Source of the DNA: Alphaproteobacteria bacterium CG_4_9_14_3_um_filter_47_13
GTDB taxonomy: Bacteria; Pseudomonadota; Alphaproteobacteria; Micavibrionales; Micavibrionaceae
NCBI GenBank assembly: GCA_002789675.1
Contig: PFTR01000140.1
Span: 1-40,594, forward strand
DNA: 40,594 bases
Reading direction: 5' to 3'
Part shown: positions 1-40,594 of the stretch, in pieces
Numbering within the stretch: the first letter of the stretch is position 1
Layout of the letters: the number at the start of each line of letters is the position of its first letter
Notes under the pieces: generated by a model
What the model was told of the DNA's origin: nothing
Seen by the model: the letters and a program-made list of their open reading frames with translations, nothing else
Database searches by the model: none
Translations under genes and position numbers: made by a program

Positions 1-2
1 CT

Positions 3-173
3 ATGAAAAAAGCAGACGAGAAAGACGGGTATGATCTGGAAGCCTGTATACTTGTCAGAGAGTCTTTGATTAAAGTTACGGTAACAGTTTCTAAAATTGG
101 GAAACCCGTCCTGTCAAATGAAAAACTTCTTATGGATGATCTTCCCGTTCTGGATAATATTTTTGGACAATAG
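3..173 (+). CDS. C-terminal end of an unrecognised protein (possibly truncated by window edge)
   Basis: An open frame of 56 codons runs from an ATG at position 3 to a TAG at 171-173. The frame is also open to the left edge of the window, so the true start may lie outside it. The visible residues are mixed charged and hydrophobic and end with LDNIFGQ; there is no recognisable domain, signal peptide or membrane segment. No function can be assigned. About 295 AT-rich bases separate it from the next gene, so it is probably the last gene of its transcription unit. Confidence 0.4.
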   Translation: MKKADEKDGYDLEACILVRESLIKVTVTVSKIGKPVLSNEKLLMDDLPVLDNIFGQ

Positions 174-468
174 CGCACAAAATTTATTGCAATAGAATTG
201 ATCTGTAGATCGCCTTATAATTCATAAATGAATTCAGGCGCTGACGGTCTCTTGATATTTATAAATTTAGCTATAAATTTTTTTATCACTAAAAGTGATC
301 CCCATAACATTTTTTCTATAAATCTTTAAAAGAAGTATATTAAAAACATTTTTAGTTTGCTTCTTAAGACAATATTATATTAATTATAACTAATATTGTA
401 AGTGTTCTTTTTCCTAATATGGTTAAAGATTGTTGAAATTATAAAAAATCGAGAGTTAAAAATATAAA
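174..468. other. AT-rich intergenic region
   Basis: A strongly AT-rich stretch with runs of A and T and many short TATA-like words. It probably holds the promoter of the NYN-domain gene starting at 469, but there are so many TAATAT/TATAAT-like words that no single promoter can be chosen. I see no convincing terminator hairpin, RNA gene or coding frame here. Confidence 0.4.
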
Positions 469-1086
469 ATGGGCAAAAAGCAAAAAAATCATATTCCTTT
501 TTATGAAGAAGAGAAACTGGCTCTTTTTATTGATGGATCTAATCTTTATGCCTCTGCCCGGGCGCTGGGCTTTGATATTGATTATAAACTCTTACTTCAG
601 TGGGCAGCATCAAAAGGACGGCTTGTCAGGGCATTTTATTATACAGCCCTGATCGAGGATCAGGAATATTCACCGATCCGTCCGCTGGTGGACTGGCTGG
701 ACTATAATGGCTATACGATGGTAACCAAACCGACAAAAGAATTTGTTGATGCGCAGGGTCGTCGTAAAATAAAAGGAAATATGGATATAGAGCTTGCCAT
801 TGATATGATGGAACTGGCGGAACATGTTGACCATATCATGCTATTTTCCGGCGACGGGGATTTTCGTAAACTGGTTGAGGCTGTTCAGCGTAAAGGCGTA
901 CGTGTCACCGTTGTCAGTACAGTAAAATCATCGCCTCCGATGGTGGCGGATGAATTACGCCGTCAGGCAGATCATTTTCTGGAACTGGAATATTTTGCCG
1001 GAGAAATTCTTCGTGAAAATGCAGATCACGTGCAAAATTCTGACTCTGATTATGAGGATTTCCAGCCTGAAATTGTAAATGCATAA
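469..1086 (+). CDS. NYN domain protein (LabA/DUF88 family, putative RNase)
   Basis: 205 residues forming one NYN (PIN-like) domain with a short acidic tail. The metal-binding acidic residues expected of this fold are visible: D22 in the FIDGSNLY motif near the N-terminus, D106 and D112 in the central helix (NMDIELAIDMM), and D129/D131 in SGDGDF. The family is related to the LabA/DUF88 group and is thought to act on RNA as a metal-dependent nuclease; the substrate is unknown. The ATG has only a weak, distant GAGAG upstream. It stands alone, 68 bp before the uracil-DNA glycosylase gene on the same strand, and the two may be co-transcribed. The family call is strong; the nuclease role is inferred from the intact acidic residues. 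Confidence 0.88.
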   Translation: MGKKQKNHIPFYEEEKLALFIDGSNLYASARALGFDIDYKLLLQWAASKGRLVRAFYYTALIEDQEYSPIRPLVDWLDYNGYTMVTKPTKEFVDAQGRRKIKGNMDIELAIDMMELAEHVDHIMLFSGDGDFRKLVEAVQRKGVRVTVVSTVKSSPPMVADELRRQADHFLELEYFAGEILRENADHVQNSDSDYEDFQPEIVNA

Positions 1087-1154
1087 ATGTCACATCAGAC
1101 GGTCTACAATTTAATGATATGGATTTTTTCTATAGAATGAATTAATTATATAGA

Positions 1155-1787
1155 ATGGATTTTCCCTCTGAAAATTGTCCTTTGTGCCCTCGACTGGCAA
1201 ATTTTCGTGAACAGAACCGTAAGGCTTTTCCCGGAAAATTTAATGCGCCTGTGCCGTCTTTCGGATCCGGAGATGCTGAATTTCTGATTGTCGGACTTGC
1301 GCCCGGTTTGCGGGGGGCCAATTTTTCCGGCAGACCCTTTACCGGTGATTATGCGGGCGATTTACTCTATGCCACGCTTTTAAAATATGGTTTTGCGCAA
1401 GGTGTTTATGACGCCCGAAACGATGATGGTTTCAGTCTTGTAAATTGCCGTATTACCAATGCTGTACGATGCGTACCCCCGGAAAATAAACCGGTTATGA
1501 CAGAAATAAGACAATGCCAGAATTTTCTGGAAAATGAACTGCGTTTTCTTCCTAATCTCAAGATTATTCTGGCGCTGGGGAAAATCGCTTATGATTCCGT
1601 TCTACGCGCTCACCATCAAAAAATATCGGATTTTAAATTCAGGCACGGCGGGATCAATAATTTGCAGAATGGTACAATATTGGTCGCAAGTTATCATTGC
1701 TCGCGATATAATACCAACACAGGCCGTTTAACAGAATCCATGTTCCATGATGTTTTTGATTTTATCCGCTCTAAAATCAGGCTGTAA
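1155..1787 (+). CDS. Uracil-DNA glycosylase, family 5 (UDGb type, Fe-S)
   Basis: 210 residues. It removes uracil and related deaminated bases from DNA at the start of base-excision repair. The active-site motif GLAPG (residues 47-51) is followed by the family-5 signature GANFSGRPFTGD, and the second motif is HCSRYNTNTGRL from residue 181. Cysteines 8, 11, 106 and 121 are placed as the four ligands of the [4Fe-4S] cluster seen in family 4 and 5 enzymes. GLAPG lacks the polar catalytic residue of families 1 and 4, which is what separates family 5. The length is normal. The ATG at 1155 is the first in frame close to the CPLC motif. It lies just upstream of hemC. Confidence 0.9.
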   Translation: MDFPSENCPLCPRLANFREQNRKAFPGKFNAPVPSFGSGDAEFLIVGLAPGLRGANFSGRPFTGDYAGDLLYATLLKYGFAQGVYDARNDDGFSLVNCRITNAVRCVPPENKPVMTEIRQCQNFLENELRFLPNLKIILALGKIAYDSVLRAHHQKISDFKFRHGGINNLQNGTILVASYHCSRYNTNTGRLTESMFHDVFDFIRSKIRL

Positions 1788-1829
1788 TTCCGGTTTCTTT
1801 GTTCTTTTTTGTGGTTTAAAAGAAAAAGT

Positions 1830-2774
1830 ATGACAAACAAATCTTTAAAAAAACTCAGGATTGGAACACGCGGCTCGAAACTTGCGCTGGTGCAGGTTGA
1901 TATGGTCTCGGCCCTGCTGAGGCAGCATAGACCCGATCTTCACATTGAAATTATTAAAATCCTGACATCCGGTGACTGGAAACCCGCAGATGGCGAAACG
2001 CGTCTTTCAGAAACAGAAGGTGGCAAGGGACAGTTTTCAAAGGAAATCGAGCAGGCGCTACTGGATGGAGACATTGACTGCGGTGTCCATTCGATGAAAG
2101 ATATGGAATCTTTCTTACCCGAGGGACTGGCGCTGGATCATATGTTGCCCCGTGAAGATGCGCGGGATGCTTTTCTTTCCAATGCATACAGGAATATCAG
2201 GGACATGCCGTCCGGTGCTGTAATCGGGACATCAAGTGTCCGGCGACAGGCTGTTATACTGGAAAAACGCCCTGATCTTGTGCTTGTTCCCTTGCGCGGG
2301 AATGTTCCTACGCGCATCGAAAAATTACGATCCGGAAAAGTTGATGCTACTTTACTGGCTTTGGCCGGGCTCAGGCGTTTGGGGCTGGAACATGAAATAG
2401 CCTCGATTATCGAGATCGAGGATATGCTCCCTGCGGCGGGACAGGGCGCGGTAGGGATCCAGACACGAACCGGTGATCTGGAAACGCGGCATTTATTAAA
2501 CCGGATTCATTGTGTCACTACGGGTTTGTGTGTGAAGGCCGAGCGCGCCGCACTGGCGGTTCTTGACGGATCCTGTCATACGCCTATCGGCGCTTATGCG
2601 ACACTGGCCGATGATAGAATGCACTTGCGTGTGATTGTGTATTCTCCGGACGGAAAACAGAAATACGAAGAATCCGCCACAAGGGATGTAAGGAATCCAG
2701 AACAGGCCGAAAATTTGGGTCATAAAATTGGCCGTGTTTTAAAAAAGCGTGTTGACCCTGAAATCATCCGCTGA
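1830..2774 (+). CDS. hemC: Porphobilinogen deaminase (hydroxymethylbilane synthase)
   Basis: 314 residues from the ATG at 1830; a TTG at 1809 would add seven residues, but the ATG gives the usual family N-terminus (LRIGTRGSKLALVQ). The enzyme joins four porphobilinogens into hydroxymethylbilane in haem synthesis, in the cytosol. Visible family motifs are GTRGSKLAL, the HSMKD segment, GTSSVRRQA, PLRGNVPTRI and AAGQGAVGI. C249 in DGSCHTPIGAY matches the cysteine that carries the dipyrromethane cofactor. The stop codon directly abuts the ATG of hemD, so the two are translationally coupled. A weak A/G-rich stretch precedes the ATG. The call is secure. Confidence 0.97.
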   Translation: MTNKSLKKLRIGTRGSKLALVQVDMVSALLRQHRPDLHIEIIKILTSGDWKPADGETRLSETEGGKGQFSKEIEQALLDGDIDCGVHSMKDMESFLPEGLALDHMLPREDARDAFLSNAYRNIRDMPSGAVIGTSSVRRQAVILEKRPDLVLVPLRGNVPTRIEKLRSGKVDATLLALAGLRRLGLEHEIASIIEIEDMLPAAGQGAVGIQTRTGDLETRHLLNRIHCVTTGLCVKAERAALAVLDGSCHTPIGAYATLADDRMHLRVIVYSPDGKQKYEESATRDVRNPEQAENLGHKIGRVLKKRVDPEIIR

Positions 2775-3470
2775 ATGAGTGACTTTTTACGATATGTCCT
2801 GATTACGCGGCCTTATGAAGAATCGCAGGACATTGCGCAGGAAGTCGCAATGCAGGGATTTTTACCACTCATTGCGCCGGTACTGGAAATTGTCCCTGTC
2901 CCTTTTGTCTTGCCGGATGACTGTCAAAGGCTGGTTTTCACCAGTGCCAATGCCGTGCGTATGGCCGCCGCGTCACTTCAAAGCCGCCAGCAAATGCTTT
3001 ACTGTGTAGGATCCCATACGGCACAAATAGCCCGGGCATGTGGCTGGAAAACGATCAAAAAAGCGGAGGGTAATATGGCCGCCCTGAATAGATTGCTGGC
3101 GTCTGAAAAACCGGAGTCCGGTGCTTCTTTTGTCCATTTATCCGGCGCGGATATTGCAGCGCCTGTCAAGATTGCAGGAAAGCACGTGAGAAGGATTGTT
3201 GTTTATAAAGCCATATCTTCCGAAAAACTGGATGAGGCTGTCTGGCATATACTGGAAACCGGAAAGATGTATGCAGCCCTGTTTTTTTCGTCACGCTCCG
3301 CCGCCGCGTTTGTGACACTGGCAGAGCGCAGAGGCTGTACGCATACAGTGATGGCAACAAAAGCCTTGTGTCTTGCAGATTCAATGGTAAAGTCTATCTC
3401 AGGGCTGCCGTGGAGAAGCGTACAGGTTGCAGAAACCCCCGACCGCAAATCCCTGCTAGCGCTCTTGTAA
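2775..3470 (+). CDS. hemD: Uroporphyrinogen-III synthase
   Basis: 231 residues. It closes and inverts ring D of hydroxymethylbilane to make uroporphyrinogen III. HemD proteins are poorly conserved. The N-terminal pattern VLITRPYEES...G..PLIAPVLEI, the middle VFTSANAV and the FFSSRSAAAFV segment near residue 175 are typical of the two-domain HemD fold. The gene starts immediately after the hemC stop and ends in a TAA that is part of a palindrome. The order hemC-hemD followed by a Mic60-like gene is a known alphaproteobacterial arrangement and supports the assignment. Confidence 0.9.
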   Translation: MSDFLRYVLITRPYEESQDIAQEVAMQGFLPLIAPVLEIVPVPFVLPDDCQRLVFTSANAVRMAAASLQSRQQMLYCVGSHTAQIARACGWKTIKKAEGNMAALNRLLASEKPESGASFVHLSGADIAAPVKIAGKHVRRIVVYKAISSEKLDEAVWHILETGKMYAALFFSSRSAAAFVTLAERRGCTHTVMATKALCLADSMVKSISGLPWRSVQVAETPDRKSLLALL

Positions 3471-3505
3471 TACCAATTTGCAATCATTAAATGATTACAA
3501 ATTGG
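3468..3505. repeat. Palindrome at the hemD stop codon (TAATACCAATT type)
   Basis: A near-perfect inverted repeat with 16-base arms (3473-3488 and 3490-3505), a one-base centre and one mismatch. It begins inside the hemD stop codon with TAATACCAATT, the same eleven bases that start the palindrome at 12358-12392. There is no U-tract, so it does not look like a normal intrinsic terminator. It may be a member of a dispersed palindromic element family or an mRNA 3'-end stabiliser. Confidence 0.6.
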
Positions 3506-3561
3506 AGGGTTGCGACTGCAATCCCGCGCGAGAGCGCGAAGCCTGCGTGGCGTTTGAACGC

Positions 3562-3585
3562 TTTTGCCATCGAATGATGGCAAAA
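3562..3585. repeat. Perfect hairpin upstream of the Mic60-like gene
   Basis: TTTTGCCATC at 3562-3571 and its exact reverse complement GATGGCAAAA at 3576-3585 enclose a four-base loop GAAT. A smaller G+C hairpin (CGCGC-GAGA-GCGCG, 3525-3538) lies just before it. Together with the palindrome at 3468-3505 the hemD-Mic60 gap is packed with hairpins; they could act on mRNA processing or translation of the downstream gene. The function is not known. Confidence 0.5.
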
Positions 3586-3624
3586 CGGTATAATATAGAG
3601 AATGATAGAATACAGGATGGATTT

Positions 3625-5262
3625 ATGACCGATAAACACGGACAGGCGCAGGGTTCTATAGAAAATGCAGAAGAAATTATTGAACGCTTCGGCGGTATTC
3701 GTCCGATGGCGAATAAAATGAAAGTTCCTGTGACAACGATACAGGGCTGGAAAAAACGTAATATAATACCCGGAAACAGACGGGCGCAGATTCTTGAGGC
3801 CGCAAAGAAAAATCATGTCAGCCTGTCCGGGCTGGTGGAAAATAATGCCGTGAATGAAAATACAGCAGCGGCTCCCGATAAAAAACAATCTGTGGCAGGA
3901 GAACATAATGCTTTCTCGCAAGATGGGGATCGTGTTGCCATCGCAAAAAAACTGGATGATGCGGCGACAAAAGAGGCTGCTTTTTATAATCAGGATATGC
4001 TGAGGGATATGGAGCGCGCCCAGTCTGTAAACTTTAATAAAAGCATGTGGTTCACAGTCGGTTTTGTGACTTTTGTTGTGCTTTTATCCGTCTTGCTTTT
4101 ATGGCCCGAAAAAAAGCAGCTTGACCGTAACAGCCATAATATTGCGCAGTTACAGGAAGATATGTCCGGCGTTCAGAAAAAACAGTCCTTTTTGAGCAAT
4201 CTTGTTCCCGGGGATCTTGACCAGCGCGTTGCCAGGCTTCAGGAGCAGGCCAGAACAATAGAGCAGACGGTTACAGCTCTGGGCTCGCAGGTTGATGTGA
4301 TTGCCAGAGAGACTCTGGAGCCGGATCAGTCTATGGCAACGAGAATCCGGACTCTGGAAGACCATGCAACAAAACTGGGCGCGCCGGTTCAGCTCGTCGA
4401 TATGCTTCGCAGGGTTGCGATTATGCAGGAATCGCTTGAAGGGCAGTCACAGCTCTCCGGAGGGATTGTAAAACTGAATGCCCTGTTGCAGGGCATGCAA
4501 CAGGATGGTGAAAATGAAGAAACAATTGAAATGGCATTGATGCAGGCGCAACAGGAGGATTCTTCTCTCGGGCAGGCTTTGCAGGGTGTTGCGCCGCAGG
4601 ATATGAAGGCCGCTGTCATGTTACTCGGACTGACGCAGTTTCGTCATTCTTTGAATCGCAGCGCGCCCTTTGAAGAAGATCTTGTTCTCATGCAAAATCT
4701 GCCGGGTATGGATGATCCGGAACTGCAATCCGCTATTTCAAAGCTTGCACCGAAAGCGGCAAGCGGTCTGCTGACCCCGGAAGGTTTGAAAAATGAATTT
4801 AAAGGGCTTGCCGGAGATATTGTTGTGTCTTCTCTTAAAGGCGAGGATATTGCGATTAAGGAGAAAGCCAGAGCGCGGTTCAATGAATTACTTTCGGTTG
4901 AGAAAGAGGGTGAGTTATTAACCGGAACGGAAACACAGATAAAAGTCGCCCGGGCGCAAAAATTACTGGATGAAGGAAATATTCAGGGTGCTATCATCGA
5001 ATTACAGGGGCTTGAAGGCGAGGCTGCACAGACAGCGCAGCCCTTTATAGAGAATGCACAATTCACCATGCTTGCAGAGAAATTGCAGGGTATGTTTGCT
5101 GACCGTGTTATAATGAATATCGGGCAATCTGCCTCAACAGGCAGTGTTGGTACAAGCCAGCTTATCGGCGAAATTAAAAAGCTTGCTCCTCACAGACGGA
5201 TTTTTAAAGATGAAGAATCCGGCCTGATTATACTGGAACCCGTAACCGGACTTTCTCCTTAG
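3625..5262 (+). CDS. Mic60/mitofilin-like inner-membrane protein (COG4223 type) with N-terminal HTH
   Basis: 545 residues from the ATG at 3625; earlier in-frame starts exist back to 3478, but they would translate the hairpin-rich spacer. Residues ~15-65 look like a small helix-turn-helix of the YdaS/Cro kind (GGIRPMANKMKVPVTTIQGW, then KKRNIIPGNRR). One membrane segment follows at ~141-161, then a long periplasmic coiled coil (Q-, E- and L-rich, ~165-330). The C-terminal half matches the alphaproteobacterial mitofilin pattern: FRHSLNRSAPFEEDL, AASGLLTPEGLKNEF, LLDEGNIQGAIIELQGLEGEA. Bacterial Mic60 relatives shape inner-membrane invaginations and contact the outer membrane; this role is inferred. 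Its position after hemD is typical of the family. The HTH in front of the membrane anchor is the unusual part. Confidence 0.82.
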   Translation: MTDKHGQAQGSIENAEEIIERFGGIRPMANKMKVPVTTIQGWKKRNIIPGNRRAQILEAAKKNHVSLSGLVENNAVNENTAAAPDKKQSVAGEHNAFSQDGDRVAIAKKLDDAATKEAAFYNQDMLRDMERAQSVNFNKSMWFTVGFVTFVVLLSVLLLWPEKKQLDRNSHNIAQLQEDMSGVQKKQSFLSNLVPGDLDQRVARLQEQARTIEQTVTALGSQVDVIARETLEPDQSMATRIRTLEDHATKLGAPVQLVDMLRRVAIMQESLEGQSQLSGGIVKLNALLQGMQQDGENEETIEMALMQAQQEDSSLGQALQGVAPQDMKAAVMLLGLTQFRHSLNRSAPFEEDLVLMQNLPGMDDPELQSAISKLAPKAASGLLTPEGLKNEFKGLAGDIVVSSLKGEDIAIKEKARARFNELLSVEKEGELLTGTETQIKVARAQKLLDEGNIQGAIIELQGLEGEAAQTAQPFIENAQFTMLAEKLQGMFADRVIMNIGQSASTGSVGTSQLIGEIKKLAPHRRIFKDEESGLIILEPVTGLSP

Positions 5263-5317
5263 GGCTCTTCAACCATTGAAGTTGACGGGAAACAGGGCGC
5301 GAGGAATGATGCGCGCT

Positions 5318-6559
5318 CTATATATCAAGCAGAAGCCTTTGAGGATCTTCAAGTGCTTCCTTGATACGGACGAGAAACGTCACAGCATCACGCCCGTCAA
5401 TAACGCGGTGGTCATAGCTCAGCGCCAGATACATCATAGGTCTGGCAGCAATAGAACCATCCGGCATGACCATGGGGCGCTGCTGGATTTTATGCATTCC
5501 GAGAATACCGGACTGCGGCGCATTTAAAATCGGGGTCGAGACCAGCGATCCGAAAACACCCCCGTTGGTAATGGTAAATGTACCGCCTGTCATGTCTTCC
5601 AGTTCGATTTTACCATCCCGCGCTTTAACGCCCATTTCCATGATATCTTTTTCAATTTGCGCCATAGATTTGGTATCACAGTCGCGAATGACCGGAACCA
5701 CCAGCCCCTGCGGGGTGCTGACCGCCATGCCGATATCATAATAATTCTTATAAATAATATCATCGCCATCAATTTCCGCGTTTACAGCCGGAATCTCTTT
5801 CAGGGCGTTAATGGCCGCCTTTGTAAAAAAAGACATAAAACCGAGCTTGACCCCGTGCTTTTTCTCAAACACATCCTTGTAGGCATTGCGTAAATCCATA
5901 ATAGCGCCCATATCAACTTCGTTAAAAGTTGTTAAAATAGCGGCTGTATTCTGTGCTTCTTTCAAACGCTGGGCAATTCGCTGCCGCAGCCTTGTCATGC
6001 GGACGCGCTGCTCTCTTTCTTCTGTGGCTCGCGGTTCTTCTTTCTGTTCCCTGATCGGATGGGTGGAAACGGCCTCTGTCGGAGGACTCTCTGCATATTT
6101 TCCGTGCTGTTCTATAAAATTCTGGATATCTTCCTTGATTAAACGCCCTTCTTTTCCCGTTCCTTTAATTTTAGACGGATCAATATTATGCTCTTCAACC
6201 ATTTTACGAACCGCAGGAGATAATTTTTCTTCAGCGCCGGAAGTTTTTTCTTCTTTTTCAGGCTCCTGCCTCTTCAAAGGTTTTTCTTCGCTTTTAATCT
6301 GCTTTTGTCCGGAATCATTCGCGGCACCAATTTCCCCCAAAATAGCGCCAACACCAACATTCGTTCCTTCTGCGGCGATAATTTTGCTGATAACACCAGC
6401 TTTCGGCGCATTCACTTCCAGCGTCACCTTGTCGGTTTCAAGCTCTACAATCGGCTCATCCATAGCGACTGTATCGCCTTCTTTTTTCAGCCATTGCGCC
6501 ACTGTTGCCTCAGAAACAGATTCGCCCAGCACAGGAACTTTGATTTCGGTTTTTGTCAT
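5318..6559 (-). CDS. sucB: Dihydrolipoyllysine-residue succinyltransferase (2-oxoglutarate dehydrogenase E2)
   Basis: 413 residues. E2 core of the 2-oxoglutarate dehydrogenase complex of the TCA cycle; it passes the succinyl group from E1 to CoA. The N-terminal lipoyl domain (1-77) carries the lipoylated lysine K44 in [10 protein letters not shown] charged Pro/Glu-rich linker leads to the peripheral subunit-binding domain (about 113-150, [11 protein letters not shown]...[13 protein letters not shown]). The catalytic domain (~180-413) ends with [13 protein letters not shown] containing H384 and D388. The length is typical of SucB rather than pyruvate E2. Neither sucA nor lpd is adjacent: the gene is flanked by the convergent Mic60-like gene and the divergent chemoreceptor, so it appears to be transcribed alone. 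Confidence 0.95.
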
Positions 6560-6755
6560 TGCAAACTACTCTTTCATTTTTAAAAATCTGTATTCCTAAT
6601 CTGGCGCGAACATAGTCCGGCGTCAACGATTTTAAAATAGATAAAAATATCGGGGCTTTTAAAGTTTTGCTAATTTATATAGTATAGGATGACTAATAGG
6701 CTTTCACAATGTCTCTGTTATTTTAAATTTCTATTGCAGGAGCAAGGAACACACC

Positions 6756-8825
6756 ATGAGTAATTTTATAAAGAATATGAAAATATCAAGAGCAATCCTG
6801 ACGGTCGCGCTTGTGCCGATTGTTGTCGCTATCGCTTTTTCCGGAATGATGGTTTTACAAGAGATGCAAAAAGTGCAAAGCCTGAAGCAGCTTGAAACAC
6901 TGACAACGCTCTCGATCAAAATGAGTTCCCTTGTTCATGAACAACAAAGGGAACGGGGCGCAATGGCTATTTTTGTGGGCAGTAACGGTGCAAAATTCAA
7001 GTCGGAAATGAATGCACAAAGAAAAGAAACCGACATAAAACGCTCTGAATTGCAAACCTTCCTTACCAATTTTAAGGCGGATAGTTTTGGTCAGGAATTT
7101 AGCGGAAAACTGAATGAAGTTCTGGCTGATCTCGCGCAAATAGATGGAATCCGCTCTCGAATTGATTCTCTTTCTATCTCCACGGCTGATTCGATTGCCT
7201 ATTATACAAATCTTAATGCGAAAAACCTTGATACAATCGGATTTATGGCAACACTCAGCTCGAATGCACAGATTGTTTCCAGTATTGTTGGCTACACGAA
7301 CTTTCTGCTCGCAAAAGAACGTTCCGGTGTAGAACGCGCTGTCGCTGCCGGGGAATTTGCAACCGGTCGGTTCACTCCCCAGAATCTGGATCGTTTCAAA
7401 TCGCTGATCGTGGAACAAAATACCTATAACAAAATATTTTTAACATATTCGATGCCTTCGCAACGGAGCGCTTTTAATGAAGTCATGAATAGCACCTCCG
7501 CAAAGGAAGTGCAGACAATGCGTGATATCGCCATCGCCAGCGGCATGGCAACAGATGTGGGTCCGTCACAGGGATTAGGTGTTAATGCTGAAGACTGGTA
7601 TAAATCCATTACGGCAAAAATTAATGGTCTGAAAACAGTTGAGGATGTTCTAAGTCATGATCTGGAAGTGCAGACAGCATCGATTAAAGAGGTCGCAACC
7701 ATAAAACAGTGGATTGCCCTTTCGATTGCGACCTTGTCAATTCTTCTTACAATTGCCCTGTCCGCTATTATTATCCGTACCGTTAATGTCTCTTTTGGTG
7801 AAACTGTCACGGCGATGACCGGTCTGGCAGAAGGTAATCTGGAAACAGTACTGCCGCCAGAAACAAAAAATGAAATTGGCGATATGATTAAAGCCCTGCA
7901 CGTCTTTCAGGCAAACGGTCTTGAAAACCGCCGTCTTGCCGAGGCACAGGAAAAAGAAAATCAGGAAAAACTCAAACGTGCCGAACGTGTGGAAGAGCTG
8001 GTTAATGGTTTCGACCAGAAAGCCAACGAGCTTCTGGAAGGGCTGGCAGCCGCAGCAACAGAAATGGAAGCCACGTCCCAGTCTATGAGCTCGATTGCCG
8101 AGGAAACAACGCAACAGGCTTCATCGGTGGCCGCCGCAGCCATGCAGGCCGGCGCGAATGTCAACAATGTGGCCTCTGCGACGGAGGAACTGACCGCCTC
8201 TATCCAGAACATTGCTTCGCAGATCGACCAGTCTTCCAAAAATACGAAAGCAGCTTCGATCTCTGTGGGTCAGACAAAAGAAACCATGACCAGACTAGCG
8301 GCCTCGGCCGAGAAAATCGGTGATGTTGTCCGTTTGATTACCGATATTGCAGAGCAAACGAACCTTCTTGCCCTGAATGCGACCATCGAAGCCGCCCGTG
8401 CGGGTGAAGCCGGAAAAGGCTTTGCTGTTGTGGCAACGGAAGTCAAGTCTCTGGCCAGTGAAACACAAAAAGCGACAGACGAGATTGCCACGGTGATCCA
8501 GAGCGTTCAAAGCCAGACACGCGAGGCGGTGGATGCCATCGAAAAGGTCAATCAGGTCATTGCGGAACTCACACAGACATCTTCCGCAATTGCTGCTTCA
8601 ATGGACGAGCAGACCAGCGCAACACACGAAATCTCGCGCAATGTTCAGGAAGCATCGACGGGCACGACAGAAGTGACGCAAAATATTACCGGTGTGAGTG
8701 ATGCCGCCGGTGAATCTGGCCGTGCCGCCGGTGAGGTTCTTGATGTTGCAAAGCAGCTTGCCGAACGCTCGCAGTCTATGAAATCAGAAGTGGAGACGTT
8801 CCTTCGTGAAATCCGCGCAGCCTGA
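6756..8825 (+). CDS. Methyl-accepting chemotaxis protein with NIT sensor domain
   Basis: 689 residues. A membrane segment at ~13-35 is followed by a periplasmic region opening with a NIT-domain signature ([18 protein letters not shown] and then QRKETD, ~55-95), a family named for nitrate/nitrite sensing. A second membrane segment lies at ~320-342, then HAMP (~343-395) and a long signalling domain whose hairpin tip reads [21 protein letters not shown] (~529-549). It would steer flagellar motility through CheA/CheW. A good ribosome-binding site (AGGAGCAAGGA) precedes the ATG and a strong terminator follows, so it is monocistronic. No che genes are adjacent. The ligand is inferred from the domain name only. 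Confidence 0.94.
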
Positions 8826-8844
8826 AAAACGACCCTAAATAATA

Positions 8845-8883
8845 AAAATGAGCCGGATATTGCATATGTCCGGCTCATTTTTT
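8845..8883 (+). terminator. Intrinsic terminator of the chemoreceptor gene
   Basis: A long G+C-containing stem, AATGAGCCGGA paired with TCCGGCTCATT around a short loop, flanked by A and T runs. The T tract on the plus strand (8878-8883) and the A tract at the left side make a textbook rho-independent terminator 20 bp after the stop codon of the chemoreceptor. The left A run could also let it work on the other strand, but no minus-strand gene ends here. Confidence 0.9.
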
Positions 8884-8973
8884 GCATCAATTTTTATTTC
8901 CTATCTTTAGAGACCGGAAAAAGAGAGCATTTACATCTTTTCTTTGTAGAATATGTTCTATATCAATAGAAAC

Positions 8974-9594
8974 ATGAAATATCCGTTTTTTATAATTCTC
9001 TTTTTTATATTTTGCAGCCCGGCTTTCGCCGCTGCGCCATCCTATCCTCCTGCCGTGGCACAGGCCGAGAAATATATCAACAATATCAAAACAGCACAGG
9101 CGCGCTTTTTACAAACAGCACAGGATGGCACGCAGGCTATCGGTACTTTTTATCTGGATCGTCCCGGAAAATTGCGCTTTGAATATGATGATCCTATTGA
9201 GGATTTTATCGTCGCTGACGGGTTTTTAATCTATTTTTATGATGCTGGTCTGGGAGAGCAGAGCAATTCTCCTATTGGTTTGACGTTGGCCGATTTTATT
9301 TTGCGTCCTGACTTGCGGTTTGAGGGGAAACTGACGATCACCGATATCACGCGCAGTGGTGGCCTGCTCCAGATCACACTTGTTCAAACCGATGATCCCG
9401 AGGCGGGAGCAATTACACTTGGTTTTGAGGAGAATCCCATGGTTCTTAAAAAATGGCGAATTACCGATTCAATGAATAATATAACCGAGATTGAGCTTTT
9501 TCAATTACAGACAGGTATCAAACTTGATGATCGTTTGTTTGTTTATATAGATCCCAAACGATTTCAGGGGAATCGTTATCATTATAATGACTAG
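8974..9594 (+). CDS. lolA: Outer-membrane lipoprotein carrier protein LolA
   Basis: 206 residues from the ATG at 8974; an ATG at 8953 would add seven residues. I prefer 8974 because it gives a classic Sec signal peptide (MKYPFFIILFFIFC...SPAFA, cleavage after AFA). The periplasmic LolA chaperone takes lipoproteins from LolCDE in the inner membrane to the outer membrane. Visible family features are the early QARFLQTAQDG segment, GTFYLDRPGKLRFEYDDP, and the strand pattern IVADGFLIYFYD. The length is normal for LolA. No clear Shine-Dalgarno precedes either start. The next gene starts 6 bp after the stop, suggesting co-transcription with the oxidoreductase and recR. Confidence 0.9.
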   Translation: MKYPFFIILFFIFCSPAFAAAPSYPPAVAQAEKYINNIKTAQARFLQTAQDGTQAIGTFYLDRPGKLRFEYDDPIEDFIVADGFLIYFYDAGLGEQSNSPIGLTLADFILRPDLRFEGKLTITDITRSGGLLQITLVQTDDPEAGAITLGFEENPMVLKKWRITDSMNNITEIELFQLQTGIKLDDRLFVYIDPKRFQGNRYHYND

Positions 9595-9600
9595 AGACTC

Positions 9601-10308
9601 ATGACTCTTTTCCCGAAAAAAACCAACACTGATAAAAGATTTTATACAGCCACAATTACGGATATTCTTGCTGTCCATGAAGACATCAGAATTCTAGTTC
9701 TGCGTCCGGACACCCCTTTTACATGGCAAGCAGGACAATATATCAATATAAGCGTTGGCGGCCTTCCGGCACGGCCTTATTCTATTGCCAGCGCCCCGGG
9801 ACATTCACTGGAAATTCATATTAAACGGGGTAAAGGCAATGCCAGCGCCTATGTCATGGACCGAATACAGAAAAATGAAACTGTTCTTTTTTCAGAACCT
9901 GAAGGGCGGAGTGTTTTTAATGAAACGATTAATGGCCCCGTTCTGGCACTGGCCGGCGGATTGGGAATTGCGCCGATCAAAGCGATTGCAGAACAGGCCT
10001 TTCGGACAGGATTTTCCCATCCTTTTACGCTGTACTGGAGTGCCACCAGCGAAAGCGAACATTATATAGATGAGAATTTTAAAATGCTGGCAAGGGAACA
10101 TGATAATTTTAAGTTTGTTCCTTTGACGGGACGTGTGATGTCCGCCATTATTGAAAAAGACATTCCCCATTTAAAGGACTGGCGCGTGTATCTTTCCGGC
10201 TCTCCTGCTATGATGGCTGCTCTTGTGCCTGTCTTACTGGCAAAAGGGGCGGATCTGGAAAATATAAGCTATGATCGGCATCCTGAAGCGGAGATTCCGG
10301 CATCATGA
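9601..10308 (+). CDS. Flavin-dependent NAD(P)H oxidoreductase of the ferredoxin-reductase family
   Basis: 235 residues, a compact FNR-like flavoprotein. The FAD-binding beta-barrel carries RPYSIAS from residue 58. The nucleotide-binding domain begins with LAGGLGIAP (117-125) and contains the terminal signature YLSGSPAMM (197-205). There is no plant-type ferredoxin domain or other cysteine cluster, so it resembles the short flavin/CDP-6-deoxy-glucose reductase group that hands electrons to a separate partner. The partner is unknown. The gene overlaps the start of recR by four bases (ATGA), so the two are translationally coupled. Its specific physiological role cannot be given. Confidence 0.85.
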   Translation: MTLFPKKTNTDKRFYTATITDILAVHEDIRILVLRPDTPFTWQAGQYINISVGGLPARPYSIASAPGHSLEIHIKRGKGNASAYVMDRIQKNETVLFSEPEGRSVFNETINGPVLALAGGLGIAPIKAIAEQAFRTGFSHPFTLYWSATSESEHYIDENFKMLAREHDNFKFVPLTGRVMSAIIEKDIPHLKDWRVYLSGSPAMMAALVPVLLAKGADLENISYDRHPEAEIPAS

Positions 10309-10910
10309 GAGAAGGACCATTTGACAGTCTGATTAAAGCGCTGGCGCGTTTGCCGGGATTAGGGCCCCGTTCGGCACGGCGCATAGCGCTGCATCTTCTT
10401 ACCAATAAGGATAAAGCGATGGAGCCTCTTATGCTGGCTCTGGCGCAGACTGCTGAAAATACACAGATTTGCGCAATATGTGGCAATCTTGATCTCTCCA
10501 GCCCCTGCCGTATCTGTCAGGATACAAAGCGGGCGCAGTCTGTCTTGTGTGTGGTATCCAGTATTGCCGATCTCTGGGCGATTGAACGTACAGGCGCGTA
10601 CAGGGATCAGTATCATATTCTCGGCGGTGTTCTTTCGGCGCTTGATGGCAAAGGCCCTGAAGATCTGAATATTAATACCCTGCTGGAGCGAATCCGGAAA
10701 AATCCGCCTGGCGAAATTATTCTGGCCTTGAGCGCTACCGTGGACGGACAGGCGACCGCGCATTACCTGACCGATAGAATCGAGGCCATAGCCCCCCTTA
10801 AGATCACCCGTCTTGCGCATGGCGTCCCCATCGGGGGGGAGCTTGATTATCTTGATGATGGTACAATTACCACAGCCCTCAAATCCCGCGCAGCGCAGCG
10901 CAGCCTCTAA
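10305..10910 (+). CDS. recR: Recombination mediator RecR
   Basis: 201 residues, the standard length. RecR works with RecF/RecO to load RecA on single-stranded gaps. The N-terminal helix-hairpin-helix LPGLGPRSARR lies at 16-26. A four-cysteine zinc finger uses C56, C59, C68 and C71, and a Toprim domain starts at about residue 80 (LCVVSSIADLWAIERTG, conserved glutamate at 94). The C-terminus has THLAHG-like RLAHGVPIGGELDYLDDGT. In many bacteria recR follows dnaX-ybaB; here it instead follows an oxidoreductase gene with a four-base overlap. The assignment is secure. Confidence 0.97.
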   Translation: MREGPFDSLIKALARLPGLGPRSARRIALHLLTNKDKAMEPLMLALAQTAENTQICAICGNLDLSSPCRICQDTKRAQSVLCVVSSIADLWAIERTGAYRDQYHILGGVLSALDGKGPEDLNINTLLERIRKNPPGEIILALSATVDGQATAHYLTDRIEAIAPLKITRLAHGVPIGGELDYLDDGTITTALKSRAAQRSL

Positions 10911-11076
10911 CCCGCCTCCGGGATATAAAATTTATTGAACAGTCTGTGCGTGCTTTTTAAGTATCCGGGCGCAGGATTCATAAATTAAGATAGAAGGTGG
11001 TTTTTGTCACATGATATATCTTGTTTTTGTCTTGCGGTTGTGGCGATAGTTACCGTTATAATGAAGGAGAAAAGAT

Positions 11077-12360
11077 GTGCCGAAGCTGCTAACAAAAACA
11101 CTTGGTTTTAGTGAGTCGCCGACCCTGCTGGGGAACCAGCGTGTCACAGAGCGCCGCGCCAGAGGGGAAACTGTTTATCATATGGGCTTTGGAGAATCGC
11201 CTTTTCCTGTGCCGCCCCGCCTGCAAAAAGCGCTGGCTGCTCAGGTACAGCAGAAAAAATATTTAAATACGGCAGGTCTTGCGGCGCTAAGGCAGTCGAT
11301 CCTTCAATATTATGCACCGCGTTACGGGATTGATCCGGCAGATTATGATGTCATCATCTCTCCCGGCAGCAAACTTTTGATATTTGCCGTGCAGATGGCC
11401 TATGAAGGGGATCTGGTAATGGTTGTGCCAAGCTGGGTTTCCTATGTTCCGCAGGCACAGCTTCTGGGACAGAAAGCAATTAAAGTGCCGGCGGTTCTGG
11501 ATGATAATGGCTATCATCTGGATGCCGGATTGTTGCGCAAAGCTATACATGATGCCAGAGTGCAGGGGCTTAATCCGTCCAAGATTATTTTAAATACGCC
11601 TAATAATCCGGCAGGACTGTGTATCCCTGAGGCGGAGCTGGTAGAAATTGCCAAAGTATGCGCAGCGGAGGATATTGTTATCATAGCCGATGATATTTAT
11701 GCGCAGGTCTGTTTCAAGGGTGCACATTATAGCATCGCGCAATATGCACCTGCGCATACGGTAATATCCAGCGCCGTATCCAAGCATTTGTCTCTGGGTG
11801 GCTGGCGGCTGGGCTTTGGTCTCGTGCCCAAAGCCATGGAAGGGCTGTTTGAATCCTTGTGCCAGATTGCCAGTGAAACATGGTCGGCTGTGGCCTCACC
11901 GATTCAGTATGCGGCATTGGAAGCTTTCGCCGGGCATGAGGATATTGAGAATCATATCAGGGATTGTACAGTGATTCATGAATTTATGAATAATTATATG
12001 GCGCAAAGGTTAAAGTGTATGGGGGTTATATGCCCGGTACCGCAAGGCGCTTTTTATGTCTATCCTGATTTTGCGCCTTTTAAAGAAGGTTGCGCCCGGC
12101 TGGGCATTCACACATCTGATAATCTTTTTATGTATCTGTTCGAGAATTATAATATCGCAAGTCTGCCGGGTATATGTTTCGGAGAGGCGCCGGAGCGTCT
12201 GACACTGCGTCTTTCCGGTTGTGATTATGATGGCGGAGAAGTATTAAATGCCTATCGTGCGGGGAGAGCTTTGCAGGAGGAATTTATCACTGAATATGCC
12301 CCTCATATCAAAGCCGGATGTGATTCTCTGGACAGATTTATCGGGACAATCCGCACGTAA
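11077..12360 (+). CDS. Pyridoxal-phosphate aminotransferase, class I/II
   Basis: 427 residues from a GTG at 11077 with a strong ribosome-binding site (GAAGGAGA, six bases upstream); an overlapping ATG at 11075 is in a different frame and stops at once. Fold-type I aminotransferase motifs are present: NTPNNPAG, the cofactor-contacting ADDIYAQV, the Schiff-base lysine K236 in SSAVSKHLSLGGWRLG, and RLSGCDYDGG near the C-terminus with the substrate-carboxylate arginine. It is closest in pattern to aspartate/aromatic-type enzymes, but the substrate cannot be read from the sequence. The C-terminal ~40 residues extend past the usual end. The gene is monocistronic, with a 166-bp leader region upstream and a palindrome at its stop codon. 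Confidence 0.9.
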   Translation: MPKLLTKTLGFSESPTLLGNQRVTERRARGETVYHMGFGESPFPVPPRLQKALAAQVQQKKYLNTAGLAALRQSILQYYAPRYGIDPADYDVIISPGSKLLIFAVQMAYEGDLVMVVPSWVSYVPQAQLLGQKAIKVPAVLDDNGYHLDAGLLRKAIHDARVQGLNPSKIILNTPNNPAGLCIPEAELVEIAKVCAAEDIVIIADDIYAQVCFKGAHYSIAQYAPAHTVISSAVSKHLSLGGWRLGFGLVPKAMEGLFESLCQIASETWSAVASPIQYAALEAFAGHEDIENHIRDCTVIHEFMNNYMAQRLKCMGVICPVPQGAFYVYPDFAPFKEGCARLGIHTSDNLFMYLFENYNIASLPGICFGEAPERLTLRLSGCDYDGGEVLNAYRAGRALQEEFITEYAPHIKAGCDSLDRFIGTIRT

Positions 12361-12392
12361 TACCAATTCTCTTTGAAAGAGAATTGGTATTA
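12358..12392. repeat. Perfect palindrome at the aminotransferase stop codon (TAATACCAATT type)
   Basis: A perfect 35-base inverted repeat with 17-base arms around a single central G. It includes the TAA stop codon of the aminotransferase and starts with TAATACCAATT, as does the palindrome after hemD at 3468. It ends 22 bp before the stop codon of the convergent efflux lipoprotein gene. There is no U tract, so a classic terminator is unlikely, though a hairpin would form in transcripts from both sides. Confidence 0.75.
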
Positions 12393-12413
12393 CAGATAAA
12401 AAAATGGCATTAA

Positions 12414-13910
12414 TCAATTTTTTTGATTTCGAATATCCACACCCAGAACGCGGAACAGGATAGCGATTTGTGTGGCGTAATTTGTACGCTCGCGTGCCAG
12501 AGCCTGTTCGGCGCTGGCCAGAACGCGCTGCGCATCAACAACATCAAGGAAACTGATCAGTCCCTGCTGATAAAGCGTTTCAGCCTGTGAGAAGCTACGC
12601 TGGCTGGAACTGACGGCCTTTTCAAGTGATGTCTGACGATGCCGGGAAGACTGGATAGCCGCGAGCGATGTCTCCACTTCCTCACTGGCTTCGCGCAGTG
12701 TTTGCTCATAATCGGCCAGTGCTTCTTCGGCCTGGGCTTGTGCAATCTTGAAATTAGCGTCACGCACGCCGCCATTCGTCAGCACCTGTTCAATCAGGGC
12801 GGCAAGAGAACCAATTAGGACTTCGCTGACAGGTATGCTGCTTACGCCGGTTGCACCGATGCTTAAAGTTCCGCTGAGCCGGAAAGCCGGATAATAATCG
12901 GCTTTGGCCACACCGATATTGGCAATCGCCTGTTTCAGTCTGGCTTCGGATTGCCGTACATCAGGACGTGTAGACAACACGTCGAGCGGGATAAGCTGAG
13001 GGATTGGGCTGTTATAGGCAGGCGTTTCTTTTTGTTCCTTTAACGTCTTCTCATAGGCACCGGGAAACGCGCCGTTTAAACCAGAAAGACGGTTGCGGGA
13101 ATTGAGCAGGTCTTCCTCCAGCGGCGGGATATCGGCACGTAAGTTCTCAACGGATGTTTCGGCACGGCGCAAATCAAGTTCCGGCGAGAGACCTGATTCA
13201 AAGCGGCTTTTAACAATCGAAAGTGTTTTTTCCTGCAGGACGATGGATTCACGCAGGAGTTCCAGTTGTCGCTGGTTGCCGCGCAAACGTAGATATTCAC
13301 TGGCGATATCGGAGCTTATGCGAAGCACAATGCTGCGAAGCTCGGCTTGCGTGGCTTCCAATCCGGCACGGGCGGCTTCGATCTCCCGGCGTGTGCGACC
13401 AAAAATATCGACAGGCAGAGCTATATTCAGGCCAGTCCCAACGCTTCTTGTTGTTGTGGCTTCCCGATCTTCGTTCAATTCCTGACGTTCCTGAATGTCG
13501 CTGTCTATATCGACATCGGCGCTGAGGTTATCGCCCGCTCCGGCCAGTTTTACACGTGCCTGTGCTTGTTTCACGCGGGCAGTGGCGGCGACAATCTCGA
13601 AATTATTCTCAAGCCCGGTTTCCACCAGAGTGTTGAGGGTGTCATCGTCAAACCCCGTCCACCAGTCAGCGGCGAGGGGCTGCTCTTCCCTCCCTTCGTT
13701 CAACGCTTGCAACACATCCTGCGAGACGAACTCTGGCGGGGCATTAATATCCGGCGCGTCATAATCCGGCCCAACCGTGCAGGCAGAGAACAATAAACAA
13801 ACCATCGCCGTCATTGCGAGCGAATGAAATGAGCGAAGCAATCCAGTCCGCCTTTCTGGATTGCCGCGTCGCTGCCGCTCCTCGCAATGACGTTTGAAAC
13901 TAAATTTCAT
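12414..13910 (-). CDS. RND efflux outer-membrane lipoprotein (NodT/OprM family)
   Basis: 498 residues. It forms the outer-membrane channel of a tripartite efflux pump. A lipobox LFSAC places the lipidated cysteine at C44, followed by TVGPDYDAP, the usual N-terminus of the family. The two TolC-like repeats of long helices follow, with SEARLKQAIANIGVAKADYYPAFRLSG near the repeat junction. The ATG at 13910 has a good ribosome-binding site (GAGGAAAG). Codons 7-34 are made entirely of an 84-bp palindromic repeat. Without it the N-terminus would read MKFSFKAMVCLLFSAC, a normal short lipoprotein signal. Last gene of the efflux operon, 25 bp after the pump gene. Confidence 0.93.
   Translation of the reverse strand: MKFSFKRHCEERQRRGNPERRTGLLRSFHSLAMTAMVCLLFSACTVGPDYDAPDINAPPEFVSQDVLQALNEGREEQPLAADWWTGFDDDTLNTLVETGLENNFEIVAATARVKQAQARVKLAGAGDNLSADVDIDSDIQERQELNEDREATTTRSVGTGLNIALPVDIFGRTRREIEAARAGLEATQAELRSIVLRISSDIASEYLRLRGNQRQLELLRESIVLQEKTLSIVKSRFESGLSPELDLRRAETSVENLRADIPPLEEDLLNSRNRLSGLNGAFPGAYEKTLKEQKETPAYNSPIPQLIPLDVLSTRPDVRQSEARLKQAIANIGVAKADYYPAFRLSGTLSIGATGVSSIPVSEVLIGSLAALIEQVLTNGGVRDANFKIAQAQAEEALADYEQTLREASEEVETSLAAIQSSRHRQTSLEKAVSSSQRSFSQAETLYQQGLISFLDVVDAQRVLASAEQALARERTNYATQIAILFRVLGVDIRNQKN
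13809..13892. repeat. Palindromic REP-like element inserted in frame in a signal-peptide coding region
   Basis: 84 bp bounded by perfect 12-base inverted repeats (CGTCATTGCGAG at 13809-13820, CTCGCAATGACG at 13881-13892) with a second inner pair (GCAATCCAG at 13838-13846, CTGGATTGC at 13856-13864). Elements of the CGTCATTGCGAG type are dispersed in many alphaproteobacterial genomes (general knowledge). Here it covers exactly codons 7-34 of the outer-membrane lipoprotein gene, starts on a codon boundary, has a length divisible by three and contains no stop in that frame. Confidence 0.9.
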
Positions 13911-13935
13911 ACTGTCTTTCTTTCCTCATATGTCA

Positions 13936-16900
13936 TCATATTTCCGCCGCCTCCCGCTCTGCATTGCGGAGCTGCTTTTCCAGTTTTTGTCCGGCATGGG
14001 CGCGGGGTTTGATATACGGGGCGATCAGGGAATAACCGAGCGGGGCGAAATACAGTGTAAACAGTGTGGATAAACCTAACCCACCAAAAATGACCCCGCC
14101 AATGGCTGCACGTGCCTCCGATCCCGGCCCTTCACCGAGCACCAGCGGCAAGGCGCCTAAAACGGTGGAGAGCACAGTCATAATCACCGGACGCAGACGG
14201 ACTTTCACGCCCTCCATAATCGCATCAGGGACATCCAGACCCTCATCACGTTTTTGATCCATGAACTCGATTAATAAAATTGCGTTTTTGGTCATCAGCC
14301 CGATCAACATTACAAGCCCGATCTGGCTATAAAGATTAAGCGATTGCCCTGTCAGCAGCAGCACAAACACAGCCGCCGCCAGACCGAACGGTACGGTAAA
14401 GATCACGATCACCGCACTGCCAAAACTTTCAAACTGCGCGGCCAGTACGAGGAAAACCACAAGCAGGGCAATCAGGAAAGTGAGCGCAACTTCGTAATTT
14501 GTTTCCTGCAATGTCGCTGCTTCTCCTAAAAATAAAAGGCTGTGCCCGGACGGTAGTGCCTCGTTCGCCACTTCGCGGACACGTGCCATCGTATCACCCA
14601 GAGCTGTGCCCGGCTTAATGCCGATATCAAGTTTGATGGCGCGGCGCTGCCCGAGACGATCAAGCTCGGCGGAGACACCGCGTTCTTCTATCGTGATCAG
14701 GGCACTTAAAGGCACAAGTTTGTCATTGGTATTGGTTACAAAAATATTAAGCAGGTCACCAGCATCATCAATCACACCCTGCGCAGGACCCATCATGACC
14801 GGAACGGCCTGGTCGTCGACACTGAGGTCAATGACATCGTAACGATCGACCATCACACGCAGCATCCGGGAAATTCGATCCATCGGCACATTCAGGTCAT
14901 TGGCCTTTTCCCGATCTATATTAAACAGCATTTCTGGCTGGGATGTATCAAACTGGATGCGCACATCATCGATTTCGGGCACGCGGTCTAAAAGCGCATC
15001 GGCCAGCAGGTCGGCGGCCTCTGCTATATCTTCATAATTACTACCTTGTACGGCCAGCTCCAGTCCGGCTCCGCCGCCCCCGCCGCCAAAGCCGCCGCCT
15101 TGGGAAATGCGCACCTGCGCGCCGGGCATATCGGCAACCACCGCGTTAATCTCCGCCGCCAGATCCTGCTCGCTGATCTCGCGGGTTTTCCAGTCTTTTA
15201 ATGTACCGATTATATAGGCGCGGTTTTTGTCCCAGCGCCCGACAACCGAGTAAATATCGGTAATCACGCCTTGTTCTTTATAGGGTTGCAAAACGGCCTC
15301 GACCTTGCGCGCTTGTTCGTCGGAATAAGCGAGCGAGGCGCCGTCCGGCCCGGTCAGGAAAATTCTTAGCGCACCGCGATCCTCGCGCGGCATGAGTTCC
15401 TGATTGAGCATAAAGAACCCGCCTATGCCGCCTGCGGCAATCAGTACGGCAGCGGCAACAGCCAGCAAGGGCAGCGCCATAAGCGTTTTAAGGCTTGAGA
15501 AATACCACCCGGCCAGAGTTTTTCCTATACCGTCCAGAAAGTCCCTGATTTTCAGGATATAAGGATTTGTATCAGATAAATGCGGCAGGCGCGAGGCCAT
15601 CATCGGGCAAAGCGTCACGGCGACAAACGAACTGATGATCACGGCAATCGCCAGCACCAGCCCGAACTCGCGGAATAGCCGTCCCGTTTCACCGGGCAAA
15701 AAAGCAATAGGGAAGAAAACGGATACAAGGGTAATTGTGGTGGCGATGACGGCAAAAAAAACCTGCCGCGTGCCCAGAACGGCGGCAGCCATTTTCTCTT
15801 TGCCCTCACTGCGCAGGCGCTGGATATTTTCCAGCACAACAATCGCATCATCAACAATCAGCCCGGTAGCCAGCACCAGCGCCAGCAGCGTCAGCAGATT
15901 GATCGAAAACCCGAAAGCCCAGATCGCCGCCAATGTCCCGATCAGCGAAATCGGCATGGTCACGGCGGGGATTAGAACGGCTCGCCATTGCCCAAGAAAT
16001 ACTGCGATGACGATCAGCACAATGGCCATGGCGAAACAGAGGGTAAAAACGACCTCCATCAATGCGCCCTTGATATATTCGGCGTCATCGGATGTGATGA
16101 CGATGGTGAAATCGCGGGCGCGCTCGTTGATTAGAGCAACGCGCTTTTTGACCTCGTTGGAAATTTCAATGGTGTTTGAACCGGCCTGCCGGACGATACC
16201 CAGACCGACCACCATACGCCCATTCAAAAGCGAATAGGATTCTGCTTCCAGTGGCGCATAGAAAACACTGGCGATGTCCTCGATACGGATATTATCGCGC
16301 ACATGCAGTCGTTCAATCTCCTGCGGGTCAATAACAGAGGCATAGGCCCGGATAATCAAATCCTGGCCTTCGGATTTATAACTGCCTGCCGGAACGTCAA
16401 AATGAATATTGCGCAGAGCATCCACAAGATCTGTGATGGGAATACGGTAGGCGGCCAGCTTTGCCGGGTCAACCAAAACTCTTAAAACACGCGGCTGATC
16501 GCCGCTTAAGGGCACATCGGCCACGCCGTCAATAGACAATAATTCCGGCGCGACATCTTTTTCAATCCGTTCGGCCAGCTCGTATTTTGACAGCGTATCG
16601 CTGTAGGCAGATAACTGGATGATATCCTGCGCATCATCATCGGCCTTGATAACAAGCACCTGATCGACATCATCGGGCAATTGCCGTTCTGCACGGCTGA
16701 CAGCTTCACGCACATCACTGGCTGCCATATTCAGATCAACGCCGGGGCGGAACTCCGCCCGCATGCGCATGCTGTTTTCTTCACTGGAGGATTCAATACT
16801 GCGCAGACCGGACACACGGGCGACCGCATTTTCAAGAATACTGGTGACTTCAACGTCCATGGTTTGCGGCGAAGCGCCCTCATACGTTGCGCGGACACTC

Positions 16901-17049
16901 ACGATCGGGCGGTCAATATTGGGAAGCTCCCGCACATCCACGCCCATAAAAGCCGCCAGTCCGGCGAGCATAATCAAAAAATTCACCACCGCGATCAGGA
17001 TCGGGCGGCGCACACCAAGGGCTGTCAAACTGTTGCCTAAATCTTTCAT
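13936..17049 (-). CDS. RND multidrug efflux pump, inner-membrane transporter (HAE1 family)
   Basis: 1037 residues, the normal size for AcrB/MdtB-type pumps. The first membrane helix is at ~15-35, a large periplasmic loop follows (~40-335), then a block of helices, a second large loop (~560-860) and five or so final helices. The proton-relay aspartates are present in GLIVDDAIVVLENIQR (helix 4). The first loop opens with VDVRELPNIDRPIVSV, typical of the HAE1 group. A glycine-rich stretch (GGGFGGGGGGAG) lies in the second loop. The start codon overlaps the end of the adaptor gene by four bases. Substrates cannot be predicted; no local regulator gene is evident. Confidence 0.96.
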   Translation of the reverse strand: MKDLGNSLTALGVRRPILIAVVNFLIMLAGLAAFMGVDVRELPNIDRPIVSVRATYEGASPQTMDVEVTSILENAVARVSGLRSIESSSEENSMRMRAEFRPGVDLNMAASDVREAVSRAERQLPDDVDQVLVIKADDDAQDIIQLSAYSDTLSKYELAERIEKDVAPELLSIDGVADVPLSGDQPRVLRVLVDPAKLAAYRIPITDLVDALRNIHFDVPAGSYKSEGQDLIIRAYASVIDPQEIERLHVRDNIRIEDIASVFYAPLEAESYSLLNGRMVVGLGIVRQAGSNTIEISNEVKKRVALINERARDFTIVITSDDAEYIKGALMEVVFTLCFAMAIVLIVIAVFLGQWRAVLIPAVTMPISLIGTLAAIWAFGFSINLLTLLALVLATGLIVDDAIVVLENIQRLRSEGKEKMAAAVLGTRQVFFAVIATTITLVSVFFPIAFLPGETGRLFREFGLVLAIAVIISSFVAVTLCPMMASRLPHLSDTNPYILKIRDFLDGIGKTLAGWYFSSLKTLMALPLLAVAAAVLIAAGGIGGFFMLNQELMPREDRGALRIFLTGPDGASLAYSDEQARKVEAVLQPYKEQGVITDIYSVVGRWDKNRAYIIGTLKDWKTREISEQDLAAEINAVVADMPGAQVRISQGGGFGGGGGGAGLELAVQGSNYEDIAEAADLLADALLDRVPEIDDVRIQFDTSQPEMLFNIDREKANDLNVPMDRISRMLRVMVDRYDVIDLSVDDQAVPVMMGPAQGVIDDAGDLLNIFVTNTNDKLVPLSALITIEERGVSAELDRLGQRRAIKLDIGIKPGTALGDTMARVREVANEALPSGHSLLFLGEAATLQETNYEVALTFLIALLVVFLVLAAQFESFGSAVIVIFTVPFGLAAAVFVLLLTGQSLNLYSQIGLVMLIGLMTKNAILLIEFMDQKRDEGLDVPDAIMEGVKVRLRPVIMTVLSTVLGALPLVLGEGPGSEARAAIGGVIFGGLGLSTLFTLYFAPLGYSLIAPYIKPRAHAGQKLEKQLRNAEREAAEI

Positions 17050-18146
17050 TCCTCTGCTGATCCCACCACTTCGACCTTTTGCCCCGGACGCAGGCGCTGC
17101 AGCCCTTCAATCACAACGGAATCACTATCCTTGATGTTACCCTCAAGAAGAACGCGTCCAGCCTTGCGAGAAACAACTTTAGCAGGTGTTTTCTCGGCAA
17201 CGCCGTCATGGATCAGCCATATATAAGAGCCATCGCGTCCCCATTGCACGGAAATTTCCGGCACGGTGGCATAGTCCTTACCCGGAATATCCCAGCGCAT
17301 TTCAAACGACATGCCAGGGCGCAGAAAATCATCGCTATTATCAATGCTGGCACGGGCCATCAACGTACGGCGCTCAGGATTGAAACGGCTTTCATGCGCC
17401 GAGATATGCCCTGAAAAATTCAGGGACAGATAGGCTGGTGTCGTGGCAGTAATTTTTCGGCTTTGAGTTTCTGTATTCTGCAGGGCACCAGCGAGCGCTT
17501 CCGGCACTTCGAAATCGACATAAAGTATATCGCGGGCATCAAGGCCTGTAATCAGCGTATCTGTACCCACACGGTCGCCCGGATCGACACCGGGAATGCC
17601 GACTATGCCATCAAACGGGGCTTTGATCCGCCGTTCCTCTAGCGCCAGCTTTGCCTGTTCCAGTGCGACCTGCGCACCCTCAAAACTGGCGCGGGCAGCA
17701 TCGACCTCGCTTTGAGGAACGCCACCTTCTTTCACGGCCTGCTCATAGCGATTCAGCAGACTCTGCGCGTCCTTAAGCCGGACTTCAGCAAGTCTGACCG
17801 TTAGCACTTCCTCGCGGTCATCGAGCTGTACCAGAACATCGCCTTTCTTGACCTCCTGCCGGGCTTTGAAAAACACATCTGTGACTTCTTCGGCCACAGA
17901 CGGATAAATCTCCACAGACAGACGCGCCCGCCCTGTGCCAACGGCACGAAACGTCCGGTTATTGGAGGTGATTTCTACAGGTTGTGTAATCACCTTCACG
18001 GGAACACTGCCGCGTGCGGGCGGTGCAGAACGCTCCTCACCGCCTATACCGATCACAGATAAAAGCGCATCCTGTTTCCAGACCGCACCACCAATAATGA
18101 TTGCAAAAATAAGGAAAGAAAGGAATTTTTTCAGGGCTGTCTCCAC
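17046..18146 (-). CDS. RND efflux periplasmic adaptor (membrane fusion protein)
   Basis: 366 residues. It bridges the inner-membrane pump and outer-membrane channel. An uncleaved or anchor-like hydrophobic segment lies at ~7-25 (FLSFLIFAIIIGGAVW). Then come the first half of the lipoyl-like domain (ARLSVEIYPSVAEEVTDVFFKARQEVKKGDVLVQLD), an alpha-helical hairpin (~110-165), the second lipoyl half (IKAPFDGIVGIPGVDPGDRV) and the beta-barrel and membrane-proximal domains. There is no lipobox. It is the first gene of the minus-strand efflux operon; its promoter must lie between 18147 and about 18500, but no clear operator is visible. Confidence 0.94.
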   Translation of the reverse strand: METALKKFLSFLIFAIIIGGAVWKQDALLSVIGIGGEERSAPPARGSVPVKVITQPVEITSNNRTFRAVGTGRARLSVEIYPSVAEEVTDVFFKARQEVKKGDVLVQLDDREEVLTVRLAEVRLKDAQSLLNRYEQAVKEGGVPQSEVDAARASFEGAQVALEQAKLALEERRIKAPFDGIVGIPGVDPGDRVGTDTLITGLDARDILYVDFEVPEALAGALQNTETQSRKITATTPAYLSLNFSGHISAHESRFNPERRTLMARASIDNSDDFLRPGMSFEMRWDIPGKDYATVPEISVQWGRDGSYIWLIHDGVAEKTPAKVVSRKAGRVLLEGNIKDSDSVVIEGLQRLRPGQKVEVVGSAEE

Positions 18147-18204
18147 GTTTTTTTATATTCTACAGGTATGAAAATGATTAACACTTAACCATATGATTTA
18201 CATC

Positions 18205-18414
18205 TTAAATCAGCCATATAGGGCTTGTACGGAAGAGTTTCCAATATCCTTTGGAATAATCGTTTTGATCTACTCTCATGCAAAGTGATTTTTGCAGCAG
18301 GCGGCCAGAGCCTATTGAACCATATTTTCCTCTATAGCTTGAAACACCGGACTTACTCAAGTTCAGTCCTGCCCCGTATCGCAATTTCATCCTTTTTTGA
18401 AATCTAAAGCCCAT
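18205..18414 (-). pseudogene. Probable remnant of a DUF4236 protein
   Basis: A 69-residue frame whose first ~35 residues (MGFRFQKRMKLRYGAGLNLS, then KSGVSSYRGKYGSIG) follow the DUF4236 pattern of a basic start, a GxxLNLSKSG core and a Gly/Ser-rich stretch. After that the sequence departs from the family: the usual PGTGLSYR-like segment is absent and the C-terminus looks random. No ribosome-binding site precedes the ATG. I read it as a truncated or decayed copy lying in the 386-bp gap between the efflux operon and moeA. It could still be a short expressed protein; function is unknown even for the intact family. Confidence 0.45.
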
Positions 18415-18532
18415 ATAGGCAGGATAGTTTAAATCGCTTGCTGTTAGTAAGAAGAATACGGATCGCCTTATAATAATACAAACTTACCGGATGCCCGCAC
18501 CAGGCGAGCATGGCGGAAGATATATAATACCA

Positions 18533-19762
18533 TCAGGGCATCAACGGATAAACATTTACAACATCGCCCGTTTTCATCATCTCCACACCCTCCGGTGCAA
18601 CAGCCCAGGCATTGGCTGTGATAAACGGGCTAACCATGAAAGATTGCTGTTTTTGCATGATGTCGACTTCATGGGTCGTTTTATCACTATGGGACACAAT
18701 GGCGCGCAAGAAAAAACGAAAATCTGTTTTTTTACTATAGCTGTTTTTAAGCAATGCATATTGCGGCTGCTCTGGCAGTAGACCCTGCATTGCACGGATC
18801 AGGGGATAGACAAAAAAACGCAAACCTGCCGCACTTGCCACCGGATTGCCGGGCAAGCCAATATAAAAAGGGCCGCCATCTGGAAATTTTGCGAATAATA
18901 CCGGTTTACCAGGGCGAATTTTGACTTTATGAAACAGAATTTCTGCGCCCTTTTCTTCCAGTGCCTGTCGGATAAAATCATAAGACCCTGCCGAAACAGC
19001 ACCCGTACTTACAATAATATCAAACCTGTTTCTAATCATAGATTCAAGCTTGCTTTTAAAAACAGCGGCATCGTCAGCGACTGTGCCACAGGAAAAAACC
19101 TCTGCTCCAAACACAGATAGTGTACTGCGCAAATACGGTCCGGTAGAGTTATAAATCTGACCTGAATTCAGTTTTGAATTCAAATCATCAACAACTTCCA
19201 GCCCGGTCGAAAGCACTGCAATTTTTGGCTTACATATGACTTTGATCTTCCCGATCCCAATCGTTGCCAGCACCAGTATGTGCTGCGATCCCAGCACATG
19301 ACCCGGCGCCAATACTTTCTCGCCAGCGGCAAAGTCTTCCCCTGCATGGCGGACATTTTCATCTTTATGTGCTTGCACCCGAAATAGAACTTTGCTCTTT
19401 CCCCGTTCGGCTTTTTCGATCGGTATCACGGCATCGCAACCAGCAGGCATAGGAGCGCCAGTCATGATTTCATAGCACTGGCCGTGAGACGGTGCTTTGG
19501 TCGGAGCGATATCCCCTGCTGCAATTCTGCCTATAACCTCCAGTGCCACAGGGCTATCATTTACGGCACTTGCCAGTTCTTCTGCCTTCAAAGCAAAACC
19601 ATCCATTGCCGAGTTATCAAAAGGCTGGTTGGCTATTGGTGATTTGAGCGTTTCAGCACAAATACGCCCCGCAATCTGATCCAGCGGCACAATTTCGCTA
19701 CCCAGAAGATGGGTACTGCCTTCCTGCCTGATAATTTCTATTGCTTCATCATGTGTAATCAT
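18533..19762 (-). CDS. moeA: Molybdopterin molybdenumtransferase MoeA
   Basis: 409 residues. It inserts molybdate into adenylylated molybdopterin to finish the molybdenum cofactor. Visible family motifs are PFDNSAMDGFA (47-57), GEDFAAGEKV, STGLEVVD, GQIYNSTGPYL, STGAVSAGSYDF (the equivalent of the usual GGVSVG loop) and GLPGNPVAS. All domains of MoeA appear present, including the C-terminal domain. It is the last gene of a three-gene minus-strand operon with a methyltransferase-like gene and a molybdate transporter, which supports a molybdenum role. The operon lies downstream of an FNR box, suggesting induction without oxygen. Confidence 0.95.
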   Translation of the reverse strand: MITHDEAIEIIRQEGSTHLLGSEIVPLDQIAGRICAETLKSPIANQPFDNSAMDGFALKAEELASAVNDSPVALEVIGRIAAGDIAPTKAPSHGQCYEIMTGAPMPAGCDAVIPIEKAERGKSKVLFRVQAHKDENVRHAGEDFAAGEKVLAPGHVLGSQHILVLATIGIGKIKVICKPKIAVLSTGLEVVDDLNSKLNSGQIYNSTGPYLRSTLSVFGAEVFSCGTVADDAAVFKSKLESMIRNRFDIIVSTGAVSAGSYDFIRQALEEKGAEILFHKVKIRPGKPVLFAKFPDGGPFYIGLPGNPVASAAGLRFFVYPLIRAMQGLLPEQPQYALLKNSYSKKTDFRFFLRAIVSHSDKTTHEVDIMQKQQSFMVSPFITANAWAVAPEGVEMMKTGDVVNVYPLMP

Positions 19763-19771
19763 GATCTCTCT

Positions 19772-20380
19772 CTACCATATATAAGGGATCACGCGCCAGC
19801 GCACTTTTCCCATGTAGTCTTTATATTCGCTATTTTGTGATAGAAACTGCTCTTCTATTAACAGGCGCAGCGATTCAAAAATAATAAACACCATAAAAGC
19901 GGCAAGATTTCTAAACGAAAAATTCTGCAGCAGGAATCCGAAACAAATCATGGTGTAACCTGTATAAAGCGGGTGGCGGACAAATTTATACATACCTGTT
20001 GTGACAATCCCCCTATCCGCCGGTACAAGGCCAAAACTACGATTCAGGCTCAATAAGCCTGCAAAAGCAAAACTTATTCCGATCACCTGTAATGATAAAA
20101 AGATAGTGTTGTCATTCACTTCCGGCAAACCAATGAACAGTAATGGTGAAAGCGTACCGCAAAAAGCAATAATGTAATCGAATACAGAGCGTGTTACTGT
20201 CTGTGGCTCGTGGCGAATAAAGGCCAGAATAATGATGCTGGAATTAAACAAAAGAATTAGCAAAACGCTAAGTTTAAACCCGGAAACAAGACTATTAAAA
20301 TTATTATAGGCAAAATAAAAGTAAAAAAGCGCCAATGTTATATTTGCCATCCATAGCCGCGCCCGGTTAAAATTTTTCAT
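19772..20380 (-). CDS. Membrane methyltransferase of the isoprenylcysteine/phospholipid methyltransferase superfamily
   Basis: 202 residues with about five to six membrane segments. The C-terminal third carries the S-adenosylmethionine-binding pattern of this superfamily: GMYKFVRHPLYTGY, then RLLIEEQFL...YKDYMGKVRWRVIP. Relatives methylate isoprenylcysteine, phosphatidylethanolamine or small molecules (NnrU/steroid-like branches also exist); the substrate here cannot be told. It sits between the molybdate transporter (four-base overlap) and moeA (9 bp gap), so it is co-transcribed with molybdenum genes under a likely FNR site. Whether it acts in molybdenum metabolism, quinone or lipid methylation is open. 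Confidence 0.8.
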   Translation of the reverse strand: MKNFNRARLWMANITLALFYFYFAYNNFNSLVSGFKLSVLLILLFNSSIIILAFIRHEPQTVTRSVFDYIIAFCGTLSPLLFIGLPEVNDNTIFLSLQVIGISFAFAGLLSLNRSFGLVPADRGIVTTGMYKFVRHPLYTGYTMICFGFLLQNFSFRNLAAFMVFIIFESLRLLIEEQFLSQNSEYKDYMGKVRWRVIPYIW

Positions 20381-21498
20381 TGCCGGGCAGCCTTTCCGAC
20401 TTTAAAAAATAGGGACACCCGATTTAAAAGTTCTATCACAACACCGACACCAAGCACCCACAGCATATTATGTGTTAATAAAGCCGTGGCACCCATTGCC
20501 ACAAGAACAAACCTCAAAGACGGTTGCTTCCAGCTTGGCTTTGCCAATTGTAAATGAAAAAATCCTGTTGCAAAAATCAGAATGGCCATCAGTATTTTAG
20601 GATAGGATGGTATCAGCGCCATCCCTGACAGTCCGGAAACAACAGCGAGCACCAGTAAAAACCCGCCAATAATTAAATTCATATGCCAGCTTTGCGCCCC
20701 CCCTTTTACATGTGCCGTCAAACCCCCGGAACCATGACAGAATGGAAGCCCCCCTGCTGCCGCACTCAGGATATTACCAATTCCGATAGAACGCAAAAGC
20801 CATGAAGGTCTGGCATTTTTAGCTATTGATCCGAAATAATGTTGTGCCACGTCATGCGTGGCAACAACAGAATTGGTCAGGGTCAATGCCAATTGTGGCA
20901 ATACCAGCGCCAGAATAATATCAGGGCGCAAACCATTTTTTTCAATAGGCAACGACGTTACAGGATTATTTTCTATTGCAAAAAAGACTGCAAACAATAA
21001 GCCTCCCGTTGCCACCCATCCTATTATTGGCAACGAAAAACGAATTGTTACGACAACTATTATGCCTGATAAAATGATAAATATGATCGCAGGCAAGAAA
21101 GAATTTTCAAGCCCGTCCATACCCCACTGGAATCCTTTCAACATAAGAATGATGCCCAGACCAAGTTGCAGTCCCTGCACCAGATGACGAGGCACAATTG
21201 CCGAAAATCTATCTGCCCAACAAAAGGACAATAATAAACAGATCCCCCCGATTGCCAAGCCACTCATATAGATTTCTGCGGCGCTGGCTCCCAATGCCAA
21301 GGCGGCAACGACAACTGACTTCAGAGGCTGGACACTCATCGGGATACGGAAAACAAAACCCGCAGCAAGATACGCCGCCCCTGCCGATGCCAGAAGAATA
21401 GCGCCATCCATCCCCGTTTGCCAGACAAGCGCCACCAGTAACGGAAATAAAATGGCTCCATCTGCAAAAGCGCCTATTATATTGCCAGTATATCTCAT
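20377..21498 (-). CDS. Molybdate transporter, MOT1 family (SulP-like fold)
   Basis: 373 residues with about ten hydrophobic segments. The two signature regions of the MOT1 branch are present: IPMSVQPLKSVVVAALALG near residue 52 and GGLPFCHGSGGLTAHVKGGA near residue 255. No STAS domain follows, unlike most sulfate permeases. The start MRYTGNIIGAFADGAILFPL fits the family N-terminus. MOT1 proteins import molybdate; co-transcription with moeA supports that. The ATG at 21498 has only an AAAAGG touching it, and the FNR box centre lies 43 bp upstream, so the transcript may begin at or next to the start codon. Confidence 0.87.
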   Translation of the reverse strand: MRYTGNIIGAFADGAILFPLLVALVWQTGMDGAILLASAGAAYLAAGFVFRIPMSVQPLKSVVVAALALGASAAEIYMSGLAIGGICLLLSFCWADRFSAIVPRHLVQGLQLGLGIILMLKGFQWGMDGLENSFLPAIIFIILSGIIVVVTIRFSLPIIGWVATGGLLFAVFFAIENNPVTSLPIEKNGLRPDIILALVLPQLALTLTNSVVATHDVAQHYFGSIAKNARPSWLLRSIGIGNILSAAAGGLPFCHGSGGLTAHVKGGAQSWHMNLIIGGFLLVLAVVSGLSGMALIPSYPKILMAILIFATGFFHLQLAKPSWKQPSLRFVLVAMGATALLTHNMLWVLGVGVVIELLNRVSLFFKVGKAARQ

Positions 21499-21534
21499 CC
21501 TTTTAAGAGTAGTCTGGAAAAGGATATTTTGGCC

Positions 21535-21548
21535 TTGATTTGGATCAA
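21535..21548. promoter_or_regulatory. FNR/ANR-type box between the molybdate-transporter and histidine-decarboxylase genes
   Basis: TTGATTTGGATCAA, a perfect match to the FNR consensus TTGAT-N4-ATCAA. It lies in the 84-bp gap between two divergent genes. Its centre (21541.5) is 41.5 bp from the A of the histidine decarboxylase ATG (21583) and about 43 bp from the ATG of the transporter (21498). It is therefore positioned to activate both directions, with transcription starting at or next to each start codon. Confidence 0.85.
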
Positions 21549-21570
21549 GTACACAAAAAATGACTTACCC

Positions 21571-21576
21571 TAAAAA
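21571..21576 (+). promoter_or_regulatory. Candidate -10 element of the histidine decarboxylase promoter
   Basis: TAAAAA lies exactly at -12 to -7 if transcription starts at the A of the ATG at 21583, which is also where the FNR box would be at -41.5, the classical activating distance. There is no Shine-Dalgarno before the ATG. The combination suggests a leaderless mRNA. This is inference from spacing. Confidence 0.45.
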
Positions 21577-21582
21577 TATTAA

Positions 21583-22698
21583 ATGAACATCACACTGAAG
21601 AATAAAGACCGGAACCGACTTGATGAAATGCTGGCGCGCATTACAGACGATTCTGCACATATGTTAGGCTATCCGGCGACAAAAACTCTTGATTTTTCTG
21701 TGCTTTACCCATTTCTGGAAGTTCTGATCAATAATATTGGCGACCCCTTCGCATTGGCAGGGTGTTTTCGTCTTAACACGCATGATATCGAGTGCGAAGT
21801 TGTCAAATGGTTCTCGAAAATTCTTCACGCCAATGAAAAGGATGTCTGGGGCTATGTCACCAGTGGCGGTACAGAAGGAAATATGTATGGTCTTTATCTT
21901 GCGCGCGAGCTTTTCCCGAACGGCATGGTTTATTATTCGGAAGATACGCATTACAGCGTTACCAAAATATTGCGCATGGTCAATGCCCGCAGCATTATGA
22001 TTAAGAGCCGTTCCGATGGTGAAATAGATTACGATGACCTTGCCGCAACCATTGCTATCCATCGTGATGTACCGCCCGTGATTTTTGCTAATATCGGAAC
22101 CACAATGAAGGGTGCAATTGATAATCTTGATAGCATTAAAACCATCTTGAAAGACAAAGCGGTAACACGTTATTATATCCATGCTGATGCGGCGCTTTCC
22201 GGTATGATTCTGCCGTTCACAGACAACCCGCAGCCTTTTGATTTTGCTGATGAAATCGATTCAATTTCGATCAGCGGCCATAAGTTTCCCGGTTGTCCCA
22301 TGCCATGTGGCGTGGTATTGGCAAAACGGGATCTGGTCAATCGCGTTGCAAGGTCAGTTGAATATATTGGCACTAATGATACAACCGTTTTGGGGTCACG
22401 CAACGGGGTCACCCCGCTTTTTCTATGGTATGCAATTCATGCTTTGGGCGAGAATGGCTTCCGCGATATGGTACAAAGATGTTTTACTGTTGTCGATTAT
22501 ACAATCGAAAAATTTGCGGCAAAAAACATACAGGCATGGCGGCATAAAAATTCGGTGACCGTCGTTTTTCCGCGTATAAATGAGCCAATTTTACAAAAAT
22601 GGCAGATTGCCGTACAAGGAGATAATGCGCATTTAATCGCAATGCCTCATATTACCAAAGAGCGGGTTGATGAATTTATAAAGGAATTGACGGCATGA
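21583..22698 (+). CDS. hdc: PLP-dependent histidine decarboxylase
   Basis: 371 residues. Group II (pyridoxal phosphate) decarboxylase; the pattern is that of bacterial histidine decarboxylases, which turn histidine into histamine and CO2. Motifs include GYVTSGGTEGNMYGLYLARE, YYSEDTHYSVTKILR, ANIGTTMKGAIDN, the cofactor aspartate in HADAALSGM, and the Schiff-base lysine K234 in SISGHKFPGCPMPCG. SVEYIGTNDTTVLGSRNG is also characteristic. The length is normal (about 370-380). It overlaps the next gene, a double-ACT protein, by four bases. It is unusual to find this enzyme behind an FNR box and beside anaerobic ubiquinone genes. A related amino-acid substrate is the main alternative. Confidence 0.87.
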   Translation: MNITLKNKDRNRLDEMLARITDDSAHMLGYPATKTLDFSVLYPFLEVLINNIGDPFALAGCFRLNTHDIECEVVKWFSKILHANEKDVWGYVTSGGTEGNMYGLYLARELFPNGMVYYSEDTHYSVTKILRMVNARSIMIKSRSDGEIDYDDLAATIAIHRDVPPVIFANIGTTMKGAIDNLDSIKTILKDKAVTRYYIHADAALSGMILPFTDNPQPFDFADEIDSISISGHKFPGCPMPCGVVLAKRDLVNRVARSVEYIGTNDTTVLGSRNGVTPLFLWYAIHALGENGFRDMVQRCFTVVDYTIEKFAAKNIQAWRHKNSVTVVFPRINEPILQKWQIAVQGDNAHLIAMPHITKERVDEFIKELTA

Positions 22699-23090
22699 AA
22701 CAGATCACGATCCTGTCACAAAACAAAAAAGATCTTATTGCTGACGTTACACAACTTATGGCCGTTGCTGATATTGACATTGATTCCATTACAGGCAGAA
22801 ATTTCGGTGACCAGTCCATTGTGACGCTAACAACCAAGGACGATGCAGAAGCCTTTAAAGTTCTGCAACGCCATCAGGATTTTCAGGTTATGAGCGAAAA
22901 TGCTCTAATCGTCAGGATTAATGATGAGCGTGGCGCACTCGCCAAACTCTCTCGCCGTTTTTCTGATTCCGGAATTAATATCCGTAGCATCCGCTTTGTC
23001 GAACGGCATGACGGCTATGCCCTTGTCGCTATTTCCACAGAACGGACTGATGAAGCTCTGAAAATAGTAAAAGATATTTTGGTATCCTGA
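22695..23090 (+). CDS. Stand-alone double ACT-domain protein
   Basis: 131 residues holding two ACT-like units and nothing else: the first (about 1-68) begins MKQITILSQNKKDLIADVTQ, the second (about 69-131) reads ALIVRINDERGALAKLSRRF followed by GINIRSIRFVERHDGYALV. ACT domains bind amino acids and regulate enzymes. The four-base overlap (ATGA) with the histidine decarboxylase gene implies translational coupling and a possible role as its amino-acid-responsive partner; this is inference. It resembles the GcvR-like or ACT-only regulators of amino-acid metabolism but has no DNA-binding part. Confidence 0.85.
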   Translation: MKQITILSQNKKDLIADVTQLMAVADIDIDSITGRNFGDQSIVTLTTKDDAEAFKVLQRHQDFQVMSENALIVRINDERGALAKLSRRFSDSGINIRSIRFVERHDGYALVAISTERTDEALKIVKDILVS

Positions 23091-23092
23091 CA

Positions 23093-23106
23093 TTGACCTG
23101 AATCAA
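23093..23106 (+). promoter_or_regulatory. FNR-type box upstream of ubiT
   Basis: TTGACCTGAATCAA matches TTGAT-N4-ATCAA with one change in the left half. It begins three bases after the stop of the ACT gene. Its centre (23099.5) is about 41 bp before the ATG of ubiT at 23140. TATGAA at 23123-23128 is the best nearby -10 word. No Shine-Dalgarno is visible before ubiT. Confidence 0.75.
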
Positions 23107-23139
23107 TCACTTTTCAAGAAAATATGAATAACCTGCTTC

Positions 23140-23655
23140 ATGATGGCAGAGAATATAGAATTTTTGACTTATCCAAAAACGAATACAGGGAGACTCCCCC
23201 TGCCGTTATTTTTTTTACAACCCCTTTTAGGCCGTATCGTCAGGCACATTGCAGAAAAGCGCCCTGAATTATTCAAACGCATTGGACAACATAAGAATAA
23301 GAAATTCCTGATAGATCCTGTAAACATGCCCTTTGCCATGATGTTATACCCACACCCTGATAGACCACGCCTGAAAGCCGTAAGACGCAGCAGTCAATCC
23401 GTCTATGATGCCCGCATCGCCGGAAGCTTTCTCACGCTTTTGGATATGGTTGACGGCCATCTTGACGGCGATGCTCTGTTTTTTTCCCGTGACCTGACCA
23501 TTGAAGGCGATACCGAAGCGACTGTCTGCTTACGCAATGCACTTGATGATCTGGATGGCAGCATCGCCGATGATATCGCCGTTCTGTTCGGCTTGCCGGG
23601 ACAAGTGAGTCTACGCGCTCTGCGCTATTTCAGGAATCATAAACATGACCACTAA
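23140..23655 (+). CDS. ubiT: UbiT, SCP2-domain accessory factor of anaerobic ubiquinone synthesis
   Basis: 171 residues with a single SCP2-like lipid-binding domain. The diagnostic segment is GSFLTLLDMVDGHLDGDALF followed by FSRDLTIEGDTEATVCLRNALDD. UbiT works with UbiU and UbiV to make ubiquinone without oxygen and probably binds the prenylated intermediates. The start could be either of two adjacent ATGs (23140 or 23143); neither has a clear ribosome-binding site. The last 11 bases overlap the start of ubiU, and the order ubiT-ubiU-ubiV is the usual one. An FNR box lies just upstream. Confidence 0.92.
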   Translation: MMAENIEFLTYPKTNTGRLPLPLFFLQPLLGRIVRHIAEKRPELFKRIGQHKNKKFLIDPVNMPFAMMLYPHPDRPRLKAVRRSSQSVYDARIAGSFLTLLDMVDGHLDGDALFFSRDLTIEGDTEATVCLRNALDDLDGSIADDIAVLFGLPGQVSLRALRYFRNHKHDH

Positions 23656-24655
23656 ACTGACACGCCCCGAACTAGTCTGTCCGGCAGGAACACCCGCCGC
23701 GCTACGCACCGCTGTTGAAGCGGGAGCCGATGCTGTTTATTGCGGATTTCAGAATGCAACCAACGCCCGAAACTTTCCGGGGTTGAATTTTACGCCAGAA
23801 GAAATGGAACAGAGTATTGTATACGCCCATGAACATAACGCAAAAGTCCTGCTTGCCGCCAATACATTTCCACCCGCCGGAAAAACACAGCTCTGGAAAC
23901 AGGCAATTGACGATGCCGTTCATTTTGGCATTGATGCCATCATCATTGCCGATATCGGCATTGCTCATTACACAAAAACAAAATATCCGGAACAGCGTTT
24001 ACATTTATCCGTACAAGCAGGCGCGCCATCGGTCGAAGCGATAAAATATTATTGCGAAGAATTTGGAATCAGGCGTGTGGTACTGCCACGCATCCTGACA
24101 ATCCCGGAAATAAAAGCATTACATGATGAAATTCCGTGTGAGATAGAAAGCTTTATTTTCGGCAATCACGGTCTGATGGCTGAAGGACGCTGCAGCCTGA
24201 CAAATTATGCTACCGGGCAGTCAACCAATATGGATGGTGTCTGCTCTTCTGCCAGCCATGTCAAATATGAAGAAGACAAAAATCATAACCTGACAACAAA
24301 ACTTGGTGAATTCACCATCGATTGTTTTACCTGCGACCAGAATGCGGGTTACCCGACTATCTGCAAAGGCCGCTATAAGGTGCCGCATAAAGAGGATCCC
24401 TATTATGCTTTTGAAGAACCGATTAGCCTTAATCTCGCAAACCTGTTGCCGGAATTGATGATTGCAGGTGTTACTGCATTAAAGATCGAAGGTCGCCAGC
24501 GCTCCCGCGCCTATGTGAAAGCTGTCGTGTCCGCATGGCGGCAGGCAGTCGATAACATTATGGTGGGAGAAAATCCGAAACTTGCCGATCTTCTGGCCTT
24601 TACCGAAGGTCATAAGCAGACGCAGGGCGCTTTTGAAAGTAAAAGATGGAGATAA
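23645..24655 (+). CDS. ubiU: UbiU, O2-independent ubiquinone hydroxylation protein (U32 peptidase family)
   Basis: 336 residues. UbiU forms a heterodimer with UbiV that hydroxylates ubiquinone precursors without oxygen. The N-terminus PELVCPAGTPAALRTAVEAG and the central EGRCSLTNYATG, NMDGVCS, NAGYPTICKGRY and ALKIEGRQRSRAYV are the family signatures. Of the four Fe-S cysteines known in the E. coli protein, three are present (C183, C200, C240). The first position, in the usual SLC-x-M-x-EGRC context, is glycine here (G176, in FGNHGLMAEGRC). Two extra cysteines, C227 and C230, occur shortly before NAGYPTIC. AGGA lies at a proper distance from the ATG. It overlaps ubiT by 11 bp and is followed by ubiV after 4 bp. 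Confidence 0.92.
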   Translation: MTTKLTRPELVCPAGTPAALRTAVEAGADAVYCGFQNATNARNFPGLNFTPEEMEQSIVYAHEHNAKVLLAANTFPPAGKTQLWKQAIDDAVHFGIDAIIIADIGIAHYTKTKYPEQRLHLSVQAGAPSVEAIKYYCEEFGIRRVVLPRILTIPEIKALHDEIPCEIESFIFGNHGLMAEGRCSLTNYATGQSTNMDGVCSSASHVKYEEDKNHNLTTKLGEFTIDCFTCDQNAGYPTICKGRYKVPHKEDPYYAFEEPISLNLANLLPELMIAGVTALKIEGRQRSRAYVKAVVSAWRQAVDNIMVGENPKLADLLAFTEGHKQTQGAFESKRWR

Positions 24656-24659
24656 GAAA

Positions 24660-25586
24660 ATGACTGCAGAACTGACCATCGGGCCGATTTTATTTCATTG
24701 GACAGCAGATCAAAAACGCGACTTTTACTTTCATATTGCCGATGAAGCGCCGATTGAGACAGTTTATCTTGGCGAAGTTATCTGCTCTAAACGCGCTCCG
24801 TTTTTTGAAAAATATTATGATGAGGTGACGGAGAGATTAAAGAGTGCAGGAAAAAAAGTCGTATTTTCTTCTCTTGCTGAAATCATGATCAAGCGCGAAC
24901 GCATTATGACAGAAGGATTATGCGCTTTTGAAGACTATCCAGTTGAGGCCAATGATTCTGCTGCGCTTTATCATCTGCGTGGCAAACAACATTATGTCGG
25001 CCCGTTCATAAATGTTTATAATGAAGATACGCTCATCCATCTGGCCTTGAGCGGCGCTACACATATCACCTTGCCGCCGGAGCTTCCTGCCGATGCGCTG
25101 GCTATACTGGCTCGTAAAGCCAATGTGCTTGATATTCTGCTAGAAGTTCAGGTCTATGGGCGATTGTCTCTGGCACTATCAGCACGTTGCTATCACGCCC
25201 GCGCCCATGGTCGCGTTAAGGATAACTGCCAGTTTATCTGTGAAGAAGATCCGGACGGTATGGAGTTGAGAACCATTTCCGGACAACCGTTCCTTACCAT
25301 TAACGGCATCCAGACGCTCTCTTATCCCTGCCTGAATCTGATGCAGGAGCTAGATGATTTACAGGAAACAGGAATCAACCATTTCCGTCTGTCACCACAA
25401 AGTCACGACATGATAAAAACTGCAAAACTATTTCGCGCTGTTCTGGACAAAAAGATAAACGCCAAAGAGGGGATGGTGCATCTAAAAGAAATCGGTCTGG
25501 ACGCCCCCTTTGCCAATGGCTTTTATCATGGTCAGGAAGGGTATAAATGGCTGGAAGCAGATAACATCACCTCCATTGCCGAATAA
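24660..25586 (+). CDS. ubiV: UbiV, O2-independent ubiquinone hydroxylation protein (U32 peptidase family)
   Basis: 308 residues from the ATG at 24660, which follows the ubiU stop by four bases and has GGAG (24648-24651) in front; an in-frame ATG at 24582 lies deep inside ubiU and is not preferred. All four expected [4Fe-4S] ligands are seen: C42 in YLGEVICSKR, and C177, C190 and C194 in ARCYHARAHGRVKDNCQFIC. Partner of UbiU. The stop codon lies ten bases before the FNR box of the nrdD promoter. Confidence 0.92.
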   Translation: MTAELTIGPILFHWTADQKRDFYFHIADEAPIETVYLGEVICSKRAPFFEKYYDEVTERLKSAGKKVVFSSLAEIMIKRERIMTEGLCAFEDYPVEANDSAALYHLRGKQHYVGPFINVYNEDTLIHLALSGATHITLPPELPADALAILARKANVLDILLEVQVYGRLSLALSARCYHARAHGRVKDNCQFICEEDPDGMELRTISGQPFLTINGIQTLSYPCLNLMQELDDLQETGINHFRLSPQSHDMIKTAKLFRAVLDKKINAKEGMVHLKEIGLDAPFANGFYHGQEGYKWLEADNITSIAE

Positions 25587-25595
25587 CCCGCGAAC

Positions 25596-25609
25596 TTGAC
25601 CTGGATCAA
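25596..25609 (+). promoter_or_regulatory. FNR-type box upstream of nrdD
   Basis: TTGACCTGGATCAA, one mismatch from TTGAT-N4-ATCAA. The centre is 25602.5; a TATAGC at 25630-25635 would serve as -10 with a start near 25642-25644, putting the box at about -41. It would make the anaerobic ribonucleotide reductase inducible by loss of oxygen. Confidence 0.78.
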
Positions 25610-25616
25610 ATCATTA

Positions 25617-25632
25617 TCACGATATTTTGTAT
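25617..25632 (+). promoter_or_regulatory. NrdR box 1 upstream of nrdD
   Basis: TCACGATATTTTGTAT agrees with the NrdR consensus aCaCwAtATaTwGtgt at 12 of 16 positions by eye. Its centre lies exactly 32 bp before that of a better second box, the three-helical-turn spacing usual for paired NrdR boxes. It overlaps the predicted -10 region, consistent with repression when dATP is abundant. Confidence 0.6.
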
Positions 25633-25648
25633 AGCCTTATCATAGTAA

Positions 25649-25664
25649 CCACAATATCTAGTGG
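25649..25664 (+). promoter_or_regulatory. NrdR box 2 upstream of nrdD
   Basis: CCACAATATCTAGTGG agrees with the NrdR consensus at 13 of 16 positions and is itself a near palindrome. It lies just after the predicted transcription start and about 90 bp before the nrdD ATG. The nrdR gene itself is not in the window. Confidence 0.72.
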
Positions 25665-25751
25665 TTATACTAAAATTTTCCACAGGCCTTGCCTCTACGA
25701 AAATCACAGGTTTTATAATTTCGTCCACATTTGCGATCAAGGAGAATCACT

Positions 25752-27839
25752 ATGTCTATAATGTCTGCTACTGGCTCTGCCACTGTCAAAAAAATGTCCA
25801 AACAATCAAAAGCCCGCTTGCTTGACCCTATTCTTCCGGGAAATCAGGCTAAAGAACATGTGGTTCCCGCAGGTCACCCGGCAGATCCGGCGACAGATCG
25901 CATTACCACTCTTTATGGCGGTAGCAAGGTCGACAGTAGTGAAACAGTAAGCGAGTATATCTCGGGCTCCGACTGGCGCATTAATGCCAACGCCAATACC
26001 GGCTATTCCAATGCCGGGCTGATCAACAATGTTGCAGGAAAAGTGATTGCCAATTTCTGGCTTGATGAAGTTTACAGCCCCGAGGAAGGACAGGCACACC
26101 GTAATGGCGACATTCATATTCACGATCTTGATTGCCTGACGGGCTATTGTGCCGGATGGTCGTTACGTGCCTTGTTAAACGAGGGGTTTAACGGTGTTGG
26201 TGGTCGCGTGTCCTCGCACCCGCCACGTCATTTCCGCGAAGCGCTCGGACAGATGAGCAACTTTCTCGGTATTCTCCAATCCGAATGGGCAGGGGCACAG
26301 GCCTTCAGTTCATTTGATACCTATCTTGCCCCTTACGTCTTCTATGATAATCTGTCCTTTAAAGAAGTTAAAAAGGCAATTCGACAATTCGTCTATAATC
26401 TGAATGTTCCGGCACGCTGGGGACAATCACCCTTCACCAATATCACGCTTGATATTACCGTTCCGGATGATTTGCAGGATCAGTTTCCGACTTATAAAGA
26501 CCTTCATCTTTTTAAAAATATTGAAGATAACGGTTTATTAGCACGAGCGCAGCAGCGCGATATGGGATTACGGTCACTTGAAGATCTGACCTTCAGGCAT
26601 TTTGTGCCGGAAATGGAAATGATCAACATTGCCTATTACGAAGTGATGACCGAAGGCGATTCAACAGGCCAGCCTTTTACCTTTCCAATTCCGACCGTCA
26701 ATATCACCGAAGATTTTGACTGGGATTCCAAAGTCGCCAATACGATCTTTGATAACACGGCAAAAGTCGGCTCATCCTACTTCCAGAATTTTATCGGCAG
26801 CCAGTGGATGAAAAATGATAAAGGAGAAAAGATCAGAAATCCGGAAGCCTATTCCCCCGGCGCGGTGCGCTCGATGTGCTGCCGTTTGCAACTTGATCTT
26901 CGTGAGTTGCTCAAACGTGGTAACGGACTATTTGGCTCGGCTGAAATGACCGGATCCATCGGCGTTATCACACTGAACATGGCGCGGCTTGGCTATCGTT
27001 TTAAAGGCGATCATACAGGGCTTATGCGCGAGATTGATCGGCTGATGGAAATCGGAAAATCAACGCTGGAGAAAAAACGTGTCTTTGTACAAAAAATGTA
27101 TGATCGTGGGCTTTATCCATACACCGCACGTTATCTGCCGTTCTTTCGTAATCATTTTTCTACCATCGGCGTTAACGGCATGAACGAGATGATCCGCAAT
27201 TTCACCAACGATAAAATTGATATCACCGATGAACGCGGCATTAATATGAGCCTTGAGATTCTTGACCATATGAGAACAAAGCTGATCGCATGGCAAGAAG
27301 CAACCGGTAACCTTTATAATCTTGAAGCCACTCCGGCAGAAGGCACGACTTACCGCTTTGCCAAAGAAGATATTAAACGCTACCCCGATATCATTCAGGC
27401 CGGATTTGACGAAAATATCTATTATACAAACTCTTCACAAATTCCTGCCAACCACACAGACGACCCATTTGAGGCGCTGGAATTGCAAAACCGCCTGCAA
27501 TGCAAATACACTGGCGGCACCGTGCTGCATTTATATATGAACGAGAAACTGAGCAGCGCCGAAGCCTGTAAACGCTTTGTCAAAAAGGTCATCAGTAACT
27601 ACCAACTCCCTTACGTCACGATCACACCGGTATTTTCGGTTTGTGACACACATGGTTATCTGAATGGCGAACAACCGGAATGCCCGACCTGCGGCGAGAA
27701 TACTAAAGTCTGGACCCGTGTCATGGGCTATTTCCGTCCGGTTGACAGCTTTAACAAGGGCAAGAAAGGCGAGCATCGCGAACGCAAGCACTTTGTCGAG
27801 GACTGGGTTGATACCGGGAATTTGTTCAAGGGGGTTTGA
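25752..27839 (+). CDS. nrdD: Anaerobic ribonucleoside-triphosphate reductase (class III)
   Basis: 695 residues from the ATG at 25752, six bases after a strong AAGGAGA; a TTG at 25731 would place the start before that site. The glycyl-radical enzyme reduces ribonucleotides to deoxyribonucleotides without oxygen. The N-terminal part carries NANTGYSNAGLINNVAGKVI and NGDIHIHDLD. The C-terminal zinc site reads CDTHGY...CPTCGE, and the radical glycine is G659 in RVMGYFRPV. The tail (NKGKKGEHRERKHF) matches the family. No N-terminal ATP-cone is evident, so allosteric dATP control may be reduced. It is followed by its activase gene nrdG and preceded by FNR and NrdR boxes. Confidence 0.96.
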   Translation: MSIMSATGSATVKKMSKQSKARLLDPILPGNQAKEHVVPAGHPADPATDRITTLYGGSKVDSSETVSEYISGSDWRINANANTGYSNAGLINNVAGKVIANFWLDEVYSPEEGQAHRNGDIHIHDLDCLTGYCAGWSLRALLNEGFNGVGGRVSSHPPRHFREALGQMSNFLGILQSEWAGAQAFSSFDTYLAPYVFYDNLSFKEVKKAIRQFVYNLNVPARWGQSPFTNITLDITVPDDLQDQFPTYKDLHLFKNIEDNGLLARAQQRDMGLRSLEDLTFRHFVPEMEMINIAYYEVMTEGDSTGQPFTFPIPTVNITEDFDWDSKVANTIFDNTAKVGSSYFQNFIGSQWMKNDKGEKIRNPEAYSPGAVRSMCCRLQLDLRELLKRGNGLFGSAEMTGSIGVITLNMARLGYRFKGDHTGLMREIDRLMEIGKSTLEKKRVFVQKMYDRGLYPYTARYLPFFRNHFSTIGVNGMNEMIRNFTNDKIDITDERGINMSLEILDHMRTKLIAWQEATGNLYNLEATPAEGTTYRFAKEDIKRYPDIIQAGFDENIYYTNSSQIPANHTDDPFEALELQNRLQCKYTGGTVLHLYMNEKLSSAEACKRFVKKVISNYQLPYVTITPVFSVCDTHGYLNGEQPECPTCGENTKVWTRVMGYFRPVDSFNKGKKGEHRERKHFVEDWVDTGNLFKGV

Positions 27840-27849
27840 TCGTACGAAT

Positions 27850-27890
27850 CTGGCCTGAGTCATTGACCTATGGAATTTTATTCAGGCCAG
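27850..27890 (+). repeat. Inverted repeat between nrdD and nrdG
   Basis: CTGGCCTGA (27850-27858) and its exact reverse complement TCAGGCCAG (27882-27890) enclose 23 bases in the 101-bp gap. It could form an intercistronic hairpin that protects the nrdD message or lowers nrdG expression. There is no U-tract strong enough for a sure terminator (TCCTCTTTAA follows). Confidence 0.55.
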
Positions 27891-27940
27891 TCCTCTTTAA
27901 CAACAGGCTCCAAAATACATATAATACAGGAGATTTCACC

Positions 27941-28675
27941 ATGAATAGTCAGACAGCAATAACTGAGAAAAAATCAAAGGTTGCCATTTTGCCCATTTAC
28001 AGTGTTACTCCATTTACGATGCTCGATTTTCCAGAGCGCACTGCCTGCATTATCTGGTTCTCCGGATGCAATATGCGCTGTGGCTATTGCCACAATCCGC
28101 AGATTGTTAAAGGCAAAGGACGCGGTACGGTAAAAGAAGTGATGGCTTTTTTGCACAAAAGGCGTGGATTATTGGACGGTGTTGTTTTATCGGGTGGAGA
28201 AGCGTCCGTCTACACTGGTCTGCCTGATTTTATCCGCGAGGTGAAACAATTGGGCTATGCTGTCAAGATAGATACAAATGGGATGCGTCCGGATATTATC
28301 GCGGACTTTCTGGATCAAGGGTTTCTGGATTATATTGCGCTTGATTACAAAGCGCCGCCTGACAAATTCAAAAAAGTCACGGGCGTTGAAAAATACGCAT
28401 TTTTTAATGAGACGCTTGATATTCTCTGTGCACAAAACGACGTGCCGTTTGAAGTTCGTACGACCGTCCACACAGATCTTATGAATGAGGAGGATGTTGG
28501 CTGCATTATCCGTGATTTAAACCAACGCGGCTATGCGGGTGTATATTATGTACAAAATTTTTGTGCTGATAATGAGCGTCCGACACTGGGCATGTTACCG
28601 GCGCAAAAACGTATTCTGAACATTTCGACCTTGCCGCAAGCAAAAGAATTTACCATCGAATTCAGAAATTTTTGA
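27941..28675 (+). CDS. nrdG: Anaerobic ribonucleoside-triphosphate reductase activating protein (radical SAM)
   Basis: 244 residues from the ATG at 27941, which is seven bases after ACAGGAGA; an earlier in-frame ATG at 27836 overlaps the nrdD stop and would translate the hairpin spacer. The radical-SAM motif CNMRCGYC uses C43, C47 and C50 for the [4Fe-4S] cluster, and LSGGEAS follows. It creates the glycyl radical in NrdD. The family form is the longer NrdG2-like type (about 230-250 residues) with PIYSVTPFTMLDFPERTACI at the N-terminus. It ends five bases before the convergent dehydrogenase gene. Confidence 0.95.
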   Translation: MNSQTAITEKKSKVAILPIYSVTPFTMLDFPERTACIIWFSGCNMRCGYCHNPQIVKGKGRGTVKEVMAFLHKRRGLLDGVVLSGGEASVYTGLPDFIREVKQLGYAVKIDTNGMRPDIIADFLDQGFLDYIALDYKAPPDKFKKVTGVEKYAFFNETLDILCAQNDVPFEVRTTVHTDLMNEEDVGCIIRDLNQRGYAGVYYVQNFCADNERPTLGMLPAQKRILNISTLPQAKEFTIEFRNF

Positions 28676-28680
28676 TTATA

Positions 28681-29682
28681 TTAATTTATTGCATTAGGGG
28701 TGTTTCCTCTGCAGAACCCGTTGATATTCTCCACAGTTGTTCTCAAAATACGCTGCACAGCTTCCCTGGTGTTAAAGGCACTGTGCGGAGTGATGATGAC
28801 ATTTTTCATGTGAAGCAGAATATGATCAGCCAGCAGGTTTTCAAGATCATATTTGCGGGTAAAAAACGAACGCAACAATTCCGCTTCTTCGCGTATAGAC
28901 GGCTCCTCTGGTAAAACGTCAAGACCAGCAGCAGAAACTTTGCCTTCAGATAGAGCATGAAGTAGCGCCTTGACATTAATAACTTTTCCCCGCGCTGTAT
29001 TTATCAGAACTACGCCGTCTTTCATGGCAGAAAATTCCGGGTCTGATAAGAGATGATAGGTCGTTTTATTTTCTGGGACATGCAAGGAAATAATATCGGA
29101 TTGCGCTAGAAGTTCCGGCAATGCTGTATAGGTGAAACCGAATTCCTTCGCTGCCGCTTCATTCTGTGTAATATCGTAGGCCAGCACGTTCATGTCAAAG
29201 CCTTTGGCAATACGGATGGTTTTTAAACCAATATTACCGGTTCCGATAATACCTATCGTCCGTCCGCGTAAATCAAAACCCTGTAATCCTTTTTGTGAGA
29301 AATCTCCCTGGCGTGTGCGGCTGACAGCCTCAGGAATTTTATGGCTTATAGACAGCAACAACGCAAAGACATGTTCTGCTACAGTGTTCTCGCCATAGGT
29401 TGGAACATTGCTGACCTGTATTTTCTGTTCTTTACAATACCCGATATCAATATGATCAAAGCCGGTCGAACGTGTGGCAATAAATTTAAGCTGTGGCATC
29501 TGTTCCAGAATCGAACGATTCAGATCAGAAAATACAAAGGGGGAAATAATTTCGGCATCCAGATATCTGCCGATAGTGTCTTCATGCAGCGGTTCGTGTT
29601 CAAAAACCACTTCATGATCTTTATCGAAGCGATCAAAAAAAGGTTTTTCCCAGTCCTCTGATTCAAAAACGATGATTTTCAT
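28681..29682 (-). CDS. D-isomer 2-hydroxyacid dehydrogenase (D-lactate dehydrogenase-like)
   Basis: 333 residues. The NAD-binding motif GTGNIGL starts at 147, and the catalytic set R231 (INTARGKVI), E260 (DVLPEEP) and H300 (TPHSAFNT) is complete. The insertion before H300 (RKYDLENLLADHILLHMKNV) and TRSTGFDHID near residue 70 are like fermentative D-lactate dehydrogenases. The likely reaction is pyruvate to D-lactate with NADH, but other 2-oxoacids are possible. Its ATG lies two bases after the stop of the RNA-hydrolase gene, so it is the second gene of that operon. It converges on nrdG. Placement beside anaerobic genes fits a redox-balancing role. Confidence 0.9.
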   Translation of the reverse strand: MKIIVFESEDWEKPFFDRFDKDHEVVFEHEPLHEDTIGRYLDAEIISPFVFSDLNRSILEQMPQLKFIATRSTGFDHIDIGYCKEQKIQVSNVPTYGENTVAEHVFALLLSISHKIPEAVSRTRQGDFSQKGLQGFDLRGRTIGIIGTGNIGLKTIRIAKGFDMNVLAYDITQNEAAAKEFGFTYTALPELLAQSDIISLHVPENKTTYHLLSDPEFSAMKDGVVLINTARGKVINVKALLHALSEGKVSAAGLDVLPEEPSIREEAELLRSFFTRKYDLENLLADHILLHMKNVIITPHSAFNTREAVQRILRTTVENINGFCRGNTPNAIN

Positions 29683-29684
29683 CT

Positions 29685-31037
29685 CTATAGCTCAACTTCT
29701 TGCAAATATCCGGGAATTTCAACATCCCATCCGAGATGTTCCTCAATCTTGAATTTGAACGAACTTGCTGCTTCTTGTTCACCATGTGTTAAAAAGACTT
29801 TACGTGGCTGTTCACAATTACGTAGCCAGTCGATAATCTCGGCGTAATCAGCATGAGCCGACAAACTGGAAAGATTATCAATCTCGGCGCGGACAGGATG
29901 TAGGTGGCCGTGAATCTTGATCTCCTTTTCACCGTGTACCAATCGCGCTCCCCGTGTACCGGCGGCCTGATAGCCGGCAAACAGGATTGTATTGCGCTCA
30001 TCGCCGACATAATGCGCTATATGGTGCAAAACGCGCCCACCCGTTGCCATACCGCTCGCAGAGATGATAATTGCAGGAACAGCACCGTTATCAAGCGCCT
30101 TTGACTCGGCTGTACTCTGGGTATAAATAGCAGTGCGGCAAACTTCACCGCATTTCTTGGCATCAAGTCTGTGTTCATCCACATGCTCCTGCCATTGTTT
30201 CGTGGCATCAATTGCCATCGGGCTGTCCAGGTAAACAGGCACATGCGGAATTCGGCGTGCACGCATCAATTCATGGATGTAATAGAGGATGAGTTGCGCC
30301 CGTCCCACGGCAAAGGATGGAATAACAACAATCCCCCCCCGCTTGAACGTGCGGTTGATAATGTCTTCCATCTTGTCCATTGGTTCTGTTTCCTGATGCA
30401 GACGGTCGCCGTATGTCGATTCCAGAACAAGGTAATCGGCCTTTTGAATTTGTACGGGTGCTCTCATAATAGGATCGTTCGGCCTCCCGAGATCTCCGGA
30501 AAAAACGATTGATGTCAGACCATCACTTATTCTGACGCAGGCCGCGCCAAGAATATGTCCGGCTCTGCTCAGTGAAAAAGACAGAAAATCGCCCAGATTA
30601 TAATCCTGACCAAATTTTACCGTTTTGAATTGTTCCAGTGCGATGAAGGCATCTTCTTCGGTATAAAGCGGCATAGCGGGTTTATGCTTGGTATAGCCGT
30701 AACGGTTGGCGCGTTCGGCATCACCCTCCTGTATACGACCACAATCGGGCAGAAGAATGCCACACAAGTCGAATGTTGCTGCGCTGCAATAGATCGGACC
30801 TTTAAATCCGTTGCGCACAAGGAGGGGTAAATAGCCACTATGATCAATGTGAGCATGGGTCAAGATAACCGCATCAATACTGGCGGGGGCAATGGGCAGC
30901 TTGTCCCAGTTGCGCAGGCGCAACTCCTTAAGACCTTGAAACAGGCCACAATCAATAAGAATGCGTTTTTCTCCGTCCTCCAGCAGATATTTGGAACCGG
31001 TGACCGTTCCTGTTGCGCCCATAAATGTCAGTTTCAT
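29685..31037 (-). CDS. Metallo-beta-lactamase/beta-CASP fold RNA hydrolase (Ysh1-like)
   Basis: 450 residues. The MBL zinc motif HAHIDHSG is at 61-68, the following metal ligands appear as GHILGA and SGDLGRPND, and the beta-CASP part carries LESTYGDR, PSFAVGRAQ, SASGMATGGR and SSLSAHADYAE. These are marks of the bacterial relatives of the mRNA 3'-end endonuclease family, which act on RNA. The substrate is unknown. First gene of a two-gene minus-strand operon with the lactate-dehydrogenase-like gene. The promoter lies in the 64-bp gap shared with the divergent LOG gene. Confidence 0.92.
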   Translation of the reverse strand: MKLTFMGATGTVTGSKYLLEDGEKRILIDCGLFQGLKELRLRNWDKLPIAPASIDAVILTHAHIDHSGYLPLLVRNGFKGPIYCSAATFDLCGILLPDCGRIQEGDAERANRYGYTKHKPAMPLYTEEDAFIALEQFKTVKFGQDYNLGDFLSFSLSRAGHILGAACVRISDGLTSIVFSGDLGRPNDPIMRAPVQIQKADYLVLESTYGDRLHQETEPMDKMEDIINRTFKRGGIVVIPSFAVGRAQLILYYIHELMRARRIPHVPVYLDSPMAIDATKQWQEHVDEHRLDAKKCGEVCRTAIYTQSTAESKALDNGAVPAIIISASGMATGGRVLHHIAHYVGDERNTILFAGYQAAGTRGARLVHGEKEIKIHGHLHPVRAEIDNLSSLSAHADYAEIIDWLRNCEQPRKVFLTHGEQEAASSFKFKIEEHLGWDVEIPGYLQEVEL

Positions 31038-31101
31038 AAAGACCTCGCTTTCCGAATACTTTATAATGCAGTCGGATGGAATATGAAAGTAAACACTGAA
31101 A

Positions 31102-31791
31102 ATGAAGCATAATCACGATTATAATTTGCTGCAGGGAACGGAGAGCTACTTCACAGATTTGTGGCGGAGTTTGCGCATCTGGCGGGAGTTTCGCAGGGGT
31201 TTTATGAAACTACGAAAGGTCAATAACTGTGTTACTTTTTTCGGTTCGGCTCGTTTTGCGCCCGACCATCGTTATTACAAGCTGGCCTATAATACCGCTT
31301 TTTTAATGGGCAAGGCAGGGTACTCTATTATGACTGGTGGTGGTTCTGGCATTATGGAGGCGGCAAATAAAGGAGCGCAGGATGCCGGCGCGTTATCGGT
31401 CGGTTGTAATATCCAGCTTCCGAAAGAGCAGAAGCCGAATCCCTATCTTGATATACAGGTGGATTTTCATTATTTTTTTGTGCGCAAAATGATGTTGCTT
31501 AAATATTCCCAAGCCTTCGTGATGCTTCCCGGTGGATTTGGTACGATGGATGAGGTTTTTGAAACTGGCACATTAATGCAGACCAATAAAATATGTGATT
31601 TCCCTGTTGTCGTTATGGGGCAAGACTACTGGGAGACATTGGGGCCTTTTCTACGCAATACAATGGTCAAACACGGCACAATTCGTGAGCGCGATCTTGA
31701 TTTGAATTTTGCGCGCATGACCGATGATCCGCAGGGCGCACTTGATATTATAACGGCACGCGGTAGGGGGAAAAAAACCTGCAATGTTTGA
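31102..31791 (+). CDS. LOG-family protein (TIGR00730; putative nucleoside-5'-monophosphate phosphoribohydrolase)
   Basis: 229 residues with the lysine-decarboxylase-like (LOG) fold. The signature is MLPGGFGTMDE (141-151) together with GGGSGIMEAANKGA near residue 79. Relatives cleave nucleoside 5'-monophosphates, including cytokinin precursors, to a base and ribose 5-phosphate; earlier annotations as lysine decarboxylase are not supported. The N-terminal ~35 residues form an extra helical segment. TATAAT at 31062-31067 is a likely -10 element. It is divergent from the RNA hydrolase gene. The physiological substrate is unknown. Confidence 0.88.
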   Translation: MKHNHDYNLLQGTESYFTDLWRSLRIWREFRRGFMKLRKVNNCVTFFGSARFAPDHRYYKLAYNTAFLMGKAGYSIMTGGGSGIMEAANKGAQDAGALSVGCNIQLPKEQKPNPYLDIQVDFHYFFVRKMMLLKYSQAFVMLPGGFGTMDEVFETGTLMQTNKICDFPVVVMGQDYWETLGPFLRNTMVKHGTIRERDLDLNFARMTDDPQGALDIITARGRGKKTCNV

Positions 31792-31813
31792 TTTCGCTGT
31801 ATGATTATTATTC

Positions 31814-31855
31814 CTTATAACCTGACTTATTATTGAATCTGCGCTCCGTTATAAG
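31814..31855. repeat. Inverted repeat downstream of the LOG gene
   Basis: CTTATAAC (31814-31821) and GTTATAAG (31848-31855) form an exact inverted repeat with a 26-base spacer, in the 215-bp gap between the LOG gene and the convergent baeRF gene. It is AT-rich and of uncertain meaning. The rest of that gap holds no coding frame, RNA gene or clear terminator that I can recognise. Confidence 0.35.
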
Positions 31856-32006
31856 AGTGCCCATAAAAAATTTCGGCGTGTTCTCTCATTTTTATTAGCA
31901 GGAATTGCCATCTGGTCTGGCTGGAGTAAGCCTCATTGGTAAGCGCCGTAAGCGGTTTTCAAATCTCTGTGGATTATGATGTGTCTTAAAATGTTATTTT
32001 GCTTTC

Positions 32007-33170
32007 TTACCAGTGACATATGGCCGCAGCATTTTTTGTAATTTCTCCAGAATTATTTACCAATACCATCCCCCCGCTGCGTAAGGTACGAATGGCGGCA
32101 AGATTGAGCAACTCTTCTCCAACGCCTTCCTGCGGTTTTTCTTCCAGTGTGATATTCTGGTTTGCTGAATTAAAATGACCCCATATTTTTTCTGCTTCGG
32201 GGGGCAGGAAAAGTGTTTCAATCTGGCTGGCATGAGCGGCCATCAAAATTTTTTCTGTTGAATTTTCCAGTGTTTTTTCCGGGTCATTGTTGCGCGTTTG
32301 TAAAAAGCGCTCAAATTTTCTGTTTGCTTCTTCTTCCGCCTGCAATGCCATTATAGATTCTGCTTCTTTTAATAGTGCAGCATCATCCAGTGATTGAATA
32401 TTTTTATGAATAATGGGAATTGGTTTATAGGACATATCACCGGAAACCTTTAAAAAGGCGCCTATATTGTCATCATCGCCAACCAGATATAATTTTTTTA
32501 TGTTTGGAAGCTGATTGTGCAGCCAGTCCCTGAAAGACTTATAATATTCCAGTAAATAGCGATTTTCATTTGCCTTGTCTCCCGCTGCACCCTGGCCATG
32601 CATGTGAGGTGCTTGACGGCTGCCTGTATGCTGCAATGATTTTTCAAAATCATAATGGGATAAAAAGGCTTCCAGAGACCTTAACTGTCCAGATGGTAAA
32701 GTCCGGTTACAGCTATGATTGATGATACTGACAAGCTGAGCATTGTGCTGTCCCACCAAAGCCAGATAAACAGTCTTATTTTGCTGAACCAGTGGAAGGA
32801 GAGGGCGGATATAAAATCTTTTATCGACAATCGCCTCTACTGGAAATACGGTAGACGCACGATAAATAATCTGTTGTTTAGGAGAAATAAATATAGCCAG
32901 ACCATCCGGGCGATTCTGCCAGAATTCTTTGTCCTCTGCTAGTTTATCCAAAGGATATAAAAGGTTTGCTCTGTTTTTTATATCAATGCCGTATTTCGTT
33001 AATTTTTCTTTGGTACGATTGTATAAATCTTTAAAAACAATATTATTTTTACGAACCTCAATGCCTGATTTAATAAGGGGCATATATAATGAAATACAGG
33101 CCTCACAATCTTCCCCGGTTAAATAAGTCAGGAATTTTCGGTTTACTTTATCAATTATATGGAGAGTCAT
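32007..33170 (-). CDS. baeRF-family protein (bacterial relative of eRF1)
   Basis: 387 residues. The N-terminus (MTLHIIDKVNRKFLTYLTGE followed by CEACISLYMP), the middle VYLALVGQHNAQLVSI and the C-terminal sequence EKILMAAHASQIETLFLPP...NLAAIRTLRSGGMVLV match the bacterial archaeo-eukaryotic release factor (baeRF) pattern, whose role in bacteria is still unclear; links to ribosome rescue or hibernation have been proposed. A histidine/glycine-rich loop (HMHGQGAAGDK) lies at ~190. A good ribosome-binding site (GAGGTGA) precedes the ATG. It is 88 bp downstream of the S24-type repressor on the same strand and may be co-transcribed. The exact baeRF subfamily is not assigned. Confidence 0.82.
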   Translation of the reverse strand: MTLHIIDKVNRKFLTYLTGEDCEACISLYMPLIKSGIEVRKNNIVFKDLYNRTKEKLTKYGIDIKNRANLLYPLDKLAEDKEFWQNRPDGLAIFISPKQQIIYRASTVFPVEAIVDKRFYIRPLLPLVQQNKTVYLALVGQHNAQLVSIINHSCNRTLPSGQLRSLEAFLSHYDFEKSLQHTGSRQAPHMHGQGAAGDKANENRYLLEYYKSFRDWLHNQLPNIKKLYLVGDDDNIGAFLKVSGDMSYKPIPIIHKNIQSLDDAALLKEAESIMALQAEEEANRKFERFLQTRNNDPEKTLENSTEKILMAAHASQIETLFLPPEAEKIWGHFNSANQNITLEEKPQEGVGEELLNLAAIRTLRSGGMVLVNNSGEITKNAAAICHW

Positions 33171-33258
33171 TCGTCACCTCGGGCTTATTTTTTGATTCCT
33201 GAACCCAACGAAAAAGGAAGATGAAAGTTCATAAAAAAATTTTATAAATTGTTTTTAC

Positions 33259-33879
33259 TTAAAGCCATTGGAGTTTGGCAATAACGCGGCCGATAATTTC
33301 GGCTTTATCAAGCTCTGTTACATAGGATTTAAATCTGGGGTTGCTTGAAGAGAGTCGTATAGAGGGAGGATCAGAATGTGGAATATATTCGCACTGGCGG
33401 ATAATATGACCGAGCCCGTCAGAAACAATAAAAATGCCGGCAGGTGTGGGCATTATATCCGATAGATCAACAAGCACTTTTTCACCCCGGGTGATGTCCG
33501 GCGCCATGGCATTTTCCTGTACGGCAAAAATCCTTATTTTTTCCGGCGGCGCACTGGTTCGGCTTTCAAAAAGACTGGCCGGCATGATCCACTGATCTTT
33601 GCTCCCCTGTTGTTCCCTGTCTTTCATGCCGGATGCCAGAGGCTCCAGAATATAGGAGTTTTTGCTTTTGGGGAGCGATCCGCTCCGTAAAGCTCTCTCC
33701 CCGTCAACCGGCAATCCAAAAAAGCGGCGCATGATAATATATTCCTGCGCTTTTATCTGGCGCGCACCACCAAGTATCTTGCTTATGGCCGGAGGCTCCA
33801 GCCCGAGTGCTTTGGCAAGCGCACCTTTGTTTTTATCAGGATGTAATTTGAATTGTGATTTAAGCCATTCCATGTCCAT
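33259..33879 (-). CDS. XRE/S24-type repressor lacking the peptidase dyad
   Basis: 206 residues. An N-terminal HTH (about 13-55, KGALAKALGLEPPAISKILGG) is followed by a linker and a LexA/CI-like S24 domain (~115-206). The catalytic serine of the GDSMxP motif is alanine here (A124 in ENAMAPDI). The place of the lysine carries an arginine/glutamine (GHIIRQCEY), so self-cleavage is unlikely. It is probably a DNA-binding regulator of itself and its neighbour. The ATG has no Shine-Dalgarno; a TATATT lies exactly where a -10 would give a leaderless transcript. It is divergent from an XRE gene across a palindrome. Confidence 0.85.
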   Translation of the reverse strand: MDMEWLKSQFKLHPDKNKGALAKALGLEPPAISKILGGARQIKAQEYIIMRRFFGLPVDGERALRSGSLPKSKNSYILEPLASGMKDREQQGSKDQWIMPASLFESRTSAPPEKIRIFAVQENAMAPDITRGEKVLVDLSDIMPTPAGIFIVSDGLGHIIRQCEYIPHSDPPSIRLSSSNPRFKSYVTELDKAEIIGRVIAKLQWL

Positions 33880-33920
33880 AAAAAAAATATAAAAGAAAAT
33901 AAAAGAAATATATATTGTGA

Positions 33921-33956
33921 ATTTAGAAATTATTTGCTTAAATAAAGTTTCTAAAA
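33921..33956. promoter_or_regulatory. Palindromic operator between the S24-type repressor and XRE genes
   Basis: TTTAGAAA (33922-33929) and TTTCTAAA (33948-33955) are exact inverted repeats, and inside them TTATTT and AAATAA form a second pair around GCTT. It lies in the middle of the 104-bp AT-rich divergent promoter region, so binding by one or both regulators would control both genes. Which protein binds is not known. Confidence 0.6.
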
Positions 33957-33983
33957 TAGAAAATAAATTTAAAGGAAAATGAA

Positions 33984-34346
33984 ATGGGAAGAGGCAAAAC
34001 TACGGATATTGATGAATGTATTGGAAAAAATTTACAGAGATTTCGGCTGTATAAAAATATGTCGCAAGAAAAACTGGCGGTTATTCTGGGTGTCTCGCCT
34101 CAACAGGTTCAAAAATATGAAAAAGGAACCAATCGTCTTCCTGCGGCAAAAATCCACAGATTGCATACCTATTTCGGAATTTCAATGGAGTATTTTTTCA
34201 CGGGTTATCATGGCAATAAGAATAAAAATAAAGGCTTGATAGATATGGATCCCCGTATGCTCCGGATTGTTTCTAAAATTAATTCTGTGCAAGATACTGT
34301 ATTAAAAGAAAAAATCAGAAAAATAATTGATATTTTAGTCGCTTAA
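33984..34346 (+). CDS. XRE-family transcriptional regulator
   Basis: 120 residues. A single HTH_3 domain (about 12-66) reads IGKNLQRFRLYKNMSQEKLA, then VILGVSPQQVQKYEKGTNRL, the standard Cro/CI pattern common in alphaproteobacteria. The C-terminal half (about 85-120) is basic and helical without a known domain. AAAGGAA lies about nine bases before the ATG. It is divergent from the S24-type repressor gene and shares a palindromic operator. Targets unknown. Confidence 0.9.
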   Translation: MGRGKTTDIDECIGKNLQRFRLYKNMSQEKLAVILGVSPQQVQKYEKGTNRLPAAKIHRLHTYFGISMEYFFTGYHGNKNKNKGLIDMDPRMLRIVSKINSVQDTVLKEKIRKIIDILVA

Positions 34347-34678
34347 AAACAGGATCTGTTCCATTCCGGCGGATTTAAAGACCTTTGCCAATACGGTACG
34401 CGGACATTGAGGTATTGAAAATAGCCTGCATGGGGTGCTTGACATCCCATTGAACGAGAGCCATTGCCGCATTCGTAAAGATAATGCTCTTCATATTTTT
34501 ATAATCTTCGAACACACGGCCTTAAATCTTCTCAACAAAAACATAAGGAAATAGGTGGGATGGAACAATGAAACCATGAAAAATATCTTATATTCATGAT
34601 TTTACTTACTCAGGCGATTGTCGCGAGAAAATTCTGATGTTATTTGCGCTTTATTTTATGTTTGTGATATAATAAAGA
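34347..34678. other. 332-bp intergenic region
   Basis: Between the XRE gene and the small unknown gene at 34679. A 39-codon frame exists on the minus strand (34375-34494) but has no family signature I can support. The right end holds a good promoter for the next gene. No RNA gene or terminator is evident; the region may contain decayed coding sequence. Confidence 0.4.
34644..34673 (+). promoter_or_regulatory. Promoter of the small gene at 34679
   Basis: A perfect TATAAT at 34668-34673, and TTGCGC at 34644-34649 with an 18-base spacer. The -10 ends five bases before the ATG at 34679, so transcription would begin at or within a base or two of the start codon, with no room for a ribosome-binding site. 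Confidence 0.6.
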
Positions 34679-35026
34679 ATGGCATTTACCGTCATTGATA
34701 ATCCTGATTTCAGGAAATTTAATGCCAGATCCGGCTTTAAAAACCATCATTTCAAAATGCTGGCCGGGCTTTTCAGCCGCGCCTCTTCTCTAAAAACCCT
34801 TTATGATATGGCCGTTGATGTTGATTTTGATGAAGGTACGTGTAGTGTGACCTATTATCAATCCGGAAATTATACACCCTATCTCCAGTTTATTGTTCGT
34901 CATATCGGCCCTCATACAGATATGTACGAGCTTTACAAGGAAGGAAAAGGCCGCATCGCCAAAAGCGGTCTGTTTCAGCGCATATACGAACGGCTGGAAA
35001 AAGAAATCAGCATTCTATCGGAATAA
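34679..35026 (+). CDS. Small protein of unknown function
   Basis: 115 residues, not recognised. It has no signal peptide or membrane segment. The N-terminal third is basic and aromatic (KFNARSGFKNHHFKML), the middle is a beta-like DFDEGTCSVTYYQSGNYTPYLQF, and the C-terminus is helical and charged (RIYERLEKEISIL). Codon use and a near-consensus promoter speak for a real gene. It ends three bases before the convergent glutamate dehydrogenase stop. No function is proposed. Confidence 0.65.
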   Translation: MAFTVIDNPDFRKFNARSGFKNHHFKMLAGLFSRASSLKTLYDMAVDVDFDEGTCSVTYYQSGNYTPYLQFIVRHIGPHTDMYELYKEGKGRIAKSGLFQRIYERLEKEISILSE

Positions 35027-35029
35027 TAT

Positions 35030-38000
35030 TCAGACTCCGCCATATAAAGTGCGTAATCTCTGCTCGGCAATCATCAACATTGCAATATCAGTGGTTCCGG
35101 CATTGCGGATTTCATTCAGGAGCGGCTCGAGTTTTCTGGCTTGCGGGCAATGATTTTCAATCCAGTGATCAACAATGCCATATTCTCCTTTTTTCCAGGC
35201 CTCCTTAATTTTTTTACCCATATGTTTGATAACCTGTGCTGTAAGACCCGCCTGACAGCCATGCAGTTCCTGGGTCAGACCATCCAGCGCCTCACCCGCC
35301 CAACGATCATCGGCCGTCATATATTTTGCCTGTCGCCGCAGCCAGTCGATATGGAAGTATTCACCAAGCTCGAAATAAGTACGGGCTGTTAAAGTCAGAT
35401 CTGTTTTACTGTCCATACTGATGCGGATGATATCAAAAGCGGCTCCCATTGCCGGAATAAGCGCAATACGCCGCGCCAGAGCCTTGGGAAGTCCATCATT
35501 AATACAGGCCTCTGTACGCTGTTTGATAGAAAGAGAAAGTGCTGTGGGCGCAATGCTATCAATATTTTTTTGCAAAATCGCAATGCCTTTGCCAAAATCC
35601 CGAATATCCTTTTCCATGTCCGGATTCCGGCCAAGACGTGTCAGGAACCAGAGTGTCTCGCGCTCCATGATACCGGCAATTTTCTTCATCGTTTTAAGCT
35701 GCACCTGCGCCGGGATCTTATTATCCAGCGCTTCGATACTGTCCCAGAAGCCCCTGAGATCAAAAGCATCACGCACCACAAGGTAAGCACGGGAAACCGC
35801 AGCACAGCTCGTGCCCGTTTTATCCATCAGCTCTTTAACAAAAGTAGGCCCCATACGGTTGACAAGGCTTGTTGCCATTGTCGTTGCAATGATCTCGCGA
35901 CGCAAACGATGCACCAGAATTGCATCGTGATATTTTTTCCGCAAACGTTCGGGGAAATAATCAACCAGCCAGTAATCCTGCATAACAGGTTGATCTGGAA
36001 TATCAGAGGCAACAAGATCCTTTGAAAACAGAATTTTTGAATAAGCCTGCAGTGTCGCAAGTTCAGGGCGGGTGAGACCTTTTCCGGCTTTCTCACGGCG
36101 TTCGATTTCCTCATCATCCGGAAGACCTTCAATCTTGCGGTCAATGCCGTGATTCCGCTCAAGGGAACGGATAAAACGGCTATGGACAGAAAGGTTCCTG
36201 GCCGCCTGTAACTCCATTAAACTAATGGCCTGCGACTGCTGGTAATTATTACGAAGAACAAGTTCGGCGATATCATCTGTCATCTCCTCCAGAAGCTTAT
36301 CCCGTGCTTTCAAACTCATCCTATGCTTCTCGCCGGCCATGATCTCTGCCATCAATATTTTAATATTGACTTCATGATCCGATGAATCCACACCACCGGA
36401 ATTATCAATAAAATCGGCATTCAGCTTAATGCCATTTTGCGCACATTCGATCCGCGCCGCTTGTGTAATAGCAAGATTGGCGCCTTCACCAATCACATGA
36501 GCGCGCACCTCACTTGCATTTACACGCAAGCTATCATTGCCTTTATCACCGACATCGGCATGGTTTTCGTGTGTTGCCTTGATATAAGTTCCGATACCGC
36601 CGAACCAGAGTAAATCCGTGCGGGAACGTAACATCGCCTGAATAAGCTCATCAGGCGTTATATGCTCGGATTCTATCTCGAAACATTCACGGATCTCGGG
36701 GGTCAGTAACAGACGCTTCTCATTGCGAAGATAGATTTTTCCGCCCTTTGACAATTTTTTAAGATCATATTCGTCCCAGCCGCGAACCGCTTTAAATAGT
36801 CTTTTCCGTTCTTCAAAACTGACCAATAGATCAGGGTCGGGATCGCAGAAGATATGCATATGATTAAAAGCACCCACCATACGAATATGCTTTGAAAGCA
36901 ACATGCCATTTCCAAAAACATCACCGCCCATATCGCCAACACCGATAACATCAAAGTCTTTTTTCTGGATATCATGACTGAGTTCACGGAAGTGGCGTTT
37001 GACAGACTCCCACGCGCCACGTGCGGTAATGCCCATTTTCTTATGATCATATCCGGCACTGCCCCCGGAGGCAAAGGCATCGCCAAGCCAATGGCCATAT
37101 TCCAGAGACAGACCGTTGGCAATATCGGAAAAACTTGCCGTTCCTTTATCGGCGGCGACAACAAGATAAGGATCATCACCATCAAAACAGACAACATCTT
37201 TCGGTTTGATTACCTTCTTGCCTTTGCGGTTATCGGTAATATCCAATAACCCGCGAATAAAAATCTTGTAACATTCAACACCCTCTTTCAGAGAGGCCGC
37301 ACGATCTTCAGGTGCCGGCGGGTTTTTCACGACAAAACCGCCTTTTGCACCCATCGGCACAATCACGGAATTTTTCACCTGTTGCGCTTTCATCAGACCC
37401 AGCACTTCCGTACGAAAATCCTCGTGCCTGTCCGACCACCGAATGCCGCCACGGGCAATCACATCGCCACGCAAATGCACAGCTTCAACACGCGGCGAAT
37501 AAACAAAAATCTCACGATAGGGAACAGGTTTTGGCAAATCCTTGACTCTGTTGCTGTCCAGTTTGATGGATAGCCATGTTTTATCATTTCCCTCTTTATC
37601 TTTTTGAAAGAAGTTCGTCCGTACCGTTGCACAGATAAGATTGGTAATACTGCGCAAGATACGATCCTCATCCAGAGATCGAACTGCATCAAGATCCTGC
37701 TCGATTACAGCCATATTTCCATTAATTCCGGATTCAATATTATTCCTGTTTTTAGGATCAAACATTGTGATGAAGAGCCCTGCGCAATGCCGTGCTATCA
37801 CCGGATTGTTTGTCAGGGCCTGCTCGATATAAACTGTACTGAAAGAATAGCCCATCTGGCGCATATAACGTACATATGTACGTAGAATGCTGATCGTACG
37901 CGAGGTCATTCCGGCACTCAGGACAAGCCGATTCAGACTATCGTTCTCTATTTCATCATACCAGATTTTTTCCAGTGCCTCTTCAAACTTGCTTTTGATT

Positions 38001-39868
38001 TCTCCAATATCAAAATCCGGTGTTCCGCGCTCCTGCTGCATCAGAAAATCATGAATCCAGACCGACTTTTTACGGCCAGCCGGTCTAATCTCGAAAGGTT
38101 TTTCAGAGATCGCCTGTAACCCCATATTCTCCAGTACAGGCAGAACATCCGATAGATTCATCGGGGTATTTTCATGAAAAACCTTCAACCTGATTTGGCC
38201 GGGATCACAGCTTTTGCATTGATAAAGATCAAGGGTCAATGTTTTTGTTTTATATGTTTCCTCGATTTTCTGGATATCGAAAACAGCCTGTTTCGGCAGA
38301 TAGTTTTCTTGATAGCCAGCAGGAAACGCATTCCCGTACTTTTGAGAAAAGTGTAAGGCATTTTCTTCATTTGAATAGGACTTCAAAAGCTCTTGCGATA
38401 ATCTTTCACGCCAAAGCCGGCCTGCCTTTTGTAATTTCTGCTCAATCTTTTTAACATGATAAACAGGAGGATTTTTCTGACTGATATAAATAACAAACAT
38501 CACGCGTGCCAGAGGAGAATCATCAAGACTGGTATAAAAATCACCTGTGGTTCCTTCAAATTCATCCTCAAGGATTTTTTGTATAATCAAGCGCAGCCGC
38601 GTGTCATAACGATCGCGTGGTACATAGACAAGGCAGGATATATAACGCCCGAACGAATCGGGACGCGTATAAAGGGCGATACGCTGGCGCTCTTGTAGAT
38701 GCATAATACTGACACATATTTTGAGCAGACTATCCTCATTTATCTGAAGTAACTCATCACGAGGATATTTTTCAAGGACATGGTTTAAGCCCTTATGATC
38801 ATGGCTGCCGGGCTTAAAACCGGATCGTGTCAGGATACGATCGGCTTTCAGACGCAGAAGCGGAACATCGCGGATACTACGGGAATAGGTCACCGAAGTT
38901 AAAAGACCAATAAACAGACATTCTCCGCTTATATTCCCGTTTTTATCAAATTGCTTCACGGCAACAGCATCAAGCGGCACGGGACGATGAACCGTTGAGC
39001 GTTTATTAACTTTGGAAATATGAAACGGGGGCAGGTCACGGCGCATTTTCTGCAGATTCTGCGGCAGAGCATCATCTGTCTCGCTGATATAAACCGGGCT
39101 GATATCATTATGGAGCAAGCCAAGACTGGAGTTCTTTACTGTTTTACTGACAAGGCTGCCATCGGCCTCCTCTTTGAATTTATATTCGCGGTACCCTAAC
39201 AGGGTAAAATTATCTTTATATAAATATTCAAGAAAGTTTATATATTCCTGAATTTCGGCATCATTATATTTTGATCGGGGGGCATTATTCAAAGAGTTCT
39301 GACAATCGCGCATTTTCTGGCGCATAACCTGCCAGTCACGGGTAGAATAATAAACATCTTTTAAAATACGGCGCAGATCCTGCTCAAGTTCAGTGACCGT
39401 TGTCGCAGCGAGTGTCCCCTGCAATTCTATATGGATATGGGACTGCAACAATGTATTCGCGCCCGCTTTATCTGCAATCTCCTTGAATTTTCCATTTTTA
39501 TCACGGGTAATATGAATCATAGGATGAAGCAGCAGATAAATCAGCTTATGATTTTTTGTGATTTCCGCTGCAACGGAATCAATCAGAAAAGGCATATCAT
39601 CATTAACAATATTAATAATTGTCCTGCCAATACTTTGTTCTTCACTATCAGAGCCGGGCGTGTGAATATCAATACAGGGCTGCCCCGGCAGACGCTCCTT
39701 GCTTAATTTCAAATGAAAACGCGCAATTTCTGCGATACGCCCCGAACTTGTCAGGGACTTGTCCTCGTCAGGAATACTTTTTAAAAAAGCATCAAAAAAC
39801 TTCTGCTGTTGGGCCGTCATTTGCCCCGGCACGAATTTCTTTGTTTTTTTTGCGGGTGATTGAGCCAT
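35030..39868 (-). CDS. gdh: NAD-specific glutamate dehydrogenase, large (~180 kDa) type
   Basis: 1612 residues. It converts glutamate to 2-oxoglutarate and ammonia with NAD+, mainly for amino-acid catabolism. The long N-terminal region contains ACT-like regulatory segments. The catalytic core carries GGIRWSDRHEDFRTEVLGLM and PMGAKGGFVVK (about residues 805-845), and the dinucleotide-binding loop reads GVGDMGGDVFGNGML (about 975-990). The C-terminal ~500 residues are the helical extension of this class. The length is normal for the large alphaproteobacterial and actinobacterial enzymes. It is transcribed alone on the minus strand. The product feeds 2-oxoglutarate into the TCA step that uses SucB. 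Confidence 0.95.
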   Translation of the reverse strand: MAQSPAKKTKKFVPGQMTAQQQKFFDAFLKSIPDEDKSLTSSGRIAEIARFHLKLSKERLPGQPCIDIHTPGSDSEEQSIGRTIINIVNDDMPFLIDSVAAEITKNHKLIYLLLHPMIHITRDKNGKFKEIADKAGANTLLQSHIHIELQGTLAATTVTELEQDLRRILKDVYYSTRDWQVMRQKMRDCQNSLNNAPRSKYNDAEIQEYINFLEYLYKDNFTLLGYREYKFKEEADGSLVSKTVKNSSLGLLHNDISPVYISETDDALPQNLQKMRRDLPPFHISKVNKRSTVHRPVPLDAVAVKQFDKNGNISGECLFIGLLTSVTYSRSIRDVPLLRLKADRILTRSGFKPGSHDHKGLNHVLEKYPRDELLQINEDSLLKICVSIMHLQERQRIALYTRPDSFGRYISCLVYVPRDRYDTRLRLIIQKILEDEFEGTTGDFYTSLDDSPLARVMFVIYISQKNPPVYHVKKIEQKLQKAGRLWRERLSQELLKSYSNEENALHFSQKYGNAFPAGYQENYLPKQAVFDIQKIEETYKTKTLTLDLYQCKSCDPGQIRLKVFHENTPMNLSDVLPVLENMGLQAISEKPFEIRPAGRKKSVWIHDFLMQQERGTPDFDIGEIKSKFEEALEKIWYDEIENDSLNRLVLSAGMTSRTISILRTYVRYMRQMGYSFSTVYIEQALTNNPVIARHCAGLFITMFDPKNRNNIESGINGNMAVIEQDLDAVRSLDEDRILRSITNLICATVRTNFFQKDKEGNDKTWLSIKLDSNRVKDLPKPVPYREIFVYSPRVEAVHLRGDVIARGGIRWSDRHEDFRTEVLGLMKAQQVKNSVIVPMGAKGGFVVKNPPAPEDRAASLKEGVECYKIFIRGLLDITDNRKGKKVIKPKDVVCFDGDDPYLVVAADKGTASFSDIANGLSLEYGHWLGDAFASGGSAGYDHKKMGITARGAWESVKRHFRELSHDIQKKDFDVIGVGDMGGDVFGNGMLLSKHIRMVGAFNHMHIFCDPDPDLLVSFEERKRLFKAVRGWDEYDLKKLSKGGKIYLRNEKRLLLTPEIRECFEIESEHITPDELIQAMLRSRTDLLWFGGIGTYIKATHENHADVGDKGNDSLRVNASEVRAHVIGEGANLAITQAARIECAQNGIKLNADFIDNSGGVDSSDHEVNIKILMAEIMAGEKHRMSLKARDKLLEEMTDDIAELVLRNNYQQSQAISLMELQAARNLSVHSRFIRSLERNHGIDRKIEGLPDDEEIERREKAGKGLTRPELATLQAYSKILFSKDLVASDIPDQPVMQDYWLVDYFPERLRKKYHDAILVHRLRREIIATTMATSLVNRMGPTFVKELMDKTGTSCAAVSRAYLVVRDAFDLRGFWDSIEALDNKIPAQVQLKTMKKIAGIMERETLWFLTRLGRNPDMEKDIRDFGKGIAILQKNIDSIAPTALSLSIKQRTEACINDGLPKALARRIALIPAMGAAFDIIRISMDSKTDLTLTARTYFELGEYFHIDWLRRQAKYMTADDRWAGEALDGLTQELHGCQAGLTAQVIKHMGKKIKEAWKKGEYGIVDHWIENHCPQARKLEPLLNEIRNAGTTDIAMLMIAEQRLRTLYGGV

Positions 39869-39994
39869 AAAAGACCAGAGGGGGGCTATGCGTTAGAGCT
39901 TACTTTAAGTGTACCGGAACATCCGATGCTTCTTTAAGATAAGCCTAAATAACAGGGACAGCAAGACCCAAACAGAGGATTATTACAGAGTTTC

Positions 39995-40300
39995 TTATGA
40001 TCCGATAAAAAGCTTTAAAAACAGGATCGGCAGCACAACCCAGATCATCAGCATATATATTTTTGAAAGCCAGTCTTTTTTTATAATGTAAACGGCGATC
40101 ATTACGCCGCCAAATCCGATAAGACACAATGAAAAAAGACCAAGTGCCGCAAGCGCTTCTTTGTTCTCCCCCAAAAACGGCGCCACAAGAAACCGCAACA
40201 AAAAAAGCCCGACGCCCATTCCGGCAGCACCTATGCTGCGAAGCATAATCTTGCTGTTTCTTTTTTCTTGTTTTCTTTCTGCTTTTTCTAAATCCAACAA
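39995..40300 (-). CDS. Small membrane protein of unknown function
   Basis: 101 residues starting at a TTG at 40300 (an in-frame stop lies three codons upstream; ATG at codon 19 is the alternative). A charged N-terminus (LEKAERKQEKRNSK) is followed by three hydrophobic segments at about 25-43, 50-72 and 80-98. There is no recognisable family. It lies 126 bp upstream of the glutamate dehydrogenase start on the same strand. A real gene is likely because of the clean membrane-protein pattern, but the start is uncertain. Confidence 0.6.
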   Translation of the reverse strand: MLDLEKAERKQEKRNSKIMLRSIGAAGMGVGLFLLRFLVAPFLGENKEALAALGLFSLCLIGFGGVMIAVYIIKKDWLSKIYMLMIWVVLPILFLKLFIGS

Positions 40301-40348
40301 ATTACTTTACTGCATTCGATATTAAAAACTGAACAGGGAGCGGGTATT

Positions 40349-40471
40349 ATGACTGATAATAATCTTATTGGCTATGAACTTATTTCGTTTAATATTTATC
40401 GTGCGATAAAAGACGGAACCGATAATATGGATCTGTACATTTTCAATATTATAACCATCAGGAACCAATGA
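40349..40471 (+). CDS. Possible 40-residue ORF
   Basis: A 40-codon frame starting MTDNNLIGYELISFNIYRAI with a good ribosome-binding site (AGGGAG, eight bases before the ATG). Its stop overlaps a further 22-codon frame (40468-40536, MNIQGINYFKK...). No family is recognised. It may be a genuine small protein or a decayed gene. Confidence 0.3.
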   Translation: MTDNNLIGYELISFNIYRAIKDGTDNMDLYIFNIITIRNQ

Positions 40472-40568
40472 ATATACAAGGAATAAACTATTTTAAAAAA
40501 CTGGCAGACTATAGAACCCTCTGCAAAAGACTGTAAAAATCCTGTAGAATCATTTCATGCAAACGAGC

Positions 40569-40594
40569 ATGAGGTACAAAATGAAAATGAAGAA
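40569..40594 (+). CDS. Possible start of a gene running off the right edge
   Basis: GAGGTACAAA precedes ATGAAAATGAAG at 40581; another in-frame ATG lies at 40569. Only the first few codons are visible, so nothing can be said about the product. TGTAGAAT around 40550 could be its -10. Confidence 0.2.

Follow-up and report, generated by a model that had tools for sequence, protein, structure and literature searches.

A Cro-type helix-turn-helix domain at the N-terminus of a Mic60-like protein encoded beside heme genes in Alphaproteobacteria

Mic60 (mitofilin, PF09731) is characterized by one N-terminal membrane helix, long helices and a C-terminal mitofilin domain, and Mic60 self-associates. To our knowledge, the human protein has no known DNA-binding domain. 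RodZ has a cytoplasmic helix-turn-helix (HTH) domain before its membrane helix, which binds the actin-like MreB rather than DNA; the domains of this family are HTH_25 and the RodZ C-terminal domain. RacA, Noc, CadC and ToxR are membrane-linked DNA binders. The heme neighborhood of the IMMP/mitofilin gene has been noted in print (the part of PMC7641849 that was available). For human Mic60, an interaction with TFAM and co-precipitation with TFAM and mtDNA have been reported (the available part of PMC4303897); this mitochondrial report is a parallel and not evidence on the protein described here. We found no report of a Mic60 with an N-terminal HTH domain in the portion of the open-access literature that was searched, and the available parts of PMC12136173, PMC12631773 and PMC9764997 do not mention this architecture; an earlier mention cannot be excluded.

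The window, i.e., the whole stretch of DNA analyzed here (40,594 nucleotides), encodes a protein that shows the Mic60 traits, including the heme-gene neighborhood, and adds to them a Cro-type HTH domain of about 50 residues (Table 1). A sequence-only reading had proposed a Mic60-like protein with a single membrane helix, a mitofilin-like C-terminus and an N-terminal HTH, and our analysis confirmed this architecture. The mitofilin score (35.2 bits) passes the curated Pfam cut-off of 27.4, and a full-length profile of 78 proteins matched 7pv1, a solved MIC60-MIC19 fusion (E=6.6e-9). These 78 are the window protein and 77 complete relatives, which were picked via the HTH; 72 of them matched mitofilin at E<=0.01. 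In the full-length AlphaFold2 model based on the 78-protein alignment, an ordered HTH and an ordered, helical C-terminal part flank a disordered segment (residues 76-110), with long helices at 114-192 and 197-230. The best 19-residue hydropathy window begins at residue 141. The membrane helix and the long helices or coiled coil thus rest on hydropathy and predicted structure only, and a Foldseek search with the full-length model returned only weak helical look-alikes. The reading frame is also open further upstream, with a TTG start at 3478; the ATG was retained. For the relatives, a script placed each start at a nearby ATG, so that their starts cannot serve as independent evidence for this one. 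The conserved region begins at about residues 11-15.

Table 1. Features of the gene for HTH-Mic60, of its product (residue numbers) and of the two upstream genes in the window
Feature	Position	Strand	Basis or remark
hemC (porphobilinogen deaminase), upstream neighbor	1809..2774	+	name by reading of the sequence; start likely internal ATG 1830
hemD (uroporphyrinogen-III synthase), upstream neighbor	2775..3470	+	name by reading of the sequence
HTH-Mic60 gene	3625..5262	+	545 aa; open frame, Pfam match
Cro-type HTH domain, residues 15-62	3667..3810	+	AlphaFold2, Cro fold matches, PHROGs, PDB profile matches
Recognition helix, residues 36-45 (VTTIQGWKKR)	3730..3759	+	predicted helix
Linker of low predicted order, residues 76-110	3850..3954	+	pLDDT under 50
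Single membrane helix, about residues 141-160	4045..4104	+	hydropathy 2.46; within predicted helix 114-192
Long helices, presumed coiled coil, about residues 163-230	4111..4314	+	predicted structure
Mitofilin domain PF09731, residues 328-478	4606..5058	+	Pfam E=9.5e-9; PDB 7pv1 match

The N-terminal domain was predicted with confidence. A prediction without an HTH fold had been set beforehand as refuting the sequence-only reading; AlphaFold2 gave a Cro-kind HTH with helices at residues 15-21, 25-32, 36-45 and 50-62, and the domain modeled alone (47 sequences) reached a mean pLDDT of 92-97 per ten-residue block over residues 11-60. The Cro proteins of N15 and Xfaso-1 were the top fold matches (Foldseek probability 0.99, E 0.19-0.20); the probabilities for the N15, Xfaso-1 and P22 Cro proteins ranged from 0.77 to 0.99, and no match in the Foldseek search reached E<=0.001. 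VIA gave Z 6.9 for N15 and Xfaso-1 Cro (rmsd 2.7-3.3 over 61-63 residues), which is in the middling range for this tool, and Z 6.2 for P22 Cro. The predicted fold therefore meets the Cro-kind arrangement, with the Cro proteins as best matches at modest scores. Sequence profiles pointed the same way. In PHROGs, the HTH of the window protein matched a DNA-binding protein (E=1.8e-5) and a transcriptional regulator (E=2.3e-5), and a PDB search with a 20-sequence HTH profile found Xfaso-1 Cro (3bd1, E=0.0013) and P22 Cro (1rzs, E=0.0067), with the RacA HTH as a weak match (5i41, E=0.023). All 20 members of the HTH alignment, window included, matched YdaS_toxin and P22_Cro at E<=1. The Pfam match to P22_Cro (PF14549) was weak (E=0.15 for the whole window protein and 0.0084 for its 74 aa alone), and its 12.3 and 16.3 bits, respectively, do not reach the cut-off of 30.2; the YdaS_toxin match (PF15943) also stays below its cut-off (14 vs 30), so that the domain is not filed in either Pfam family. 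These results support the reading of an N-terminal Cro-type HTH on Mic60.

This architecture is not the oddity of one genome, since it is carried by 49 of 53 order-level genomes and by 25 of 115 class loci. Among 58 genomes of the same genus, family or order, 53 gave a match, and the HTH lay within the Mic60 gene in 49 of these, including one split over two contigs (G011); G029, G041, G044 and G045 had no fused HTH match. A stand-alone 74-aa HTH frame (L310, G041:C56) was seen in this order, in a genome whose Mic60 match is without the HTH part. The class draw comprised 289 genomes, of which 134 had a mitofilin match and 115 were above the Pfam cut-off, counted as one locus per genome; four extra over-cut-off places occur in G085 (two), G267 and G337. 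With E<0.001 required for an HTH match, the domain was present in 25 loci from 15 families and absent in 90, so that the basic work of Mic60 does not require it. One of the 90 gave a weak match (E 0.08, residues 251-261), and no HTH was found at E<=0.01 elsewhere in the fetched stretches of these 90 loci. Another locus counted as negative (G121) is truncated where its contig stops, and an HTH frame likewise runs up to a different contig end; the true count is possibly 26 rather than 25. In the phylum-level draw, 10 of 398 genomes matched, four of them outside the class (E 8e-5 to 9e-4).

A scan of a contig collection with the HTH alignment gave 297 confirmed loci. The best 80, which were retained, were mostly Micavibrio and alphaproteobacterial MAGs, with Skermanella, Inquilinus, Aerophototrophica, Azospirillaceae and Rhodospirillaceae among the other titles. 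The HTH also occurred at 35 places that do not adjoin an over-cut-off mitofilin locus. We examined 19 of these and one order-level place; 11 had a membrane helix after the HTH, six were enzyme fusions, one was stand-alone and two were cut. In these fusions, which come from other alphaproteobacteria, an HTH of the same kind forms the N-terminus of the enzyme. L305 and L306 are NAD(P)H-hydrate epimerase/dehydratases (L305 checked in Pfam), L299 is a phosphoglycerate dehydrogenase (Pfam check), and L294-L296 join the HTH to a zinc dehydrogenase that, by our own reading, resembles crotonyl-CoA reductase (L294 checked in Pfam). Capture of phage Cro domains may be a wider habit of Alphaproteobacteria.

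The gene lies downstream of hemC and hemD, as is characteristic of alphaproteobacterial Mic60 orthologs. Among the best 80 of the 297 loci, hemD was matched in 79 and hemC in 72. Within the fetched stretch of about 3.2 kb upstream, a hemC or hemD match was found in 25 of 25 HTH-carrying class loci and in 81 of the 90 without the HTH. The expectation that the same architecture would be found near hemD in other alphaproteobacteria was thus met widely, though 90 of 115 class loci have no HTH; because these share the neighborhood, the heme location belongs to Mic60 and not to the HTH. HemD and Mic60 occupy one open frame in 29 of 115 class loci, four of them with the HTH, which suggests that heme synthesis and Mic60 are physically linked. 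Such a shared frame was also seen in L101, L103, L106-L108, L110, L135 and L168 (partial HemD matches in L103 and L108). In L307, HemD, the HTH and a membrane helix stand in one frame matching the Pfam families HEM4 and P22_Cro, and Pfam found no mitofilin there at E<=0.01. Between hemD and mic60, the window contains a MITE-like palindromic element (3470-3591) with 24-nt terminal inverted repeats (79% complementary) and two inner inverted repeats; a second copy, 81% identical, lies at G000:C124:67-194.

The placement of the HTH on the cytoplasmic side of the membrane is favored. A 19-residue window of hydropathy >=1.6 follows residue 60 in 78 of 78 proteins, and in the class set such a window lies between the HTH and the mitofilin part in 24 of 25, the remaining one reaching 1.58. 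HemD is cytosolic and, in some members, shares the frame N-terminally; together with the membrane segment after the HTH, this puts the HTH in the cytoplasm. The N-side flank of the membrane helix was the more positive one in 53 of the 78 proteins and equal in 12; the window protein is among the latter (+1, +1), and its own flanks therefore do not favor this placement.

The 25 class proteins were selected by their C-terminus and are a fair set for judging the conservation of the HTH. The alignments derived from the 80 loci, including that of the 78 proteins, are biased in this respect because the patterns by which these loci were detected lie in the HTH. In the class set, the HTH averaged 57.5% pairwise identity, compared with 31.2% in the mitofilin part, and was the more conserved of the two in 300 of 300 pairs. 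Loss of the recognition-helix residues across homologs would have counted against the sequence-only reading; the residues were not lost. The helix, T-[VI]-Q-G-W-K-x-R, is nearly invariant, with T38, Q40 and W42 kept in 25 of 25 proteins and G41, K43 and R45 in 24. The domain is also strongly positive. The net charge of its 31-aa core averages +5 and is at least +2 both in the 78 and in the 25 proteins; R26, K31, K43, R45 and R52 are basic in 24 or 25 of 25, and no acidic position is invariant. These data bear on the view that the HTH is a relic with a structural role only, such as dimerization or stability of the N-terminus. Dimerization belongs to Cro biology, and the absence of the domain from 90 of 115 class loci would agree with this view. 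Retention of the recognition helix would hardly be expected of a relic, however, given the much stronger drift of the C-terminal domain, and we regard this explanation as very improbable.

The history of the fusion was approached with trees of both parts. The Mic60 tree built from the mitofilin part was poorly resolved. It requires at least 17 changes of HTH state, compared with a shuffled mean of 22.7; none of 500 shuffles was as low for the HTH and one of 500 for its absence, and one family (f58) holds both states. This tree cannot tell whether the HTH was gained once. A first HTH tree had extreme branches for G085, L307, L297 and L296, apparently miscut by the pattern, and was repeated with profile limits. 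In the HTH tree of 91 pieces, the Mic60 labels were strongly grouped and a single Mic60 clade was not rejected (AU p 0.72). The tree has few columns and no root, and non-rejection does not show such a clade. Its Mic60 labels also include membrane-helix frames and the contig-cut L301 and L313 without a Pfam test; L307, with the Pfam result given above, is the only such frame that was tested. Identities of the HTH and the mitofilin part were correlated (Mantel 0.30, p 0.003), which gives weak support, from sequence comparison alone, to the view that the two parts were inherited jointly. The simplest, though inferred, history is a single ancient capture from a temperate phage.

Among the stand-alone relatives of the HTH that we found, most of the closest are Cro-like proteins from phages of alphaproteobacteria. 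Five records of annotated phages matched (E 8e-6 to 1e-3), and two of them, from Paracoccus phage Psul1 and Sinorhizobium phage phi2LM21, are annotated as Cro-like. The Psul1 gene (E=8e-6, 40% identity) is divergent from an adjoining CI-like repressor gene. Viral contigs gave 47 loci, of which 34 were distinct, with a median frame of 85 aa and up to 56% identity. The HTH of Mic60 thus shares fold, sequence and, with a subset, the reading head of temperate-phage Cro proteins of the N15, P22 and Xfaso-1 kind, but it is fused to a membrane protein, its reading head is nearly fixed and no operator was found nearby.

In the phages, the reading head and the operator vary together. TACG-N7-CGTA was present within 160 bases upstream of cro in 18 of 23 distinct phages with a QGW head (21 with at most one mismatch), while beside 11 non-QGW heads it was never exact and occurred once with one mismatch. 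GTGC-N7-GCAC, in contrast, accompanied five of six KSW or MSW heads and none of the 23 QGW heads. The best dyad in shuffled sequences reached at most 5 of 23. No operators were found within single phages by the strict criterion; the dyads came from the comparison between phages. Because the patterns used to collect the viral loci lie within the HTH, and one of them is the QGW head itself, the frequency of QGW over all phages is biased, and only a scaffold-matched comparison escapes this bias. Within the FGGIRP scaffold common to Mic60, TACG-N7-CGTA was found with three of four QGW heads and none of 11 others, and the QGW head was present in 22 of 23 class Mic60 proteins vs 4 of 15 phage Cro proteins. 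Since many QGW phages have related promoter regions, the 18 of 23 cannot all be counted as separate events, and the same operators probably serve the CI repressor as well. We consider the covariation of head and operator, as read from these upstream regions, to be a small natural recognition code. With QGW near-fixed in class Mic60, the phage correspondence makes TACG-N7-CGTA the predicted target of HTH-Mic60, for which there are no binding data.

Searches for this target in bacterial DNA were largely negative. The window contains no exact TACG-N7-CGTA and one site with one mismatch, where 7.3 were expected. No enrichment was found in 745 kb of HTH-carrying loci (3 vs 3.6 in shuffles) or upstream of hemC (3 of 55 with one mismatch allowed vs 1.6). 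The whole genome of the window has 10 sites; seven lie within frames of 298 aa or more, and the remaining three, for which the covering frames have just 110 to 172 aa, may be intergenic. Counts per genome were 5 to 30 in 11 genomes with the HTH and 1 to 10 in nine without it. These 20 genomes were chosen by hand, and the three highest counts are from two members of the window's family and G265. With overlapping counts, genome-wide enrichment of the target is not convincing.

The same regions bear on whether HTH-Mic60 is a membrane-bound regulator of its own hemC-hemD-mic60 operon or of a few other genes. Cro is a repressor fold, hemC and hemD are matched in the fetched stretch of all 25 HTH-carrying class loci, and the fusion of the same HTH kind to metabolic enzymes recalls trigger enzymes. 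In addition, some dyads upstream of hemC exceed the shuffles. The best reached 7 of 55 regions (shuffled best 2 to 4), compared with 4 of 81 upstream of mic60 (shuffled at most 2), and a TGTA-N7-TACA-like dyad occurred upstream of hemC in 12 of 55 at one mismatch vs 3.1 in shuffles. This last dyad was chosen after viewing the sequences and is a lead only. By eye, this dyad appears as a recurrent TGTAAAGnnnnTACA-like stretch upstream of hemC in L095, L113, L118, L123, L129 and L130. The hemC-upstream dyads, however, reach a minority of loci only, and the regions partly overlap the neighboring gene; by our reading, many of the enriched upstream words are coding sequence of tsaD or hemD, and the tsaD-hemC gap, found in 45 loci, narrows to 17 bases in the shortest case. 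These regions also show no enrichment of the predicted phage-type site, and Mic60 genes without the HTH occupy the same neighborhood (81 of 90). Autoregulation through a shared operator was rejected, as no dyad was common to most loci upstream of hemC or mic60. We consider a regulatory role improbable, and the lack of a common operator favors a structural tether over a regulator of a single promoter.

A further question is whether the HTH contacts DNA at all. It may be a protein-binding module as in RodZ, with its invariant face holding a conserved cytoplasmic partner of Mic60. RodZ has the same layout, with a cytoplasmic HTH, a linker, one membrane helix and a periplasmic domain, and it also serves envelope shaping. 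The extreme conservation of one HTH surface and the absence of an enriched DNA site fit a protein partner equally well. The window protein differs from RodZ in its Cro/YdaS-like HTH and its mitofilin domain, and RodZ family domains were absent from the five Pfam families matched by the window protein at E<=10 and from the 25 Pfam families listed, of 50, for the 78 relatives. Moreover, the positions that covary with the operator among phage Cro proteins are among the conserved ones, and the HTH surface is strongly basic. We judge a protein-binding role rather unlikely, although use of the HTH as a DNA tether and its use in protein interaction cannot be separated by our data. DNA is favored by conservation of the reading head, by the positive charge and by the correspondence with phage operators, but not by the lack of an enriched site. 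The most likely order is a DNA tether, followed by a RodZ-like partner and by autoregulation.

We therefore favor, tentatively and at slightly less than an even chance, an alphaproteobacterial Mic60 that has captured a temperate-phage Cro domain and binds DNA from the membrane, the binding being inferred without data. The cytoplasmic N-terminus of Mic60 would be a DNA-binding domain taken from a Cro repressor that still binds DNA. Self-associated Mic60 would present several copies of the HTH, so that weak single sites could add up; this avidity is an inference, as is a position at the nucleoid. A stretch of the chromosome would then be held at membrane sites bent by Mic60, and the preferred site would resemble that of phage Cro with the same head, TACG-N7-CGTA. 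HTH-Mic60 would thus hold or read DNA from the membrane as RacA, Noc, CadC and ToxR do; its architecture differs, and we do not claim membership in any of these groups.

HTH-Mic60 probably exemplifies the incorporation of a phage repressor domain into a conserved membrane protein, and it touches on the open question of what links crista-like membranes of bacteria to their chromosome. Because this Mic60 has a built-in, conserved domain of a DNA-reading type, a link between Mic60 and DNA becomes directly testable in bacteria, with a predicted site at hand. The broadest form of the proposal is that Mic60 in a broad part of Alphaproteobacteria is a sequence-reading DNA anchor, derived from one ancient capture of a phage Cro and preferring TACG-N7-CGTA-like sites; we put this forward as a speculation that is unlikely to hold in full. 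If it is true, bacteria would have had a direct link between Mic60 and DNA that either parallels or predates the link between Mic60 and the nucleoid reported in mitochondria.
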